NCBI RefSeq assembly: GCF_020166105.1
Contig: NZ_JAIUJY010000001.1
Coordinates: forward strand, 310,001 to 374,000
Reading direction: 5' to 3'
Source of the DNA: Blastococcus sp. LR1
Lineage (GTDB): Bacteria > Actinomycetota > Actinomycetes > Mycobacteriales > Geodermatophilaceae
DNA: 64,000 nt
Shown here: positions 1 through 64,000 of the stretch, in pieces
Numbering within the stretch: position 1 is the stretch's first letter
How the letters are laid out: each line of letters opens with the position of its first letter
Translations under genes and position numbers: made by a program
The notes under the pieces: generated by a model
Database searches by the model: none
The model's input: only the letters and a program-made list of their open reading frames with translations
Told to the model about the DNA's origin: nothing

Positions 1-1145
<1,145 letters not shown>

Positions 1146-1150
1146 TCAGA

Positions 1151-1162
1151 GAGACGCGTCTC
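1151..1162. promoter_or_regulatory. 12-bp perfect palindrome in the aroG/MCP divergent region
   Basis: GAGACGCGTCTC is a perfect palindrome, upstream of both the leftward aroG and the rightward chemoreceptor gene. It could be an operator for either; no regulator is suggested by the sequence. The rest of this 229-bp gap holds nothing else I recognise. Confidence 0.25.
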
Positions 1163-1344
1163 ACCCGCGGATCCGACCCCCGGGCCCGCTTACAACGTGT
1201 AGTCGCTCTATCACTGTGCAACACCAGTCACATCTCATGACGAAGCGGTCACGAACGGTCGGTTCGGTACCGGATCAGCTTCGGCCTGCCGAGACAGCCT
1301 GAGAGCAGTGGCACCGGATCGCTGCAGTCGACGGAAGGCCGAAC

Positions 1345-3489
1345 ATGAGCTCGACGAACCTGCCCACCTGGGCGGTTGCTTCGCATTGGGGCATCCGCAC
1401 CAAGGTCGTCGCGCTCGCGGTGACGAGCGTCGCCGTCACGGGCGTCGCGATGGGCGGCGTCAGCGCGTGGCAGAGCCAGGGCTTCGCCGACGACGCCGCC
1501 CGCGACCTGGACGCCCTGGTCGCCGAGGACATCACCCGCACCGCCGACGGCGTCTACAACGTCGTCGCCACCCAGGGCGCCTCCACCTCGGCGAAGGTCG
1601 ACTCCGACCTCGCCGTCGCCCAGTACGTCGTCGGCCAGTCCGGCGGGATCCAGCTGGACCCGGGTACCTCCGTCGCCTGGGACGCGAAGAACCAGCTGAC
1701 CAGCGAGGTCACGCCGGTCACCATGCCCCGGATGCTCGCCGGCAGCCAGTGGCTCGGGAAGAACAGCGACGTCAACGCGGCGACGCCGGTCGTCGACACC
1801 ATCAAGGCGATGGTCGGTGGCACCGCGACCATCTTCCAGAAGACGCCGGAGGGGAACATGCTCCGCGTCGCCACCAACGTGGTGGCCGCCACCGGCGCGC
1901 GCGCCATCGGCACCTACATCCCCGCCGTGAACCCTGACGGCAAGCCCAACCCGGTCGTCTCCACCGTCAGCGGCGGCCAGACCTACCGCGGCAACGCGCT
2001 CGTCGTCGACTCCTGGTACGTCTCGGCGTACACGCCGATCCTCGGCCCCGCCGGCGACGTCATCGGCATGCTCTACGTCGGGCAGAAGCAGCAGAATCTC
2101 CCCGCTCTGCGGGAGAGCCTCGAGGCCACCGAGGTCGGCGACACGGGCCAGGTCGAGGTCTACGGCGGCACCGGCACGATCGCCGGCACCGTGCTCATCA
2201 GCCCCGGCGGCGCCCGTGACGGCGAGCCGATGCTGGAGGCGACCGACCGGGACGGCAAGCCCTACGTCCAGGAGATCCTCGACGCCGCGCTCGCCCTCGA
2301 GCCCGGCGCCCAGGCCACCGTCCGCTACATGGACCCCGAGGCCGGCGCCACCACGGCGCGCGTCTCCTACTTCAAGCCGTGGGACTGGGTGATCGTCACC
2401 GCCGCCCGGGACGCCGACTTCACCGGCCCCAAGGACGCCATGGCCGACGGCCGTTCCTCGATGGTGTGGGCGCTGGTCCTCGCGGCGGCCGTCATCGCGC
2501 TGATCGGTGGCGCCATCGCGCAGCTCATCGGTCGCCGGCTCACCAAGCCGCTGACCGATCTGCGGGACCGCATGGCCGAGATCGCCGACGGCGAGGGCGA
2601 CCTGACGCAGCGCATGGACGACTCGCGCGACGACGAGGTCGGCCAGCTCTCCGGCGCGTTCAACCGGTTCGTCGAGAAGGTGGCCTCCACCGTCCGCGAC
2701 ATCCACCGGTGCGCCCAGGAGGTGGCCGTCTCGGCCGCGGGTGTGTCCACCGTCGCCGACGGTCTGGCCACGCGCGCCACGCGCAGCCGCCAGCAGGCGC
2801 AGGGTGCCCACACCTCCGCCGCCGACATCAGCGCGAGCGTCTCCTCCGCTGCTGCCGGCGCCGAGGAGATGGGCGTCTCGATCACCGAGATCGCCCGCAG
2901 CGCCGCCGAGGCAGCCGAGGTCGGCCGTCAGGCAGCCTCGCTCGCCGAGAAGACCGAGTCGACGATCGCCGCCCTGGGCGCCAGCTCCGCGGAGATCGGC
3001 GACGTCGTCAAGGTGATCTCCGGGGTGGCCGAGCAGACCAACCTGCTCGCGCTGAACGCCACGATCGAGGCCGCCCGGGCCGGTGACGCGGGCAAGGGCT
3101 TCGCCGTCGTCGCCAACGAGGTCAAGGAGCTCGCCCAGGAGGCGGCCAAGGCCAGCGAGGAGATCGCGCAGCGGGTCCAGGGCATCCAGTCCGAGACGAC
3201 GGCCGCGGTGCGCTCCATCTCCCAGATCGCCGAGGTGGTCCGCTCGATCAACGACCACCAGACGACGATCGCCAGCGCCGTCGAGGAGCAGACGGCCACC
3301 ACCCGGGAGCTGACCCGCAGCGTGGCCACGGCCGCCGAGGGCGCCGGCACGGTGACCACCACGCTCACGGCGGTCAGCCGCGACGCCGAGGACAGCGCCA
3401 CCGACGTCGACCGCGCCCGGTCGTCGGCTCAGGAGCTGGACAGCCTGTCCAAGGAGCTCAACCGGCTGCTGTCGGTCTTCACCGTCTGA
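1345..3489 (+). CDS. Methyl-accepting chemotaxis protein with Cache-type sensor
   Basis: A membrane chemoreceptor of 714 residues that would signal to a CheA/CheW array. In order: short cytoplasmic N-terminus, first membrane helix (about 17-42), a periplasmic Cache-like sensor domain (about 50-365, with the YVGQKQQ segment typical of single-Cache receptors), second helix (about 372-396), HAMP domain, and a long coiled-coil signalling domain whose hairpin tip carries EQTNLLALNATIEAARAG near residues 563-580. The ATG is preceded by GACGGAAGG. It stands alone between unrelated genes and ends at a strong terminator. No other chemotaxis or flagellar gene lies in the window, so its array partners are elsewhere. 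The ligand cannot be read from sequence. Confidence 0.95.
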   Translation: MSSTNLPTWAVASHWGIRTKVVALAVTSVAVTGVAMGGVSAWQSQGFADDAARDLDALVAEDITRTADGVYNVVATQGASTSAKVDSDLAVAQYVVGQSGGIQLDPGTSVAWDAKNQLTSEVTPVTMPRMLAGSQWLGKNSDVNAATPVVDTIKAMVGGTATIFQKTPEGNMLRVATNVVAATGARAIGTYIPAVNPDGKPNPVVSTVSGGQTYRGNALVVDSWYVSAYTPILGPAGDVIGMLYVGQKQQNLPALRESLEATEVGDTGQVEVYGGTGTIAGTVLISPGGARDGEPMLEATDRDGKPYVQEILDAALALEPGAQATVRYMDPEAGATTARVSYFKPWDWVIVTAARDADFTGPKDAMADGRSSMVWALVLAAAVIALIGGAIAQLIGRRLTKPLTDLRDRMAEIADGEGDLTQRMDDSRDDEVGQLSGAFNRFVEKVASTVRDIHRCAQEVAVSAAGVSTVADGLATRATRSRQQAQGAHTSAADISASVSSAAAGAEEMGVSITEIARSAAEAAEVGRQAASLAEKTESTIAALGASSAEIGDVVKVISGVAEQTNLLALNATIEAARAGDAGKGFAVVANEVKELAQEAAKASEEIAQRVQGIQSETTAAVRSISQIAEVVRSINDHQTTIASAVEEQTATTRELTRSVATAAEGAGTVTTTLTAVSRDAEDSATDVDRARSSAQELDSLSKELNRLLSVFTV

Positions 3490-3502
3490 CAGCCAGCACC
3501 TG

Positions 3503-3537
3503 ACGAGGCCCCTTCCGGTATCCGGAAGGGGCCTCGT
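3503..3537. terminator. Intrinsic-type hairpin after the chemoreceptor gene
   Basis: A perfect 16-bp stem (3503-3518 with 3522-3537) around a 3-nt loop lies 14 bp after the chemoreceptor stop and 16 bp before the stop of the opposing gene, so it probably serves both. There is no U tract. Confidence 0.8.
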
Positions 3538-3552
3538 CCGCGTCGGGCGCGG

Positions 3553-4182
3553 TCACCCGGTGAGATCCCGGTCGGTCCTGATGTAGGGACCGGGCGAGGG
3601 ATCGCCCGCCGCGAGCCACGCCGAGACGCCCGCCGGATCCCGGCGGGCGAGCTCGTCGAGCAGCAGGGCGCGGACCTCGGCGGCGGGCCCCCGGTGCCGG
3701 GCCGAGCGGAGGTGGTCCTCGGTGACGAGCCACTCACGGACCAGCTCGTCGGTGGACAGCGTGCCCAGGAGCGCCCCGAGCTCGGTGACGTCCCGGATCG
3801 GCGTCGTCGGCTCGGCCGCGGTCGCGGCCTCGGCGGCCACGAACGACCCCACGACCAGCAGCACGAGGACGACGACGCCGCCCAGACCGCCGAGGGCCGG
3901 CAGCCCGGCGCCGAACGGGACGGCGAGCACGCCCGCCGCGGCGACGAGGACGACGATCCGGCGCGACCCCGCCTCCCGCGGGAAGTCCGGGTCCGCGGAC
4001 GCCACGGTCCCGGCCGCGAGCAGACCCAGCGCGGGCGCGGCGACCAGCATCACCATCCACGGCGTGACGACCGCGCCGACCAGGGCGGTCGCGACGAAGA
4101 GCGTTCCGCAGACGGCCCGGCCCGCCCGTGCGGCGGTCCGCCACGGCGTCGACCGCCCCGGCCGCGACGCGTCGGTGCTCAT
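3553..4182 (-). CDS. Hypothetical membrane protein, unknown function
   Basis: A 209-residue protein I do not recognise. The N-terminal half holds about four hydrophobic segments (about 22-45, 46-65, 74-95 and 96-118). The C-terminal half is soluble and contains conserved-looking stretches, LSTDELVREWLVTEDHL and LLLDELARRDPAGVSAWLAA, the latter resembling short helical segments in actinobacterial proteins of unknown function. It starts with ATG at 4182 and lies downstream of the STAS gene on the same strand, 66 bp after it, so the two may be cotranscribed. The coding call rests on length, third-position GC bias and sensible composition. Confidence 0.8.
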   Translation of the reverse strand: MSTDASRPGRSTPWRTAARAGRAVCGTLFVATALVGAVVTPWMVMLVAAPALGLLAAGTVASADPDFPREAGSRRIVVLVAAAGVLAVPFGAGLPALGGLGGVVVLVLLVVGSFVAAEAATAAEPTTPIRDVTELGALLGTLSTDELVREWLVTEDHLRSARHRGPAAEVRALLLDELARRDPAGVSAWLAAGDPSPGPYIRTDRDLTG

Positions 4183-4248
4183 GCGCCGACGACGAGCAGC
4201 CGGAGAAGGGAGGGCATGCAGAACTCCGTCCGTCGGTGGATCCGGCGG

Positions 4249-4674
4249 TCAGCCGAGGGGTGACCGCTGAGCGGCGCCGACGTCCGGCAGGCCCATCAGC
4301 GAGAGCAGCCGGCGGACGACGCGCGAGCTGTTCACCAGCGCCACGTCGGCCCCGAGTGCCGGCGTCAGGCCGTGGGTGTCGACGAAGGTGACCCGCGACA
4401 GGTCCACGGTGACCGGCCCCGGCCGGGTCGAGCGCACGTGGTCCAGCACCGCAGCGAACAGCTCCCCTCCGACGAGGTCGAGCTCACCGGCGACCACCAC
4501 CACCGGACCCGGGCGGTCCCACTCGATGTCGACGGTCAGTGCCGCCTGTTGCCCGTTCGGGATCGTGCCTCCGCAGGACTGCTGCGGAATCGCGGAGGGT
4601 CGCCACGCCCCGGGACGGCGGGTGGCGGTGGAACCGGCGCGGAGCCGCGGGAGCGGATGGGCGATCCGTGTCAT
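4249..4674 (-). CDS. STAS-domain protein, anti-sigma factor antagonist-like, altered phospho-site
   Basis: The 141-residue protein has a poorly conserved N-terminal extension (about 45 residues) followed by a STAS fold: a strand VVVVAGELDLVGGELF, then VTVDLSRVTFVDTHGLTPAL. In SpoIIAA/RsbV-type antagonists the loop reads D-S-[ST]-G and the serine is phosphorylated by the anti-sigma kinase. Here it reads D-T-H-G, so the acceptor would be threonine, or regulation by phosphorylation is changed. The ATG at 4674 is supported by a TAGCGT box 6 nt upstream. No anti-sigma kinase or sigma gene lies nearby, so the partner is unknown. Confidence 0.85.
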   Translation of the reverse strand: MTRIAHPLPRLRAGSTATRRPGAWRPSAIPQQSCGGTIPNGQQAALTVDIEWDRPGPVVVVAGELDLVGGELFAAVLDHVRSTRPGPVTVDLSRVTFVDTHGLTPALGADVALVNSSRVVRRLLSLMGLPDVGAAQRSPLG

Positions 4675-4680
4675 GCGTCG

Positions 4681-4686
4681 ACGCTA
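4681..4686 (-). promoter_or_regulatory. -10 box TAGCGT of the STAS gene, leaderless
   Basis: The box lies 6 nt before the ATG at 4674. It supports the long N-terminal extension as truly translated. Confidence 0.5.
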
Positions 4687-4775
4687 GGGCGGGAGGGCCG
4701 TGGTCCGGGAGTCCCGGAACCGGACGACAACCGGCTCGCCAGGTTGCCGGGTCCCGGCAGCCCGACGGGTTCCGC

Positions 4776-5984
4776 TCAGTCCGTGGTGAGCGGCGCTGCG
4801 GGCCAGTCCAGCAGTCTCGCGCCGGTGACGGCGACCATCAGCGGCAGCTGGTCGGCCGGGTCGGCAGGGTCGTAGCCGGTGAGCTCGCGGACCCGTTGGA
4901 GGCGGTAGGTCACCGCCCGCACGCTCAGGTGGAGCCGGCGGGCGGCCGACGCTGCGTTGCGGCCGTCGGCGAAGTAGGCCTCCACCGTCGCCACCAGCGG
5001 TTCGGGTCCGCCGCGCGCGTCGGACAGCGGGCCCAGCACGGTGCCGACCAGGTCCGCGATGGCCGCCTCGTCGCGCAGCAGGACCCGGTAGACCAGCAGA
5101 TCGCGGGCGTGGACCACGCGGTCGGGGAGGTCGAGCCGTTCGGCCACCTCGAGGGCGTCGACCGCCTCGCGGTAGGACCGCAGGACCCCTCGGGGTCCCG
5201 GGTGCGAGCGGCCCACCCCGGCTCGCCAGCGCGGCCGCCGAGTCAATCGGGCGACGGCCGCGCCGGCCGCCTCGGCGAGCGCATGGCCGTCGCCGCCGCG
5301 ACCATGCGCCCCGGCGGAGGAGATGATGCTCACCAGGCGGCCGTCCTTCGCCGCGACCAGGAGCCCACGGTCGCCGAAGCGCATCCTGGCGTCGCCCTCG
5401 AGCCACTTCGTCAGGTGCATGCCGGAGTCGGCTGGGCGATCGGTGGCCGCCACGGTCACGGTGTGGCTGCCCGTCAGCCCGAGCCCCAGCCGCTCGGCGC
5501 GCTCCACCAGGGACCCGACGTCCGACCGGCCGGTGAGCAGGTCGTCGACGAACTCCCGGCGGAACGCCTCCTCCCGGCGGACCACCTCGCGCTGGGCCTC
5601 CTCGTGGCCGGCCGCCAGCGCCGCGAGCGCCGTGTCGGCTCCCTGCCACACCGCCTCCCCCACCGCGACGAGCCCCGAGGACCCCAGCGGACGGCCGCGC
5701 GCGTCGGTGACGAGCTCCGGCAGGCGGGGCCAGAGCCGACGGGAGGCGGTCATGTAGAGGTCGACCAGTGCCGGGAGCGCGACACCCTGCTGTGCGGCCT
5801 CGGCGCCGAGGTCCCGGCAGCGGGCCTCCTCGGCGTCGGTGAGCCGCCGGCCGTGCACCGCCACCTCGACGAGCGCCGCCAGGTACCCCTCCAGCAGCGA
5901 CGCGGACAGGCCGTGCTCGCGGGCCGCTGCCTCGCCCACCTCGGTCACCACCGCCGACGACGGGACCTTCTGGCTGCGGCGCAC
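4776..5984 (-). CDS. PucR-type helix-turn-helix transcriptional regulator
   Basis: A 402-residue regulator. The C-terminal segment VEAYFADGRNAASAARRLHLSVRAVTYRLQRVRELTG is the PucR/CdaR helix-turn-helix in which a Y(F/L)..N......A..L..H.NT.(R)YRL pattern is typical; here the H.N is HLS. The first 150 residues form a helical region also seen in actinobacterial PucR regulators, and the middle is a degenerate GGDEF-like fold. The reading frame stays open far upstream but overlaps the exoribonuclease gene there, so I choose the GTG at 5984, preceded by GGGGAGCGGAAG; an in-frame GTG at 6011 is the alternative. The regulated genes are unknown; no catabolic operon adjoins it. Confidence 0.85.
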   Translation of the reverse strand: MRRSQKVPSSAVVTEVGEAAAREHGLSASLLEGYLAALVEVAVHGRRLTDAEEARCRDLGAEAAQQGVALPALVDLYMTASRRLWPRLPELVTDARGRPLGSSGLVAVGEAVWQGADTALAALAAGHEEAQREVVRREEAFRREFVDDLLTGRSDVGSLVERAERLGLGLTGSHTVTVAATDRPADSGMHLTKWLEGDARMRFGDRGLLVAAKDGRLVSIISSAGAHGRGGDGHALAEAAGAAVARLTRRPRWRAGVGRSHPGPRGVLRSYREAVDALEVAERLDLPDRVVHARDLLVYRVLLRDEAAIADLVGTVLGPLSDARGGPEPLVATVEAYFADGRNAASAARRLHLSVRAVTYRLQRVRELTGYDPADPADQLPLMVAVTGARLLDWPAAPLTTD

Positions 5985-6058
5985 CTCGCGCAGTCTTCCG
6001 CTCCCCGCCACGGGCGGCGAGGGGGACCCCGGGCGGAGCCGGCGGCCGTCCGCGGGAC

Positions 6059-6544
6059 TCACCCGCGGGCGGCCTCCATCACGTTCCAGCGCACGAGGTT
6101 GTAGCGCGCGTCGACCAGCGCGTCGTGGGTGCCCGGTGGCTTCGGCGGCAGGGCCGGCTGGCCGCGGTCGTCCCACCGCTGGCGCAGCTCGCGGGTGAAT
6201 CGCGGGATCGGCCGGGGCAGGGCGGGCATCGACCCCCAGAGCTGGCACAACGCCACGTGGTCGTAGGCGCCGAACCAGGCCCAGAGCTCGATCTCCTCGC
6301 CCGGGCCGGTGAGGAAGGCCAGCAGGTCCTCGCGGATCCGCTCCCGGCTGCGCCAGGCCTTGTCCGCCGGCGGAGGCAGCTGGTCGAGCACGTTGCGGCG
6401 CACCCACGGGATCGCCTTGCGCTCGTCGAACTGCGTGCTCACCGCGTAGAACTCCCGGCCGGCCTCGTCGACGACGCCGATGGAGACGAGGTCGATCGTG
6501 GTGCCGTCCTCGATGAACTCGGTGTCGTAGAAGAAGCGCCGCAC
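6059..6544 (-). CDS. 3'-5' exoribonuclease, Rv2179c family (DEDD fold)
   Basis: A 161-residue RNase T-like exoribonuclease. FFYDTEFIEDG supplies the first acidic pair, WAWFGAYDHVALCQLWG the second motif and GTHDALVDARYNLVRW the last His and Asp of the DEDDh site. It closely resembles M. tuberculosis Rv2179c, which acts on 3' overhangs of RNA. The GTG at 6544 gives the same N-terminus as that protein and lies 6 nt after a TACGTT box; a GTG two codons upstream (6550) is possible but would start at the box itself. It begins 2 bp after the RidA stop. Confidence 0.93.
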   Translation of the reverse strand: MRRFFYDTEFIEDGTTIDLVSIGVVDEAGREFYAVSTQFDERKAIPWVRRNVLDQLPPPADKAWRSRERIREDLLAFLTGPGEEIELWAWFGAYDHVALCQLWGSMPALPRPIPRFTRELRQRWDDRGQPALPPKPPGTHDALVDARYNLVRWNVMEAARG

Positions 6545-6546
6545 GC

Positions 6547-6984
6547 TCACAACGTAGCCGCGCCGTCCGGCGGCCCCGGGTCCTCCCAGGTGTCGCGGAC
6601 GGCCACCGCCTCCACCTCGACCAGCTGGTCCGGGTGCGCCAGCACGGTGACGCCGACCAGCGTGCTCGGTGCCAGGTGCGCGCCGAGCGCCTCGCGCACT
6701 CCCTGCCCGGCGGTCAGGAGTTCGCCCCGGTCAGCGGTGACGACGTAGACCGTCGTCCGGAGGATGTCGCCGAGCCCCGCCACGGCCGCCTCCAGCGCCG
6801 CCGCCAGGTTGGTCATCACCTGGCGCGTCTGGCCGCGGACGTCGCCGACGGCCACCGTCGAGCCGTCCGCGCCGAGCGGTCCGGCACCGGCGGTGAAGAC
6901 CAGCCGCCCGGGGTCGGTCACCGCCGCGTGGGCGCACGGCGAGGAGTCGGTCAGGCCCGGCGGGCGCACCAGCTCGATGGTCAC
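6547..6984 (-). CDS. RidA (YjgF/YER057c/UK114) family protein
   Basis: Members of this family hydrolyse reactive enamine/imine intermediates made by PLP enzymes, or take part in side pathways. The 145 residues show the family pattern: VFTAGAGPLGADGS, a central QTRQVMTNLAAALEAAVAGLGDILRTTVYV and C-terminal ARP-like LAHPDQLVEVEAVAV. The arginine of the usual R-[VT]-E binding segment is not evident (HPDQLVEVEAV), so it may belong to a non-deaminase branch. Start taken at GTG 6984 (VTIELVRPPGL), the family's usual N-terminus; GTG 7002 would add six residues. It lies directly upstream of the exoribonuclease on the same strand. Confidence 0.88.
   Translation of the reverse strand: MTIELVRPPGLTDSSPCAHAAVTDPGRLVFTAGAGPLGADGSTVAVGDVRGQTRQVMTNLAAALEAAVAGLGDILRTTVYVVTADRGELLTAGQGVREALGAHLAPSTLVGVTVLAHPDQLVEVEAVAVRDTWEDPGPPDGAATL
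6551..6556 (-). promoter_or_regulatory. -10 box TACGTT of the exoribonuclease gene, leaderless
   Basis: The box is 6 nt before GTG 6544 and covers the last codons of ridA around 6551-6556, so this gene probably has its own start inside the preceding gene. Confidence 0.45.
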
Positions 6985-7029
6985 GAGTCGATCATGGGCC
7001 ACCGGCGGGCCGGTGTCGTCCGGAGCCGG

Positions 7030-8319
7030 TCAGACCGGGGTGACCGGCGCCTGCTCCTCCGACCCGTGCACCGCGCGGGCCCGGCGCTCCCGCTGCCGGT
7101 CGAGCCAGTGGATGACCGGACCGGCCGTCGCGCCGTGCAGGACCACCGAGCCGACCACCACCAGCACCGTCACGCGCCACAGCTGCTCGGCGCCGGGGAT
7201 GTCGGCCTGGCTCAGCCCGTAGGCGAGGTAGTACAGCGAGCCGATGCCGCGGACACCGAAGAACGACACGACCCACCGCTCCCGCGACCCGGTGGAGCTG
7301 CCGAGGAAGGCCAGCTGCCCGGCCAGCGGCCGGACCACGAGCAGGAAGACGGCGGCGAGCACGAACTCCCGCCAGCCGACGCCGGCCAGGATCCCGCGGG
7401 CCACCGCGCCGCCGACGAGCAGCAGCAGGACGACGGTCAGCAGCCGCTCGAGCTGCTCCACCTGGGCGTGCAGCACCTGGTGCCGGTCGTGCGTCCGCTC
7501 CGCCGCCCGGATGGTCAGCGCACACACGAAGACGGCGATGAACCCGTAGCCCTCGATGAGCTCCGCGACCCCGTAGGCCAGGAAGATCCCGCTCAGGGCC
7601 ACGAACCCCTCGGCCCGCTCGGCCAGGTGCGCCCGTTCCGCGGAACGGGAGAAGAAGAGCGTCCGCAGCACCCAGCCCATGGCTGCCCCGGCACCCACGC
7701 CGGCGGCGGTCCGCCAGGCGACGTCGAGCGCCAGCCACTCCCCCAGCCAGCCCGCCGGCGCGAGCCCCGCCGTCGCGACGGCGATCGCCGCATAGGTGAA
7801 GGGGAAGGCCAGGCCGTCGTTGAGGCCGGCCTCCGAGGTGAGGGCGAAGCGCGCCTCGTCCTCGCTCTCCTCGTCGTCGGTCGGCTCGCCCACCTGCACC
7901 TCGGTGGCCAGCACCGGGTCGGTGGGGGCCAGCGCAGCGCCGAGCAGGATCGCGGCCGCGGCGCCGAGCCCGAGCAGCCAGCTCCCGAGGAAGGCGGTGG
8001 CGAGGACCGTCACAGGCATGGTGACGGCCAGCAGCCGCCAGGTCGAACCCCAGGCCCGCCATCCGAGCGGCCGGTCCAGCGCGAGGCCGGCGCCCATGAG
8101 GCTCACGATCACGACGAGCTCGGTGAGATGCGCGGTCGCCGTCCCGTGCGCGATCGGATCGGGCGCGGGGAGGTCGGGCAGGACCGCGAACGTGAGGACG
8201 CCGAGTCCGACGAAGACCATCGGCATCGACAGCGGCGCGCGGCTCACCAGCCGGGGCAGCAGCGCAGCGAGCAGGGTTGCGGCACCCGCTGCCGCATAGG
8301 CAGCTCCGGTCGGGTCCAC
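7030..8319 (-). CDS. Cation:proton antiporter, CPA1/NhaP-like
   Basis: A 429-residue integral membrane protein with about 12 hydrophobic helices. Ion-site motifs are visible: APTDPVLA in the helix corresponding to the TM4 region, and SEAGLNDGLAFPF carrying the Asn-Asp pair typical of electroneutral CPA1 exchangers. A conserved arginine follows in VVSFFGVRGIGSLYYL. The substrate is likely Na+ or K+ against H+. It has no long cytoplasmic tail. The start is GTG 8319 (MDPTGAAYAAAG). It lies 28 bp upstream of the RidA reading region on the same strand and 90 bp after the SDR gene, with a terminator hairpin between them. Confidence 0.92.
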   Translation of the reverse strand: MDPTGAAYAAAGAATLLAALLPRLVSRAPLSMPMVFVGLGVLTFAVLPDLPAPDPIAHGTATAHLTELVVIVSLMGAGLALDRPLGWRAWGSTWRLLAVTMPVTVLATAFLGSWLLGLGAAAAILLGAALAPTDPVLATEVQVGEPTDDEESEDEARFALTSEAGLNDGLAFPFTYAAIAVATAGLAPAGWLGEWLALDVAWRTAAGVGAGAAMGWVLRTLFFSRSAERAHLAERAEGFVALSGIFLAYGVAELIEGYGFIAVFVCALTIRAAERTHDRHQVLHAQVEQLERLLTVVLLLLVGGAVARGILAGVGWREFVLAAVFLLVVRPLAGQLAFLGSSTGSRERWVVSFFGVRGIGSLYYLAYGLSQADIPGAEQLWRVTVLVVVGSVVLHGATAGPVIHWLDRQRERRARAVHGSEEQAPVTPV

Positions 8320-8364
8320 GCGTCAGGGCTGCCGGGAATCGGTCACGCGGTCAGTGTCCGCGAT

Positions 8365-8398
8365 GCGTCCCGCCACCGCCCGGGCAGCGGCGGGACGC
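8365..8398 (-). terminator. Hairpin after the SDR gene
   Basis: A perfect 10-bp stem (8365-8374 with 8389-8398) closes a 14-nt loop just downstream of the SDR stop at 8410, separating it from the antiporter gene. No U tract. Confidence 0.55.
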
Positions 8399-8409
8399 CG
8401 TGCCGACGG

Positions 8410-9324
8410 TCAGGCGGCGCCCTTCGCGCGTCCGCCGACGGAGTTGGGCCCGAACTCGCGACCGTTGAGCGCCTCGATGTCGCGCTCCAGCTGCGGCACC
8501 TTCTTGGCCGCGGCCAGCATCATCACCTTCTCCGAGACGGCCCCGGTGACCAGCTGGCGCAGCGCGGCGACGGTGCCGACCGAGCGCGGCACGAAGACGC
8601 GGCGGCCGCGGGTCTCCAGGTTGTCCAGGAGCGCCTCGGCGCAGATCTCCACCGAGGTGAAGGCCCCCAGGGGTCCGGGGAGCTGGCTGCGGACCTCCTT
8701 GAACGTCGGCAGCGCCTCCTCGGTGTCGCGGACCATGTCGGTGTCGATCCAGGTGGGGTGGGCACTGGCCACGGTCACGCCGCGGTGCGCCACCTCGAGA
8801 CGCAGCACGTCGCCGAAGCGCTCGACACCGGCCTTCGACGCGCAGTAGGCGCTCATGCCCGGCAGCACCGTGAAGGCGCCGGCGGAGCTGATCAGCAGCA
8901 CGTGCCCCTTGCGCTTGGCGACCTCGGGCAGCGCCGCGTGCGCGGTGAGCATGGTGCCGATCAGGTTGACCTCGATCGTGCGCGCCAGAGCGTGCGCGGA
9001 GCTGGTCATGACCGTCGTCAGCGGGGCGATGCCCGCGTTCGCCACGACGATGTCGAGCCCGCCGAACGTGTCGACCGTCCGCTGCACGGCGGCGGCCAGC
9101 GCCTCGGGGTCGGTGACGTCGGCCTCCACCCAGAGGTGCTCGGGACCGAGCTCGTCGGCGACCTTCGCCAGCTCCTGCGGCTCCAGGCCGACCAGGGCGA
9201 CGCGCGCCCCCCGGGCGGCGGCCTTCCGCGCCAGCGCCGCACCGATCCCTCGCGCGGCACCGGTGACGAGGACCGACTTGCCCGCCAGGGGAGTTCGCTT
9301 GCGCTTGCCGAATCCAGCCGCCAT
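8410..9324 (-). CDS. Short-chain dehydrogenase/reductase (SDR)
   Basis: A 304-residue classical SDR that would oxidise an alcohol or reduce a ketone with NAD(P). Seen: nucleotide motif TGAARGIG near residue 20, NAGI, catalytic Ser in LLISSAG and the YCASK active site, followed by a C-terminal extension of about 60 residues with EKVMMLAAAKKVPQLERDI. The ATG at 9324 follows CTGAGGAGC. It is transcribed away from a Baeyer-Villiger monooxygenase across a 105-bp promoter region with a palindromic operator. That arrangement fits a pathway in which an alcohol is oxidised to a ketone that the monooxygenase converts to an ester. Substrate unknown; resembles the mycobacterial mymA locus in content. Confidence 0.93.
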   Translation of the reverse strand: MAAGFGKRKRTPLAGKSVLVTGAARGIGAALARKAAARGARVALVGLEPQELAKVADELGPEHLWVEADVTDPEALAAAVQRTVDTFGGLDIVVANAGIAPLTTVMTSSAHALARTIEVNLIGTMLTAHAALPEVAKRKGHVLLISSAGAFTVLPGMSAYCASKAGVERFGDVLRLEVAHRGVTVASAHPTWIDTDMVRDTEEALPTFKEVRSQLPGPLGAFTSVEICAEALLDNLETRGRRVFVPRSVGTVAALRQLVTGAVSEKVMMLAAAKKVPQLERDIEALNGREFGPNSVGGRAKGAA

Positions 9325-9356
9325 GGGGGCGCTCCTCAGGGGTCGTCGCGCTCGAA

Positions 9357-9386
9357 TTGAGCACTGCTTCCCAGCCGTTGTAGCTT
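9357..9386 (+). promoter_or_regulatory. Promoter of the monooxygenase operon
   Basis: A -35-like TTGAGC (9357-9362) and a -10 box TAGCTT (9381-9386) are spaced 18 bp apart. The -10 box overlaps the left end of the palindromic operator, so repressor binding would block initiation. Confidence 0.5.
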
Positions 9387-9406
9387 GTTGAGCGTTGCTC
9401 AGCAAG
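9384..9406. promoter_or_regulatory. Palindromic operator, probable TetR site
   Basis: The 10-bp arms CTTGTTGAGC and GCTCAGCAAG are inverted repeats (9 of 10 match) around GTT. A weaker related element, TTGAGC-ACT-GCTT, lies at 9357-9369. The gene for a TetR regulator ends the operon that starts here, so autoregulation of both divergent units is the simple reading. Confidence 0.6.
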
Positions 9407-9429
9407 CCGGAGGAGAGGAGTAGACCGAG

Positions 9430-10974
9430 GTGACCAGCACCATCGAGACACAGGCCGTTCCCTCCCCGGGGACGGCGGCAGTGGCGGCACGCGAGGTGCG
9501 CGTGGCGGTGATCGGCTCGGGGTTCGCGGGCCTGGCCATGGGGATCAAGCTGCGCGAGCGCGGGGAGACCGACTTCGTGCTCCTCGAGCGGGCCGAGGAC
9601 GTCGGCGGCACGTGGCGCGACAACGTCTACCCCGGCGCCGCCTGCGACGTGCAGTCGCACCTGTACTCCTACTCGTTCGCCCCGAACCCCGATTGGGGCC
9701 GGTCCTACTCCGAGCAGCCGGAGATCCAGGCCTACCTGCAGAGGATCGCCGCCCGCTACGGGGTGCGCGACCACTGCGTCTTCGGCGCCGACGTCACCGC
9801 CGCCCGCTGGGACGAGGGCGACCGCCGCTGGCACGTGACGACGACGGCGGGTGAGTTCCGCGCCCGTGTGCTGATCTCCGCGGCCGGGGCGCTGGCCGAC
9901 CCGACCTTCCCCGACATCCCGGGCATCGAGTCCTTCGAGGGCACCGTGATGCACTCGGCGCGCTGGGACTCCTCGCACGACATCAGCGGCGAGAAGGTGG
10001 CTGTCATCGGCACCGGCGCCTCGGCGATCCAGGTGGTCCCGGCCATCCAGCCGCAGGTGGAGAGCCTCACCGTCTACCAGCGCACCCCCGCCTGGGTGGT
10101 CCCCCGCACCGACCACCCGGTGAAGCCGTGGGCACGGCGGCTGTACCGCATGGTCCCCGGCCTGCAGCGGGCGATCCGCGGGATCCTCTACACCTTCCGA
10201 GAGTTCCTCGTGGTCGGGTTGGCGAAGCAGCGGCTGTTCCTCAAGCCGGTGGGCACGCTGGCCAAGGCGCACCTCGAGCGCCAGGTGCGCGACCCGAAGC
10301 TCCGCGAGGCCCTGACGCCGGACTACACCATCGGCTGCAAGCGGATCCTGATCAGCAACGACTACTTCCCCGCCGTTGCCGCACCCAACGCCGAGCTCGT
10401 CACCGCCGGCATCGCCGAGATCCGGCCGCACTCGATCGTCTCCACCGACGGCATCGAGCGGCCCACCGACACCCTGGTCCTGGCCACCGGCTTCCACGTC
10501 ACCGACCTGCCGATCGCGGAGAAGATCTGCGGCCGCGACGGGCGCTCCCTGGCCGAGGTCTGGGAGGAGGGCATGGTGACCAACCGCAGCGCCGCCGTCG
10601 CCGGGTTCCCGAACATGTTCCTGCTCGTCGGCCCCAACGTGGGCGTGGGCCACACGTCGATGGTCTACATGATCGAGTCCCAGGTGGCCTACGTCGACGA
10701 CGCGCTGCGCACGATGGAGACCGAGGACCTCGCCGTCCTGGAGACGACGCCGGAGGCGCAGGCCGCCTGGCGGAAGCTGATCGCCGAGAAGTCCAAGGGC
10801 ACCGTATGGCTCGCCGGCGGTTGCGCCAGCTGGTACCTGGACAAGCACGGGCACAACAGCACGCTGTGGCCGGACTTCACCTTCCGGTTCCGCAAGCTCA
10901 CCAAGGCCCTGGACCGCGAGAACTACGTCGGCGTCCCCGCCGGGGCGCCCGCCAGCACGGAGGAGGCGGCATGA
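9430..10974 (+). CDS. Baeyer-Villiger type flavin-containing monooxygenase
   Basis: A 514-residue FAD/NADPH monooxygenase that inserts oxygen next to a ketone to give an ester or lactone. Seen: FAD motif VIGSGFAG (about 27-34), GGTWRDNVYPGAACDV, the Baeyer-Villiger fingerprint F-x-G-x3-H-x3-W at residues 169-179 (FEGTVMHSARW), and the NADPH motif VIGTGASAIQ. The length matches EthA/MymA-like enzymes. Start GTG 9430 lies after GGAGGAGAGGAG. It overlaps the following hydrolase by 4 bp (ATGA), and the hydrolase could cleave the ester product. Probably repressed by the TetR protein at the end of the operon. Confidence 0.95.
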   Translation: MTSTIETQAVPSPGTAAVAAREVRVAVIGSGFAGLAMGIKLRERGETDFVLLERAEDVGGTWRDNVYPGAACDVQSHLYSYSFAPNPDWGRSYSEQPEIQAYLQRIAARYGVRDHCVFGADVTAARWDEGDRRWHVTTTAGEFRARVLISAAGALADPTFPDIPGIESFEGTVMHSARWDSSHDISGEKVAVIGTGASAIQVVPAIQPQVESLTVYQRTPAWVVPRTDHPVKPWARRLYRMVPGLQRAIRGILYTFREFLVVGLAKQRLFLKPVGTLAKAHLERQVRDPKLREALTPDYTIGCKRILISNDYFPAVAAPNAELVTAGIAEIRPHSIVSTDGIERPTDTLVLATGFHVTDLPIAEKICGRDGRSLAEVWEEGMVTNRSAAVAGFPNMFLLVGPNVGVGHTSMVYMIESQVAYVDDALRTMETEDLAVLETTPEAQAAWRKLIAEKSKGTVWLAGGCASWYLDKHGHNSTLWPDFTFRFRKLTKALDRENYVGVPAGAPASTEEAA

Positions 10975-11912
10975 CCGCGACGCTCACCCGCACCGTCTGC
11001 AAGCGGACGGTCGCGGTTGCCACCCCCGACGGCGCCCAGCTGCACGCGACGGTGGAGGGCTCGGAGACCGCGCCGGTGACGGTCGTCCTCGCGCACGGCT
11101 GGACGCTCTCCCAGGCGGCGTGGGACGACGTCTCCACCCTGCTGGCCGACCGCGTCGCCGACGGCGAGCTGCGGCTGGTCCGCTACGACCAGCGCGGGCA
11201 CGGCCGCTCGACGTGGGGCGACACCGAGATCACCATCGACCAGCTCGGGAGCGACCTGGCCGAGGTCATCGACCAGCTCGTGCCGGCCGGGCCGATCGTG
11301 CTCGGCGGGCACTCGATGGGCGGCATGACGATCATGTGCCTCGCCGCCGCCCGGCCGGAGCTGTTCGGCGACCGGGTGCTGGGCGTCGCGCTGGTCTCGA
11401 CGTCGGCCGGCGACCTGACGTCGGACCCGAAGTCGGCCGGCGGACGGATGGCCAAGGTCCGCCCCGGGATGCTGGCCGCGCTGCTCGCCGGGGCCCGGGT
11501 GCTGGAGAGGCTGCGCAACCTGGTGCCGCCGACCTCGCCGCGGCACCAGAAGATGGTCCGCGGGCTCCTGTACGGCGCCGACGCCACCGACGAGATGGTG
11601 CTCGAGGGCGCGAAGATCATGCACGCCTCGACGCTGAGGTCGTTCATCGAGTTCATGCCCGCCCTCGGCGACCACGACAAGCGCGAGGAGCTCTCGGCGC
11701 TGGCCTCCGTGCCGGTGGAGGTCTTCGTCGGCGACAACGACAAGCTCACGCCGAAGCGGCACGCCCTGCACCTGGTGGAGGTCCTCCCCCACGCCCGACT
11801 GCACCAGTCCGAGCGGACCGGTCACATGCTCACCCAGGAGCGCCCTCAGCTGGTCGTCGACGGTCTGCTCCGCCTAATCGGTGAGGCGACGGCCGGCCGG
11901 AGGACGAGCTGA
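10971..11912 (+). CDS. Alpha/beta hydrolase, probable esterase
   Basis: A 313-residue alpha/beta-hydrolase. Seen: oxyanion-loop VLAHGWTLS, DQRGHGRS, the nucleophile elbow GHSMGG, the acid in VFVGDNDKLTP and the histidine in ERTGHMLTQERP. The ATG at 10971 overlaps the monooxygenase stop, so the two are translationally coupled. In this context it most likely hydrolyses the ester or lactone made by the Baeyer-Villiger enzyme. Related proteins in other loci are lipases such as LipR, so a lipid substrate is possible. Confidence 0.93.
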   Translation: MTATLTRTVCKRTVAVATPDGAQLHATVEGSETAPVTVVLAHGWTLSQAAWDDVSTLLADRVADGELRLVRYDQRGHGRSTWGDTEITIDQLGSDLAEVIDQLVPAGPIVLGGHSMGGMTIMCLAAARPELFGDRVLGVALVSTSAGDLTSDPKSAGGRMAKVRPGMLAALLAGARVLERLRNLVPPTSPRHQKMVRGLLYGADATDEMVLEGAKIMHASTLRSFIEFMPALGDHDKREELSALASVPVEVFVGDNDKLTPKRHALHLVEVLPHARLHQSERTGHMLTQERPQLVVDGLLRLIGEATAGRRTS

Positions 11913-11922
11913 GGACGTCGCG

Positions 11923-12537
11923 GTGACGGCGTCCTCCCGCCCCGCCCACCCCCGCGAGCGGCGCACGGCGGGCGACCGGCGGGCGCAGCTGGTCCAGATC
12001 GGGCTCGAGCTCCTGCCGACGACGCCGGTCCAGGAGCTCACGATCGACGAGGTGGCCCGGCGTGCCGGGATCAGCCGGAGCCTGCTGTTCCACTACTTCG
12101 CGACCAAGCGGGAGTACTACACGGCGGTCACCCGGGCGGCGGCCGACCTGATGTGGGAACACCTGGTCCCAGCCCCGGGCGCTCCGCCGGAGGAACAGGT
12201 CACCGGGATGCTCGACCGGTACGTCGGCTGGGTGGAGACGTTCCGGGAGAGCCACCTGGCGTTCGTCCGCGGGGCCGCCGGCGGCGACCCGTGGGTCACC
12301 GAGGTCTACGACGACACCCGCCGCCGGCTCGTCGAGGTGGCGCTGGCCGCCCTGGAGCTGCCGGACGACGCCCTGCGCCGTCAGCTGGTCCTGGCCTGGT
12401 TCGCGTTCACCGAGGACCTGGTGGGCCACTGGGTGCACGAGCCGACGACGACCCGCCCGGAACTCCTGGACCTGTTGCGCGACGTGCTCCGCGGACTCGT
12501 GGGCGACCGCCCCGCCCTCCGGCAGGCGGGCCGCTAG
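11923..12537 (+). CDS. TetR-family transcriptional regulator
   Basis: A 204-residue repressor-type protein: N-terminal helix-turn-helix TIDEVARRAGISRSLLFHYFATKREYY (about 37-64), then an all-helical ligand-binding domain. The GTG at 11923 is 10 bp after the hydrolase stop and is preceded by GAGGAC; the frame is open a little further upstream but inside the hydrolase gene. As the last gene of the monooxygenase operon, it is the natural candidate for the palindrome at 9384-9406. Its stop overlaps the convergent acyltransferase stop by 4 bp. Confidence 0.93.
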   Translation: MTASSRPAHPRERRTAGDRRAQLVQIGLELLPTTPVQELTIDEVARRAGISRSLLFHYFATKREYYTAVTRAAADLMWEHLVPAPGAPPEEQVTGMLDRYVGWVETFRESHLAFVRGAAGGDPWVTEVYDDTRRRLVEVALAALELPDDALRRQLVLAWFAFTEDLVGHWVHEPTTTRPELLDLLRDVLRGLVGDRPALRQAGR

Positions 12538-13295
12538 CCGGCGAGCGTCGTCGGCGCGCGGTCGGCGGCCTCGGCAGCCGGCGGCTGCAGGGTGGCCACG
12601 ACCTCGGTGGCGCTGGCCCCGGTGGCGTCCATCGACTTCTTCACCGTCGCGCCGTAGACGTCGACGTACTCCTGGCCCGACAGCGTCATGATCTCGTACA
12701 TGATCTCGTCGGTGATCGACCGCTCGACGAAGCGGTCACCGGCCAGGCCCTCGTAGCGGGAGAAGTCCAGCGGCCGGCCGAAGCGGACGCACACCCGGGT
12801 GATCTTCTTGCCGAAGGGCAGCTTCTTGGTGCTGTAGACCATGGCGACCGGGACGACGGGGACACCGGTCTCCAGCGCCATGCGGGCGACGCCGATCTTG
12901 CCGCGGAAGAGCCGGCCGTCGGGCGAGCGGGTGCCCTCCGGGTAGATGCCGAGCAGCTTGCCGTCGCGCAGCGTGCGGATGCCGGTCTGGATCGCGTTCT
13001 CGGCCGCCGAGGCGCTCGAACGGTCGATGGGCACCTGGCCCGCGCCGGTGAAGAACGCCCGCTGCAGGAACCCCTTCACGCCGGTGCCGGTGAAGTACTC
13101 GGCCTTGGCCAGGAAGGTGACCCGCCGCTTCAGCTGCAGCGGCATGAAGATCCAGTCGGCCGCGGACAGGTGGTTGCTGGCCAGGATCGCCGCACCCGTC
13201 GCAGGCACGTGCTCGGTGCCCTCGGCCTTCGGACGGAAGACCAGCTGGACCACCGGGCCGATCGCGACGAACTTCAGGAACCAGTAGAACAACAC
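12534..13295 (-). CDS. 1-acyl-sn-glycerol-3-phosphate acyltransferase (PlsC-like)
   Basis: A 253-residue membrane-associated acyltransferase of phospholipid synthesis. Block I is NHLSAADW (the catalytic N-H-x4-D), block II FFTGAGQVPIDRS, block III YPEGTRSPDGRLFRGKIGVARMAL and block IV VPVVPVAMV. It corresponds in position to M. tuberculosis Rv2182c. The frame begins at GTG 13295, but GGGAGGC abuts that codon, so initiation a codon or more downstream is possible. A -10 box TAGTCT (13315-13320) fits a short leader. Confidence 0.93.
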   Translation of the reverse strand: MLFYWFLKFVAIGPVVQLVFRPKAEGTEHVPATGAAILASNHLSAADWIFMPLQLKRRVTFLAKAEYFTGTGVKGFLQRAFFTGAGQVPIDRSSASAAENAIQTGIRTLRDGKLLGIYPEGTRSPDGRLFRGKIGVARMALETGVPVVPVAMVYSTKKLPFGKKITRVCVRFGRPLDFSRYEGLAGDRFVERSITDEIMYEIMTLSGQEYVDVYGATVKKSMDATGASATEVVATLQPPAAEAADRAPTTLAG

Positions 13296-13314
13296 GCCTC
13301 CCTCGGGGACTGCC

Positions 13315-13320
13315 AGACTA
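13315..13320 (-). promoter_or_regulatory. -10 box TAGTCT for the acyltransferase gene
   Basis: It would start a transcript about 12 nt before the gene, with the Shine-Dalgarno GAGGGAGG inside that short leader. Confidence 0.4.
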
Positions 13321-13405
13321 GGGAGCCTGGGGCCCGAATCACAATCGGGTGCCTACCGTGACGTATCCGACACCGGCGTCGCGCCGGACGCCGAGGAGGA
13401 CGACC

Positions 13406-14224
13406 GTGCCTGGACAGACCCCCGCACCCGAGGTCATGGCGGGTGCCGAGGCCTTCGAGTTCCCCGGCGGGAACGGCCCGGACGGCCGCACCGGGGTGCT
13501 GCTCGTGCACGGCTTCACCGGGAACCCGATGAGCATGCGACCGTGGGGCGAGCACCTGGCCGCCGAGGGCTTCGCGGTCAGCTGCCCGTTGCTGCCCGGG
13601 CACGGCACCAGCTGGCAGGACTGCAACACCACCACCCATGACCAGTGGACCGCCACGGTCGAGCGCGCGTTCGACGCCCTCGCCGCGCGCTGCGACCGGG
13701 TGTTCGTCGCCGGCCTGTCGATGGGCGGCACGCTCGCGACCCGGCTGGCCCAGGTCCGGCCGGCCGACGTCGCGGGCCTGCTGCTGGTCAACCCGGCGCT
13801 GCTCACCCAGCGCCTCGACGCCAAGCTCCTGCCGCTGCTCGCTCGCATCACGCCGAAGTGGGCGCCGATCGCCAGCGACATCAAGAAGCCCGGCGTCACC
13901 GAGCTCGCGTACCCCAAGCTGCCGACGCGGGCGATGATGCAGCTGCGCGGCCTCTGGGCGCTCACGCGCGCCGAGCTCGGCCGGGTCACCACCCCGGTCA
14001 TCGTCTTCCACAGCGCCGAGGACCACGTGGTCGAGCCGGTCAACAGCACGATCCTGCTGGCCGGCGTCGCGAGCACGGACACCGAGGAGGTCGTGCTCGA
14101 GAACAGCTACCACGTGGCGACGCTGGACAACGACGCCCCGCTGATCTTCGCCCGGTCCGCGGAGTGGATCCGCGCCCACGTGCGCGCGGACGAGGCCGAC
14201 ACCCCGCCGGCCGGGCGCCGGTGA
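13406..14224 (+). CDS. Alpha/beta hydrolase, carboxylesterase / monoacylglycerol lipase type
   Basis: A 272-residue serine hydrolase similar to Est30-type carboxylesterases. Seen: VLLVHGFTGNPMSM (oxyanion HGF), PLLPGHGTSWQD, nucleophile GLSMGG, acid in VFHSAEDHVVEP and histidine in LENSYHVATLD. The GTG at 13406 sits 6 nt after GAGGAGGA; the open frame further left has no such signal. A TACCGT box at 13354-13359 could be its -10. It is transcribed away from the acyltransferase and overlaps the next gene by 4 bp. A role in lipid turnover is an inference from neighbours. Confidence 0.93.
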   Translation: MPGQTPAPEVMAGAEAFEFPGGNGPDGRTGVLLVHGFTGNPMSMRPWGEHLAAEGFAVSCPLLPGHGTSWQDCNTTTHDQWTATVERAFDALAARCDRVFVAGLSMGGTLATRLAQVRPADVAGLLLVNPALLTQRLDAKLLPLLARITPKWAPIASDIKKPGVTELAYPKLPTRAMMQLRGLWALTRAELGRVTTPVIVFHSAEDHVVEPVNSTILLAGVASTDTEEVVLENSYHVATLDNDAPLIFARSAEWIRAHVRADEADTPPAGRR

Positions 14225-14901
14225 CCGAGCGGCGGGGGCGGGGCCGCCGCGACAACGGCCTCGACGCGACGCTCTGGTTCCCGCTGCGCGACGTCGACCC
14301 GCGGGTCGGCGAGCACCTGCTCGACGTCCTGGAGGCCGTGGGCATCGCCGCCTACCTGGAGCCGTCGGCCGACGTGGGGCCCTACACCCGGGAGGTGAGC
14401 CTTCCCAGCCCTCCCTCGGACCGGCTCTTCGTCGACAGGTCGCGCCGCGAGGAGGCCCGCGGGGTGGTCGCGCAGCACGCCGACGAGCACCCGGCCCGGC
14501 CCCGCCCGGTGGCGCCGGAACCCCGGCCGAAGGTCGACGAGGACGCCGAGTGGCGGCGGATCGTGGCCGCCTTCGAGGCCGAGCACGGCCGCACCGCGGT
14601 CGACGAGCGCCCGCCGGGGGCTCCCGCGCCGGTGCCGCACGAGGTGCCGATCCTCGACCGGCCCGACGAGCACTACGAGCCCCCGACGCCGCCACCGCTC
14701 CCGGTTCCGGCGCCGGCCTCGCTGTACGCCGTCCTGCTGGTCGCCGTGGGCCTGCTGCTCATCGGCGTCCCCTCCGTGATCGGGCTGTCCGGCGACGTGG
14801 GCCTCGTCCTGGGGGCCGCCGTCGTCGCCGGGGGGGCGGCGATGCTGGTGTCGCGCATGCGGGAGAGGTCCGACGAGGGGGACGACGGCGCGGTCGTCTG
14901 A
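14221..14901 (+). CDS. Hypothetical protein with two C-terminal membrane helices
   Basis: A 226-residue protein starting with GTG 14221 in the GTGA overlap with the esterase. The first 150 residues are soluble and charged: a WFPLRDVDPRVGEHLLDVLEAVGIAAYLEP segment that looks like a small alpha/beta domain for adjusting or binding, then a proline- and glutamate-rich linker. Two hydrophobic helices follow (about 163-183 and 186-206), ending in an acidic tail. Similar proteins are found next to these genes in other actinobacteria but I know of no function. Coupled translation suggests it works with the esterase. Confidence 0.8.
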   Translation: MTERRGRGRRDNGLDATLWFPLRDVDPRVGEHLLDVLEAVGIAAYLEPSADVGPYTREVSLPSPPSDRLFVDRSRREEARGVVAQHADEHPARPRPVAPEPRPKVDEDAEWRRIVAAFEAEHGRTAVDERPPGAPAPVPHEVPILDRPDEHYEPPTPPPLPVPAPASLYAVLLVAVGLLLIGVPSVIGLSGDVGLVLGAAVVAGGAAMLVSRMRERSDEGDDGAVV

Positions 14902-14910
14902 GCCGGTGGC

Positions 14911-15897
14911 TCAGGCCTCGCCCTCTGCGACGGCCTTCCGCACCAGGTCGGCGGCGCCGACGATCCCGGCCTGCGCGCCGAGCGCTGCCGCCACCACCCG
15001 CGGGCCGGGCCGGAACCCGCGACCCGGGAGCGCGCGGTCCAGGCGCTCGCGTGCCGGACGCAGCACCATCTCCCCGAGCACGCTGACGCCGCCGCCGATC
15101 ACGACGACGTCGGGGTCGAGCACCGCGGCGAGGTCGGCGATGCCCTGGCCCAGCCAATAGCCGACCTCGGTCACCAGCTCCAGGGCCAGCGGATCGCCGT
15201 CGTAGGCAGCGCGGGCCACGTGCTCACCGGTGAGCCGGTCGGGCTCGCAGTCCACGCGCTCCAGGAGCAGCGCCGCGGCGGCCGGCGACGTGCGCGCCAC
15301 CTCGCGCGCGGTCTGTCCGAGCGCGGTGCCGCTGGCGTACTGCTCCCAGCAGCCGCGGTTTCCGCAGGCGCACAGCCGGCCGTCGGGGACGACGCGCATG
15401 TGGCCCCACTCCCCCGCGACCCCGTGCGAGCCCCTGCGCAGTCGGCCGTCGAGGACGATCCCGCCGCCGATCCCCGTCCCGAGGGTGATCATCAGAGCCA
15501 GGTCGGAGCCCTGGGCCGCCCCGTAGCGGTACTCGGCCCAGGCCGCGGCGTCGGCGTCGTTGCCCACCCAGAGCGGCCGCTGGAGCCGGGCACCCAGGTC
15601 CTTGCGGAGCGTCGAGTTCCGCCACGCGAGGTGCGGGCTGAACAGCACCGTGTCGCCGGTCCGGTCGAACCAGCCCGCGGCGCCGACGCCGACGCCGACG
15701 AGCTCTCCGTCATGGCCGTCCGCCAGTTCCTCGACGACCGCGGCGATGGCGTCCTCGGTGTCGGTGACGGATGCCCCCGGCGTCGCCCGGCGGGCCGTCG
15801 CCAGGATCGTGCCGTCGGGGGCGATCACCCCGCCGGCGACCTTGGTGCCGCCGATGTCGATGCCGAGCGCGGGCAGGTTCCCCACGTCGTCGGTCAC
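14911..15897 (-). CDS. glk: ROK-family glucokinase
   Basis: Phosphorylates glucose to glucose 6-phosphate; in actinomycetes this type also takes part in glucose repression. The 328 residues show the ATP phosphate-binding DIGGTK at the N-terminus, GNDADAAAWAE, GTGIGGGIVLDGRL, EWGHMRV and the ROK zinc motif CACGNRGCWEQ. Length fits GlkA. The GTG at 15897 overlaps the stop of the upstream small gene (GTGA), marking it as the downstream gene of a minus-strand run 17784-14911. No sugar transporter lies nearby. Confidence 0.94.
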   Translation of the reverse strand: MTDDVGNLPALGIDIGGTKVAGGVIAPDGTILATARRATPGASVTDTEDAIAAVVEELADGHDGELVGVGVGAAGWFDRTGDTVLFSPHLAWRNSTLRKDLGARLQRPLWVGNDADAAAWAEYRYGAAQGSDLALMITLGTGIGGGIVLDGRLRRGSHGVAGEWGHMRVVPDGRLCACGNRGCWEQYASGTALGQTAREVARTSPAAAALLLERVDCEPDRLTGEHVARAAYDGDPLALELVTEVGYWLGQGIADLAAVLDPDVVVIGGGVSVLGEMVLRPARERLDRALPGRGFRPGPRVVAAALGAQAGIVGAADLVRKAVAEGEA

Positions 15898-16202
15898 GCG
15901 ATGTCGATCCGCTGCGCCCGGGGTTCGTCGGAGGCGGGCGGCTGTTCGGTCTCCGGCTGCTGCGCGGCCGGGATGTCGTCGGCGAACGCCCGCAGCGCCG
16001 CTGCCGCCGTCGTCAGGAGATCGGCCACGGCCTCGGTCACCTCCGGCCGTTCGCCGCGGAGGACGGAGGCCGCCTGGCACACCGGGCACCAGCGGCAGTC
16101 GGACGCGTGCTCGCCGTCGCCCTCGGCGGACGTCGGCTCGGGCGCGCGGAAGGCGTCGAGCAGGCGGCGGGCCTGGTCGACCCAGTCGGCTCCGGTGGTC
16201 AT
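15894..16202 (-). CDS. Small hypothetical protein with conserved CRWCPVCQ motif
   Basis: A 102-residue protein with one striking motif, SDCRWCPVCQAASVLRGERPEV, containing three cysteines spaced C-x2-C-x2-C, a possible metal site, followed by a helical segment and an acidic, proline-rich tail. Start ATG 16202 overlaps the stop of the ArsA-like gene and its stop overlaps the glucokinase start, so translation is tightly coupled. In M. tuberculosis the equivalent position is Rv2183c. Function unknown; coupling suggests a partner of the ArsA-like protein. Confidence 0.85.
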   Translation of the reverse strand: MTTGADWVDQARRLLDAFRAPEPTSAEGDGEHASDCRWCPVCQAASVLRGERPEVTEAVADLLTTAAAALRAFADDIPAAQQPETEQPPASDEPRAQRIDIA

Positions 16203-17347
16203 GAGGTCCTCTCCTCGGCGGCCAGGAGGTCGGCCGGCCACTGCTGGGGATCCGGGCGGAAGCTGACCTCGAGCCGCGCCCGGGCGGTGCCCGGATCGGC
16301 CAGCCGGCCCCCGGTCACCTCGCACCGACGCAGCAGCGAGTCCAGCCGCAGCGAGCGCCGATCCTCCCCCACGGCGACGACGAGGTCATCGCCCCACCGG
16401 GTCAGGCCGACCTCGGACCGCTCGGCGAAGGGCAGCGGCACGGTCAGCTCCCACCCGCCCTCGCCGCGGCGCGGGCCAGGAGCCGGCGGACCTCCGGTCG
16501 CGGGCAGGTCGAGGCCGTCGAGCAGCGCGAGCAGCGCGTCCACGTCCGCCGGGCCCTCGGGCGCCTCGGGCACGGAATGCACCGGGGCCAGCTCCGCCAG
16601 CACCGCCAGCGCGGCGTCCTGAGCGGCGGCGCGGTCCCGCCACCACTCCCCCGGCCCGTCGGCCGGCAGCACCCGGGCGACCACCGCGGACGGCCGCAGA
16701 CCGTGCAGGCCGAGGACGGGCAACGCCCGCCGGAGGGCCGCCGCGGCCGGCCCCCGGGCCTCGCCGGTCAGCAAGACGGCGGTGCCCGTCGGATCGGCCA
16801 GCCGGTCGCCGGCCAGGAGCCGCTCCAGCCCGGGCAGCGCATCGAGGACGGCGTCGACCGGGCCGGGGCGGACGGCGCCCGCGGAGACCCCCGCCGTCCG
16901 CACCGCCGCCAGTGCCCGCACCGACGGCGGCAGCAGCTGGTCCAGCCACCAGCGCAGCGTGCCCGGCAGGGCGACCAGGGCGCGTCCGGCCGCGAGCGGG
17001 CCGGCGTCGACCACCACCAGCTCGGCCTCGGCGGTTCCCAGCTCCGCCAGGAGCGCGAGCTCGTCGGCCCCGGGCAGCGGCACGACCGACGTCGCCGGCG
17101 GCAGCGTGAGGTGCGGCAGGAGCCCGGTCAGGGTCGCCGCGTGCGCCCCCCACAGCGCTCTCGCCGCCTGCGGGCCATCGATGCGGCGGACCGTCAGCTG
17201 CGGCTCGTCCTCCAGACCGGCGACCGGCGGGAGATCGCGCGCGAGGAGCAGGGTGTCGCGGCCCGAACGGGCCGATCGCAGCGCGGCGGCCGCAGCGACC
17301 GTGGAGGTCCCGGCCCCACCCGGGCCGGTCACGAGGAGGGTGCGCAC
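16199..17347 (-). CDS. ArsA/Get3-like P-loop protein with degenerate Walker A
   Basis: A 382-residue protein with the layout of the actinobacterial ArsA-like ATPase at position Rv2184c: N-terminal P-loop, a VVVDAG segment matching the Walker B/switch region, AVLLTGEARG and a C-terminal beta-rich tail (WELTVPLPFAERSEVGLTRWGDDLVVAV) like the small domain of ArsA-type proteins. The deviant Walker A KGGxGK[ST]T is here PGGAGTST at residues 9-16: both lysines are missing, so ATP hydrolysis is doubtful. Start GTG 17347 lies 5 bp after the SRPBCC stop. A chaperone or membrane-targeting role is possible but unproven. Confidence 0.85.
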   Translation of the reverse strand: MRTLLVTGPGGAGTSTVAAAAALRSARSGRDTLLLARDLPPVAGLEDEPQLTVRRIDGPQAARALWGAHAATLTGLLPHLTLPPATSVVPLPGADELALLAELGTAEAELVVVDAGPLAAGRALVALPGTLRWWLDQLLPPSVRALAAVRTAGVSAGAVRPGPVDAVLDALPGLERLLAGDRLADPTGTAVLLTGEARGPAAAALRRALPVLGLHGLRPSAVVARVLPADGPGEWWRDRAAAQDAALAVLAELAPVHSVPEAPEGPADVDALLALLDGLDLPATGGPPAPGPRRGEGGWELTVPLPFAERSEVGLTRWGDDLVVAVGEDRRSLRLDSLLRRCEVTGGRLADPGTARARLEVSFRPDPQQWPADLLAAEERTS

Positions 17348-17352
17348 CGGGC

Positions 17353-17784
17353 TCAGCCCTCGACGCGCTTCTTGAGCTCCTTGAGCGCGGTGTCGAGGAT
17401 GACCTTCTCGGCCCGCCGCTTGATCAGCCCGAGCATCGGGATGAAGAGGTCGACGGTGATCGAGTAGGTGACCTCGGTGCGGCCGTCGGTCTCCACGAGG
17501 GTGTACGACCCCTCCTGCCGCTTCTGCATCTGACCCTTGACCAGGGTCCAGGAGACGCGGCGGTCGCCGTCCCACGTGTACTCCAGGACGTAGTCGTCCT
17601 TGACCGCGCCGGCGTCGAGCACGAAGTGGACCTGGCGGGCCCGGCCGTCGTCCCCGGTCCGGGTCACCTCCACTTTCTTCGCGGCGGCGACCCACTGCGG
17701 ATAGGCGGGGAAGTCGGCGATGACGGCCATGACCTCGGCCGCGGGCGCCTCGACGACGATCGACTGGGTGGACTGGTCCGCCAT
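17353..17784 (-). CDS. SRPBCC (START-like) lipid-binding family protein
   Basis: A 143-residue helix-grip protein: IVVEAPAAEVMAVIADFPAYPQWV is the classical polyketide-cyclase/START N-terminus, followed by strands and a long C-terminal helix EKVILDTALKELKKRVEG. It matches the position and type of M. tuberculosis Rv2185c. Such folds bind hydrophobic ligands; no catalytic residues can be assigned. First gene of the unit with the ArsA-like protein, the Cys-motif protein and glucokinase. A TAGCCT box 6 nt before ATG 17784 marks a leaderless start. Divergent from fadD. Confidence 0.92.
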   Translation of the reverse strand: MADQSTQSIVVEAPAAEVMAVIADFPAYPQWVAAAKKVEVTRTGDDGRARQVHFVLDAGAVKDDYVLEYTWDGDRRVSWTLVKGQMQKRQEGSYTLVETDGRTEVTYSITVDLFIPMLGLIKRRAEKVILDTALKELKKRVEG

Positions 17785-17790
17785 GGCAGC

Positions 17791-17796
17791 AGGCTA
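17791..17796 (-). promoter_or_regulatory. -10 box TAGCCT of the SRPBCC operon, leaderless
   Basis: It lies 6 nt before ATG 17784 and would drive the four-gene unit to glk. Confidence 0.5.
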
Positions 17797-17862
17797 GCCG
17801 CTCGCGGCCGACCTGGGAGGAAGGAGTGTGATCCTCGGCTACTCCCCAGTAGGAAGAGCCGC

Positions 17863-17868
17863 TAGATT
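17863..17868 (+). promoter_or_regulatory. -10 box TAGATT for fadD15-like gene
   Basis: It lies 70 nt upstream of GTG 17939, which has its own Shine-Dalgarno (GGGGAGGAGAGG). No convincing -35. Confidence 0.35.
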
Positions 17869-17938
17869 GACGCCGACGTCCCCAGGTCGGGGCGCGGGCG
17901 ACGGTGCCTTGCGACGGCCGGGGAGGAGAGGACCGGGC

Positions 17939-19732
17939 GTGCGCGAGTTCAGCGTTCCAGCGACCTACGAGGTCGGAGCCGAGGAGGCCCTGACCGACAT
18001 GCTCACCGCGAACATCGCCGATCACGGCGACGAGGTGGGCCTTCGCCGTCAGGTGGACGGGCAGTGGACCGATGTCACCTGGAAGCAGTTCGGGGCGGAG
18101 GTCCGCGGCGCCGCCAAGGGCCTGATCGCCGCCGGCGTCGCCGCCGGCGACCGGGTGGCCCTGCAGGCCAGGACCCGCTACGAGTGGACGGTGTTCGACT
18201 TCGCCATCTGGACCGCCGGCGCCGTCGTCGTCCCGATCTACGAGACCTCCAGCGCCGATCAGGTCGCCTGGATCCTCTCCGACTCCGGCGCCACCGCGGC
18301 CGTCGTCGAGCGGGACGAGCACGCCGAGGCGATCGCCTCCGTGCGCGACCAGGCGCCCGACCTCAAGACCGTGCACGTCATCGACGACGGCGCGATCGAG
18401 CAGCTGACCGCGGCTGGCGCCGACGTGCCGGACAGCGAGCTCGACGCCCGCCGCGCCTCGCTGAACGCCGACAGCCTCGCCACCCTGATCTACACCAGCG
18501 GCACCACCGGCCGCCCCAAGGGCTGCGAGCTCACCCACTCGAACTTCCTGTTCGAGATCGGCAACGGCATCACCCTCCTCGACCGCTTCATGAGCGTGCA
18601 GGGCTCGCTGCTGCTGTTCATCCCGCTCGCCCACGTGCTGGCCCGCGTCCTGCAGGTCGGCGCCGTCAAGAACCGCACCGTCATCGGGCACACCCCCGAC
18701 GTCAAGAACCTGCTCGAGGACCTCGGTGCCTTCCAGCCGACCTTCGTCCTCGCGGTGCCCCGCGTGTTCGAGAAGGTGTTCAACTCCGCCAAGGCGAAGG
18801 CCGAGGGCGACGGCAAGGGCAAGATCTTCGACAAGGCCGCCCAGGTGGCCATCGACTGGTCCCGCGCCCAGGACAACGGCGGCGCCGGGCTGGGCCTGAA
18901 GGTGCAGCACGCGCTGTTCGACAAGCTCGTCTACGGCAAGCTGCGCGCGGCCCTCGGCGGTCGCTGCCTGGGTGCCATCTCCGGTGGTGCGCCGCTCGGC
19001 GAGCGGCTCGGCCACTTCTACCGCGGCATCGGCGTGACCGTCTTCGAGGGCTACGGCCTGACCGAGACCACCGCCGCCGCGTCGGTGAACCACGACGAGG
19101 CGCTGCGCATCGGCACGGTCGGGCGCCCGCTGCCCGGTGTCGAGTTCCGCATCGGCGAGGACGGCGAGGTCCTCATCAAGGGCGGCATCGTCATGCGCGG
19201 CTACTGGAAGAACGAGGAGGCGACCAAGGAGGCGATCGACTCCGAGGGCTTCTTCCACACCGGCGACGTCGGCGAGCTCGACAAGGACGGCTTCCTCAAG
19301 ATCACCGGTCGCAAGAAGGAAATCCTGGTGACCGCGGGCGGCAAGAACGTCGCCCCCGCCGTCCTCGAGGACCGTCTCCGCTCGCACCGGCTGGTCAGCC
19401 AGTGCATCGTCGTCGGCGACCAGAAGCCGTTCATCGGCGCGCTGATCACCCTCGACGAGGAGGCCCTTCCGCAGTGGCTGGAGAGCAAGGGCAAGGACAA
19501 GGCCCTCACCGCCGAGCAGCTGCGCGAGGACCCCGAGGTCATGGCCGAGATCGAGTCCGCGGTCGCGGACGCCAACAAGGCGGTCTCGAAGGCCGAGGCG
19601 ATCAAGAAGTACACGGTCCTCGCCACGGACTTCACCGAGGACAACGGGATGCTCACCCCGAGCCTCAAGCTCAAGCGCAACGTCGTCATGAAGGAGTTCG
19701 GCTCCGAGGTCGACAAGCTCTACACCCGCTGA
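17939..19732 (+). CDS. fadD15: Long-chain fatty acid--CoA ligase
   Basis: Activates fatty acids to acyl-CoA through an acyl-adenylate. The 597 residues carry the AMP-binding signature TLIYTSGTTGRPKG, FEGYGLTETTAA, HTGDVGELDKDGFLKITGRK and the catalytic lysine region near the C-terminus, with the long lid typical of FACL-type ligases. Best equated with M. tuberculosis FadD15 (Rv2187) by position and length. The GTG at 17939 follows GGGGAGGAGAGG and gives the family N-terminus REFSVP. A strong hairpin follows the gene. Context with PimB', acyltransferase and SRPBCC protein points to membrane lipid metabolism. Confidence 0.94.
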   Translation: MREFSVPATYEVGAEEALTDMLTANIADHGDEVGLRRQVDGQWTDVTWKQFGAEVRGAAKGLIAAGVAAGDRVALQARTRYEWTVFDFAIWTAGAVVVPIYETSSADQVAWILSDSGATAAVVERDEHAEAIASVRDQAPDLKTVHVIDDGAIEQLTAAGADVPDSELDARRASLNADSLATLIYTSGTTGRPKGCELTHSNFLFEIGNGITLLDRFMSVQGSLLLFIPLAHVLARVLQVGAVKNRTVIGHTPDVKNLLEDLGAFQPTFVLAVPRVFEKVFNSAKAKAEGDGKGKIFDKAAQVAIDWSRAQDNGGAGLGLKVQHALFDKLVYGKLRAALGGRCLGAISGGAPLGERLGHFYRGIGVTVFEGYGLTETTAAASVNHDEALRIGTVGRPLPGVEFRIGEDGEVLIKGGIVMRGYWKNEEATKEAIDSEGFFHTGDVGELDKDGFLKITGRKKEILVTAGGKNVAPAVLEDRLRSHRLVSQCIVVGDQKPFIGALITLDEEALPQWLESKGKDKALTAEQLREDPEVMAEIESAVADANKAVSKAEAIKKYTVLATDFTEDNGMLTPSLKLKRNVVMKEFGSEVDKLYTR

Positions 19733-19791
19733 AGAAGGACCCCCTCGCCCCCACGGCTCGCACGCTCGCCGCGGGACCCTGCGAGGGGGCC

Positions 19792-19832
19792 GCACCGAGG
19801 CCCGTCCCGCATCGCGGGGCGGGCCTCGGTGC
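19792..19832. terminator. Hairpin between convergent fadD15 and pimB' genes
   Basis: A 13-bp outer stem (19792-19804 with 19820-19832) with further GC pairing inside separates the two convergent genes. No U tract. Confidence 0.75.
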
Positions 19833-19856
19833 GTCTACGGCTCGGTGCGTCTACGG
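19825..19856. repeat. Exact 16-bp tandem duplication at the pimB' 3' end
   Basis: Unit CTCGGTGCGTCTACGG occurs twice head to tail (19825-19840 and 19841-19856). It spans the right arm of the terminator and the pimB' stop codon, so each copy holds a TAG in that frame; the duplication leaves the protein end intact. Confidence 0.85.
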
Positions 19857-20972
19857 CTCGAGGAGCTCGGCGAACGTTGCGGCGATGGTCGTCCAGGACC
19901 ACCGCTGCTCGACCCAGGATCGACCGGCCGCGCCCATCGCGCGGGCACGCGCCGGGTCGTCCAGCAGCCCGCTCAGCGCCTCCGCCACCGCCTCCGGCGA
20001 CCGCGGGTCCACCACGTGGCCCGAGACGCCCTCCTGGACGGCCTCCGGCGCTCCGCCGGACGTCCCGGCGACGACCGGGCGCCCGGTGGCCGCCGCCTCG
20101 AGGAAGACCATGCCGAGGCCTTCCACGTCCAGTCCCCCGCGGCGGGTGCGGCACGGCATCGCGAAGACGTCGCCGGCCGCGTAGTGGGCGGGCAGCTCGT
20201 CGGGCTCCACCGGGCCGGTCAGGACGACCGAGTGGGCCAGCCCCGCCGCGGCGACGGCCCGGCGCAGCTCCCGCTCGTCCGGCCCGCCGCCGACGAGCAG
20301 CAGCCGCGCCCCGGGGTGCCGCGCCAGCACACGGGGCCAGGCCGCCACGAGCACGTCCTGGCCCTTGCGGGCGACGAGCCGGGAGACGCAGACGACGACA
20401 GGGGCGGTCCCCAGCCCCCACCGGCGCCGGACCACGGCGCCGTCGACCGCCGGGGTGAACCGGTCGACGTCGACGCCCGGGGAGAGCTGGGCCAGCCGGG
20501 TGCGCCCGTCCAGCGCCGGGGCGAGGCGGTCGCGGGTGTACTCGCTGATGTAGGTCAGGACGTCGAGCCCGGAGGCGATCCGCTGCATCACCTGCCGGCT
20601 GCCGGGCAGCGCCACCCAGCCGGTCTCGTGGCCGTGGGTGGCGCCCACGAGGTGCCGGACGCCGACGCTCCGGAGCGTCGGCGCTAGCAGCCCCAGCGGG
20701 GCGGCGGCGCCGAAGAACGCCGTGTCGCAGCCGTACCGCTCCACCAGCTCGACGGCGGTCCGCGCGGTGCCGCGGGTGGGCAGCAGCATCCCGGTGGGCC
20801 GCCGGACGACCGGATAGGGCAGCGCGGCGTCGTGCTCGGCCGATCCGGGCGAGTCCGACGCGAGCACGACCAGGGACTCCGGCGGACGGCGCTCCAGCAG
20901 CGCGGCGACGAAGGTCTGGATGCCGCCCTGCCGCGGAGGGAAGTCGTTGGTGACGACGAGGGTGCGGCTCAT
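19851..20972 (-). CDS. pimB: GDP-mannose-dependent mannosyltransferase of PIM synthesis (PimB'-like)
   Basis: A 373-residue GT-B fold glycosyltransferase family 4 enzyme. It would add the second mannose to phosphatidylinositol monomannoside at the cytoplasmic face. Seen: N-terminal TNDFPPRQGGIQTFV, central GATHGHETGW, VVCVSRLVARKGQDVL, and the donor-site EGLGMVFLEAAATGRPVVAG with E-x7-E. Position matches M. tuberculosis pimB' (Rv2188c). The ATG at 20972 overlaps the upstream protease stop by 4 bp (ATGA). Other GT4 specificities cannot be excluded from sequence alone. Confidence 0.9.
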   Translation of the reverse strand: MSRTLVVTNDFPPRQGGIQTFVAALLERRPPESLVVLASDSPGSAEHDAALPYPVVRRPTGMLLPTRGTARTAVELVERYGCDTAFFGAAAPLGLLAPTLRSVGVRHLVGATHGHETGWVALPGSRQVMQRIASGLDVLTYISEYTRDRLAPALDGRTRLAQLSPGVDVDRFTPAVDGAVVRRRWGLGTAPVVVCVSRLVARKGQDVLVAAWPRVLARHPGARLLLVGGGPDERELRRAVAAAGLAHSVVLTGPVEPDELPAHYAAGDVFAMPCRTRRGGLDVEGLGMVFLEAAATGRPVVAGTSGGAPEAVQEGVSGHVVDPRSPEAVAEALSGLLDDPARARAMGAAGRSWVEQRWSWTTIAATFAELLEP

Positions 20973-22252
20973 CGCCGGCCCTCCAGTCGCTGCCAGTCCT
21001 CGGCCATCGCGATCCGCTGGGCGACCGTGGGGTGGCTGCCGAACCACCAGTGCCAGGCAGCCGGCGGGTCGGGGTCGCCGAGGTTGGTCGAGGCCAGCCG
21101 GCGCTGCATGGCGATGAACGCCTCGGGGTCGCGGGTGAGGTCGAGCGCGTGCACGTCCGCCCGGGCCTCGATCTGCCGCGATACCAGGTTCTGCACCGGG
21201 GTGCCCACCAGCCCACCGGCCGAGACGAGGAAGAGCGCCAGCGCGACCACCCGCGGATCGGCTGGGGATTCCGCCCCCGCGCGGCGGAGCAACGGCGCCC
21301 AGGACAGCAGCCAGCCGGCCAGCGCGGTCGCGGCGCCTGCGCCCAGCGCACCCATGAGCGTGCCCGTGAGGACGTCGTCGGCGGCCACGTGCCCGAGCTC
21401 GTGGGCGACGATGGACTCGATCTCCTCGTCCGGCAGCCGCTCCAGGAGCGTGTCGTAGAGGACGACCCGCCGGGTGGAGCCGAAGCCGGACACGTAGGCG
21501 TTCAGGGCCGTGGTGCGCCGCGAGGCGTCCGAGACGAGGACGTCCCGCACCGGCGTGCCGTTCTCCTCGGCGAGCGCGATCACGTCGCTGCGGAGCTCAC
21601 CGGCCGGCAGCGACTCGAAGCGGTTGAAGGCCGGCTCGATGACGACCGGGTAGAGGAACGAGCCCACGACCACCAGCCCGACGGTGGCCAGCCCCGCCCA
21701 CGCCCACCAGGTGCGCGGTGCGCGACGGACGAGCCACAGCGCCGCGAGCACGATCAGGGCGGTCAGGGCTGCGCTGATCGCGAACGAGACGGCGACGTCG
21801 CGCAGCCAGAGCCCCCAGCCGCGGGTGGAGAGCCCGTAGCGGTGCCGGACCGTCTCGGCGTACGCGGAGACCGGGAGCGTGACCAGCCGCCCCGCGAGGA
21901 TCAGTGCCGGGACACCGAGCAGCACCTGCGCCCACCACCGCCCGCCCACGCGGGCGCCCACGGCGCGCACCAGGCGACCGCCGAGCGGGGTGAGGCCCAG
22001 GAGCGCGGAGACGACCAGCCCCAGCAGGAGGGACAACAGCGAGGCCGGCCGCAGGGCGCCCACGAAGGCCTCGGCCCGCGCCAGCTGTTCGGCGGACAGG
22101 CCGGCCGTGGGGTCCAGCGGGGTGCGGCCGCCCGGTGGCTCGGGCAGCACGTCCCACGGGGTGGTGACGGCGACGACGAGCAGCGCGGCCAGCCCGAGGA
22201 CCAGGGCCACCACGAGGGCGGCGCGGGCACCTGGCCGATCTCCCGCGCTCAC
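20969..22252 (-). CDS. M48-family membrane metalloprotease (Ste24/CAAX protease-like)
   Basis: A 427-residue integral membrane zinc protease. Seen: about seven hydrophobic helices, the zinc motif H-E-x2-H in IESIVAHELGHVAADD, and the third ligand Glu in QIEARADVHALDL. The C-terminus resembles Ste24 (HPTVAQRI). It may remove damaged membrane proteins; a prenyl-peptide substrate is not expected in this organism. GTG 22252 is preceded by a TAGGAT box with a 6-nt spacer. Coupled to pimB' by a 4-bp overlap. Not in the M. tuberculosis version of this locus as I recall it. Confidence 0.92.
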   Translation of the reverse strand: MSAGDRPGARAALVVALVLGLAALLVVAVTTPWDVLPEPPGGRTPLDPTAGLSAEQLARAEAFVGALRPASLLSLLLGLVVSALLGLTPLGGRLVRAVGARVGGRWWAQVLLGVPALILAGRLVTLPVSAYAETVRHRYGLSTRGWGLWLRDVAVSFAISAALTALIVLAALWLVRRAPRTWWAWAGLATVGLVVVGSFLYPVVIEPAFNRFESLPAGELRSDVIALAEENGTPVRDVLVSDASRRTTALNAYVSGFGSTRRVVLYDTLLERLPDEEIESIVAHELGHVAADDVLTGTLMGALGAGAATALAGWLLSWAPLLRRAGAESPADPRVVALALFLVSAGGLVGTPVQNLVSRQIEARADVHALDLTRDPEAFIAMQRRLASTNLGDPDPPAAWHWWFGSHPTVAQRIAMAEDWQRLEGRR

Positions 22253-22258
22253 CCGGCG

Positions 22259-22264
22259 ATCCTA
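22259..22264 (-). promoter_or_regulatory. -10 box TAGGAT of the M48 protease-pimB' unit, leaderless
   Basis: It lies 6 nt before GTG 22252. Confidence 0.5.
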
Positions 22265-22296
22265 GAAGGCGCCGCTCGGACGCCCCCGCGCACGAC

Positions 22297-22333
22297 GACG
22301 GCCGGCGACCCCGGAACGGGGCCACCGGCCGTC
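22297..22333 (-). terminator. Hairpin after ripC-like gene
   Basis: Arms 22297-22305 and 22325-22333 form a 9-bp stem with an inner GC-rich stem, just downstream of the ripC-like stop at 22351. Confidence 0.6.
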
Positions 22334-22350
22334 GGTGGGGCGATCGGTTG

Positions 22351-23442
22351 CTAGCCGGCGATGCGACGGGCGTGGGTGAAATCGCCCTTCATCGCGTCGA
22401 AGCTGGCCACCTTGACCGGCTGGCTGGAGGTGGAGGCGTGCACCATCTGGCCGTTGCCGATGTACATGGCGACGTGGCTGGTCGGGCTGTAGAAGAACAG
22501 CAGGTCACCCGGCTGCAGCTGGGCCGCGGAGACGCTCTGCCCCATCTGGGCCTGGCTCCGGCTGGAGTGCGGGAGGCTCACGCCGGCCGCCGCGTAGGCG
22601 TAGGCGGTCAGACCCGAGCAGTCGAAGGCGTTCGGCCCACCGGCACCCCAGACGTAGGGGTCGCCGACCTGGGCCAGCGCGGTGTCCACGGCCTTCTGCG
22701 CAGCGGCGCTGGAGGCCACGACCCCGCTCGGCGCCGCGATGCTCTCGCCACCACCGCCGTGCGCCCGCGCGACCTCGACCCGCTGCGGGGCGGTGAGGGC
22801 GTCGTACTGGCGCTGGAAGTCGGCGATGTCCGCCTCGAGCTCTTCCTGGCGGGAGGTGATCTCCTCGACCGTCTCCTGGGCCTGGGCGGCCGCGCTGTCG
22901 GCGGCCTCGCGCGACTGCTCGGCTCCCTCAGCGACGACCGAGACCTCGGCGAGCACCTCGTTGGTGTGCCCGGCGATGGCGTCCAGCGTGCCCATCTGGG
23001 AGACGACGTCGTCGACGGAGTCGCTGCTGAGCAGCACGTCGAGACGGGAGGTCGCGCTACCGGTGTAGGCGCTGCGGGCCAGCTGCCGGATCTGCCCGTC
23101 GAGGGCGTCGAGACGGCGCTGGGCGTCGTCGGCGGCCTCGTCGGCGGCGCGGGCGGCGTTCTGGTGCTGCTCGAGCAGCACCCGCGCCTCGTTGAGCTCC
23201 TCGGAGACGACCTCAAGCCGGTGCTCGGCGTCGGCGACCTGGGCGGCAGCCTGGTCGGCGGTGGTCGCCTCGCCGGGAACGGCGGAGGCGGTACCGGGAA
23301 GGACGGTGAAGGTCAGCGCGGCGGTGGCGCCGATCAGCAGACTCGTGCGCAGCGGCCCGAAGCGGCGTCCACGAGCGGAGCCGGCCAGACGATCGGTATG
23401 GAGCTGTCCAGGGGCGTGCGTCAGTGCGTCAAGGGTCGCCAC
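22351..23442 (-). CDS. ripC: Secreted NlpC/P60 peptidoglycan endopeptidase (RipC-like)
   Basis: A 363-residue cell-wall hydrolase. An N-terminal signal sequence (hydrophobic core about 33-53, then ASAVPG) is followed by a long coiled coil (about 60-225) and a C-terminal NlpC/P60 domain with catalytic Cys275 in FDCSGL and the His in TSHVAMYIGNG. Such enzymes cut peptide stems of peptidoglycan at division, and the coiled coil usually docks on FtsX-type partners. Matches Rv2190c by position. GTG 23442 is preceded by GGAGAG. Expression is probably controlled by the c-di-AMP riboswitch at 23472-23625. Confidence 0.94.
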   Translation of the reverse strand: MATLDALTHAPGQLHTDRLAGSARGRRFGPLRTSLLIGATAALTFTVLPGTASAVPGEATTADQAAAQVADAEHRLEVVSEELNEARVLLEQHQNAARAADEAADDAQRRLDALDGQIRQLARSAYTGSATSRLDVLLSSDSVDDVVSQMGTLDAIAGHTNEVLAEVSVVAEGAEQSREAADSAAAQAQETVEEITSRQEELEADIADFQRQYDALTAPQRVEVARAHGGGGESIAAPSGVVASSAAAQKAVDTALAQVGDPYVWGAGGPNAFDCSGLTAYAYAAAGVSLPHSSRSQAQMGQSVSAAQLQPGDLLFFYSPTSHVAMYIGNGQMVHASTSSQPVKVASFDAMKGDFTHARRIAG

Positions 23443-23459
23443 GAGCGGCGGCTCTCCAT
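23421..23459 (-). CDS. Possible 12-codon upstream ORF overlapping the ripC start
   Basis: ATG 23459 has a better Shine-Dalgarno (AGAGGAAG) than ripC itself and encodes MESRRSWRPLTH before TGA. It overlaps the ripC start in another frame, so its translation could couple to or compete with ripC. It may be chance. Confidence 0.3.
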   Translation of the reverse strand: MESRRSWRPLTH

Positions 23460-23471
23460 TCTTCCTCTACG

Positions 23472-23625
23472 ACCGCCTACCGAGTTAGCTGACGGGTTCG
23501 GGCTGGGAAGACTGGCCCTATCCCCCGGGCCGGCGAGCCGGCCGTGGAGGAATTCACCCCAAGACTGCGGTGGGTCCCCGGTTCACTCGGGCGCCAGTGC
23601 TGCGCGCCGTGCGTGATTAGGCGGT
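23472..23625 (-). ncRNA. ydaO/yuaA-type cyclic di-AMP riboswitch
   Basis: The minus strand shows the class hallmarks in order: GGGGACCCA, GGGGTGAAT, and CCGAACCCGTCAGCTAAC, closed by a perfect 8-bp P1 stem (ACCGCCTA at 23618-23625 with TAGGCGGT at 23472-23479). In actinobacteria this class commonly controls genes for wall hydrolases and resuscitation factors, and it turns expression off when c-di-AMP is high. It lies in the leader of the ripC-like gene. No terminator follows P1 visibly, so control may act at translation or by Rho; the SD lies about 15-20 nt past P1. Confidence 0.93.
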
Positions 23626-23679
23626 GCCCGGTCGAGGTCATCCCTCTGCGGATGACGACCGCTCGACTGAACGGCGACG

Positions 23680-23708
23680 ACCCTACGACCGTGATCCGGC
23701 TGTGACAA
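23680..23708 (-). promoter_or_regulatory. Promoter of the riboswitch-ripC transcript
   Basis: A -35 TTGTCA (23703-23708) and -10 TAGGGT (23680-23685) are 17 bp apart, one of the best promoter matches in the window. Transcription from about 23673 gives a leader of about 230 nt that contains the riboswitch. The remainder of this 376-bp gap (23686-23818) shows nothing else. Confidence 0.6.
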
Positions 23709-23818
23709 ATGGGGGGCGTGATTCGTGTGTGACGTACATCCCGCCTGCTCAGGCGCGCCTGCGCCGTGGTAGGCGTCGACAGGTGTACGTGCCCGGCGCC
23801 TCCCGGACGGGGCGCGCG

Positions 23819-24142
23819 TCAGCCGATCCGACGATCCCGTCCGCCGTCGCCGACGCCGTCGTGATGCCGCAGCGGAGGCACCAGACCGCCCTCCGCCAGC
23901 GCCCGCACCGCGCGCCGCTCCACGTCGTCGAAGTCCACGACGACGCCGGGCGGGGGCACGACGACGTCCTCCGCGCTGATCTCCGCGCTGATCTCCGCCG
24001 GGCCGCCGCGCGGGCGTCCGGCCATCGGCACCACCACCGGGTCGACCCCCTGCCATCCCGGGGGTGCGCCGAGCAGGACGGTGACCACGCAGTCGGCGCA
24101 GCCGGTACCCCGGGCGGTGCAGGTATCGCAGTCGATGAGCAT
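23819..24142 (-). CDS. Small cysteine-rich hypothetical protein
   Basis: A 107-residue protein starting MLIDCDTCTARGTGCADCVV, so C-x2-C-x5-C-x2-C near the N-terminus, resembling a small zinc or Fe-S knuckle. The rest contains VVDFDDVERRAVRALAEGGLVPPLR, a segment like the C-terminus of conserved actinobacterial small proteins of unknown function. ATG 24142 is chosen for the clear GGAGGAGAA 8 nt upstream. It lies between two NlpC/P60 genes on the same strand. A short in-frame repeat, EISAEISAED, is visible mid-protein. Confidence 0.8.
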   Translation of the reverse strand: MLIDCDTCTARGTGCADCVVTVLLGAPPGWQGVDPVVVPMAGRPRGGPAEISAEISAEDVVVPPPGVVVDFDDVERRAVRALAEGGLVPPLRHHDGVGDGGRDRRIG

Positions 24143-24227
24143 CTCTGGTTCTCCTCCGTGAGTCGTTCCGCACGGTAGGAGGAGCCACCGACAAATTCGG
24201 TTCCGCGGAGTCCCGGCCACCTCCGGC

Positions 24228-25976
24228 TCAGGTGCCGGCGTACTCCCAGTGCCACGGTTCCTCGCGGCCGTTCCCCGGATCGGCCCAGGTCGGGTGCAGG
24301 TAGCCGAAGCGGCCGGCGTTGGCGACCATCCAGGCGTATTGCGGCGTCCCGAAGCGCTCGATCCCCCCGCAGAGGTCCACGGCCAGCCCCCAGCCGTGGT
24401 TGCTGGTGCCGGGCACGGCGGCCAGCGCCGGCTTGCGCCCGTAGAGGTTCACCTGGCTGGCGTAGGTGCGGTAGGAGTCGGTGATGCAGATCGGGCCACC
24501 GAAGGCCTGCGCGTACGCCTGCGACATCGCCCGGTAGGCAGCCGCGGCGTCGCAGCGCAGGGTGTGCCCGGCGGCCCCCAGCGGGCACATCGCGCTCGGC
24601 GGGATCAGGCCGTTGGGATAGCCGCCCCAGGACCGGGCGCCGTCGTAGCTCGGTGGGTAGACGGTGTTGCCGCACTCCATGCGGAGCGCGCCGTCGGTCG
24701 GCTCGGGGACGTCGACGGCGGTCCGCGCCGGCAGGCTCGGCCGCCCGATGCCCAGCACCTGGTCCCCCGGCAGCGTCCGCACCACCACCGCACCGGCGCG
24801 CCCGTCGGCCGCCAGCATCGTCCGCTGGTCGAGTGCGATGCCCACGTGCCCGAGCCCGGCCTCGGGGGTGCCCAGGAAGACGAGGTCACCGGGCAGCACG
24901 TCGGCCGGGGCCACCGGCGTCGTCGTGGCGAACAGCTCTCCCTGCGTGTCCGGGAGAGGAATCCCCGCCCGCCCGTACACCGACTGCACCAGGGATCCGC
25001 AGTCCCACGAGTCCGGTCCCGCGGTCCCCGGGGCGTACGGCTTGCCCAGCGCCTCCATCGCGGCGCCGACCGCGGTCAGCGTCTCACCGGGCAGCACGAG
25101 GACCGAGCTGGGCTGCGCCGGCCGCTGGGCGGCGCCGGCCTGGGCGCCACCGCCGGAGGCGGCCACCGGCACCAACCCCTCGGGAAGCCCCTGTGCCGGG
25201 CTCCGGAGCTCGGCCGCCGGCACCGCGGCGAGACCGGCCGCGACGAGCTGGTCGACGTAGGCGCGCCAGTTGGCCGCGGTCTTCTCGTTGACGTCGAGCT
25301 GTTCCTGCTGCAGCTGCGCCAGCTGCCCGTCGACCACGTCCAGCGCCTCGTCCAGCTCGGCGGTGACGGCGTCGGCCGCGGCCTCCAGCTCGGCCACGCG
25401 GGCGCTCACCTCGTCCGCCCGCTCGGAGGCCTGGTCCAGCGCGGCCCGGGCCCGCTGCTGCTCGTCCAGCGCGGCCTTCCGGTGCTTCTCCGCCACGCCG
25501 ATGACCTCGGCCGCGTGGGAGTCGACGGCATCCAGGAAACCCATGGCGGAGAGCACGTCCCCCGGGTCACCGCTCTCGAGCAGCAGGGTGAGCCGCGTCA
25601 GCGCCCCGCCGTCGCGGTAGACGGCGGAGGCGTACCCCGCGACCGCGCGCTGGTGGACCGAGAGCTCGCTCTGCCTCTCGTCCAGGAGCGCCTGCGCCTC
25701 CTCGACCGCCCGCTGGGCCGCGGCCAGCTCCTCACGGGCAGCCGCCACGTCGTCCTGCTGGGCGCGCAGGTCGTCCTGCACCTGCGCGGCCTTGTCCTGC
25801 AGCCGGTCGAGGTCACGGCTGTCGAGCACGCCGGAGGTGCCGCCGGGCTGGTCGCTGGGTGCCGCCGACGCCACCCCCGGGGCGACGGAGAGGAGGACGG
25901 CGAGCGAGACCGTCGCGAGCGTCAGACCCCTCCGTGTCGGCGGGGCGAACGGGCGCGGCCAGGAGCGCGCGAGCAT
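24228..25976 (-). CDS. Secreted NlpC/P60 and VanY-type D,D-carboxypeptidase fusion
   Basis: A 582-residue exported protein joining two peptidoglycan hydrolases. Order: signal peptide (about 15-40, ending ASAAP), coiled coil (about 50-250), low-complexity linker, NlpC/P60-like domain with Cys326 in DSWDCGSLV and a His in GLGHVGIAL, then a VanY/DacB domain (about 430-582) with TDSYRTYASQ, SNHGWGLAVDLCGG and EEPWHWEYAG, the zinc-binding S-x-H-x6-D and H-x-H-like set. NlpC enzymes cut D-Glu-mDAP bonds, VanY removes terminal D-Ala. ATG 25976. The serine that usually follows the NlpC Cys is Gly here. Confidence 0.92.
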   Translation of the reverse strand: MLARSWPRPFAPPTRRGLTLATVSLAVLLSVAPGVASAAPSDQPGGTSGVLDSRDLDRLQDKAAQVQDDLRAQQDDVAAAREELAAAQRAVEEAQALLDERQSELSVHQRAVAGYASAVYRDGGALTRLTLLLESGDPGDVLSAMGFLDAVDSHAAEVIGVAEKHRKAALDEQQRARAALDQASERADEVSARVAELEAAADAVTAELDEALDVVDGQLAQLQQEQLDVNEKTAANWRAYVDQLVAAGLAAVPAAELRSPAQGLPEGLVPVAASGGGAQAGAAQRPAQPSSVLVLPGETLTAVGAAMEALGKPYAPGTAGPDSWDCGSLVQSVYGRAGIPLPDTQGELFATTTPVAPADVLPGDLVFLGTPEAGLGHVGIALDQRTMLAADGRAGAVVVRTLPGDQVLGIGRPSLPARTAVDVPEPTDGALRMECGNTVYPPSYDGARSWGGYPNGLIPPSAMCPLGAAGHTLRCDAAAAYRAMSQAYAQAFGGPICITDSYRTYASQVNLYGRKPALAAVPGTSNHGWGLAVDLCGGIERFGTPQYAWMVANAGRFGYLHPTWADPGNGREEPWHWEYAGT

Positions 25977-26146
25977 CGGACCACCTTCGTCGACGGACGG
26001 TCGCCCCGTGCGCGACCGCCACCAGCAGGAATGTTGTCCTGCTCACGCCCGAAGTGCCAGGCGGGGCGGCCTCCCCGGCCTCGAACCCCCCTGGACGGGG
26101 GACGCCGGGCCCGGCGCGCGTCCCCCGGACTGTCAGCACCCCGACC

Positions 26147-26152
26147 TAGCGT
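26147..26152 (+). promoter_or_regulatory. -10 box TAGCGT of the nuclease gene, leaderless
   Basis: It lies 7 nt before GTG 26160. Confidence 0.5.
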
Positions 26153-26159
26153 CCGCCGC

Positions 26160-27941
26160 GTGCCACCTTCCGTTCCCGCCCCGGGCTACCAGCAGGTCTC
26201 GATCGCCGACATCGGGACGCACCTGTCCCAGGTCACCTTCGTCGTGGTCGACCTGGAGACCACCGGCGGCTCCCCGAAGGACAGCGCGATCACCGAGATC
26301 GGGGCGGTCAAGGTCCGTGGTGGGGAGGTGCTCGGCGAGTTCCAGACGCTGGTCGACCCGGGGCACGAGATCCCGCCCTACATCAGCGTCCTCACCGGGA
26401 TCACCTCGATGATGGTCGCCACCGCGCCCCGGATCGACGCCGTCCTGCCGGCCTTCCTGGAGTTCGCGCGCGACGCCGTGCTGGTGGCCCACAACGCTCC
26501 GTTCGACCTCGGCTTCCTCAAGGCCGCCTGCGCCGGGACGGGCATCCCGTGGCCGGGCGCGGCCTCGGTCGACACGGCGGTCCTGGCACGGCGGCTGCTG
26601 AGCCGCGACGAGGTTCCGAACTGCAAGCTCGGCACGCTGGCGCCCTACTTCTCCGCCAGCACCTCCCCCACCCACCGCGCCCTGGACGACGCCCGGGCGA
26701 CGGTGGACGTCCTGCACGGTCTCTTCGAGCGGCTGGGCCCGCTCGGCGTCACCACGCTCGAGGAGCTCTCCGGGTTGACCCGGCAGATCGATCCCGAGCG
26801 GCGCCGGAAGCGCCACCTGGCCGACGGCGTGCCGCACGGTCCTGGCGTCTACCTGTTCCGCGGACCGCGGGACGAGCCGCTCTACGTCGGCACGTCGACC
26901 GACCTCCGCACCCGGGTCCGCAGCTACTTCTCCTCCAGCGAGCAACGCAGCCGGATGACCGAGATGGTGCGCCTGGCGCAGCGGATCGACACCATCTCCT
27001 GCGCCCACGCCCTCGAGGCCTCCGTCCGCGAGCTCCGGCTGATCGCCGAGCACAAGCCGCGGTACAACCGCAGGTCCCGGTTCCCCGAGCGGGCGCTGTG
27101 GGTGCGGCTCACCGACGAGCCGTTCCCACGCCTCTCGGTGGTGCGCCGCGTCCGGCCCGACGCCGGGGTCTTCCTCGGGCCGTTCCCCGACCGCCGGGCC
27201 GCCGACGCCGCCGTCGCCGCCGTCCACGAGGCGCTCCCGCTGCGGCAGTGCACCACCCGCCTCTCCCCGCGGACGCCGACCAACGCCTGCGTCCTCGCCG
27301 GCATGGGCCGCTGCGGCGCCCCCTGCACCGGCGCCCAGTCCGTGCTCGAGTACGCCGACGTCGCCGCCGTCTTCGCCGCGGCCGTCAGCTCCGACCCCCG
27401 GCCGCTCATGGCCCCGCTGCTGCACCGGGTCGAACGCCTGGCCGCCGAGGAGCGGTACGAGGACGCCGCGGTCCTGCGGGACCGGATCGCCGTCCTCGTG
27501 CGGGCCGTCCGCCGCCGCCAGCGCCTGGAGTCGCTCGCCGCCGTGCCGGAACTGGTGCTGGCCCATCCCGACGGCTCCGGCGGATGGGAGCTGTCGGTGG
27601 TCCGCTACGGCCGGCTGGTCGCGGCCGGCACCGCACCGAGCGGCTCCACCGTGCGGCGGATGCTGCCGGACCTGCTCACCACCGCCGAGACGCTGCCGGG
27701 GACCGACGGCGCCGCGACGACGTCCGTCGACGAGACCGAGCTCGTGCTGCGCTGGATCGAGAAGCCGGGCACCCGCCTGGTCCAGCTCACCGGCACCCTC
27801 GCCAGCCCCGCGCCGGGCACCGGCGCCTACAGCGGTTTCCTGGGCCAGGTCGAGGCCGGTCGCACGGAGCGGGATCCGTTCGCCGACGGCCGCTCGCTGA
27901 GGACCCGCGCCCGCCCGGAGCGGATAGCATCGCCGGCGTGA
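26160..27941 (+). CDS. DnaQ-type exonuclease fused to UvrC-like GIY-YIG nuclease
   Basis: A 593-residue two-nuclease protein, equivalent by position to Rv2191. N-terminal 3'-5' exonuclease (about 20-190): FVVVDLETTGG, VLVAHNAPFDLGFLKAAC and THRALDDARATVD give the DEDDh residues. Then a GIY-YIG domain (about 222-300) GVYLFRGPRDEPLYVGTST with the R of LRTRVRSYF, a UvrC-like Cys stretch CVLAGMGRCGAPC and a UVR motif YEDAAVLRDRIAVL. It lacks UvrC's C-terminal RNase H and HhH domains, so it resembles Cho plus a proofreading exonuclease. A repair role is inferred. GTG 26160 follows a TAGCGT box by 7 nt; the frame to the left is open by chance. Confidence 0.93.
   Translation: MPPSVPAPGYQQVSIADIGTHLSQVTFVVVDLETTGGSPKDSAITEIGAVKVRGGEVLGEFQTLVDPGHEIPPYISVLTGITSMMVATAPRIDAVLPAFLEFARDAVLVAHNAPFDLGFLKAACAGTGIPWPGAASVDTAVLARRLLSRDEVPNCKLGTLAPYFSASTSPTHRALDDARATVDVLHGLFERLGPLGVTTLEELSGLTRQIDPERRRKRHLADGVPHGPGVYLFRGPRDEPLYVGTSTDLRTRVRSYFSSSEQRSRMTEMVRLAQRIDTISCAHALEASVRELRLIAEHKPRYNRRSRFPERALWVRLTDEPFPRLSVVRRVRPDAGVFLGPFPDRRAADAAVAAVHEALPLRQCTTRLSPRTPTNACVLAGMGRCGAPCTGAQSVLEYADVAAVFAAAVSSDPRPLMAPLLHRVERLAAEERYEDAAVLRDRIAVLVRAVRRRQRLESLAAVPELVLAHPDGSGGWELSVVRYGRLVAAGTAPSGSTVRRMLPDLLTTAETLPGTDGAATTSVDETELVLRWIEKPGTRLVQLTGTLASPAPGTGAYSGFLGQVEAGRTERDPFADGRSLRTRARPERIASPA
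27925..27930 (+). promoter_or_regulatory. -10 box TAGCAT of the Lrp-like gene, leaderless
   Basis: It lies 7 nt before GTG 27938, inside the end of the nuclease gene. Confidence 0.45.
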
Positions 27942-28225
27942 TCACCGCCATCGTCATGATCGACGCCGCGACGGACTCGATCCCCGAGGTGGCGGGCGCG
28001 ATCGCCGACCTCGACGGCGTCAGCGAGGTCTACTCGACCGCCGGCGAGGTCGACCTGATCGCCGTCGTGCGGGTCCGCGAGTTCGAGCAGATCGCCGAGG
28101 TCATCGCCGGACGGATCAACAAGGTGCCGGGCGTGCTCGAGACCGAGACGCACATCGCCTTCCGCGCCTACTCCAAGCACGACCTCGAGTCCGCCTTCTC
28201 GATCGGCTTCGACTCCGGCGACTAG
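27938..28225 (+). CDS. Single-domain Lrp/AsnC ligand-binding (RAM) protein
   Basis: A 95-residue stand-alone effector domain: [46 protein letters not shown] with no helix-turn-helix. Such proteins form dimers or octamers that bind amino acids, often without DNA binding. GTG 27938 overlaps the nuclease stop (GTGA). It is convergent with trpD and overlaps it by 4 bp. Similar genes flank trpD in other actinobacteria, so a sensing role in amino acid metabolism is plausible but unproven. Confidence 0.93.
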
Positions 28226-29274
28226 CGCGTCGCCGCGACCGCCTGCCGGCTGACCTCGACCCAGCGGTCGAGGAGCGCAGCCGCACGGCCGTCGTCCACC
28301 GCCGCGGCGGCCCGCTCCAGGCCGGCGCCCAGCGCATCGTGCAGCCGCACGTCGCGCTCGTCGAAGGCGGCCAGCGCCGCGGCGGCGTTCAGCAGCACCG
28401 CGTCGCGGACCGGGCCCTGCTCGCCCTCCACCACCCGGCGGAAGACGTCGGCGTTGGCACGGGCGTCCCCGCCGCGCAGCGCGTCGGGGCCCGGCGTCGC
28501 GATCCCGAGGGCGGACGGGTCGACCCGGTCGGGCTGCACCGTCCCCTCCCGTACGACCCACACGGACGACGTCGTCGCCGTCGTCAGCTCGTCCAGACCG
28601 TCGTCGCCGCGGAAGACCAGTGCCCGGGTCCCGCGGGCCGCGAGCACCTCGGCGAGGACCGGTGCCATCCGGGCGTTGGCGCAGCCGATCGCGGCAGCCA
28701 CCGGGCGCGCCGGGTTGGTGAGCGGACCGAGGAAGTTGAAGACCGTTCCGATGCCCATCTCCCGCCGGGGCGCCGCAGCGAAGCGCATCCCCGGGTGGAA
28801 GACAGGGGCGAAGAAGAAGCCGATGCCCGCCTCGCCGACGCAGTGCGCCACGGCCGCGGCAGGAAGATCGATCACCACGCCGAGGGCCTCGAGCACGTCC
28901 GCCGCACCGGAGGACGACGACGCGGCACGGTTGCCGTGCTTGGCGACCGGAGCCCCGGCCGCGGCGGTCACGACCGCGGCCATCGTGGAGATGTTCACCG
29001 TGTGGGCGCCGTCGCCACCGGTGCCGACGATGTCCACGCAGTCCATCGGCAGCTGCACCGGCGTCGCCTGGGCCAGCATCTCGGCGGCCAGGCCGGCGAC
29101 CTCCTGCGGCGCCTCGCCCTTCGCCCGCAACGCCACGGTGAAGCCGGCCACCTGCGCCGGCGTCGCCTCCCCGGTCATGACCTCGCGCATCGCCCAGCGG
29201 GTGTCCTCGGCGGTGAGGTCCTCCCGGGCGAGGAGACGGTTGAGCAGGCCGGGCCAGGTGTGCGTGCGCGTCAC
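28222..29274 (-). CDS. trpD: Anthranilate phosphoribosyltransferase
   Basis: Second step of tryptophan synthesis: transfers phosphoribose from PRPP to anthranilate. The 350 residues carry [18 protein letters not shown], the PRPP-binding [22 protein letters not shown], and [17 protein letters not shown]. Start GTG 29274 in the GTGA overlap with the upstream receiver-like gene. It is isolated from other trp genes, as in mycobacteria (Rv2192c). No attenuator or leader was found in front of it. Confidence 0.96.
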
Positions 29275-29699
29275 GGGCGTGCGGCCGGACGGCGGATGGA
29301 GCTGCGCAGCAGGTCGGCGACCACGCCCGGGGCCACCAGCGCGTCCACCGGGAGCGACAGCGTCGCCTCCGCGCGCGACCAGTGCGCCAGCCACCGGTCC
29401 GGCTGGCGCGCGATCAGGAGGCACACCGCAGGCCGGTCGGCGACCTCGACCTCGAGCTGACGCGTGAGCGCGATGCCACCGGTCGGCTGCGCCTCGCCGT
29501 CGAGGACGCACAGATCGATGCCTCCGGCGTCGACGACCGAGACGACCTCGGCGGCCGTGGAGCACTCGACCCAGGTGAGCGGGCCGACGTCGGCGGCGGG
29601 GCGGCGGCCTACCGCGGTACGGACGGCGTCGCGCACCTCGGGACGGTGGCTGTAGAGCAGCACGGTGGCCGGTGCGGCGGACTTCTCGGCGGCACTCAC
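29271..29699 (-). CDS. Degenerate response-regulator receiver-like protein
   Basis: A 142-residue protein with a receiver-like fold only: [19 protein letters not shown] aligns with the usual N-terminal strand and helix but the acidic pair is replaced by SH. A candidate phospho-acceptor Asp remains in [16 protein letters not shown]. The usual lysine of the last strand is not evident ([11 protein letters not shown]). No output domain follows. GTG 29699 is 7 nt after a TAGGCT box. It is translated coupled to trpD. Likely a pseudo-receiver or protein-interaction module; no kinase gene lies nearby. Confidence 0.75.
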
Positions 29700-29706
29700 G
29701 TCGCCG

Positions 29707-29712
29707 AGCCTA
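29707..29712 (-). promoter_or_regulatory. -10 box TAGGCT of the receiver-trpD unit, leaderless
   Basis: It lies 7 nt before GTG 29699. Confidence 0.5.
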
Positions 29713-29831
29713 GTGCCCGGGGGCGTTGTTGCAGGCCAACACTGCGAGTCGGTATCGAGCTGATCACAACGACGCCACGCCGTCGCCACCCGCAGTCGTG
29801 ACCGGGGCCTGCCGATGCCATGATGAGCCTC

Positions 29832-30446
29832 GTGACAACGGCCCCCGTGGCGAGCAGCACCTTCGACACCTCGCGGGTGCACTCCCTGACCCGACCGAAC
29901 ATGGTCAGCGTCGGCACGATCATCTGGCTCGCCAGTGAGCTGATGTTCTTCGCCGGCCTGTTCGCCATGTACTTCACTGCGCGAGCCCGGGCCACCGATG
30001 GGTGGCCACCGGAGCCCACCGAGCTGAACCTGCCGTACGCCACGGTCTTCACCGTGATCCTCGTGGCGTCGTCGTTCACCTGCCAGTTCGGCGTCTTCGC
30101 CGCCGAACAGGGCAACGTCTACGGCCTCCGGCGCTGGTTCACCATCACCTTCGCGATGGGCCTGGTCTTCGTCCTCGCGCAGATGAACGAGTACCGCGTC
30201 CTGGTGGTGGACCACGGGACGACGATCTCGTCGTCCACCTACGGCTCGGTCTTCTACCTGACGACGGGCTTCCACGCCCTGCACGTCATCGGGGGGCTCA
30301 TCGCCTTCATCTACGTGCTCATCAGATCGACGATGGGCCGTTTCACGCCGGCACAGGCGACCTCGGCGATCGTGGTCTCCTACTACTGGCACTTCGTCGA
30401 CGTCGTGTGGGTCGGGCTCTTCGCCACGATCTACCTGATCCGCTAG
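29832..30446 (+). CDS. ctaE: Cytochrome c oxidase subunit III
   Basis: Membrane subunit of the aa3-type terminal oxidase. The 204 residues include [29 protein letters not shown], a central [12 protein letters not shown] and the terminal [19 protein letters not shown], with five predicted helices. I place the start at GTG 29832 because the length then matches mycobacterial CtaE and a CATGAT box precedes it by 7 nt; in-frame ATGs at 29820 and 29823 would add 3-4 residues. It is the first gene of the ctaE-qcrCAB unit (8 bp before qcrC). Confidence 0.95.
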
Positions 30447-30453
30447 GGAACCG

Positions 30454-31296
30454 GTGTCCACCACGAACCCGCAGTCCGACGCCCCGACCGACGCCACGGG
30501 CCGCCCGGTCGACCGGGCCCGCGTCCGCCGCCGGTCCAAGCAGCGTCGCCGCATCGCCAACGTCGCGGGCCTCATGGCCTCGTTGGTGCTGACCGGCTCG
30601 CTCTACTCGGTGCTCGCGCCGGCCCAGGCCGCCGACGACACCACCTCCGAGTCCGCGGCCGAGGCCGCCGGCCGTGAGCTGTACGAGCGCAGCTGCATCA
30701 CCTGCCACGGCGAGAACCTCGAGGGCGAGGTCAACCGCGGCCCGTCGCTCATCGGTGTCGGCGAGGCATCCGTCTACTTCCAGGTGCACACCGGGCGCAT
30801 GCCGCTCGTGCGCCAGGAGGCGCAGGCCCCCGACAAGCCGACGATCTTCTCGGACGAGGAGATCGACCAGCTGATGGCCTACGTGCAGGCCAACGGCGGC
30901 GGCCCGACCCTGCCCTCGGGCAACCTCCGCGACGGCGACCTGGCCGAGGGCGGCGAGCTGTTCCGGCTCAACTGCGCCTCCTGCCACAACTTCGTCGGCG
31001 AGGGCGGCGCGCTCTCCTCCGGCAAGCTCGCGCCCAGCCTGAAGGACACGACCGACCTCGAGCTCTACACGGCGATGCTGACCGGCCCGGAGAACATGCC
31101 GGTCTTCGGTGACAACCAGCTCACGCCGGAGGAGAAGCGGTCGGTCATCAACTACATCCAGACCGTCAAGTTCCAGGCGGACCCGGGCGGTGCCGGCATC
31201 GGCCGCATCGGGCCGGTCGCCGAGGGCCTGGTCATCTGGGTCGTGGGCATCGGCGCGCTGATGTTCGGAATCTTCTGGATGGGGAGCAAGGCGTGA
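30454..31296 (+). CDS. qcrC: Cytochrome bc1 complex diheme cytochrome c subunit
   Basis: Couples the bc1 complex to the aa3 oxidase in the actinobacterial supercomplex without a soluble cytochrome c. The 280 residues contain a positively charged N-terminus, one membrane helix (about 38-55), two haem c sites C-x2-C-H at residues 81-85 (CITCH) and 174-178 (CASCH), and a C-terminal membrane anchor WVVGIGALMFGIFWMG. GTG 30454. Its end overlaps qcrA by 4 bp. Confidence 0.97.
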   Translation: MSTTNPQSDAPTDATGRPVDRARVRRRSKQRRRIANVAGLMASLVLTGSLYSVLAPAQAADDTTSESAAEAAGRELYERSCITCHGENLEGEVNRGPSLIGVGEASVYFQVHTGRMPLVRQEAQAPDKPTIFSDEEIDQLMAYVQANGGGPTLPSGNLRDGDLAEGGELFRLNCASCHNFVGEGGALSSGKLAPSLKDTTDLELYTAMLTGPENMPVFGDNQLTPEEKRSVINYIQTVKFQADPGGAGIGRIGPVAEGLVIWVVGIGALMFGIFWMGSKA

Positions 31297-32405
31297 GCAC
31301 GCACGACACCCGCCCCGGTTCGGCCGGCGGCGCGGACACCCCGGGACCGTTGCACGGCGGCCCGGACGAGGACTACACCCCGGAGCAACTCGCGGCCATG
31401 AGCCGCGAGGACCTGGACATGCTGGGCGCCCGCTACGACGGCGTCGAGATCCTGCACGTCGACCCGGGCCCCGAGCCCGGGTCCCGCATGGAGAAGCGCG
31501 CCGTCCGCCAGGTCGGCTGGACCTTCGCCGGCGCCGGCATCGCCGCGCTCCTGTTCCTGGTCGTCTACGCCGGCTCGGGCTGGTTCCTGCCGGAGTGGAA
31601 CTGGGCCACCGAGGGCACGACCTGGAGCGCGATGTTCAACCCGCTCCTGGGTCTGTTCATGGGGCTCGCGTTCACCCTCGCGGGCGTGGGCCTGGTGCTC
31701 TACACCAAGAAGCTCCTCCCCCACGAGACCGCGGTGCAGGACAAGCACGACGGCTCGCACTTCGACCGCGTCACCACCGGCGCCACCCTGGTCGGTGGCC
31801 TGCACAACAGCGGCCTGCAGCGGCGCAAGCTGCTCACCCGTTCGCTCGGCTTCATGGGGGCCGCCTTCGGCCTCATGCTCATCGCCCCGCTCGGCGGCAT
31901 GATCAAGAACCCGAACAAGGGCAACCCGCTGGGCCGCACCAACTGGGCCGAGGGTGTGCGGCTCCTCCGCGACAACGGGACCCCGATCCGTCCCGGTGAC
32001 CAGCAGCCCGGCTCCCTGGAGACGGTCTTCCCGGCCGTCCCCGGCGGGAACCTCCAGTCCGACGCGGCGACCATGCTGATCCGCCTGCGCCCGGAGCAGC
32101 TGGCCGCCGACCGCCCCAAGGAGGGGCAGGAGGAGTTCGGCTACGGGGACTACGTCGCCTACTCCAAGATCTGCACGCACGCCGGCTGCCCGGTGTCGCT
32201 GTACGAGCAGGAGACCAGCCGGATCCTCTGCCCGTGCCACCAGTCGCAGTTCGACGTCACGCAGGGCGCCAAGCCGGTCTTCGGCCCGGCCACGCGCTCG
32301 CTGCCGCAGCTGCCCATCACTGTCGACGACGAGGGCTACTTCGTCGCCCGCAGCGACTACATTGAAGCCGTAGGACCCACCTACTGGAACCGGGAGCGCA
32401 TCTGA
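31293..32405 (+). CDS. qcrA: Rieske iron-sulfur subunit of cytochrome bc1
   Basis: Takes an electron from menaquinol at the outer face. The 370 residues show three N-terminal helices (about 72-92, 112-135, 183-205), a feature of actinobacterial QcrA, and a C-terminal Rieske domain with cluster ligands Cys294, His296, Cys313 and His316 (CTHAGC and CPCHQSQFD). GTG 31293 overlaps qcrC. It ends one base into the qcrB start (TGATG). Confidence 0.97.
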
Positions 32406-34087
32406 TGGCTGCTACCGCCACGGCGCCGGGCGCGCCGACCTCCCGGCTGGGCAAGGCCGCGACCGAGTTCGACGACCGGCTGATCGTCGCGGGGCCCGTG
32501 CGCCGCACGCTCAACAAGGTCTTCCCCGACCACTGGTCGTTCCTGCTGGGCGAGATCGCGCTCTACGCCTTCATCATCGCGCTGCTCTCCGGCACGTACC
32601 TGACCTTCTTCTTCGACGCCTCGATGACCGAGGTCCCGTACGAAGGCGAGTACGACCCGCTCCGCGGCACCGAGATGTCGGCGGCCTACGCCTCCGCGCT
32701 GGACCTGTCGTTCGACGTACGCGGTGGCCTCTTCATGCGCCAGATGCACCACTGGGCGGCGCTGCTGTTCGTCGCCGCGATCGTGGTGCACCTGCTGCGC
32801 ATCTTCTTCACCGGCGCGTTCCGCCGGCCGCGTGAGAGCAACTGGCTCATCGGTGTCGTGATGCTGGTGCTGTCGCTGCTGATGGGCGTCACCGGCTACA
32901 CCCTCCCCGACGACCTGCTCTCCGGCACCGGCCTCCGGATCATCAGCGCGATCCTGCTGTCCATCCCCGTGATCGGCACCTGGGCGCACTTCGCGATCTT
33001 CAACGGCGACTTCGTGGGCACCGAGATCATCGGGCGCTTCTACATCGCCCACGTGCTGATCTTCCCGGCGATCCTGCTCGGGCTGATCGCGGTACACCTG
33101 CTGATCCTGGTCAAGCAGAAGCACACCCAGTTCCCCGGCCCCGGCCGCACCGAGCACAACGTGGTCGGCAACCGGCTCTTCCCAACCTTCGCGGGCAAGG
33201 CCACCGGCCTGCTGCTGGTCTGCTTCGGCGTCGTCTCCGCACTCGCCGGCCTGGTGCAGATCAACCCGATCTGGCTCTGGGGCCCGTACAACCCGGCGCA
33301 GGTGTCCGCGGCGTCGCAGCCGGACTGGTACATCGGCTTCCTCGACGGCTCGACCCGCATCTTCCCGGCCTGGGACATCAACCTCCCCGGCGACTACACG
33401 ATCCCGGCGCTCTTCTGGCCGACCGTCGTCGTGGCCGGAGCGATGTTCACGGTCCTCGCGCTCTACCCGATGATCGAGCGCAAGGTCACCGGCGACACCG
33501 CGTCGCACCACCTGCTGCAGCGTCCGCGTGACGTCCCCGTCCGCACGTCGCTCGGCGTCATGGCCCTGACGTTCTACTTCTGGCTCATGCTCGCCGGTGG
33601 GAACGACGTCATCGCCGACAAGTTCGACATCAGCCTGAACGCGATGACCTGGATCGGACGTATCGGCGTCATCGTCCTGCCGCCGATCGCCTACACGCTC
33701 ACCTACCGCATCTGCCTCGGTCTGCAGCAGCACGACCGCGAGGTGCTGGAGCACGGCATCGAAACGGGCGTCATCCGTCGCCTGCCGCACGGTGAGTTCA
33801 TCGAGGTCCACCAGCCCCTCGGGCCGGTTGACGAGCACGGCCACGGCCAGCTCGCCTACGGCGGTGCTCCGGTGCCGAAGCGGATGAACCACGTGGGCGG
33901 CGCCCGGCGTGCCATCCGCGGGTTCTTCACACCGATCGAGTCGCCTGCCGCAGTGGAGCTCGAGCAGCAGCGCGACGGTCGGGAGCTCGCCGCCGGCGAG
34001 ACGACGCGGGAGCTCACCGGCTCCGGTCGCCCCTCCGACGGTGGCCGCCCCTCCGACGGTGGTCGCCCGCAGGACGCACGCGACTGA
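32405..34087 (+). CDS. qcrB: Cytochrome b subunit of cytochrome bc1
   Basis: Menaquinol-binding core of complex III. The 560 residues carry the two haem b helices [20 protein letters not shown] and [20 protein letters not shown] with paired histidines, [12 protein letters not shown] and the Q-site helix region WTGxP-like [12 protein letters not shown]-terminal about 100 residues are soluble and end in a short Ser/Gly/Arg/Pro repeat (RPSDGG twice), a tail typical of actinobacterial QcrB but variable in length. Followed by a 16-bp stem terminator. Confidence 0.97.
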
Positions 34088-34100
34088 TCGACCGCTGAAC

Positions 34101-34135
34101 AGAAGGGCCCCGGTGGATTCCACCGGGGCCCTTCT
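34101..34135 (+). terminator. Terminator of the ctaE-qcrCAB unit
   Basis: Perfect 16-bp stem (34101-34116 with 34120-34135) around a 3-nt loop, 13 bp after the qcrB stop. Confidence 0.85.
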
Positions 34136-34297
34136 GCATGTCCGGACGACCTCACCTCGACGTCCGGCGGGCCGGATGACTGCGGCCCCCTCCCCCGCGC
34201 GGCCAGCTGCGCTCGGCCCACCCCCGACGCCGGGGGCCGGCCCCTGGGGCACACCGGTCGGCGATCAGCGCGGTCGGCCACTGTCCGGCTCGGCAGG

Positions 34298-34643
34298 TCA
34301 GTCGGCCCACTCCTCTGCACGGGGCGAGGCCCGTCGCGGGCGTCCAGGACGATGCGGTACGCGGCAGCTGCGACTGGAGGTCCCGGGCCAGCCGCACCGT
34401 CAGCGGACTGCCTGCCCGGAACTCCGTCGCCCGCGAGCTCGTCACGGGATCGTGGTCCCAGGCTTCTGTCCAGGCTCGGAGGCGCTCGATGGGCGGGCGC
34501 GACACGCCGAGAGCCATCAGGTGCTCGGCGCCGAGGTTGCCGACGTCCTCGTTGTCGGGGCCATGCCAGACCGGCATGTCCGCGCCGTGCTCGGGGAACA
34601 GCGTGAGCCCTGGCCGCTGCTCCTCGGCGCCCTCTTCCTCCAC
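34298..34643 (-). pseudogene. Frameshifted remnant of a small soluble protein gene
   Basis: The frame from about 34643 encodes RPGLTLFPEHGADMPVWHG, then AEHLMALGVSRPPIERLRAWTEAWDHDP and PLTVRLARDLQSQLP, which looks like a real conserved protein. After QLP (about 34368) the frame becomes meaningless. One extra base there would continue with AYRIVLDARDGPRPV, and a second near 34319 with AEEWAD and a TGA at 34298. Two single-base losses therefore fit a decayed gene, or two assembly errors. No clear start codon with a binding site is left. Confidence 0.5.
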
Positions 34644-34810
34644 CGCGCCAGTGTGCGGACTCGGGCAACCAGGTTCTCCTTCCGCCCCGGCCGAGGACCT
34701 CTGTCGTCGCTCGTGACCGCTCCCCCGCTGCACGGCCCTGCCACGTTGCCCAGGAGCGGCATCACGAGGTGCACGGCATCCCCGCGAAGCACCTCAGGTG
34801 GGAGAAACGT
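34644..34810. other. Non-coding remainder of the qcrB-ctaF gap
   Basis: No convincing gene. A weak hairpin (GAGGTGC at 34766-34772 with GCACCTC at 34789-34795) is the only structure seen. Confidence 0.4.
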
Positions 34811-34848
34811 CGAGGGCCCCTACCGCCGGGTGGCGGTAGGGGCCCTCG
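34811..34848 (-). terminator. Terminator of the ctaC-ctaF unit
   Basis: Perfect 17-bp stem (34811-34827 with 34832-34848) and a 4-nt loop just past the ctaF stop at 34865, the strongest hairpin of this kind in the window. No U tract. Confidence 0.85.
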
Positions 34849-34864
34849 AGGAGCGTGCGAGCGA

Positions 34865-35269
34865 TCAGCTCTGCCGTGCGTTCTGCCCAACATGGAACTC
34901 GAAGAGCAGTCCGCCGACGGTGATCAGCAGTGCGGCGGTGGCGATCAGGATCAGCCAGGCGTAGAAGAACGCCAGCGCCAGACCCATGAGCGCCGCGGAC
35001 AGCGCCAGGGTGAACGGCCAGTAGCTGGCCGGCGGGAAGAAGCCCAGCTCCCCCGCGCCCTCGGCGATCTCTGCGTCCTTGCGGTCCTCGGGTCGCGCGT
35101 CGATGCGGCGCGACACGAACCAGAAGAAGCCACCGATGAGCCCGGTCAGGCCACCGGACAGGGCGAGCGCCGTGGTGCCGATGGGCTCCCGGGACCACAG
35201 TCCGTAGACGATCGCTGCCACGATGCAGAACACCGTGATCAAGTTGAAGATCAGCGCCTCGACCTTCAC
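34865..35269 (-). CDS. ctaF: Cytochrome c oxidase subunit IV (actinobacterial CtaF)
   Basis: Small membrane subunit of the aa3 oxidase found only in actinobacteria. The 134 residues form four helices (about 5-25, 33-53, 86-105 and 107-127) with FFPPASYWPFTLALSAALMGL in the middle and KVEALIFNLITVFCI at the start. GTG 35269 is preceded by GGAGG. Lies 45 bp downstream of ctaC in the same unit. Confidence 0.94.
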   Translation of the reverse strand: MKVEALIFNLITVFCIVAAIVYGLWSREPIGTTALALSGGLTGLIGGFFWFVSRRIDARPEDRKDAEIAEGAGELGFFPPASYWPFTLALSAALMGLALAFFYAWLILIATAALLITVGGLLFEFHVGQNARQS

Positions 35270-35314
35270 GGCCGTGCCTCCTCGTGCGTGTTCCCCGTGC
35301 GGGGAGCGGGAGCG

Positions 35315-36202
35315 TCAGTCACCAGCGGACTGCTGCTGGTCGACGTTCTTGTTCTGCGCCAGGTCCAGCGGCGTCGTCGTGCCGGCGTCACCGGGCTGGC
35401 CGATCGACTCGAGGGCCTCGTACGTGCCGAGGCCCGACTCGCGAGCGTCCAGGTATGCGTCGTACTCCTCGCCGGAGACGGCGCGCACCTCGAAGTTCAT
35501 GTACGCGTGGTAGGTGCCGCACAGCTCGGCGCACCGGCCGACGTAGGCACCCTCCTCCTGGACGGTGACCTCGAAGACGTTGTCGCGGCCGTTCTCGTTG
35601 CCGGGGATCACATCGAGCTTGAAGAGGAACTCGGGAACCCAGAACGAGTGGATGACGTCGGCGGACGCCACCTGGAACCGGATCGAGCGCTCGGTGGGCA
35701 CCACCAGGATCGGGATCTGGTTGGTGGTGCCGACGGTGCTGACCGGCTCGCCGTCCTCGCCCTCGGTCTCGGGGTAGACGAACTCCCAGTTCCACTTGAA
35801 CGCGTTGACCTGGATCGTCTCGTCCGGGTCCGCGCTGCGCTCCATCACCTTGTTCTGCGTCACCACGGTGAAGAAGAACAGGCCGGCGATGATGATGAAC
35901 GGGATGACCGTGAGCACGATCTCCAGCGGGAGGTTGTACGCCGTCTGCCGCGGGAGCTCGTCGCCCCGCTTGCGGTGCCGGATGATCGAGTAGCCGATCA
36001 GACCCCAGACGATGAAGCCGACGATCAGGGCGGCGATCACCGACCCGGTCCACAGCTCACGCATCGCGGTGGCCTCTTCGGTGATCCCCTCGGGCCAACC
36101 GAAGCGCCAGAATTCGTTGTTCGGCATCTCGCATCCGGTGAGGGTCAGAACCCCCAGGAGACCGAGCGCGGCCAGCCGCGCGAGCCTGCTGCCTCGAGCC
36201 AC
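35315..36202 (-). CDS. ctaC: Cytochrome c oxidase subunit II, lipoprotein
   Basis: Electron entry subunit carrying the CuA centre. The 295 residues begin with a lipoprotein signal (LTLTGC, lipidated Cys24), two membrane helices (about 57-80, 101-122) and a CuA domain with HSFWVPEF for the first His and GRCAELCGTYHAYMNF for the two Cys, the Glu, the His and the Met. GTG 36202 is preceded by AGGAGGCAGCGAGCA. A TAGTCT box lies at 36308-36313. First gene of the ctaC-ctaF unit, divergent from the next cluster. Confidence 0.96.
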   Translation of the reverse strand: MARGSRLARLAALGLLGVLTLTGCEMPNNEFWRFGWPEGITEEATAMRELWTGSVIAALIVGFIVWGLIGYSIIRHRKRGDELPRQTAYNLPLEIVLTVIPFIIIAGLFFFTVVTQNKVMERSADPDETIQVNAFKWNWEFVYPETEGEDGEPVSTVGTTNQIPILVVPTERSIRFQVASADVIHSFWVPEFLFKLDVIPGNENGRDNVFEVTVQEEGAYVGRCAELCGTYHAYMNFEVRAVSGEEYDAYLDARESGLGTYEALESIGQPGDAGTTTPLDLAQNKNVDQQQSAGD

Positions 36203-36307
36203 TGCTCGCTGCCTCCTCGTCCTCCGCCCGGGTCCCGGGCGGTCGTTCCAGCGGGTCCTCCACCGGTGTTCGGCGGAGTGCATCCACGCCGATCACAGTG
36301 TGGGCCG

Positions 36308-36313
36308 AGACTA
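36308..36313 (-). promoter_or_regulatory. -10 box TAGTCT for ctaC
   Basis: It would start a transcript about 100 nt before ctaC. The rest of the 263-bp divergent region shows no further pattern. Confidence 0.4.
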
Positions 36314-36452
36314 GCCGACCCGCCTCCGGGGCCGACCACCGGAGACCGTTTGCGGCGGGTCGCGACCACGTCCGGACCTCCGACGGCCCGGGATCCCGTG
36401 GGCAACCCCGCTCCCCCCGCGCGAGCCCGGCGGCCGGCCCGGGCGCGGCGGT

Positions 36453-36458
36453 TAGAGT
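36453..36458 (+). promoter_or_regulatory. -10 box TAGAGT, leaderless
   Basis: It lies 7 nt before GTG 36466 and fixes that start against the longer open frame. Confidence 0.5.
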
Positions 36459-36465
36459 CGGGTGC

Positions 36466-36831
36466 GTGTACACCCGGCTCCTGACCCCGAAGTGGGTGTT
36501 CCTGCACCTGCTCGTGACCGCTCTGTTCGTCGCCACGTTCTTCCTCGGTTACTGGCAGCTCAGCAAGGCCGAGGCCGGCGGTGGCGCGGTGAACTGGAGC
36601 TACGCGTTGCAGTGGCCGCTCTACGGATTCATGGGCCTGTGGTTCTACGTGCGGATGGTGCGCGACGAGCTGAGCCGCGATCCGGACGCCGACGACCCGG
36701 GCAACGCCGTCGTGCTCTACCAGCGCCCCCGGATCGACACGACCGGCGACCCCGAGCTCGCCGCCTACAACGCCTACCTCGCCGAGCTCAACGAGCGGGC
36801 GCTGGGACAGAGGAGCAGCAATGGCCGGTGA
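36466..36831 (+). CDS. Small two-helix membrane protein next to ctaC
   Basis: A 121-residue protein of the type found beside ctaC in many actinobacteria. VYTRLLTPKWVFLHLLVTALFVATFFLGYWQL forms the first helix and resembles the N-terminus of SURF1 proteins; WPLYGFMGLWFYVRMVRDEL forms the second. The tail is soluble. It may help oxidase assembly (inference). It overlaps the following DUF3817 gene by 11 bp. Confidence 0.85.
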   Translation: MYTRLLTPKWVFLHLLVTALFVATFFLGYWQLSKAEAGGGAVNWSYALQWPLYGFMGLWFYVRMVRDELSRDPDADDPGNAVVLYQRPRIDTTGDPELAAYNAYLAELNERALGQRSSNGR

Positions 36832-37165
36832 GCAGCCCACCCGCGCCGCCGGCCGCGACGTGCCGACGGCCCTCACCCGCTACCGGGTCATGGCCAACGT
36901 CGTCGGCGTGCTCCTGATCGCCCTGATCTTCGTGGCGGTGCCGCTCAAGCACTTCGCCGACGTCCCGGGGCCGGTCGCCGTCCTGGGCACGGCGCACGGC
37001 TGGCTCTACGGCCTCTTCTTCCTCGCCACGGTGGACCTCGCCCTGCGCGCCAAGTGGAGCCTCAAGGGCTTCGCCATCACCGTGATCGCCGGCACGGTGC
37101 CGGTGCTGTCCTTCTTCGCCGAGCGACGCGCCACCGCCACGATGCGCGCCGGCGAGCGCGTCTGA
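36821..37165 (+). CDS. DUF3817 family membrane protein
   Basis: A 114-residue protein with three hydrophobic helices (about 27-46, 56-80, 85-100): YRVMANVVGVLLIALI, GPVAVLGTAHGWLYGLFFLATVDLAL and FAITVIAGTVPVLSFFAERR. The invariant-looking AHGWLY and PxxSFFxER are typical of DUF3817 proteins, whose role is unknown. ATG 36821 follows AGGAGCAGC. Cotranscribed with the preceding small membrane protein. Confidence 0.9.
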   Translation: MAGEQPTRAAGRDVPTALTRYRVMANVVGVLLIALIFVAVPLKHFADVPGPVAVLGTAHGWLYGLFFLATVDLALRAKWSLKGFAITVIAGTVPVLSFFAERRATATMRAGERV

Positions 37166-37211
37166 CCCTCACGGTCCGCCACCCCCTCGAGATCCCGGAG
37201 TCCCGCGCCTC

Positions 37212-39143
37212 ATGTGTGGCCTGATCGCCTACTTCTCCACCGACGCCGACCGCGTCGACGACGGCACGGTCGAGGCGGTGCGAGCGGCGCAGAACTGCGT
37301 CCGCCACCGCGGCCCGGACGAGAACGAGGCCTGGTGGGACAACCGCGCGGTCTTCGGGTTCAACCGGCTGTCCTTCATCGACATCGAGCACAGCCACCAG
37401 CCGATGCCGTACCTGGACGGGCGATACCGGATCGTCTTCAACGGTGAGATCTACAACTACCTGGAGCTCCGCGAGGAGCTGAAGGCCGCGGGCGCGACGT
37501 TCGCCACCGAAGGTGACACCGAGGCGATCGTCGCGGGCTACCACCTCTGGGGCGAGGACGTCGTCCCGAAGCTGCGCGGGATGTTCGCCTTCCTCATCTG
37601 GGACACCCAGGAGAGGACGGTCTTCGGCGCCCGCGACCCGTTCGGCATCAAGCCGCTGTTCACCGCCCGGCTGGCCGACGGCGGGCTCGTCTTCAGCTCC
37701 GAGAAGAAGGCCGTCCTCGAACTGCTCGGCGGCAGCGAGGCTGCCGGCGGGGTGGACGCCGCGTCGCTGCAGCACTACCTGACGCTGCAGTACGTCCCGG
37801 AGCCCGCGACGCTGCACCGCGGCATCCGCCGGATCGAGAGCGGCACGAGCTTCACCGTCGTCGACGGCGAGCTGACGACGAAGCGCTACTTCCACCCGAC
37901 CTTCCCGATCCGCCCGGTCGCGAAGGACGAGCAGCAGGCGCTCTACGACCGCATCGCCGACGTGCTCGACGACTCGGTCCGCATGCACATGCGCGCCGAC
38001 GTCACCGTCGGGTCCTTCCTCTCCGGTGGCATCGACTCGACCGCCATCGCGGCGCTGGCGAAGCGGTACAACCCGAAGCTGCTGACCTTCACCACGGGCT
38101 TCGAGCGCCACGGCTTCTCCGAGATCGACGTCGCCGCAGAGTCCGCCGAGGCGATCGGCGTCGAGCACATCACCAAGGTGGTGACGCCGGAGGAGTTCGC
38201 CGAGTCGATCCCGCTGGTGGTCTGGTACCTCGACGACCCGGTCGCCGACCCGGCGCTCGTGCCGCTGTACTTCATCGCCCGCGAAGCCCGGAAGCACGTG
38301 AAGGTGGTGCTCTCCGGCGAGGGCGCCGACGAGCTGTTCGGCGGCTACAACATCTACCGGGAGCCGCTGTCCCTGGCCGCCTTCGAGAGGCTGCCCAAGG
38401 GCATCCGCCGGGCGCTGGGCTCACTGTCGACGAGGCTCCCCGACGGGATGCGCGGCAAGGACCTGCTGCGCCGGGGCTCGATCCCGCTGGAGCAGCGGTA
38501 CTACGGCAACGCCCGGCTGTTCCGCGACGACGAGCTCGGCTTCCTGCGCACCCGTGACCCCGATCTCTCCCACGTCACCGTCACCCGGGAGCTCTACGAG
38601 CGGACCCGCGCCGCCGGCTACGACGACGTCACCGCCATGCAGTACGTGGATCTCTTCACCTGGCTGCGCGGCGACATCCTGGTCAAGGCCGACAAGATGA
38701 CCATGGCCAACTCGCTGGAGCTGCGGGTGCCGTTCCTCGACCCCGAGGTATTCCGGGTGGCGTCGACCATCCCGGTGGACCAGCGCGTCACCAAGGAGAC
38801 GACGAAGTACGCCCTGCGCCGCGCGCTGGAGCAGATCGTGCCCGCGCACGTGCTGAACCGCCGCAAGCTCGGCTTCCCGGTGCCCACCCGCCACTGGCTG
38901 GCCGAGGACCTGCACGACTGGGCGCGGCAGGTGATCGAGGACAGCGGCACCGACGAGTGGCTGGACTCTTCTCAGGTCCTGGCGATGCTGGCCGCGCACC
39001 GGGCGAACCAGCGCTCGGGCTCGCCGGTCGACTACTCGCGCAAGCTCTGGACGCTGCTGGTCTTCATGATCTGGCACGGCATCTTCGTCGAGGGGCGCAT
39101 CCGCCCGGAGATCCCGGCGACGGTCTACCCCGTTCGGTTGTAG
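37212..39143 (+). CDS. asnB: Asparagine synthetase (glutamine-hydrolysing)
   Basis: Makes asparagine, or amidates meso-diaminopimelate in the wall, as its mycobacterial counterpart LtsA (Rv2201) appears to do. The 643 residues start with the N-terminal nucleophile Cys2 (MCGLIAYF) of the glutaminase domain, with NCVRHRGPD and NGEIYNYLELR; the synthetase domain has the ATP-pyrophosphatase loop LSGGIDST near residue 275, then VLSGEGADELFGGYN. The ATG at 37212 is required by Cys2. 46 bp after the DUF3817 gene; ends at a hairpin. Confidence 0.96.
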   Translation: MCGLIAYFSTDADRVDDGTVEAVRAAQNCVRHRGPDENEAWWDNRAVFGFNRLSFIDIEHSHQPMPYLDGRYRIVFNGEIYNYLELREELKAAGATFATEGDTEAIVAGYHLWGEDVVPKLRGMFAFLIWDTQERTVFGARDPFGIKPLFTARLADGGLVFSSEKKAVLELLGGSEAAGGVDAASLQHYLTLQYVPEPATLHRGIRRIESGTSFTVVDGELTTKRYFHPTFPIRPVAKDEQQALYDRIADVLDDSVRMHMRADVTVGSFLSGGIDSTAIAALAKRYNPKLLTFTTGFERHGFSEIDVAAESAEAIGVEHITKVVTPEEFAESIPLVVWYLDDPVADPALVPLYFIAREARKHVKVVLSGEGADELFGGYNIYREPLSLAAFERLPKGIRRALGSLSTRLPDGMRGKDLLRRGSIPLEQRYYGNARLFRDDELGFLRTRDPDLSHVTVTRELYERTRAAGYDDVTAMQYVDLFTWLRGDILVKADKMTMANSLELRVPFLDPEVFRVASTIPVDQRVTKETTKYALRRALEQIVPAHVLNRRKLGFPVPTRHWLAEDLHDWARQVIEDSGTDEWLDSSQVLAMLAAHRANQRSGSPVDYSRKLWTLLVFMIWHGIFVEGRIRPEIPATVYPVRL

Positions 39144-39150
39144 ACGCGAC

Positions 39151-39184
39151 AGAGCCCGGCCCCTCCGAAGAGGAGCCGGGCTCT
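39151..39184. terminator. Hairpin between asnB and the convergent erpA gene
   Basis: A 10-bp stem (39151-39160 with 39175-39184) with extra GC pairs inside lies 8 bp after the asnB stop. Nothing else is seen to 39298. Confidence 0.65.
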
Positions 39185-39298
39185 GCACTGTCGTCCCGAG
39201 TGGAGGCCCGGAGGGTCTCCTGCGAGAGGACGAAGACGTGGCTCAACGCGTCCGGGGACGGCAATTGGCCGCGGTGCGATCCGGAGGATCGCGATGTT

Positions 39299-39646
39299 CT
39301 AGCTGAAGCTGTCCCCGCAGGCACAGGAGCTGCCCGCGTTGGGGTTGTCGATCGTGAAGCCCTGCTTCTCGATGCTGTCGACGAAGTCGATCGTGGCGCC
39401 ACCCAGGTACGGGCCGCTCATCCGGTCGACGATCACCTCGACGCCACCGAAGTCGTAGGTCTGGTCGCCGTCGAGGAACCGCTCGTCGAAGAAGAGCTGG
39501 TACCGCAGACCGGAGCAACCGCCGGGCTGGACGGCGATGCGCAGACGCAGGTCGTCGCGACCCTCCTGATCCAGCAGAGCCTTGACCTTGGAGGCCGCGG
39601 GGTCGCTCAGCACGACGCCGGTGGCCGCAGTGTCCTGCACCGTCAT
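39299..39646 (-). CDS. erpA: Iron-sulfur cluster insertion protein (ErpA/A-type carrier)
   Basis: A 115-residue A-type carrier that passes Fe-S clusters to apo-enzymes. The three ligand cysteines are in PGGCSGLRY and the C-terminal SSCACG. Length and pattern fit ErpA. The ATG at 39646 is chosen by its AGGACAGGAAT leader; the open frame further left has no signal and lacks homology. Matches M. tuberculosis Rv2204c by position. A TACAGT box at 39736-39741 could be its -10. Confidence 0.95.
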   Translation of the reverse strand: MTVQDTAATGVVLSDPAASKVKALLDQEGRDDLRLRIAVQPGGCSGLRYQLFFDERFLDGDQTYDFGGVEVIVDRMSGPYLGGATIDFVDSIEKQGFTIDNPNAGSSCACGDSFS

Positions 39647-39783
39647 ATTCCTGTCCTCTCCCTCCGAGGTGTACGCGCATGCGCGTGTCATCCCGGACGA
39701 ACACCGCCCGGACGACTCCTCTTCCCGTGCGCACCACTGTACGGCTCCGGCCGCGACATCCGAGGCCTCGTTGCTCACACACG

Positions 39784-39789
39784 TAGACT
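39784..39789 (+). promoter_or_regulatory. -10 box TAGACT of the DUF3043 gene, near-leaderless
   Basis: It lies 8 nt before GTG 39798. Confidence 0.45.
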
Positions 39790-39797
39790 TCCGTGCC

Positions 39798-40415
39798 GTG
39801 AAGCTCCGCCTGCCCGGCCGCCGCGACCCCGCCACGAAGCCCGACGCCACCCCTGGCGACGCGGGCGAGCTGACCGAGCAGCTGGTCCGGGCCGGCAGCA
39901 AGGGGCGCCCGACGCCCAAGCGCAGCGAGGCGCAGGGCCGGCGGCAGGGCCCGCCCCCGCCGCCGCCGACCACGCGCAAGGAGGCCTACAAGCGCCAGCG
40001 CGAGCAGATCGCGGCACGTCGCGCCGAGGGGCGCCAGGGCGCGGCCCGCGGTGACGAGTCCTACCTGCCGGCGCGCGACCGCGGCCCGGTGCGCAAGCTC
40101 GTCCGCGACGTCGTCGACAGCCGCCGCAACATCGGCAGCCTCTTCCTGGCCGTCGCGGCCGTCGCCCTGGTGGGCACGTTCGTGCCGAGCCTGACGGTGA
40201 AGGGCTACTCCAGCTTCGTGCTCTTCGGCTTCTTCATCCTGCTGATCATCGACTCGGTGGTGCTGGGCCGGAAGATCAAGCGGACTGTCACCGCCCGCTT
40301 CCCGGACCAGGACCACAAGATGAAGGGCCTGGTCTGGTACGGCATCAGCCGCTCGACCATGATCCGCAAGTGGCGCTTCCCCAAGCCCGAGGTCGCGCTG
40401 AACGCCGAGGTCTGA
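39798..40415 (+). CDS. DUF3043 family membrane protein
   Basis: A 205-residue protein of the Rv2206 type. A charged N-terminal half with TRKEAYKRQREQIAARRAEGRQGA, the conserved motif PARDRGPVRKLVRDVVDSRRNIG, then two membrane helices (about 112-133 and 140-160) and a C-terminus with STMIRKWRFPKPEV. Function unknown; usually beside the Fe-S carrier or the cobalamin genes. Divergent from erpA. Start GTG 39798; see the box 8 nt upstream. Confidence 0.92.
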   Translation: MKLRLPGRRDPATKPDATPGDAGELTEQLVRAGSKGRPTPKRSEAQGRRQGPPPPPPTTRKEAYKRQREQIAARRAEGRQGAARGDESYLPARDRGPVRKLVRDVVDSRRNIGSLFLAVAAVALVGTFVPSLTVKGYSSFVLFGFFILLIIDSVVLGRKIKRTVTARFPDQDHKMKGLVWYGISRSTMIRKWRFPKPEVALNAEV

Positions 40416-40439
40416 CAGCGGACCCGGCCGGGCCCGCTG

Positions 40440-41285
40440 ATGCGCGTCACGCTGCTGGGCACCGGGTCCGCCGACGGCTGGCCCAACCCCTGGTGCGACT
40501 GCCACTCGTGCAGTGACGCCCGCCGGCGCGGGCAGCTGCGCCGTCCCACGTCGGCGCTGGTCGACGGCGTCCTGCTGCTCGACCTCTCCCCCGCGCCACC
40601 ACCGGTCGAGGTCTCGCTCACCGGCGTCCGCACGGTGCTGGTCACCCACGACCACCCCGACCACTGCGCCCCGCTGGTCCTGCTCGCCCGGCAGTGGGTG
40701 CGGCGCGACGAGCCGCTCACCGTCGCCGGGCCGTCGCCGGTGCTGGACGCCGTCCGGCCGTGGCTGGCGCCCGACGACCCGGTCGACCTCGTGGCTCTGG
40801 GCCCCGGCGACCGGCTAGAGCGGCACGGGTACTCCGTGCGTGCTCTCGCGGCCGCGCACGAGGTGCCGACGGTGCTCTTCGACGTCACCGGCCCCGACGG
40901 CGGCCGGCTGCTCTACGCGACCGACACCGGGCCACTGCCGCCGGAGACCGTCGAGGCGACCGACGGCGCCGGCTACGACGTCGTCCTGCTCGAGCAGACC
41001 TTCGGGGACCACCTCACCCACGGCACCGGGCACCTGGACCTGGCCACCTTCCCTGAGCAGCTGGAGCGGCTGCGCGCGGTCGGTGCAGTCACCGCAACGA
41101 CCGACGTGGTCGCCGTGCACCTCAGCCACCACAACCCGCCGTCGCCGCTGCTCGCTCCCCGGCTGGCCGCGCACGGCGCCCGGGCCGTCGACGACGGGAC
41201 GACGGTGACCGCCGGGGTCCTCGGCCCCTCGCAGGGGCCCGCCGCGAGCCTGCGAGCGGTGGGGGGCGAGGGGTCCGTCGACTAA
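40440..41285 (+). CDS. Metallo-beta-lactamase fold hydrolase
   Basis: A 281-residue enzyme with the metal motif H-x-H-x-D-H in VTHDHPDHCAPLV and later metal-binding histidines in AAHEVPT and VAVHLSHHN. The N-terminal LLGTGSADGWPNPWCDCHSCSDARRRG, with its cysteine cluster, matches hydrolases of the PhnP group, which in some actinobacteria are fused to the cobinamide kinase CobU. No CobU domain is attached here and no cobalamin gene follows. Substrate unknown. 24 bp after the DUF3043 gene. Confidence 0.9.
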   Translation: MRVTLLGTGSADGWPNPWCDCHSCSDARRRGQLRRPTSALVDGVLLLDLSPAPPPVEVSLTGVRTVLVTHDHPDHCAPLVLLARQWVRRDEPLTVAGPSPVLDAVRPWLAPDDPVDLVALGPGDRLERHGYSVRALAAAHEVPTVLFDVTGPDGGRLLYATDTGPLPPETVEATDGAGYDVVLLEQTFGDHLTHGTGHLDLATFPEQLERLRAVGAVTATTDVVAVHLSHHNPPSPLLAPRLAAHGARAVDDGTTVTAGVLGPSQGPAASLRAVGGEGSVD

Positions 41286-41288
41286 CGT
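41283..41288 (+). promoter_or_regulatory. -10 box TAACGT of the aldo/keto reductase gene, near-leaderless
   Basis: It lies 8 nt before GTG 41297, over the end of the MBL gene. Confidence 0.45.
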
Positions 41289-41296
41289 CGCCGGTC

Positions 41297-42283
41297 GTGG
41301 AATTCAGACGCCTCGGCCGCTCCGGCCTGACCATCTCCGAGATCGCGTACGGCAACTGGCTCACCCACGGCGGACAGGTGGAGGAGGACGCGGCCAACGC
41401 CTGCGTCCGGGCCGCCCTCGATGCCGGCATCACCACCTTCGACACGGCCGACGTCTACGCGGGCACCCGCGCCGAGACGGTCCTCGGCGAGGCCCTCACA
41501 GGCATCCGCCGCGAGTCGATCGAGCTGTTCACCAAGGTCTACTGGCCGACCGGCCCGGGCCAGAACGACCGCGGCCTCGGGCGCAAGCACATCATCGAGA
41601 GCGCGCACGCCTCGCTGCGCCGCCTGAAGACCGACTACGTCGACCTCTACCAGGCCCACCGCTACGACACCACGGTGCCGCTCGAGGAGACGATGACCGC
41701 CTTCGCCGACCTGGTGCGGCAGGGCAAGGCGCTCTACATCGGCGTCTCGGAGTGGAACGCCGAGCAGATCGCCGCCGGCGCCGCGCTCGCCCGGGACCTG
41801 GGCATCCAGCTGATCAGCAACCAGCCGCAGTACTCGATGCTGTGGCGCGTGATCGAGGCGGAGGTGGTGCCGACGTCGGAGCAGGAGGGCGTCTCGCAGA
41901 TCGTCTGGTCGCCGCTGGCCCAGGGCATCCTCACCGGCAAGTACCGGCCGGGCGAGCAGCCGCCGGCCGACAGCCGCGCCGGCCACGCCGAGGCCGGCCA
42001 GTCGATGCAGCGGTTCATGCGCGACGACCTGCTGGCGCGCGTGCAGGACCTGCGCCCGATCGCCGGGGACCTGGGCCTGTCCATGGCGCAGCTCGCGCTC
42101 GCGTGGGTGCTGCAGAACAAGAACGTCGCCGCGGCGATCATCGGCGCCACCCGGCCGGAGCAGGTGCACGACAACGTCAAGGCCGCCGGGGTTTCGCTCG
42201 GCGACGACGTCCTGGCCCGGATCGACGAGGTCCTGGGGGACACGGTCGAGCGCGACCCGAGCAAGACCGCTCGGGGGTTCTGA
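41297..42283 (+). CDS. Aldo/keto reductase (KCAB/voltage-gated K+ channel beta subunit type)
   Basis: A 328-residue NADPH-dependent reductase. Catalytic tetrad visible as FDTADVYAG (Asp and Tyr), LFTKVYW (Lys) and YQAHRYD (His). WSPLAQGILTGKY and the C-terminal IGATRPEQVHDNVKAAG are typical of the AKR6 family close to potassium-channel beta subunits, but no channel gene is nearby. Function is likely reduction of aldehydes. A 16-bp stem terminator follows the gene. Confidence 0.94.
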   Translation: MEFRRLGRSGLTISEIAYGNWLTHGGQVEEDAANACVRAALDAGITTFDTADVYAGTRAETVLGEALTGIRRESIELFTKVYWPTGPGQNDRGLGRKHIIESAHASLRRLKTDYVDLYQAHRYDTTVPLEETMTAFADLVRQGKALYIGVSEWNAEQIAAGAALARDLGIQLISNQPQYSMLWRVIEAEVVPTSEQEGVSQIVWSPLAQGILTGKYRPGEQPPADSRAGHAEAGQSMQRFMRDDLLARVQDLRPIAGDLGLSMAQLALAWVLQNKNVAAAIIGATRPEQVHDNVKAAGVSLGDDVLARIDEVLGDTVERDPSKTARGF

Positions 42284-42288
42284 GCCCG

Positions 42289-42323
42289 GGAGTGACCCTC
42301 AGGTTCTACCTGAGGGTCACTCC
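42289..42323. terminator. Bidirectional terminator
   Basis: Perfect 16-bp stem (42289-42304 with 42308-42323) between the convergent reductase and the small gene at 42317; it includes that gene's stop codon. Confidence 0.85.
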
Positions 42324-42529
42324 GCGGCCAGGCCCATGCCGTAGACCTTCCGGTCCTCCTCGAAGAGGGTCACGGTGGCGACGCCGCGGTCGAGCAGGTC
42401 GCGCCAGTTCTCACCGAGCCAGGACTCCGCGTCGCCCTGGTTCTCCGACTTCGGCACCTCCACGCCGACAGCGGCGGGGTCCAGGGGCGAGCCGGACGAG
42501 TCCTCCAAGCGCCAGTGCCAGGTCATCAT
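42317..42529 (-). CDS. Small conserved hypothetical protein
   Basis: A 70-residue protein, TWHWRLEDSSGSPLDPA followed by SENQGDAESWLGENWRDLLDRGVATVTLFEEDRKVYG. I recognise this pattern from small actinobacterial proteins of unknown function. ATG 42529 (a second ATG at 42526) sits 6 nt after a TAGCCT box. The coding call is supported by third-position GC and by the leaderless promoter. Confidence 0.85.
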   Translation of the reverse strand: MMTWHWRLEDSSGSPLDPAAVGVEVPKSENQGDAESWLGENWRDLLDRGVATVTLFEEDRKVYGMGLAAE

Positions 42530-42535
42530 GAGGGC

Positions 42536-42541
42536 AGGCTA
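42536..42541 (-). promoter_or_regulatory. -10 box TAGCCT of the 70-residue protein gene, leaderless
   Basis: It lies 6 nt before ATG 42529. Confidence 0.5.
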
Positions 42542-42640
42542 GTGGGGCGCGGCGGCCGCTGCGCCGATGTGATCATCCCGCCGGTTTCCTACCCGTCGGG
42601 TGGGGCATGGAAGTCCATCGACCCGCCTACCGGAGGACCG

Positions 42641-43087
42641 ATGACCGCCACCCCCCAGCCCGCTGCGGGCGCCACCCGCGCGCAGGCGCCTCCGCCCGAT
42701 CCGGCCACCGCCTCGACCGGTGAGCTGATCGGCGCCCTGCCCGACCTCGTCACCCGGCTCGTGCGCGACGAGGTCCGGCTGGCCCAGGCGGAGGTGACCC
42801 GGAAGGCCAAGCGGCTAGGCCTCGGGGCCGGCCTGTTCGGTGGCGCCGGGCTCCTCGCCGTCCTCGGCCTGGGTGCCCTGGTGACCGCGGCGATCCTCGG
42901 GCTGGCGAACGTGATGCCGGGCTGGCTCGCCGCCGTCGTCGTCGCCCTGGTGCTGTTCCTGATCGCGGGCGTGCTCGCGCTCATCGGCAAGAAGGACGTG
43001 CAGCAGGCGGCCCCGCCGCTGCCGACCGAGACGCTCGCCAGCGTCCAGGAGGACATCGCCGCCGTGAAGCGGGGGGTCGGCCGATGA
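42641..43087 (+). CDS. Phage-holin-like / DUF1469 (ActMembrane) family protein
   Basis: A 148-residue membrane protein: STGELIGALPDLVTRLVRDEVRLAQAEVTRKAKRLGLGAGLFGGAG followed by two helices (about 70-92 and 98-120). The motif L-x-R-D-E-x-x-L-A-x-A-E is diagnostic for this family, thought to link membrane and wall. ATG 42641 follows CGGAGGACC. It starts a four-gene run with overlaps of 4 bp to the next two genes. Confidence 0.92.
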   Translation: MTATPQPAAGATRAQAPPPDPATASTGELIGALPDLVTRLVRDEVRLAQAEVTRKAKRLGLGAGLFGGAGLLAVLGLGALVTAAILGLANVMPGWLAAVVVALVLFLIAGVLALIGKKDVQQAAPPLPTETLASVQEDIAAVKRGVGR

Positions 43088-43380
43088 GCACGACCGAGCC
43101 CACCGCCGACGGCCCCGCCGACGTCGAGGCGATCAAGGCCGACATCGACGCCACGCGCGAGCAGCTCGGGCGCACCGTCGACGAGCTCAGCCACCGGCTG
43201 GACGTGCCTGCCCGGACCAAGGAGAGTGCGCTCCGGGCCAAGGACACGGCGGTGGAGACCTACCGCGAGAGCCCGCCGCTGACCATCGCCGGCCTGCTGG
43301 CCGTCGCCGGGTTGGTGGCCGGGATCGTCGTGCTGCGGAAGAGGCGCGCCGGGCGCGCCACGAAGAGGAGGAAGCGTTGA
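43084..43380 (+). CDS. DUF3618 family protein
   Basis: A 98-residue protein with DVEAIKADIDATREQLGRTVDELSHRLDVPARTKESA (helical, charged) and one membrane helix (about 65-83) followed by a strongly basic tail. Typical DUF3618; role unknown. ATG 43084 overlaps the previous gene by 4 bp. Often beside the DUF1469 and DUF4235 proteins as here. Confidence 0.92.
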   Translation: MSTTEPTADGPADVEAIKADIDATREQLGRTVDELSHRLDVPARTKESALRAKDTAVETYRESPPLTIAGLLAVAGLVAGIVVLRKRRAGRATKRRKR

Positions 43381-43649
43381 GCAAGGGAGCCAAGTTCGTC
43401 TACCGGCCCATCGGCCTGATCGGCGGCATCCTGGCCGGGTCCCTGAGCGGGATCGTCTTCAAGCAGATCTGGAAGGCGGTCTCGAACGAGGACGACGCGC
43501 CCTCGGCGCTGCAGAGCGAGTACCCGATGCGCGAGGTCGTGCTGGCCGCCGCCATCCAGGGCGCCATCTTCGCGGCGACCAAGGCGGCCATCGACCGCGC
43601 GGGCGCCCGCGGCTTCACCAAGCTCACCGGCGCCTGGCCCGGCGACTAG
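43377..43649 (+). CDS. DUF4235 family membrane protein
   Basis: A 90-residue protein with two hydrophobic stretches (about 10-30 and 50-68): YRPIGLIGGILAGSLSGIVFKQIWK and REVVLAAAIQGAIFAATKAAIDRAGARG. Matches DUF4235. It starts with TTG 43377 in a TTGA overlap with the preceding gene, after GAGGAGGAA, the only TTG start I assign. Function unknown; likely cotranscribed membrane-stress cluster. Confidence 0.9.
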   Translation: MSKGAKFVYRPIGLIGGILAGSLSGIVFKQIWKAVSNEDDAPSALQSEYPMREVVLAAAIQGAIFAATKAAIDRAGARGFTKLTGAWPGD

Positions 43650-43653
43650 GACG

Positions 43654-44787
43654 ATGTCGGGCACGAAGCAGCACGAGAGCGCGGTCGAGCGGATCCGCCA
43701 GCGCGTCGAGGAGAAGGCCGCCCGGCGCGCGGCGGCCGCCGAGGCGGCCCGGCAGAGCGGCGCGCGGCCCGATCCCGAGAAGCTTCCACCCGGATCCCCG
43801 GGACCCCGGGAGCTTCCCGGGATCCACGCCGACAAGCCGACCCAGATCCCGTGGAGCGGCTGGAAGCAGATCGTCAAGCGGGCGTGGGCGGAGAACAGCG
43901 CCGACAACATGCCGATCATCGCCGGCGGCGTCGCGTTCTTCGGCTTCCTGTCGATCTTCCCCGCGCTGATCGCGCTGATCTCCGTCTACGGCCTCGTCGC
44001 CTCGCCGGAGACCGTCGCGCGGCAGGTCGAGGACCTCTCCGCTCAGCTCCCCCAGGACGCGGCCGGGCTCATCGAGGACCAGCTCACCGCGATCGTCGCC
44101 AACAGCGGCAGCGCGCTGAGCATCAGCCTCGTCGTCTCGATCCTCGCCGCGCTGTGGAGTGCGTCGGGCGGCGTGGGCAACGTGGTCACCGCGATCAACA
44201 TCGCCTACGACGAGGTCGAGGCGCGGGGCTTCGTGAAGCTCAAGCTGCTCTCGCTGGCGCTGACCCTCGGCGCGATCGTCTTCGTGCTCATCACGTTCAC
44301 GCTCGTGGCGGTCGTCCCGGCGGTGCTCGAGGCACTGCCGCTGGGCATCGTCGGCACGATCCTCGCCCAGGTCGCCCGCTGGGTCCTGCTGCTGGCGGTG
44401 TTCGCCGGCGGGCTGTCCGTGCTCTACCGGGTCGCGCCCGACCGGGATTCGCCCCGGTTCAGCTGGGTGAGCCTGGGCGCCGTCGTCGTCACCGTCATCT
44501 GGGCGCTGGTCAGCGTCGGGTTCGCGATCTACGTGGACAACTTCGGGTCCTACGACAAGACCTACGGGGCCATCGCCGGCGTCATCGTGCTGATGCTGTG
44601 GCTGTATCTCACCTGCTACCTCGTGCTGCTCGGGGCGGAGATCAACGCCGAGGCCGAGCACCAGACGGCGCGGGACACCACCGACGGCGACCCCGAGCCG
44701 ATGGGCGACCGCGGCGCCGTCGTCGCCGACACGCTGCCCGGGTCGCCCGAGCCGGAGAAGGGCGCGAGCGACCCGACGAAGAAGTAG
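43654..44787 (+). CDS. YihY/virulence factor BrkB family membrane protein
   Basis: A 377-residue integral membrane protein: basic N-terminus, then about six helices from residue 85. FFGFLSIFPALIALISVYGL, SVLYRVAPDRDSPRFSW and a conserved YDKTYGAIAGVIVLMLWLYLTCYLVLLGAEINAEAEH are characteristic. Once misnamed RNase BN; now of unknown role. 4 bp after the DUF4235 gene, so fourth of the unit. Its C-terminal 50 residues are an acidic tail. Confidence 0.93.
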   Translation: MSGTKQHESAVERIRQRVEEKAARRAAAAEAARQSGARPDPEKLPPGSPGPRELPGIHADKPTQIPWSGWKQIVKRAWAENSADNMPIIAGGVAFFGFLSIFPALIALISVYGLVASPETVARQVEDLSAQLPQDAAGLIEDQLTAIVANSGSALSISLVVSILAALWSASGGVGNVVTAINIAYDEVEARGFVKLKLLSLALTLGAIVFVLITFTLVAVVPAVLEALPLGIVGTILAQVARWVLLLAVFAGGLSVLYRVAPDRDSPRFSWVSLGAVVVTVIWALVSVGFAIYVDNFGSYDKTYGAIAGVIVLMLWLYLTCYLVLLGAEINAEAEHQTARDTTDGDPEPMGDRGAVVADTLPGSPEPEKGASDPTKK

Positions 44788-44793
44788 CCCCCG

Positions 44794-45912
44794 TCAGCGC
44801 ACGTGCGAGGGCACGAACGGCGGCCTGACCACCTCGACGGCCTGCGGCCGGCCGCGGACGTCGACGGCGAGCTCCGCGCCCGCCTCGACGGCGGCGGCGG
44901 AGTCCAGCAGGGCCAGCGCGATACCGGTCTTCAGCGTCGGCGAGAACGTGCCGCTGGTGGTCTCCCCCACCGGGCTCCCCGCTGCGTCCAGCACGGTCAT
45001 CCCCGGCCGTGGGATGCCGCGGCCGGTCGCCCGGAGGCCCCACAGGGTGCGGCCGGGTCCGGTCGCCTTCTCGGCCAGCAGCGCCTCGCGTCCCCAGAAG
45101 GCGGGCTTCTGCCAGCCGACCGCCCAGCCGGTGCGGGCCTGCACCGGGGAGATCGCCCGGGACAGCTCGTGACCGTGCAGCGGGTAGCCCATCTCGGTGC
45201 GCAGGGTGTCGCGGGCGCCCAGGCCGCACGGCCGGATGCCGAGATCGACACCGGCGTCGAGGAGGGCGTCCCACATCTCCCCGGCCTTGTCGGCGCCGAC
45301 GAGCAGTTCGTAGCCGTGCTCGCCGGTGTAGCCGGTCCGGCAGACGGTCACCTCCGCCGCCCCTCCCCCGGTGCCGGTCACGAAGGACATGTAGTCGATC
45401 TCGCCGGGCACGCCGAGCAGCTCCAGCACCTGCAGCGAGCGCGGTCCCTGCACGGCGAGGACGGCGACCTCGGCATGCCGGTCCTCGACGGTGATCCCCG
45501 GCGGCGCGGCGTCGGCCAGCCTGCCCAGGACCTCGGCGGCGTTGGCCGCGTTGGGCACCAGCAGTACCTCGTCGGGCCCGTGCAGGTAGACGATCAGGTC
45601 GTCGATCACGCCGCCGGCCTGCGGCTCGCCGTCGGGCACGCAGCACAGGGTGTACTGCGCCTGACCGGGCCGGATCCGCGACAGGTCGTTGGTGAGACAG
45701 GCGTCGACGAAGGCCGCCGCGCCCGGCCCGCGCACGGTCCCGGTCCCGAGGTGGGAGACGTCGAAGAGACCCACGCCGTCCCGGACGGCGGCGTGCTCGG
45801 CGAGGACCCCGCCACCGGCGTACTCGATCGGCATCGACCAGCCGCTGAAGTCGGCGAGCTTGGCGCCGGCCGCGACGTGCCGGTCGTGCAGGGGCGAGGT
45901 CCGCGGGGTCAC
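44794..45912 (-). CDS. gcvT: Aminomethyltransferase, glycine cleavage system T protein
   Basis: Transfers the methylene group of the aminomethyl-lipoyl H protein to tetrahydrofolate. The 372 residues have [27 protein letters not shown], the folate-binding LFDVSHLG and [15 protein letters not shown] with [12 protein letters not shown] 45912 is supported by a TAGCGT box 7 nt upstream (45920-45925); GTG 45921 would extend it by three residues. Matches Rv2211c. H and P proteins are not in the window. Confidence 0.95.
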
Positions 45913-45919
45913 CCCTCGC

Positions 45920-45925
45920 ACGCTA
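45920..45925 (-). promoter_or_regulatory. -10 box TAGCGT of gcvT, leaderless
   Basis: It lies 7 nt before GTG 45912. No glycine riboswitch was seen in the 130-bp divergent gap. Confidence 0.5.
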
Positions 45926-46030
45926 GCCGCTGGCGACGTCCTCCAACGGCCCTGGTGACCGGATGGAACCGGCCCCGCTGCAGGGACCCGCGCCGAGCGT
46001 GCGAGGCGTGGGGGGCAGCGGGGTCCTTTG

Positions 46031-46036
46031 TACGAT
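46031..46036 (+). promoter_or_regulatory. -10 box TACGAT of the aminopeptidase gene, leaderless
   Basis: It lies 6 nt before GTG 46043. Confidence 0.5.
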
Positions 46037-46042
46037 CGGCCA

Positions 46043-47554
46043 GTGCCTCCGACGATCTCCGCGACCGACCAACCGCTCGAGAAGCTGACCGCCGACGCCG
46101 TCGTCGTCGCCGTCGGCAAGGGGCCGGAGGGCCTCCTCCCGACCCCCGGTGCCGAAGCCGTCGACCGCCTGCTCGGTGGCCGGCTGTTCGCCGCGCTGGC
46201 CGACCTCGGCGCCAAGGGCGGCGAGGACGAGATCACCCGGCTCCCCTCCTTCGGGCAGGGCCCGTTCCCCGTCGTCGCCGTGGCGGGCCTGGGCGCCCCC
46301 GACGCCGCCGGCGCCTACACGCCCGAGGCCGTGCGCCGCGCCTCCGGCGCCGCCAGCCGGGCCCTGCGCGGCCGGCGCTCGGTGGTCACGCTGCTCGCCG
46401 CCGTGGGCGGCACACCGGACGCCGACCGGCTGCACGCCGTCGGCGAGGGCGCCCTGCTCGGCGCCTACGAGTTCACCGCCTACAAGTCCGACCTGCCGGC
46501 CAGCCGCCCGACCCCGCCGCAGGAGTTCACCGTCGTCGTCCCGGGGGCGGCCGCCGCGGAGACCGCGCTGCGCCGGGTGCGCGCCGTCGCCGAGGCCATC
46601 GCGCTCGTGCGCGACCTGGTGAACACCCCGCCCAACGACCTCTTCCCCGCCGAGCTCGCCGCCCGCGGCGCGGCTGCCGGCGAGAAGCTCGGCCTGGCCG
46701 CGGAGATCCTCGACGAGGACGCGCTGGCGGCCGGCGGCTACGGCGGCATCCTCGCCGTCGGCAGCGGCTCGGCCCGCAAGCCGCGGCTGCTGCGCCTGAC
46801 CTACTCGGGCGCCGGGGCGCGCAAGAAGGTCGCCCTGGTCGGCAAGGGGATCACCTTCGACAGCGGCGGCATCTCGATCAAGCCCGCCGCGAAGATGGAG
46901 GACATGAAGAGCGACATGGCCGGCGCTGCCGCCGTGATCGCCACCGTGTGCCTCGTCGCCCAGCTCGGGCTCCCGGTCGAGGTGACCGCGACCGTCCCGA
47001 TCGCCGAGAACCTGCCCAGCGGCACCTCCTACCGTCCGGCCGACGTGGTCACCTTCCGCAACGGCAAGAAGGCCGAGATCACCAACACCGACGCCGAGGG
47101 CCGCGTGGTCCTCGCCGACGCGATCGCCCGCGCCGCGGAGGACCGCCCCGACGTCCTGCTGGAGACCTCGACCCTCACCGGCGCCCAGATGGTGGCCCTG
47201 GGCGCGCGGACCTCCGGGGTCATGGGCTCCGACGACCTGCGCGACGCCGTGATCGCCGCCGCGAAGCGCAGCGGCGAGAGCATGTGGCCGATGCCGCTGC
47301 CGCCGGAGCTGCGTCGCGGCCTGGACTCCACGGTGGCGGACTTCGTGAACGCCAACACCGACCGCCTGGGCGGCATGCTCGTGGGCGGCCACTTCCTGGC
47401 CGAGTTCGTGCCGGCCGGGCTCCCGTGGGCACACATCGACATCGCCGGGCCGAGCTACAACACCGCCGGCCCGTGGGGCTACACGCCCAAGGGCGGCACC
47501 GGCGTCCCGGTGCGCACCCTGCTGGCCACCATCGAAGCGCTCATCGCGGACTGA
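46043..47554 (+). CDS. pepA: Leucyl aminopeptidase (M17)
   Basis: Removes N-terminal residues from peptides; hexameric cytosolic dizinc enzyme. The 503 residues carry the M17 active site: [17 protein letters not shown] (metal-binding Lys and Asp), [11 protein letters not shown], and the signature [15 protein letters not shown] 46043 is preceded by TACGAT at 6 nt, while a TTG at 46028 is in frame but inside that box. Equivalent to Rv2213 (pepB). Followed by a 15-bp terminator stem. Confidence 0.96.
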
Positions 47555-47558
47555 GGCA

Positions 47559-47593
47559 GTGCGCGGGGCCGTCGGACGGACGGCCCCGCGCAC
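47559..47593 (+). terminator. Terminator of the aminopeptidase gene
   Basis: Perfect 15-bp stem (47559-47573 with 47579-47593) with a 5-nt loop, 4 bp past the stop. The rest of the gap to lpdA shows nothing. Confidence 0.85.
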
Positions 47594-47740
47594 GTCGCCC
47601 CTCCCCGGCGGGGTCGTGATCGCTTCGACGCTCGCGACCGCAGCGGTGGTCCCGGCCGGCTCGTTACCGGGGTGGCAGGATGGACGGCAGCCCCCGCCCG
47701 CTCGAGCGGGGACGCCGCCCGACGCACCCGAGGAGCACCC

Positions 47741-49120
47741 GTGAGCGCACCCGCCTCCCCCGCTGATCTGGTCATCCTCGGGGGTGGATCCGGTGGCTAC
47801 GCCGCGGCGTTCCGCGCATCTGAGCTCGGTCTGAACGTCGTCCTCATCGAGAAGGACAAGGTCGGCGGCACCTGCCTGCACCGCGGCTGCATCCCCACCA
47901 AGGCGCTCCTGCACGCCGGCGAGGTCGCCGACCTCGCCCGCGACGGCGAGCAGTTCGGCGTGAAGACGACGCTGGCCGGCATCGACATGGACGGCGTCAA
48001 CAACTACAAGAACGGCGTCATCTCCAAGCTCTACAAGGGCCTGCAGGGCCTGGTGAAGGCCCGCAAGATCACCTACGTCGAGGGCGAGGGCCGACTCACC
48101 TCGCCGACCACGGTCGAGGTCGACGGCACGAGCTACGAGGGCAAGCACGTCCTGCTGGCGACCGGCTCCTACCCCCGGAGCCTGCCCGGCATCGAGCTCG
48201 ACGGCACGAAGGTCATCACCAGCGACCACGCGCTGAACCTGGACCGCGTGCCGAGCTCGGCGATCATCCTCGGCGGCGGAGTCATCGGCTGCGAGTTCGC
48301 CAGCGCCTGGAAGTCCTTCGGCGTCGACGTGACGATCGTCGAGGGCCTCCCCCACCTCGTCCCGCTCGAGGACGAGAGCTCCTCCAAGCTCTTGGAGCGC
48401 GCGTTCCGCCGTCGCAAGATCGGCTTCGAGCTCGGCAGCCGCGTGTCCGGCGTGCAGACGACCGGCGACGGCGTGAAGGTGACGCTGGAGAACGGCAAGG
48501 AGCTCGAGGCCGAGCTGGTCCTCGTCGCTGTCGGCCGCGGCCCGGTCAGCTCGGGCATCGGCTACGAGGAGGTGGGGGTGGCCATGGAGCGCGGCTACGT
48601 CCTCGTCGACCAGTACATGCAGACCAACATCCCCACGATCTCCGCCGTCGGCGACCTGGTCCCGACCCTGCAGCTGGCGCACGTCGGCTTCGGCGAGGGC
48701 ATCCTCGTCGCCGAGCGCATCGCCGGCCTCGACCCGGCCCCCATCGACTACGCGGGCGTCCCCCGGATCACCTACTCCGACCCCGAGGTCGCCTCCGTGG
48801 GGCTCACCGAGGAGCAGGCGAAGGAGCGCTTCGGCGAGGTGAAGACCCTCACCTACGACCTCGCCGGCAACGGCCGCAGCCAGATCCTCAAGACCACCGG
48901 CGCGGTGAAGCTCATCCAGTCCCCCGAGGGGCCGGTCGTGGGCATCCACATGGTGGGCAGCCGCGTGGGCGAGCTCATCGCCGAGGCGCAGCTGATCTAC
49001 AACTGGGAGGCCGAGGCCGACGACGTCGCCAGCCTCATCCACCCGCACCCGACGCAGAGCGAGGCCCTCGGCGAGGCGCACCTGGCTCTCGCCGGCAAGC
49101 CCCTGCACGTGCACGGCTGA
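47741..49120 (+). CDS. lpdA: Dihydrolipoyl dehydrogenase (E3)
   Basis: Reoxidises dihydrolipoamide of the 2-oxoacid dehydrogenase complexes with NAD. The 459 residues show the FAD motif [14 protein letters not shown], redox disulfide [13 protein letters not shown] (C-x4-C), NAD motif [14 protein letters not shown] and the His-Glu base near the C-terminus, [15 protein letters not shown] 47741 follows AGGAGCACCC. It lies 44 bp upstream of the E2 gene, so E3 and E2 form one unit. E1 is not in the window. Confidence 0.96.
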
Positions 49121-49164
49121 ACGACCTACTCCCCCCATCCCGCGCCAGAAGGAGCACTGCCCCG

Positions 49165-51027
49165 ATGCCGACGTCCGTCACCATGCCCGCCCTGGGCGAG
49201 AGCGTCACCGAGGGCACGGTCACTCGATGGCTCAAGCAGGAGGGTGAGCAGGTCGCAGTCGACGAGCCCCTCCTCGAGGTCTCGACCGACAAGGTCGACA
49301 CCGAGATCCCGTCCCCGGCCGCCGGCGTCCTGACCAAGATCCTGGTCGCCGAGGACGAGACCGTCGAGGTCGGCGCAGAGCTCGCCGTCATCGGTGGCGA
49401 GGGCGACGGCGGAAGCGGGGGCGGCGACGACGCGGCCTCCGCCGACGACGAGACCATGCCCGAGACCCCGGCCCAGCAGGTCGAGGACGCCTCCCCCGCC
49501 CCGCAGGAGGAGGAGCCCGCGGCCGAGCCCGAGCCGGCTCCCGCGCAGAACGACGGCGGCGGCTCCGGCGGCGGCGGTGAGGGCACCCCGGTCACGATGC
49601 CCGCGCTGGGCGAGAGCGTCACCGAGGGCACCGTCACCCGCTGGCTGAAGGCCGTGGGTGACGAGATCACCGCCGACGAGCCGCTGCTCGAGGTCTCCAC
49701 CGACAAGGTCGACACCGAGATCCCGGCGCCGGTCAGCGGCACCCTGCTGGAGATCACGGTCAACGAGGACGAGACCGTCGACGTCGGCGCGCAGCTGGCC
49801 GTCATCGGCACCGGCGCCGCCGGTGGTGGCTCGGCTCCCGCTCCGCAGCAGGAGGCCCCCGAGCAGGAGGCCCCGAAGCAGGAGGCCCCGAAGCAGGAGG
49901 CGCAGCCGGAGCCGCAGGCCGCTCCCGAGGCCAAGCCCGCCGCCGCGGCGACCGAGCAGCCCGGTGGCGACTACGGCGCCAGCGGCGCCCAGCCGTCGTC
50001 CTCCCCCACCTCGGAGCCGGCCCCGCAGGTCGCTCCGCAGGCCCCGGCCGCCTCGTCCCCCGCACCGTCGGGTGACGGTGGGAGTCAGTACGTGACCCCG
50101 CTGGTGCGTCGCCTGGCGGCGGACCACGGTGTCGACCTCGCCAGCGTCTCGGGTACCGGCGTCGGCGGTCGCATCCGCAAGCAGGACGTGCTCGCCGCGG
50201 CGGAGAAGGCCTCGGCTCCGGCCGCGTCCGCGCCCGCCGCCTCGTCCGCGCCGGCTTCCGGTGCGCGCACGCCCTCCCCGGCGGCCACGCCCGACACCTC
50301 GGTGCGCGGCCGCACGGAGAAGCTGTCGCGTCTCCGCGCCGTCATCGCCCGCCGCATGGTCGAGTCGCTCCAGGTCAGCGCGCAGCTGACCACGGTGGTC
50401 GAGGCCGACGTCACCAAGATCGCCCGCCTGCGGGCCAAGGCGAAGGGGGACTTCGAGTCCCGCGAGGGCGTCAAGCTCTCCTTCCTGCCGTTCTTCGCCA
50501 AGGCCTCCATCGAGGCGCTCAAGGCGCACCCGTCGGTGAACTCCTCCATCGACCAGGAGGCCGGCACCGTCACCTACCACGACACCGAGAACCTCGGGAT
50601 CGCGGTGGACACCGAGCGCGGCCTGCTCGTGCCGGTCATCCACGACGCCGGTGACCTCAGCCTCGGCGGGATCGCCCGCAAGATCTCCGACCTGGCCGAG
50701 CGCACCCGCACGAACAAGATCACCCCGGACGAGCTCGGTGGCGGCACCTTCACGCTGACCAACACCGGCAGCCGGGGCGCGCTCTTCGACACCCCGATCA
50801 TCAACCAGCCGCAGGTCGCCATCCTCGGCGTCGGTTCGGTGGTGAAGCGCCCGGTCGTGGTGCAGGACGCCGACCTCGGCGAGGTCATCGCCATCCGGTC
50901 GATGGTCTACCTGGCCCTCACCTACGACCACCGGATCGTCGACGGCGCCGACGCCGCCCGCTTCCTCACCACGGTGAAGGAGCGGCTGGAAGCCGGCCAG
51001 TTCGAGGGCGAGCTCGGCCTCGCCTGA
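49165..51027 (+). CDS. sucB: 2-oxoacid dehydrogenase E2 (dihydrolipoyl succinyl- or acetyltransferase), two lipoyl domains
   Basis: Core of the pyruvate or 2-oxoglutarate dehydrogenase complex. The 620 residues comprise lipoyl domain 1 (1-80, lipoyl Lys43 in [10 protein letters not shown]), a linker rich in Glu/Pro/Ala, lipoyl domain 2 (about 137-215, same motif), a second linker, the E1/E3-binding domain ([33 protein letters not shown]) and the catalytic domain with [14 protein letters not shown]. Mycobacterial DlaT (Rv2215) serves PDH at this position. Followed by a 15-bp terminator stem. Confidence 0.95.
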
Positions 51028-51036
51028 TGCACGCCC

Positions 51037-51070
51037 GCTCGGGGCCCCGGTGACCACCGGGGCCCCGAGC
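51037..51070 (+). terminator. Terminator of the lpdA-sucB unit
   Basis: Perfect 15-bp stem (51037-51051 with 51056-51070) and 4-nt loop. Confidence 0.85.
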
Positions 51071-51111
51071 CCGTTTCGCCCCTCTGTTCCCGACCCCTCC
51101 GGGAGTGCCGC

Positions 51112-52017
51112 ATGAAGGTCGCCGTGTCCGGTGCGTCCGGTTTCCTGGGCAGCGCGCTGCTGCCGGCCCTGCGGGAGGACGGTCACGAGATCCTCCAGCT
51201 GGTCCGCCGGACCCCGCGGACCGCCGAGGAGCACCGGTGGGATCCGCAGCACCGGCGGATCGACTCCACGCTGCTGAGCGACGTCGACGCGGTCGTCAAC
51301 CTCGGCGGTGTCGGCGTCGGTGACCGCCGCTGGAGCGAGAAGCACAAGCAGGCCGTGCTCTCCAGCCGCGTGGAGACGACGGCGACGATCAGCCAGGCGC
51401 TCGCCGACGCGGCCGCCGCGGACCCCGGCCGGCCGCGGGTGTTGGTGAACGCCTCGGGCGTGGGCTGGTACGGCGACACGGGTGACCGGGTCGTCGACGA
51501 GACGGCTCCGGCAGGCGATGACTTCCTCGCCCGGGTCTGCGAGGAGTGGGAGGGCGCCACCGAGCCCGCCGCGCAGGCCGGCGTCCGCGTGGTCCGGCTG
51601 CGCACCGGTCTGGTCCTCGGCCCGGGCGGGCTGCTGGGCCGCCTCCTGCCGATCTTCCGGGCCGGCCTCGGCGGGCGGCTGGGGTCCGGGAAGCAGTACG
51701 TGCCCTGGATCAGCCTGCGCGACGAGATCGACGCGATCCGCTTCCTGCTGACCAGCTCGGTCGAGGGTCCGGTCAACCTCTCCGGGCCCACCCCGGTGAC
51801 CAACGCCGAGTTCACCGCCGCGCTGGGCCGGGTGCTGCACCGGCCGGCGGTGCTCGTCGTCCCACCGCCCGCGCTGTGGGTGGTGCTCGGCGAGTTCGCC
51901 CGGGTCGGCGTCCTCGCCGGTCAGCGCGCCGTCCCCGCCGTGCTCACCGAGGCCGGCTTCCGCTTCACGCACACCGACGTCGACGCCGCCCTGCGCGCGG
52001 CGGTCGCCCGCGCCTGA
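51112..52017 (+). CDS. TIGR01777 family NAD-dependent epimerase-like protein (SDR39U1-like)
   Basis: A 301-residue extended SDR: N-terminal VSGASGFLGSALLPALREDGH, then DAVVNLGGVGVGDRRWSEKHKQAVLSSRVETT, the family's diagnostic stretch, NASGVGWYGDTGD and PWISLRDEIDAIRFLLT. Similar to YfcH and Rv2216; role unresolved, perhaps linked to lipoate or cell envelope. ATG 51112 after GGGAG. Converges with the kinase gene with 4 bp between stops. Confidence 0.94.
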   Translation: MKVAVSGASGFLGSALLPALREDGHEILQLVRRTPRTAEEHRWDPQHRRIDSTLLSDVDAVVNLGGVGVGDRRWSEKHKQAVLSSRVETTATISQALADAAAADPGRPRVLVNASGVGWYGDTGDRVVDETAPAGDDFLARVCEEWEGATEPAAQAGVRVVRLRTGLVLGPGGLLGRLLPIFRAGLGGRLGSGKQYVPWISLRDEIDAIRFLLTSSVEGPVNLSGPTPVTNAEFTAALGRVLHRPAVLVVPPPALWVVLGEFARVGVLAGQRAVPAVLTEAGFRFTHTDVDAALRAAVARA

Positions 52018-52021
52018 CGGT

Positions 52022-53602
52022 TCAGCCCACCCGCACGGCGGTGTCGATGCGCCAGCCCTCGGCGGTGTGCAGCAGCACGACCTGGACCTGCGCGTCCGGG
52101 CGGCCGGGAAGCGTCCGCAGCACCGGGCCCTCCGGCGACTCTGCCGGGACGACCAGGTAGTCCAGCCAGCGGTCGGTGAGCAGCAGCTCCGCCCTCTCGC
52201 CGGAGGTGGCCACCACGCTGACCTCCCGCACGGCCGGCGCGAAGCCGCTGAGCATCTCGCCGGCGGCGGCCAGTGCGGCCGCGTGCTCCTGGTCGGCGGC
52301 CAGAAGCACGCTCTCCGGGGTGTAGACGTCCTGCAGCCGTGCGGGACCGGCAGCGCCGAACGCCTCCGCCCGCCGCTGGTAGAGCTCGGCGACCACGGCC
52401 CGCCACTCTTCCGGCGTGGACGGGGTCGCCGACTCGGGAAGCCCGTCGCCCTGGGACTGCACGGAGGCCGGGCTCTGCGGGTCCGCGGAGGGAGGCGACG
52501 GCGGAGCCTCCGCCGTCGCGGCCGCCTCGGCGGGGCCTTTCGAGGCCGGCGCGTCGCCGTTCCCCCACCGCGTGCCGGCCCACGCCGCGAGGGCCAGGGC
52601 GACCAGGGCCACCGCCGCGACCAGCCCGCCCCGCAGGACGGCGGTCGGAACCCTCCGCCGCGATCGGCCGACCGGCTGCACGACCGCAGGCGTCGGGCGC
52701 GGCCGGCGGCCGGGCACGACGTGGGTCAGCGCCGTCCGGCTGTCGGGTCGCCCGGGCGGAGCGACCGCCGACGCGCTGCCCAGCGCCACCGGCTCGGCCC
52801 GGCAGGCGTGCCGGAGATCCAGGGCGAACTCCGCCGCCGTACCCCGGGCGTGCGGATCGGCCGACAGCCCCCGCCGGATCAGGGTGACCAGCGCCGCGGG
52901 CGCCTCCGGGGCCAGCTCCGCGAGGTCGGGGAGGAATCCGGCACCCGCGACCTCCAGGGTGTCCTCCGGGGTGAACGCGTTCCACGGCGAGATCCCGGTG
53001 AGGGCGTGGAACGCCGCCGCCGCCACCCCGAACACGTCCGAGGCCGGGCCCGGGACGCCACCGCGGGCGACGACCGGATCGACGTAGGCCGGCGTGACCT
53101 CCGCGGCGGCCGTCTCACCCAGCACGCGGGCCACGCCGAGATCGGTGAGCACGGGCCGACCCTCGGCCGTGAAGAGGATGTTCCCTGGCGCGAGGTCACC
53201 GTGGACGATGCCGCGGTCGTGGGCATGCGCCAGCGCTGCGGCCACCGGCGCCATCGCGGTGACCACCTCCCCCGGCGCGAGCCGGCCGCGGCGGGCCAGC
53301 AACGCAGCGAGGCTGCCGCCGGCGAGCAGGTCGAGAACGAGGGCCACCCGCGGCGTGCCTCCGCGCCGCGGCTGGTGCACCACCTCGCGCAGCCGCACCA
53401 GGTGCGGGTGGTCCAGCTCGCCGAGCAGCGCCGCCTCGCGCACCTGCCGCTCCGGATCGCCGGCTACGAGCACCTTGACCGCCACGTCTTCGCCACCGCC
53501 TCGCGGCTCCGCGCGCCACACCTCACCCGAGGCACCCCTGCCGAGCAGCTCCTGCATGGAGTAGCCGGGGACCACGGGCGGAACGGGCGCGGCGTGCGAC
53601 AT
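52022..53602 (-). CDS. Membrane serine/threonine protein kinase with unusual catalytic loop
   Basis: A 526-residue Hanks-type kinase. N-terminal kinase (about 10-270): glycine loop LLGRGASGEVWRA, Lys in VAVKVL, catalytic loop IVHGDLAPGNILF and metal loop TDLGVAR, where the usual HRD reads HGD and DFG reads DLG, so it is a non-RD kinase. Linker, one membrane helix (about 350-372), then an external domain of about 140 residues (from about 387; begins with Ala/Pro/Ser linker, then TPEEWRAVVAELYQRRAEAFGAAGPARLQDVYTPES) that I cannot assign. ATG 53602 follows a TACGGT box by 7 nt. Confidence 0.9.
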   Translation of the reverse strand: MSHAAPVPPVVPGYSMQELLGRGASGEVWRAEPRGGGEDVAVKVLVAGDPERQVREAALLGELDHPHLVRLREVVHQPRRGGTPRVALVLDLLAGGSLAALLARRGRLAPGEVVTAMAPVAAALAHAHDRGIVHGDLAPGNILFTAEGRPVLTDLGVARVLGETAAAEVTPAYVDPVVARGGVPGPASDVFGVAAAAFHALTGISPWNAFTPEDTLEVAGAGFLPDLAELAPEAPAALVTLIRRGLSADPHARGTAAEFALDLRHACRAEPVALGSASAVAPPGRPDSRTALTHVVPGRRPRPTPAVVQPVGRSRRRVPTAVLRGGLVAAVALVALALAAWAGTRWGNGDAPASKGPAEAAATAEAPPSPPSADPQSPASVQSQGDGLPESATPSTPEEWRAVVAELYQRRAEAFGAAGPARLQDVYTPESVLLAADQEHAAALAAAGEMLSGFAPAVREVSVVATSGERAELLLTDRWLDYLVVPAESPEGPVLRTLPGRPDAQVQVVLLHTAEGWRIDTAVRVG

Positions 53603-53609
53603 GCGGGGC

Positions 53610-53615
53610 ACCGTA
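53610..53615 (-). promoter_or_regulatory. -10 box TACGGT of the kinase gene, leaderless
   Basis: It lies 7 nt before ATG 53602 and rules out the longer open frame to 53665. Confidence 0.5.
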
Positions 53616-53699
53616 GGACGGAACGGCCTGTCCGCGCTCCGGTTGTCCACAGGCAGCAGCGACATGCACCGGACCCTGCGGACTGTCGGAGGACGCCGC

Positions 53700-53705
53700 T
53701 ACGGT
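53700..53705 (+). promoter_or_regulatory. -10 box TACGGT of the FAD oxidoreductase gene, leaderless
   Basis: It lies 6 nt before GTG 53712; together with the kinase box this gives a divergent pair of leaderless transcripts. Confidence 0.5.
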
Positions 53706-53711
53706 CGGGCC

Positions 53712-54944
53712 GTGCCGAACCCGCAGCCCGCCGACGTCGTCGTGATCGGCGCCGGCCTCGCCGGGCTCTCCGCAGCGACGAGGCTGACCGACGCCGGTCT
53801 CGACGTGCACGTGTTCGAGGCCGCCGGACACGTCGGCGGCCGGGTGACGAGCGAGGATCTCGACGGTTTCGTCGTCGACCGCGGCTTCCAGGTGTTCAAC
53901 ACCGGCTATCCCCGCGCCGCCGATCTCGACCTGCCCGCACTGGAGCTCGGCTTCTTCGAACGGGGCGCGATCATCCGGGTCGACGGGCGGGCGCACCGCG
54001 TCGTCGATCCGCGCCGCAGCCCCACGGGCGTGGTCGGCACCGCAGCGGCTCCCCTCGGCTCGCTCCGGCAGAAGGTGGCGCTGGCGGCCTACGCGCTGCG
54101 GGCCGGGTACGGCCCCGTGCCCCGCTTGCTGCGGGCACCGGAGACGACCGCCGAGGCGGCGTTCCGCGAGGCGGGCATCGGGAACGCGGCGATCGACCGC
54201 TTCCTCCGGCCCTTCCTCGCCGGGGTGCTGCTCGAGGACGAGCTGACGACGTCCAGCCGGTACGTCGACCTGCTGTGGCGCAGCTTCGTGCGGGGCTCGA
54301 CCGGTCTGCCCGCGGCGGGCATGCGGGCCATCGGCGAGCAGCTGGCCCGGCGGGTCGGCGCCGACCGGGTGCACCTGCGCACCGAGGTCCGCTCGGTGGC
54401 GCCCGGCTCCGTGACGACGGAGGACGGCAGCTGGTCGGCGCCTGCGGTCGTCGTCGCCACCGACCCGGCGGCCGCGGCCCGGTTGCTGCCGGCCGTCGAG
54501 GCCGCCGCACCGCGCCAGGTCACCACGCACCTGCACGTGCTGCCCGAGTCGCCGTGGCCGGTGCCGCTCATCGTGCTCGGACAGGCGGGCGGCCGACTGG
54601 TCAACACCGCGGTCGTCTCCGACGCGCAGCCCCGCTACAGCCCCGACCGCAGGGCGCTCGTCTCCAGCTCCACCCTCGTCCCGACCCAGGAAGGCGAGGT
54701 GCGCGCGGAGATCGCCGCGGCGCACGGCGTCTCGCCCTCCGACCTCGAGCACCTGACCTCGGTGGCCGTGCCGGAGGCGCAGCCGGCCGCGCTCCCTCCG
54801 CTGCAGCTGCGCCGGCCGGTCGACCTCGGGGATGGGCTGTACGTCTGCGGCGACCACCGGGACACCCCGTCCATCCAGGGCGCGATGGCCAGCGGCGCCC
54901 GCGCGGCGCGGGCGGTGCTCGCCGCCGTCCGCCCGGCGGGTTGA
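53712..54944 (+). CDS. FAD-dependent amine oxidase / phytoene desaturase-like oxidoreductase
   Basis: A 410-residue flavoprotein: dinucleotide motif VVIGAGLAGLSAATRL, VFEAAGHVGGRVTSE (the conserved GGR that follows), and C-terminal GDGLYVCGDHRDTPSIQGAMASG typical of the FAD-binding end. Not in the core M. tuberculosis list here; substrate could be a carotenoid, a terpenoid or an amine. The start GTG 53712 is set by the TACGGT box. Divergent from the kinase gene. Confidence 0.9.
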   Translation: MPNPQPADVVVIGAGLAGLSAATRLTDAGLDVHVFEAAGHVGGRVTSEDLDGFVVDRGFQVFNTGYPRAADLDLPALELGFFERGAIIRVDGRAHRVVDPRRSPTGVVGTAAAPLGSLRQKVALAAYALRAGYGPVPRLLRAPETTAEAAFREAGIGNAAIDRFLRPFLAGVLLEDELTTSSRYVDLLWRSFVRGSTGLPAAGMRAIGEQLARRVGADRVHLRTEVRSVAPGSVTTEDGSWSAPAVVVATDPAAAARLLPAVEAAAPRQVTTHLHVLPESPWPVPLIVLGQAGGRLVNTAVVSDAQPRYSPDRRALVSSSTLVPTQEGEVRAEIAAAHGVSPSDLEHLTSVAVPEAQPAALPPLQLRRPVDLGDGLYVCGDHRDTPSIQGAMASGARAARAVLAAVRPAG

Positions 54945-55025
54945 GGACGACGTCGCCCGCGTCACGGTGCGGTCGGCCGAACGGCACTAGGGCTCGCGGC
55001 ACCCACCACGACAGAGAGGACCACC

Positions 55026-55154
55026 ATGAGCGAGCAGACTCCCGACGACGCAGGCGTCGAGCGGGGCGGGATGGACGAGCAGAGCGGCGCCCCGCTCACC
55101 GAGACCGAGATCGAGACCTCGAAGAAGCCCGAGGACCGCGACAGCGACGTCTGA
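55026..55154 (+). CDS. Small acidic hypothetical protein (42 residues)
   Basis: ATG 55026 after GAGAGGACCACC encodes 42 residues rich in Glu, Asp, Thr and Gln (EIETSKKPEDRDSDV at the end), with no hydrophobic or cysteine-containing segment, likely disordered. The coding pattern is clean (GC3 high) and it has its own ribosome binding site. I recognise no function. Confidence 0.6.
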   Translation: MSEQTPDDAGVERGGMDEQSGAPLTETEIETSKKPEDRDSDV

Positions 55155-55188
55155 GCCGCGAACGCACGGTCCCGGTCCGGCGCGGGCC

Positions 55189-55194
55189 TAGGCT
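55189..55194 (+). promoter_or_regulatory. -10 box TAGGCT of lipB, leaderless
   Basis: It lies 6 nt before GTG 55201. Confidence 0.5.
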
Positions 55195-55200
55195 GGGACC

Positions 55201-55857
55201 GTGACGCTCGACGTGCTGCGGCCCGGCCTGGTCGACTACGAGGAGGCCTGGGCACTGCAGCGCGAGCTGCACGCCCGGCGGGTCGCCGGAGAGGTCCCGG
55301 ACACGCTGCTGCTCCTGGAGCACCCGCCGGTCTACACCGCGGGCAAGCGCACCGAGCCGCACGAGCGGCCGTTCGACGGGACGCCGGTCGTCGACGTCGA
55401 CCGCGGCGGGAAGATCACCTGGCACGGGCCGGGCCAGCTCGTCGGCTATCCGATCGTGGCGCTGCCCGACCCGGTCGACGTCGTCGCCTACGTCCGCCGG
55501 CTCGAGGCCGCGCTCATCGATGTCTGCGCCGGGTTCGGCCTCACCACCGGCCGCGTCGAGGGCCGCAGCGGCGTGTGGCTGCCCGCCGACCAGCCCGGCG
55601 CCGGGTTCCGACCCGAGCGCAAGGTGGCCGCCATCGGCATCCGGGTGGCGCGCGGCGTGACCATGCACGGCTTCGCGCTCAACTGCGACCCCGACCTGGG
55701 TGCGTTCGGCGCCATCGTCCCCTGCGGCATCCCTGACGCCGGGGTCACCTCGCTGACCGCGGAGCTGGGGCGGGACGTGCCGGTGGCCGACGCGATGGAC
55801 CCGGTCGAGGCCGCCATGCGCGCCGTCCTCGCCGTCCAGCCCGCGACCGCCGGCTGA
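55201..55857 (+). CDS. lipB: Octanoyl-[ACP]:protein N-octanoyltransferase (lipoate synthesis)
   Basis: Transfers octanoyl from acyl carrier protein to lipoyl domains, such as those in the E2 protein encoded nearby. The 218 residues show [63 protein letters not shown] and the active-site Cys in IVPCGI with the Lys of the KVAAIG stretch. In many actinobacteria lipA follows; it does not here. Confidence 0.96.
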
Positions 55858-55862
55858 TCACG

Positions 55863-56246
55863 GTGGCACCCCTGCCCCGCAGCGAGTACGTCAGCCTCAC
55901 CACGTTCCGGCGCACCGGCGTTCCCGTGGCCACCCCCGTGTGGGCAGCACCGGACGGCGACTCGCTCGTGGTGTGGACCCGCGCGGACTCCGGAAAGGTG
56001 AAGCGGCTCCGGCACACGAGCCGGGTGACGGTCGCACCGTGCGACGTCCGCGGCCGGGTCCAGGGACCGACGGTCGACGCCGTTGCCGAGTTCGTCGGCC
56101 GGACCGAGTGGCCGGCGGCGCTCGCAGCCCTGCGCCGGGCCTACGGGGCGAAGTTCCAGCTCGGGCTGGTCACCTCACGGCTGGTGCACCGGCTGATGCG
56201 GCGCCCTGGTGACCGGCACGAGCTCATCCGCCTCCGCCCCGCGTGA
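55863..56246 (+). CDS. PPOX-class (F420-dependent) oxidoreductase
   Basis: A 127-residue split beta-barrel protein of the F420/FMN-binding family: YVSLTTFRRTGVPVATPVWAA, SLVVWTRADSGKVKRLRHTSRVTVAPCDVRGRVQG and RHELIRLRPA. Typical length for deazaflavin-dependent or heme-binding members; cofactor and substrate not determinable. GTG 55863 lies 5 bp after lipB, so it is probably cotranscribed. Confidence 0.92.
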   Translation: MAPLPRSEYVSLTTFRRTGVPVATPVWAAPDGDSLVVWTRADSGKVKRLRHTSRVTVAPCDVRGRVQGPTVDAVAEFVGRTEWPAALAALRRAYGAKFQLGLVTSRLVHRLMRRPGDRHELIRLRPA

Positions 56247-56259
56247 ACCGTCGAAGCAG

Positions 56260-56308
56260 TGTGCGCGGATGGCTAGTTCTGGCACCCAGAAGTGCACATC
56301 CGCGCACA
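56260..56308. terminator. Two-part hairpin between convergent PPOX and leuS genes
   Basis: A 12-bp outer stem (56260-56271 with 56297-56308) encloses a second 6-bp stem (56277-56282 with 56286-56291). Confidence 0.65.
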
Positions 56309-56326
56309 ACGCCTGCCGGCTGAGGC

Positions 56327-59233
56327 TCAGCCCAGGACGAAGTTGACCAGCCTGCCGGGGACGGCGATGACGCGCCGGACCGTGGCGCCGTCGAGCCAGG
56401 CTGCGATCTTCTCGTCGGCGCGGGCAGCCGCCTCCAGCGTCGCGGCGTCGGCGTCGGACGGCACCGTGACCTGCGAGCGCACCTTGCCGTTCACCTGGAC
56501 GGCGACCTGCACGGTGTCCTCGACCAGCCAGCGCTCGTCGGCGACCGGGAACGGCGCCCACGCCGAGGAGCCCTCGTGGCCCAGCCGGGACCACAGCTCC
56601 TCGGCCAGGTGCGGCGCCAGCGGGCCGACCAGCAGCACCAGCGGCTCGATCACCGAACGCGGCACCGGCGAGGACGCGCCGTAGCTCGCCGTCAGGTGGT
56701 TGGTCAGCTCGGTGATCCGGGCGATGGCGATGTTGAAGCGCAGCGTCGTGTACCCGTCGCGGACCCCGTCGATCGCCTGGTGCAGCGCGCGCAGCGTCTC
56801 CTCGGCGGGCTCCGCGTCGGAGGCCCGCACGGCGCCGGTCTCCTCGTCGACGACGACCCGCCAGATGCGCTGCAGCAGCCGCTGCGAACCGACGACGGCC
56901 TTGGTCTCCCACGGCCGGGACTGCTCCAGCGGGCCGGTCGACATCTCGTACACGCGGAAGGTGTCGGCACCGTAGGCGCCGATCATCTCGTCCGGCGTGA
57001 CCATGTTCTTCAGGCTCTTGCCGATCTTCCCGTACTCGCGGTTGACCGGCTTGCCCTCGTGGAAGAACGAGCCGTCCTTCTCCACGACCTCGGACGCCTG
57101 CACGTAGAAGCCGCGCTCGTCGGTGTAGGCGTAGGCGGAGATGTAGCCCTGGTTCACCAGCCGGCGGAACGGCTCCTCGCTGGAGACGTGGCCCAGGTCG
57201 TGCAGGACCTTGTGCCAGAAGCGGGCGTACAGCAGGTGGAGCACGGCGTGCTCGACGCCGCCGACGTACAGGTCGACGCCGCCGGTATCGCCCTCGCCGC
57301 GGGGGCCCATCCAGTAGCGCTCCAGCTCCGGGTCGACCATCCGCTCGTCGTCGCCCGGGTCCAGGTAGCGCAGGTAGTACCAGCAGGAGCCCGCCCAGTT
57401 GGGCATCGTGTTGGTCTCGCGGCGGTACTTCCGCATGCCGTCGCCGAGGTCGAGCTCGACCGTCGTCCACTCGGATGCCCGCGACAGCGGCGGCTCGGGT
57501 GCGGAGTCGGCGTCGTCGTCGGAGAAGGTCTTCGGCGAGTAGTCGTCCACCTCGGGCAGCAGCACCGGCAGCATCGACTGCGGCACGGCGACGGGCAGGC
57601 CGGCATCGTCCCCGTCGACGGCGTAGACGATCGGGAACGGCTCGCCCCAGTAGCGCTGCCGGCTGAACAGCCAGTCGCGCAGCTTGTAGGTGGTGGTCGC
57701 CTCGCCGGCGCCCCGGCCGACCAGCCACTCGGTGACCTTCGCGATCGCGGCGGCCTTGTCCAGGCCGTTCAGCGAGATCTCGTCGTTGGCGGAGTTGATC
57801 ATCGCGCCCGGGCCGGTGTACGCGCCGCCGGCATCGTCGAAGCCCTCCGGCCGCTCGACGGTCGGCACGATCTCCAGCCCGAAGGCCTGGGCGAAGTCCC
57901 AGTCGCGCTGGTCCTCGCCGGGCACGGCCATGATCGCGCCGGTGCCGTAGCCGGTCAGCACGTAGTCGGCGATGAACACCGGCAGCTCCCGGCCGTTCAC
58001 CGGGTTGACGGCGGAGACGCCCAGCCAGACACCGGTCTTCTCGCGCCCGGCGTCCTGGCGGTCCAGCTCCGAGCGGCGCGAGGCCTGCCGCTGGTACTCC
58101 TGCACGGCCTCGGCGGGCGTCGCGGCGCCGCTGGTCCAGCGCGGGTCGGCCCCGTCGGGCCAGACGGCGGCGGTCAGCGGGGCGACCAGCGGGTGCTCCG
58201 GCGCCAGCACCAGATAGGTGGCCCCGAACAGGGTGTCGGGGCGGGTGGTGAAGACCTCGACCGACTCGCCCTCGCAGGCGAACCGGATCTTGGCGCCGGT
58301 CGACTTCCCGATCCAGTTCCGCTGCATCTGCTTCAGCGAGTCCGACCAGTCCAGCCGGTCCAGATCGGCCAGCAGCCGGTCGGCGTAGGCGGTGATCCGC
58401 ATCATCCACTGCTTCAGCGGGCGCCGGAACACCGGGAAGTTGCCCCGCTCGGAGCGCCCGTCGGCGGTGACCTCCTCGTTGGACAGCACCGTGCCCAGCC
58501 CGGGGCACCAGTTGACCGGCGCCTCGTTCAGGTAGGCCAGCCGGTGGGCGTCGACGACGCGGCGCCGCTCCACCTCGTCCAGCTCCGCCCAGGGGCGGCC
58601 GGAGGGGTTGGTGCCGACGGCGGGCTCCCGCGTTCCGGCGTCCAGCTCGGCGACCAGCTTCTCGATGGGTCGCGCCTTCCCGGCCGTCTCGTCGAACCAG
58701 GCGCCGAACAGCTGCAGGAAGATCCACTGGGTCCACTTGTAGTAGCCCGGGTCGATGGTGGCGAAGGTCCGCCGCCGGTCGTGGTCGACCCCCAGCCGGC
58801 GCAGCTGCGCGGAGATCGCGGCGATGTTGGCCTCGGTGGTCACCCGCGGGTGCTGGCCGGTCTGCACGGCGTACTGCTCGGCGGGCAGGCCGAAGGCGTC
58901 GTACCCCATCGGGTGCAGGACGTTGTCGCCGTCCATGCGGCGGAACCGGCTCGTGACGTCGGTGCCCAGGTAGCCCAGCGGGTGGCCGACGTGCAGCCCC
59001 GCACCCGAGGGGTACGGGAACATGTCCATCGCGAAGTACTTGGGCCGGTCGGCCACCTTCTCGAAGCCCGCGCCCAGCCGCCCGGCGGGGTTGGGCGTGT
59101 GGAAGGTGCCCTCGGCCTCCCAGCGGTCCTGCCAGTCGAGCTCGATCTGCTGCGCCAGCGCCGGCGTGTACCGGTGGGCGGGAACGCCGTCGCCGGAGGA
59201 CGCGGTGGCAGGCGTTCGGTCGGTCTGGCTCAT
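56327..59233 (-). CDS. leuS: Leucyl-tRNA synthetase
   Basis: Charges tRNA-Leu. The 968 residues show the class I motif [12 protein letters not shown] (HIGH), the large editing (CP1) insertion with GIMxxV-like [24 protein letters not shown] near the tRNA contact, KMSKS equivalent KIGKSLKN and a C-terminal anticodon-binding region. ATG 59233 after CGGGAGCCC. Expression is probably attenuated through the leader peptide and terminator at 59272-59358. Confidence 0.97.
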
Positions 59234-59271
59234 CGTGGGGCTCCCGTGGGGGTCGAACCGGCGGCGGGCAG

Positions 59272-59297
59272 AAAAAAACCCCTCACGCAGGAGGGGT
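59272..59297 (-). terminator. leuS attenuator: intrinsic terminator in the leader
   Basis: A 7-bp GC-rich stem (59278-59284 with 59291-59297) with a 6-nt loop is followed on the minus strand by seven T residues (59272-59278), which no other hairpin in the window has. It lies 38 bp before leuS and 26 bp after the leader peptide stop. Confidence 0.85.
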
Positions 59298-59298
59298 C

Positions 59299-59332
59299 GC
59301 CGTGCTGTCCGATCGGATCAGGTCAGCACGGC
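59299..59332 (-). promoter_or_regulatory. leuS leader hairpin overlapping the leader peptide end
   Basis: Arms GCCGTGCTG (59324-59332 as read on the minus strand) and CAGCACGGC (59299-59307) pair over 9 bp. The 5' arm includes the last codons and stop of the leader peptide, so translation would interfere with its formation. Its exact place in the switch is not resolved. Confidence 0.55.
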
Positions 59333-59358
59333 CGGAGAAGGAGCAGTCCACCGGACAC
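59323..59358 (-). CDS. leuS leader peptide, four consecutive leucine codons
   Basis: GTG 59358 opens an 11-residue peptide, VSGGLLLLRPC, ending with TGA. The four Leu codons CTG CTC CTT CTC are consecutive and include the rare CTT. A TACGCT box lies 6 nt upstream, so the transcript would start at the GTG. This is the expected layout of ribosome-mediated attenuation: stalling at Leu codons senses charged tRNA-Leu and controls the terminator ahead of leuS. Too short for standard gene finders. Confidence 0.8.
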   Translation of the reverse strand: MSGGLLLLRPC

Positions 59359-59364
59359 GGGGTC

Positions 59365-59370
59365 AGCGTA
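59365..59370 (-). promoter_or_regulatory. -10 box TACGCT of the leuS leader, leaderless start
   Basis: It lies 6 nt before GTG 59358. No clear -35. Confidence 0.55.
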
Positions 59371-59482
59371 CCGCCCCTGCACCGTGGACCTCGGGCGACC
59401 GCGAGCCTCCCGGCTCACCCCACCGGAGGAGGTGAGGCGACCACGGCTCGGCCGGACCCCGGGAACAGCCGACCATCCGGGG

Positions 59483-61807
59483 GTGAGCACTCAGCAGCCC
59501 GGTGACGGCAGGTCGGCCAACCTGTCGCGGTGGTGCGCCGTGCTGGCTGCCGTCTGCCTCGGCCTCTTCGCCACGGGCGTCGGCACCCGACCGGCCGGCA
59601 CGGGCTGGGCGCTCACCTACGACGTCGTGCTGTACAACGCCGTGTACGTCCTGGCCGCCGTGGGCTGCTTCGCCGCCGCGCGCCGCCCCGGGGACCGCGT
59701 GACCTGGCTGGCCATGGGCCTCGGCCTGGTCCTCTCCACCTCGGGCAACCTCGTCTACAGCCTGGTGATCGCCGAGCTGCCCGACCCGCCGTACCCCTCG
59801 GTCGCCGATGCCCTCTACCTCGCGTCGTTCGTGCCCACCTGCGTGGGCCTCGTCGCCTTCGTCCGGGCACGGGTCCCCCGGTTGCGCCCCGCGATGGTGC
59901 TCGACGGTCTGGTCGGCGCCCTCGGGGCGACGGCCATCGCGGCGACGATCCTGCTCGGCCCGGAGACCCATGCTCTCGGCGAGGACGCCGCGGCGGCCGC
60001 GGTGGGCCTCTTCTACACGGTTGCCGACATGGTGCTGCTCGCCCTGTTCGTGGCCGCCGGTGCCGTCCTGGGCCTGCGTCGCGAGATCACGCTGGTCCTC
60101 CTCATGGCCGGCGTGGCCAGCACCCTCGTCGGAGATCTCGTCTACAGCCGGCTGGCGACCCTCGGCATCTACGTCGAGGGTGGCGCCCTGGACCTGACCT
60201 GGCTCCTCCACGCGACCCTGATCGCGCAGGCCGCCCACCGGTCCAGGCCTGCCCGGGGCGACGGCCACGCCGGGGGGCACTCCGGCGTGCGCACGGGCTG
60301 GCGGCACATCGCGATCCCGCTCGGGCTCAACGTGGCCTGCATCGCCGTGCTCCTGATCCAATCCATGGCGGTCGCACCGATCGCCGCCTGGTGCGCGGCC
60401 GGCTGCATCTCGGCGACCCTCGTCCGCTCGCTCGTGAGCTTCCGGGAGCTGCGCCATTTCCACACCGTCCGGGCCGAGGCGCGGACCGACGAGCTGACCT
60501 CTCTGCCGAACCGCCGGGCGCTGCTCGGTCACGCCGACACCCTGGTCGCGGCCGCGACCACGCGACGCCCCGTCGCCCTCCTCCTCCTCGACCTCGACGG
60601 CTTCAAGGAGGTCAACGACGGCCTCGGCCATGCGGCCGGCGACGAGCTGCTGCGCCAGATCGGACCGCGGCTGGCCACCGAGCTGGGTCCCGCCGACCTG
60701 CTCGCCCGGCTCGGCGGCGACGAGTTCGCCGTCCTCGTGCCGGACGCCGACGTCGACCGGGCGCTCGAGCTCGCCAGACGCCTCCACGACCGACTCCGCC
60801 AGCCGTTCACCGTCGAAGGGCAGCGGCTGCACGTGGGCGCCAGCATCGGCGTCGCCACCGCGCCGGTGCCCGCCGCCGGGGTCCAGGACCTGCTCCGCTG
60901 CGCCGACGTCGCGATGTACGCGGCGAAGGGAGCGCAGGAGGGGGTTCGTGTCTACCTGCCCGATCCCCGGGGTGGCAGCGGCGACCGGCTGCGGACGATG
61001 GAAGACCTGCGGACCGCGCTCGAGACCGATCAGCTGCTCGTGCACCTGCAGCCCCAGGTGCGGCTGGCCGACGGCGCTGTCGCCGGAGTGGAGGCACTGG
61101 TGCGGTGGCAGCACCCCTCCCGCGGTCTGCTCACGCCGGCCGAGATCCTGCCGGCCGCCGAGCAGGCCGGGCTGATGCAACCGCTGACCGACGTCGTCCT
61201 CCGGCTGGCGCTCGAGGCAACCACCCGGTGGTGGCCGGATCGGGCGGTGCCGGTGTCGGTGAACCTGTCGGCGGCAAGCGTCACAGACCTGGAGCTGCCG
61301 GCCACGGTGATCCGTCGACTGCGGGACCACGGGCTCCCCCCGGAGGCGCTCACCCTGGAACTGGTCGAGGACACCCTCATGGCCGACCCCGACCGCGGCC
61401 GCGCGGTGCTGGGTGAGCTGCGCCGGCTCGGCGTCCGCACGTCGATCGACGACTACGGCACCGGGTACAGCTCCCTGGCCTACCTGCGCCACCTGCCGGC
61501 CGACGAGCTGAAGCTCGACCGCAGCCTCACTGCCGACGTCGGCCGCGACGACCGGGCCACGGCGATCGTCGGGCACACCGTGGCCCTCGTCCACGCCCTG
61601 GGTCTGACCCTGGTCGCCGAGGGGGTGGAGGACGAGGAGACCGCGGTCGTGCTCGCCGCGCTCGGGTGCGACGTCGCCCAGGGCTGGGCGGTCGCCCGGC
61701 CGATGCCCGTCGAGCAGTTCCTCGGGTGGCTGGCCGACCGCTCGTCCTCGTCCGGCACGGCGGTGATTCCTGCGCCGCGGGTGCCGGGGCAGCGCGTCGC
61801 TCCGTGA
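59483..61807 (+). CDS. Membrane GGDEF-EAL protein, probable c-di-GMP cyclase/phosphodiesterase
   Basis: A 774-residue bifunctional protein. About seven to eight N-terminal helices (about 17-330) form a sensor I cannot assign to a named domain. The GGDEF domain (about 345-500) keeps the intact GGDEF loop at 411-415; the RxxD inhibition site five residues upstream is GPAD, so it lacks I-site control. The EAL domain (about 510-760) keeps E537-A-L, NLS, LELVED, IDDYGTGYSSL and VAEGVEDEE, all metal and catalytic residues. GTG 59483 lies after GGGG; upstream frame is open by chance. Tandem with a close copy at 61945. Confidence 0.92.
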   Translation: MSTQQPGDGRSANLSRWCAVLAAVCLGLFATGVGTRPAGTGWALTYDVVLYNAVYVLAAVGCFAAARRPGDRVTWLAMGLGLVLSTSGNLVYSLVIAELPDPPYPSVADALYLASFVPTCVGLVAFVRARVPRLRPAMVLDGLVGALGATAIAATILLGPETHALGEDAAAAAVGLFYTVADMVLLALFVAAGAVLGLRREITLVLLMAGVASTLVGDLVYSRLATLGIYVEGGALDLTWLLHATLIAQAAHRSRPARGDGHAGGHSGVRTGWRHIAIPLGLNVACIAVLLIQSMAVAPIAAWCAAGCISATLVRSLVSFRELRHFHTVRAEARTDELTSLPNRRALLGHADTLVAAATTRRPVALLLLDLDGFKEVNDGLGHAAGDELLRQIGPRLATELGPADLLARLGGDEFAVLVPDADVDRALELARRLHDRLRQPFTVEGQRLHVGASIGVATAPVPAAGVQDLLRCADVAMYAAKGAQEGVRVYLPDPRGGSGDRLRTMEDLRTALETDQLLVHLQPQVRLADGAVAGVEALVRWQHPSRGLLTPAEILPAAEQAGLMQPLTDVVLRLALEATTRWWPDRAVPVSVNLSAASVTDLELPATVIRRLRDHGLPPEALTLELVEDTLMADPDRGRAVLGELRRLGVRTSIDDYGTGYSSLAYLRHLPADELKLDRSLTADVGRDDRATAIVGHTVALVHALGLTLVAEGVEDEETAVVLAALGCDVAQGWAVARPMPVEQFLGWLADRSSSSGTAVIPAPRVPGQRVAP

Positions 61808-61840
61808 GCCACCGCCGGCAGTGCCGCAGCCGGCTCACCC

Positions 61841-61868
61841 CCTCCGCCGTCCCTGACGGCGACGGAGG
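61841..61868 (+). terminator. Possible hairpin between the two GGDEF-EAL genes
   Basis: An inner 6-bp stem (61846-61851 with 61855-61860) plus a 5-bp outer stem interrupted by a 3-nt bulge. Weak and without a U tract. Confidence 0.35.
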
Positions 61869-61944
61869 GCCGACCTCACCCTTACGGGCCGAGAACGACC
61901 GGAACGAGGTGCGGCCGCCGACGAGTCCCGCCGATGACATCTGC

Positions 61945-64000
61945 GTGGACCAGAACCGGAGCGCGGAGCGCCACCGCGCGCCCTCGTCCGGGCTGCTCGT
62001 CGCCCTGACCCTGCTCGGGGTCGCGCTGTTCGCGACCGGAGTGGGGCCGCGTCCTGCGGGCCTCGGCTGGGACCGGCTCTACGACGCCGTCTTCTACAAC
62101 CTCGCCTACCTGACGGCCGCCGCCGTCGCCTGGCAGGCCGCCGGCCGACTGCCCCGCGAACGGCTGGCCTGGCGGGTCCTGGCCGTCTCGCTGCTGCTGA
62201 ACGCCTGCGCCAATGCCCTCCGCACCCTGAGCAACGGTCCCGAAGGCAGCGGGACCTCGTCGATCCTGGCCGTCGACGTGCTCTCGCTGATCGCGTACGT
62301 GCTGCTCTACGTGGTGATGGTCGGCCTGATCCGGGCCCGCGTCCCGCGGTTCCACCCGAGCATGTGGCTCGACGGCCTGATCGGGGCCCTCGGCACCACC
62401 GCGGTCGGCGTCGCCTTCCTCATCGGCCCCTACCTGGACCCCGCCCCCGGCCGCGAAGCCGTGCCGGCGGTCCAGCTCGTGCTGCCCGGCATGGACGTGC
62501 TCCTGCTCGCCCTGCTGGCCGCCGTGGGCTCGATCCTCGGGATGCGGCTGGACCGCACGCTCGTCCTCGTCGTCGCCGCGCTGGGTTCGATCTTCGCCGG
62601 CGACGTCCTCCTGTTCGCCCGCACGGTCCGCGGCACGTACGTCGACGGCGGCCCGCTGGAGCTGGTCTGGCTGCTCGGCATCGTGCTGGTCGCCCTGGCC
62701 GCGCACGGCGCCCGTCCCCGCCCCGTGCCCACCGAGGACGCGACCAGCGACACCCGGCTGGGCTGGCGTCTGCTCGCGCTGCCGGTCGTCTGCAACGTCG
62801 CCAGCCTCGTCGTCCTCGCCGTGGGCTGGGGCGACGCACTCCCTGGCCTCGCGGCCTGGCTGGCGATCGCCTGCGTGCTCGCCGCCCTCGCCCGCACCGG
62901 CGTCACGTTCCGCGAGGTCCGCGCCTTCAACGAGGTCAGCGAGCAGGCCCGGACCGATGAGCTCACCGGCCTGCCGAACCGCCGCGCCCTCCTCGAGGCG
63001 GCGGGCCGCGTGCTGGCGACGGCGACGGCGCGCGACCAGGCCGCCTTGCTGCTGCTGGACCTCGACGGCTTCAAGGAGGTCAACGACAGCCTCGGGCACA
63101 CCGCAGGCGACCAGCTGCTCCGCCAGATCGGTCCGCGCCTGCTGCCGGCCCTCGGCGACGGCGAACTGCTGGCCCGGCTCGGTGGGGACGAGTTCGCCGT
63201 CCTCCTCCCCCGGGTCTCCCTGGACGAGGCCCAGGCGCGGGCCGAGCGGCTGCGCGTGCTGATCCTGCAGCCGTTCCCCGTCGAGGACATCCGCCTGCAC
63301 GTGGGCGTGAGCATCGGCGTGGCCACCGCTCCGGTCCCCGCGGCCACCGTCCAGGAGCTGCTGCGCTGCGCCGACGTCGCCATGTACGCCGCCAAGAGCG
63401 CCCGCGAGGGCGTGCACGTCTACGTCCCCGACCCGCACGGCGGGAGCGGCGACCGGCTGCGCACCATGGAGGAGCTGCGGACCGCGCTGAACGGCGACGA
63501 GCTGCTCGTGCACCTCCAGCCACAGGTCGGCTTCGCGGACGGCCGCGTCGTGGGGGTCGAGGCCCTTGTCCGCTGGCAGCACCCGGTGCGCGGCCTGCTC
63601 TCCCCCGCGGACCTGCTCCCCGCCGCGGAGCAGGCCGGTCTCCTGCGCCAGCTCACCGACGTGGTGCTCGAGCTGGCCCTGCGCGCGACGTCACTGTGGT
63701 GGAAGTCCGATCAGGTGCCGGTCTCGGTGAACCTCTCGGCCGCCAACGTCAACGACGTCGACCTGCCGGCCAAGGTCGCGGCGGCGCTGGCGCGGCACGG
63801 CCTGCCCCCCGCCGCTCTCACCCTCGAGCTGGTCGAGGACACCCTGATGGCCGACCCGGAGCGCGGCCGCCAGGTGCTCGCGGAGCTGCGCCGGCGGGGC
63901 ATCCGCACCTCGATCGACGACTACGGCACCGGGTACAGCTCCCTGGCCTACCTCCGCCACCTCCCGGCCGACGAGCTGAAGCTCGACCGCAGCCTGACCG
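61945..64000 (+). CDS. Second membrane GGDEF-EAL protein, 3' end outside window
   Basis: Paralogue of the preceding gene with the same layout over the visible 685 residues. Similarity starts early (LFATGVGPRPAGLGW against LFATGVGTRPAGTGW) and covers helices, GGDEF (413-417, intact; I-site position reads GDGE, lost) and EAL (539-541, intact), with identical spacing between the two motifs. It runs off the right edge within the EAL domain at DDYGTGYSSLAYLRHLP. Start set at GTG 61945 from the paralogue's length; GTG 61909 is an alternative with weak GGAACGAG in front. Confidence 0.9.
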   Translation, partial: MDQNRSAERHRAPSSGLLVALTLLGVALFATGVGPRPAGLGWDRLYDAVFYNLAYLTAAAVAWQAAGRLPRERLAWRVLAVSLLLNACANALRTLSNGPEGSGTSSILAVDVLSLIAYVLLYVVMVGLIRARVPRFHPSMWLDGLIGALGTTAVGVAFLIGPYLDPAPGREAVPAVQLVLPGMDVLLLALLAAVGSILGMRLDRTLVLVVAALGSIFAGDVLLFARTVRGTYVDGGPLELVWLLGIVLVALAAHGARPRPVPTEDATSDTRLGWRLLALPVVCNVASLVVLAVGWGDALPGLAAWLAIACVLAALARTGVTFREVRAFNEVSEQARTDELTGLPNRRALLEAAGRVLATATARDQAALLLLDLDGFKEVNDSLGHTAGDQLLRQIGPRLLPALGDGELLARLGGDEFAVLLPRVSLDEAQARAERLRVLILQPFPVEDIRLHVGVSIGVATAPVPAATVQELLRCADVAMYAAKSAREGVHVYVPDPHGGSGDRLRTMEELRTALNGDELLVHLQPQVGFADGRVVGVEALVRWQHPVRGLLSPADLLPAAEQAGLLRQLTDVVLELALRATSLWWKSDQVPVSVNLSAANVNDVDLPAKVAAALARHGLPPAALTLELVEDTLMADPERGRQVLAELRRRGIRTSIDDYGTGYSSLAYLRHLPADELKLDRSLT

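What the first reader, a model, noticed from the sequence alone, without database searches (positions are those of the whole stretch)
59272..59370. Leucine-responsive attenuator with a leaderless leader peptide upstream of leuS
On the minus strand an 11-residue ORF starts 6 nt after a TACGCT box and holds four consecutive Leu codons (CTG CTC CTT CTC). A 9-bp hairpin overlaps its end, and then comes the only U-tract intrinsic terminator of the window, 38 bp before leuS. These parts together are what ribosome-mediated attenuation requires. I could not identify a clean mutually exclusive antiterminator, so the switch mechanism may differ from the enteric model.
Basis: partly seen in the sequence, partly recalled or inferred. 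Interest (0 to 1): 0.8.

Follow-up and report, generated by a model that had tools for sequence, protein, structure and literature searches.

The report
Leucine-sensing switch before leuS gene
A short stretch of RNA in front of the gene for leucyl-tRNA synthetase very probably senses leucine shortage through a tiny leucine-rich peptide; such switches were already predicted in Streptomyces, but here it is shown to be widely conserved and to share its building plan with switches in front of isoleucine and valine genes.

Summary
On the minus strand lie TACGCT (59370-59365), 6 nt, the leader ORF MSGGLLLLRPC (59358-59323), a 9-bp hairpin (59332-59299) whose 5' arm holds the end of the ORF, a terminator (59298-59272) with the window's only T-run of 5 or more, and leuS (ATG 59233). 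The element is in 90 of 90 family leuS loci read: TANNNT is 6 or 7 nt from the start codon, 82 of 90 have three or more consecutive Leu codons, and CTT is 29% of leader Leu codons against 0.3% in leuS. Both stems covary. It is orthologous to the Streptomyces leuS attenuator predicted in 2005 and mapped as leaderless by RNA-seq in 2021: a new member of a known kind. New here: in the window no exclusive antiterminator is seen; a ribosome at the stop codon excludes hairpin 1, which abuts the terminator, while the terminator stem is predicted to survive in nearly all leaders folded. The same plan, with other codons, precedes cimA (Ile) and ilvB (Val/Leu) in the same genome; I found no report of the cimA leader. 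My best, untested model: a preformed hairpin 1 blocks the abutting terminator when a ribosome stalls at Leu codons.

The parts
59365..59370 (-). -10-like box TACGCT, 6 nt before the leader start codon (implies a leaderless transcript)
   Evidence: TANNNT at 6 or 7 nt in 90 of 90 family loci read
59323..59358 (-). leader ORF MSGGLLLLRPC, GTG start, TGA stop
   Evidence: conserved in 90 of 90 family leuS loci read and, as an orthologue, in named Streptomyces and Pseudonocardiales loci
59335..59346 (-). four consecutive Leu codons CTG CTC CTT CTC
   Evidence: CTT is 81 of 279 Leu codons in family leaders against 7 of 2045 in leuS coding sequence
59299..59332 (-). hairpin 1 (9-bp stem GCCGTGCTG/CAGCACGGC); its 5' arm contains the last codon and the first two bases of the stop codon
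   Evidence: folds; covariation U-A to C-G at two pairs
59272..59298 (-). intrinsic terminator: 8-bp stem GACCCCTC/GAGGGGTT with seven-T tract, starting directly after hairpin 1
   Evidence: covariation in the stem
59241..59245 (-). probable Shine-Dalgarno sequence GGGAG of leuS
   Evidence: sequence only
56327..59233 (-). leuS, leucyl-tRNA synthetase, 968 aa
   Evidence: TIGR00396, 2.8e-265

Best explanation
This is a ribosome-mediated transcription attenuator that adjusts leuS to the supply of charged tRNA-Leu. Transcription starts at the GTG, so a ribosome loads on the bare 5' end and translates the 11-codon leader (inferred here from the box spacing; reported from RNA-seq only for the Streptomyces orthologue). 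With enough Leu-tRNA the ribosome reaches the stop codon, which lies inside the 5' arm of hairpin 1, and covers that arm; hairpin 1 cannot form and the terminator works. When Leu-tRNA is short, the ribosome stalls at the Leu codons (rare CTT among them), the arm is free and hairpin 1 folds. Because hairpin 1 directly abuts the base of the terminator stem, a preformed hairpin 1 keeps the terminator from closing in the RNA exit channel, and RNA polymerase reads on into leuS. That a ribosome at the stop codon excludes hairpin 1 while a stall at the first Leu codon permits it follows from the geometry (computed); that hairpin 1 acts as the antiterminator by abutment is inference.
For: Conservation in 90 of 90 family loci read, with TANNNT 6-7 nt from the start in all 90, a Leu run of 3 or more in 82, and CTT at 29% of leader Leu codons against 0.3% in leuS. 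Covariation in 35 leaders: 98.7% of cells paired, 26 cells with changes on both sides, 0 of 500 shuffles as high on those two measures. Orthologues across the class: model R1 hits 194 of 394 genomes at E <= 0.01; of 69 hit loci read, 64 have LeuS downstream (42 by tblastn identity of 50% or more, 22 of lower identity all confirmed as TIGR00396), 3 have CimA (L227 by TIGR00977; L225 and L228 by eye) and 2 are unresolved. Ribosome masks on 192 leaders of four sets: hairpin 1 formed with a stall at the first regulatory codon in 192 and with a ribosome at the stop codon in 0 (partly by construction, since hairpin 1 was defined on the RNA beyond a stalled ribosome). Gap between hairpin 1 and terminator 0-3 nt in 192 of 192. 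The same plan with Ile codons at cimA and Val/Leu codons at ilvB. Literature (passages): leuS attenuators predicted in S. avermitilis and S. coelicolor (PMC1262725); leaderless LeuL2 in S. lividans (PMC8079986); the same ribosome-position logic proposed for M. tuberculosis ilvB1, where changed regulatory codons left low, dose-independent reporter expression (PMC13236596).
Against: The terminator stem keeps p > 0.9 in nearly every ribosome state (free 187, stalled 191, at stop 183 of 192), so equilibrium folding gives no switch. Abutment is common by chance in such GC-rich RNA: in shuffles that fold into two hairpins the gap is 3 nt or less in 1023 of 1416 (leuS family), 770 of 1020 (leuS class), 353 of 508 (cimA) and 235 of 330 (ilvB); with a stem of 9 or more pairs required as well it is 589 of 1580, 472 of 1140, 159 of 520 and 132 of 340 shuffles, against 179 of 179 distinct leaders. 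Zero shared bases is not general: it holds in 67 of 89 family and 19 of 27 cimA leaders but only 22 of 59 class leuS and 4 of 17 ilvB leaders. The related S. coelicolor ilvB leader kept its regulation when its candidate regulatory codons were changed, and leuA changes did not fit classical attenuation (as told in PMC1262725). A regular-expression scan found no such leader in 7 of 43 named actinobacterial LeuS loci. No expression data were available.
Confidence: 0.78

Rival explanations
1. Classical attenuation with a small overlap: hairpin 1 (or an outer stem around it) and the terminator compete for bases at their boundary, as proposed for the C. glutamicum ilvBNC attenuator, where both hairpins share a GCC trinucleotide.
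For: In nascent-transcript folds hairpin 1 and the terminator share 1-3 nt in 24 of 59 class leuS leaders and 19 of 89 family leaders, and 4 or more nt in 13 class, 3 family, 7 of 27 cimA and 11 of 17 ilvB leaders; in a repeat without the following bases the deep overlaps keep the hairpin 1 core in nearly all (30 of 31). The C. glutamicum model was supported by point mutants (PMC11857589, passages).
Against: In the window, and in 67 of 89 family leaders, the two hairpins share no base, so for this leader a shared-base rule has nothing to act on; once the terminator 3' arm is included the terminator wins in nearly all.
Confidence: 0.3
2. Hairpin 1 is a pause or anti-antiterminator hairpin (like trp 1:2) and the real antiterminator is an undetected pairing, for example of the Leu-codon region with the terminator 3' arm or with the leuS Shine-Dalgarno region, as in the LEU element of leuA.
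For: The centroid fold of the window leader pairs GCUCC of the Leu codons with GGAGC at the leuS Shine-Dalgarno site.
Against: Among the 40 listed complementary column pairs with most covariation I see no contiguous helix other than hairpin 1 and the terminator; the Shine-Dalgarno sequence and its distance vary between genera; constrained folds show no alternative partner that opens the terminator in most leaders.
Confidence: 0.12
3. The short ORF is not a sensor; the terminator is a constitutive damper of leuS, or the response is to something other than leucine.
For: No expression data here; regulatory-codon changes in S. coelicolor ilvB had no effect (as told in PMC1262725).
Against: Conservation of the Leu run and of a codon almost absent from leuS, and the codon change to Ile or Val/Leu in front of cimA and ilvB.
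Confidence: 0.06

Closest known systems
leuS attenuator of Streptomyces (leader peptide LeuL2 of S. lividans TK24, MRAVRLLLSEPR)
   Same: Same gene, leaderless leader, Leu run with CTT codons, stop codon in the 5' arm of a GCCGYGC hairpin, U-tract terminator directly behind it; alignable
   Different: Peptide and loop differ (extra upper stem in Streptomyces); GTG start and 11 codons in most family leaders read (84 of 90 have 11 codons)
ilvBNC attenuator of Corynebacterium glutamicum (three-hairpin model; ilvB-II motif)
   Same: BCAA-rich leader peptide, hairpin next to a U-tract terminator, ribosome stall permits the antiterminator
   Different: There the antiterminator shares three bases with the terminator (PMC11857589, passages), or pairs the P1 loop with the lower terminator stem (PMC10272879, passages); in the window no shared base is found
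ilvB1 attenuator of Mycobacterium tuberculosis
   Same: Ribosome at the stop codon masks the antiterminator, stall at BCAA codons frees it (PMC13236596, passages)
   Different: Leader of 166 nt and a described mutually exclusive structure; gene ilvB1
Enteric trp/leu attenuators (recalled)
   Different: No overlapping antiterminator found in the window; leaderless start; controls a tRNA synthetase
LEU element of actinobacterial leuA
   Same: Short ORF with a run of Leu codons
   Different: Its described pseudoknot and Leu-codon to Shine-Dalgarno stem (PMC1262725, passages) have no covariation support here; here there is a U-tract terminator

Membership tests
Actinobacterial leuS attenuator (Streptomyces leuL2 type) | Lies directly upstream of leuS | tested here: met
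Actinobacterial leuS attenuator (Streptomyces leuL2 type) | Short leader ORF with a run of Leu codons | tested here: met
Actinobacterial leuS attenuator (Streptomyces leuL2 type) | Leaderless transcript | tested here: inconclusive
   TANNNT 6-7 nt before the start codon in 90 of 90 fits; no 5'-end mapping
Actinobacterial leuS attenuator (Streptomyces leuL2 type) | Hairpin followed by a U-tract terminator, alignable with Streptomyces | tested here: met
Classical (enteric) ribosome-mediated attenuator | Leader peptide with cognate codons, then an intrinsic terminator before the gene | tested here: met
Classical (enteric) ribosome-mediated attenuator | Antiterminator that is mutually exclusive with the terminator by base pairing | tested here: not met
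   Zero shared bases in the window and in 67 of 89 family leaders; terminator stable in all ribosome states of the window leader. Some other leaders do share bases
Classical (enteric) ribosome-mediated attenuator | Read-through rises when the cognate charged tRNA falls | not testable with these tools
   needs expression data
T-box or other Rfam RNA | Match to a family model | tested here: not met
   no Rfam match at gathering score in the region; at E <= 10 three weak matches, best E 0.15
LEU element (leuA) | Leu-codon run pairs with the Shine-Dalgarno sequence of the gene | tested here: inconclusive
   5-bp pairing in the centroid of one fold; no covariation support seen

The most novel reading that the evidence does not exclude
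Actinomycetia carry a shared, exchangeable attenuator module (short sensor ORF, leaderless at least at leuS; hairpin with the stop codon in or at its 5' arm; terminator directly abutting it) used with different codon runs at leuS (Leu), cimA (Ile, apparently unreported), ilvB (Val/Leu) and possibly a leuA-like gene; in its simplest form it switches not by shared base pairs but because a preformed hairpin flush with the terminator base blocks terminator closure inside the polymerase.
Probability: 0.25. Interest if true: 0.7.

Novelty: new member of a known kind. Interest (0 to 1): 0.5.

Why it matters
It turns a prediction once made for two Streptomyces into a widely conserved element with covariation support, points to the codon probably read (CTT, nearly absent from the gene itself), and shows that in this leader the structure the ribosome can switch is a hairpin that touches, but does not overlap, the terminator. 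If abutment is the switch, it is a simple rule for attenuation that folding programs would miss because both hairpins fit together at equilibrium. The cimA leader points to isoleucine control of citramalate synthase by the same module.

Tried and rejected
T-box, LEU element or any Rfam RNA: no match at gathering score in the leuS region or in six loci scanned. A mutually exclusive antiterminator: looked for by free and constrained folding and by covariation over column pairs; none for the window. Pairing of the leader 5' end with the stretch behind the terminator (seen in the minimum-energy fold; single column pairs 29:148 and 36:148) and pairing of the Leu codons with the Shine-Dalgarno sequence: no contiguous covarying helix seen, and the downstream sequence varies between genera. 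Energy alone (z -1.98) was judged too weak to argue from. Abutment as a signal on its own: the shuffle control shows it is common by chance, so it is used as geometry, not as proof. Weak R1 hits in the own genome (8 hits, E 0.03 to 8): one is the reverse strand of the element itself; six printed by eye look like coding sequence; one was not looked at. LeuS hits of under 50% identity behind class leaders raised the suspicion of IleS or ValS; all 22 are LeuS.

Rows dropped or not read: of 111 family genomes with a LeuS match, 90 loci were read and 21 not fetched; four of the 90 needed a corrected start codon. Of the actinobacterial loci, L111 and L132 were left out. In one search, 1 of 90, 3 of 62, 0 of 27 and 1 of 18 leaders gave no two-hairpin fold and are absent from the 192; the 62 are those of 69 class loci in which the script chose a leader ORF, and wrong choices among them cannot be excluded. 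In one search, L096 scored T=0.00 because my pair register did not fit its longer stem; its printed fold shows the terminator. In the cimA set (27 leaders) L281 was lost by a script rule and L266, L282 and L285 were never entered; the cimA alignment A2 (27 rows) leaves out L257 and L293 and adds L294 and L302. L317 and L322 were left out of the ilvB set because other genes follow.

Full report
What is there. The minus strand at 59370-59233 reads TACGCT, six bases, then GTG TCC GGT GGA CTG CTC CTT CTC CGG CCG TGC TGA, a 9-bp hairpin whose 5' arm contains the TGC codon and the first two bases of the stop codon, an 8-bp terminator stem with seven T, and after 38 bp the ATG of leuS. The gene is leucyl-tRNA synthetase. 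In the 64 kb there is one run of five or more T on either strand, and it is this one; there is also only one short ORF of 5-25 codons placed 6-7 nt behind a TANNNT box, and it is this one. Rfam has no family for it at gathering score.

Which organism. 

Conservation in the family. Of 112 genomes searched, 111 have a LeuS match. I read 90 of these loci, the window's own included (30, 60); 21 were not fetched. All 90 have the element. After correcting four start codons, TANNNT lies 6 nt (44) or 7 nt (46) before the start codon; the longest Leu run is 4 in 14, 3 in 68, 2 in 7 and 1 in 1; 64 of 90 peptides end in RPC. Leader Leu codons are CTC 124, CTT 81, CTG 73, TTA 1, whereas leuS coding sequence of those of the loci L002-L031 that the script could read has CTG 1817, CTC 187, TTG 21, CTA 13, CTT 7. 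A codon nearly absent from the gene is thus kept in its leader, which is what a sensor of charged tRNA would want; this step is inference.

Structure. In an alignment of 35 leaders (22 family, 13 named Streptomyces and Pseudonocardiales loci) the two helices are 98.7% paired; pair 34:86 is U-A in 20 and C-G in 15, pair 37:83 is U-A, U-G or C-G, and the terminator pair 93:122 is A-U, U-A, G-U or G-C, with 5 rows unpaired. Cells with changes on both sides number 26 against 9.4 in shuffles (0 of 500 as high); the count of pairs with such changes (4 against 2.8, 39 of 500) and of further pair types (13 against 12.0, 91 of 500) are not striking. A covariation scan over column pairs in the family gives the same helices among its top complementary pairs (56:93, 57:92, 59:90, 100:121, 107:113), next to scattered single pairs.

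Spread. A covariance model (R1) hits 194 of 394 genomes of the class at E <= 0.01, in 82 of 137 genera; stricter filters were in force, which lose weak matches, and the count includes cimA sister elements. Of 69 hit loci that I read, 64 have LeuS downstream, 3 have CimA and 2 are unresolved (L183, L243). The 22 LeuS matches of under 50% identity are LeuS by family model (5, 17). Misses: a simple scan found no leader in 7 of 43 named actinobacterial LeuS loci (Nocardia twice, Aeromicrobium, Mycolicibacterium, an Acidimicrobiaceae MAG, an Aeriscardovia MAG, Buchananella); in the order's family f2, 4 listed genomes have only a weak R1 hit (E 0.004 to 0.009) and the 20 listed genomes without a match from the same order are all f2 (capped list).

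Sister elements. R1 also hit sites without LeuS in family f19. There the leader reads VPSSLIIIARRAG or similar, with Ile codons, and the next gene is citramalate synthase (TIGR00977 for L227; L225 and L228 by eye), an isoleucine-pathway enzyme (recalled). The own genome has it too: MTAPSTIIT, hairpin, terminator, cimA (L294; R2 E 7.9e-21). Whether the cimA leader is leaderless was not tested. In the family an Ile leader was read in 12 of 15 cimA loci (not L250, L252, L262); among 30 class loci it was read in 19, the 10 Streptomyces loci L269-L277 and L280 were cut too short to show it (two read in full, L295 and L296, have it), L289 shows none, and L284, L286, L287 and L290 hold only one Ile codon. 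The cimA stems covary too (27 rows; 33 cells with changes on both sides against 13.0, 0 of 500). Model R2 hits 95 of 148 class genomes at E <= 0.05, in 58 of 82 genera. Its second hit in the own genome lies before ilvB (acetolactate synthase), with leader MPADARTSGVLVLA. Of 20 further R2 hits away from cimA, 15 are followed by a frame that reads like IlvB by eye, 3 printed another frame (L312, L323, L325) and 2 precede other genes (L317, L322).

How it switches. With a ribosome masked at the first regulatory codon, hairpin 1 forms in 192 of 192 leaders (89 leuS family, 59 leuS class, 27 cimA, 17 ilvB); with a ribosome at the stop codon it forms in 0 of 192; the terminator keeps p > 0.9 in 187 (free), 191 (stalled) and 183 (at stop) of 192. 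The first two numbers are partly by construction: hairpin 1 was defined on the RNA beyond a stalled ribosome, and the mask at the stop covers its 5' arm. What they say is that the stop codon is so placed that a terminating ribosome must exclude hairpin 1. Hairpin 1 ends 0-3 nt before the terminator in 192 of 192. Folded along the nascent chain, the two hairpins share no base in the window, in 67 of 89 family, 22 of 59 class leuS, 19 of 27 cimA and 4 of 17 ilvB leaders; the rest share 1-3 nt (19, 24, 1, 2) or 4 and more (3, 13, 7, 11). So the plain abutting form is typical of this family and of cimA, while ilvB and many class leuS leaders could also compete by shared bases, as in C. glutamicum. 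In the family the mean energies are -22.0 kcal/mol for the nascent fold with hairpin 1 and -14.4 for the terminator. Physiology asks for expression when Leu-tRNA is short, hence hairpin 1 should be the 'on' structure. A stem fused to the base of the terminator would have to enter the exit channel for the terminator to close; I propose that this is the block. Against it: abutment is common in shuffled GC-rich sequence, and nothing here measures termination.

What is known. Seliverstov et al. 2005 (PMC1262725; passages) predicted attenuators before leuS in S. avermitilis and S. coelicolor, with leader peptide, antiterminator and terminator; the figure was not available to me, so I cannot say whether its antiterminator is hairpin 1. 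The S. lividans TK24 paper (PMC8079986; passages) lists LeuL2, MRAVRLLLSEPR, as leaderless with hairpin and U stretch, and does not list cimA among its eight leaders. For ilvB: a three-hairpin model with a shared GCC in C. glutamicum (PMC11857589; passages), the ilvB-II motif (PMC10272879; passages), and M. tuberculosis ilvB1 (PMC13236596; passages). The listings show no paper on a cimA leader in actinobacteria; the library is open-access only, so this is not proof. The polycysteine leaderless ORFs of mycobacteria are known to me only from a reference entry and a sentence in PMC13236596.

Verdict. A real, widely conserved leucine-codon leader of the Streptomyces leuS type: new member of a known kind, with a mechanistic twist and an Ile sister at cimA that deserve a test.

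Noticed in passing
L294:170-260 (own genome, G000:C5:273400-273760) and L249-L293: An Ile-codon leader with the same two-hairpin plan precedes cimA (citramalate synthase) in the own genome and widely in the class; no report seen.
   Followed up: yes
L305 (own genome, G000:C5:263393-263487): The same plan precedes ilvB, leader MPADARTSGVLVLA (Val-Leu-Val-Leu), about 10 kb before the cimA element.
   Followed up: partly
L306-L325, ilvB-type leaders: In 11 of 17 folded ilvB leaders the nascent fold reaches 4 or more nt into the terminator 5' arm around a kept hairpin 1: a possible overlapping antiterminator there.
   Followed up: partly
L317 (G163:C93:8660-9210): A leader MKHLLLIESARH of the same plan precedes a gene beginning MERVTIFDTSLRDGEQSPG, which looks like an isopropylmalate-synthase-type enzyme (recalled motif, not searched).
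   Followed up: no
L322 (G213:C6:196230-196780): A leader MFTPRIII with the same plan precedes a small ORF that looks like an ACT-type regulatory subunit (by eye, not searched).
   Followed up: no
L284, L286, L287, L290 upstream of cimA: These cimA leaders hold only one Ile codon, in three of them within ...ITT (Ile-Thr-Thr); why is unexplained.
   Followed up: no
window 23458-23633, minus strand: c-di-AMP riboswitch (RF00379, 73 bits), the only Rfam match of the window at gathering score.
   Followed up: no
window about 59500-61807, plus strand: The leuS leader is close to, and divergent from, a reading frame with GGDEF- and EAL-like sequence (by eye, not searched).
   Followed up: no
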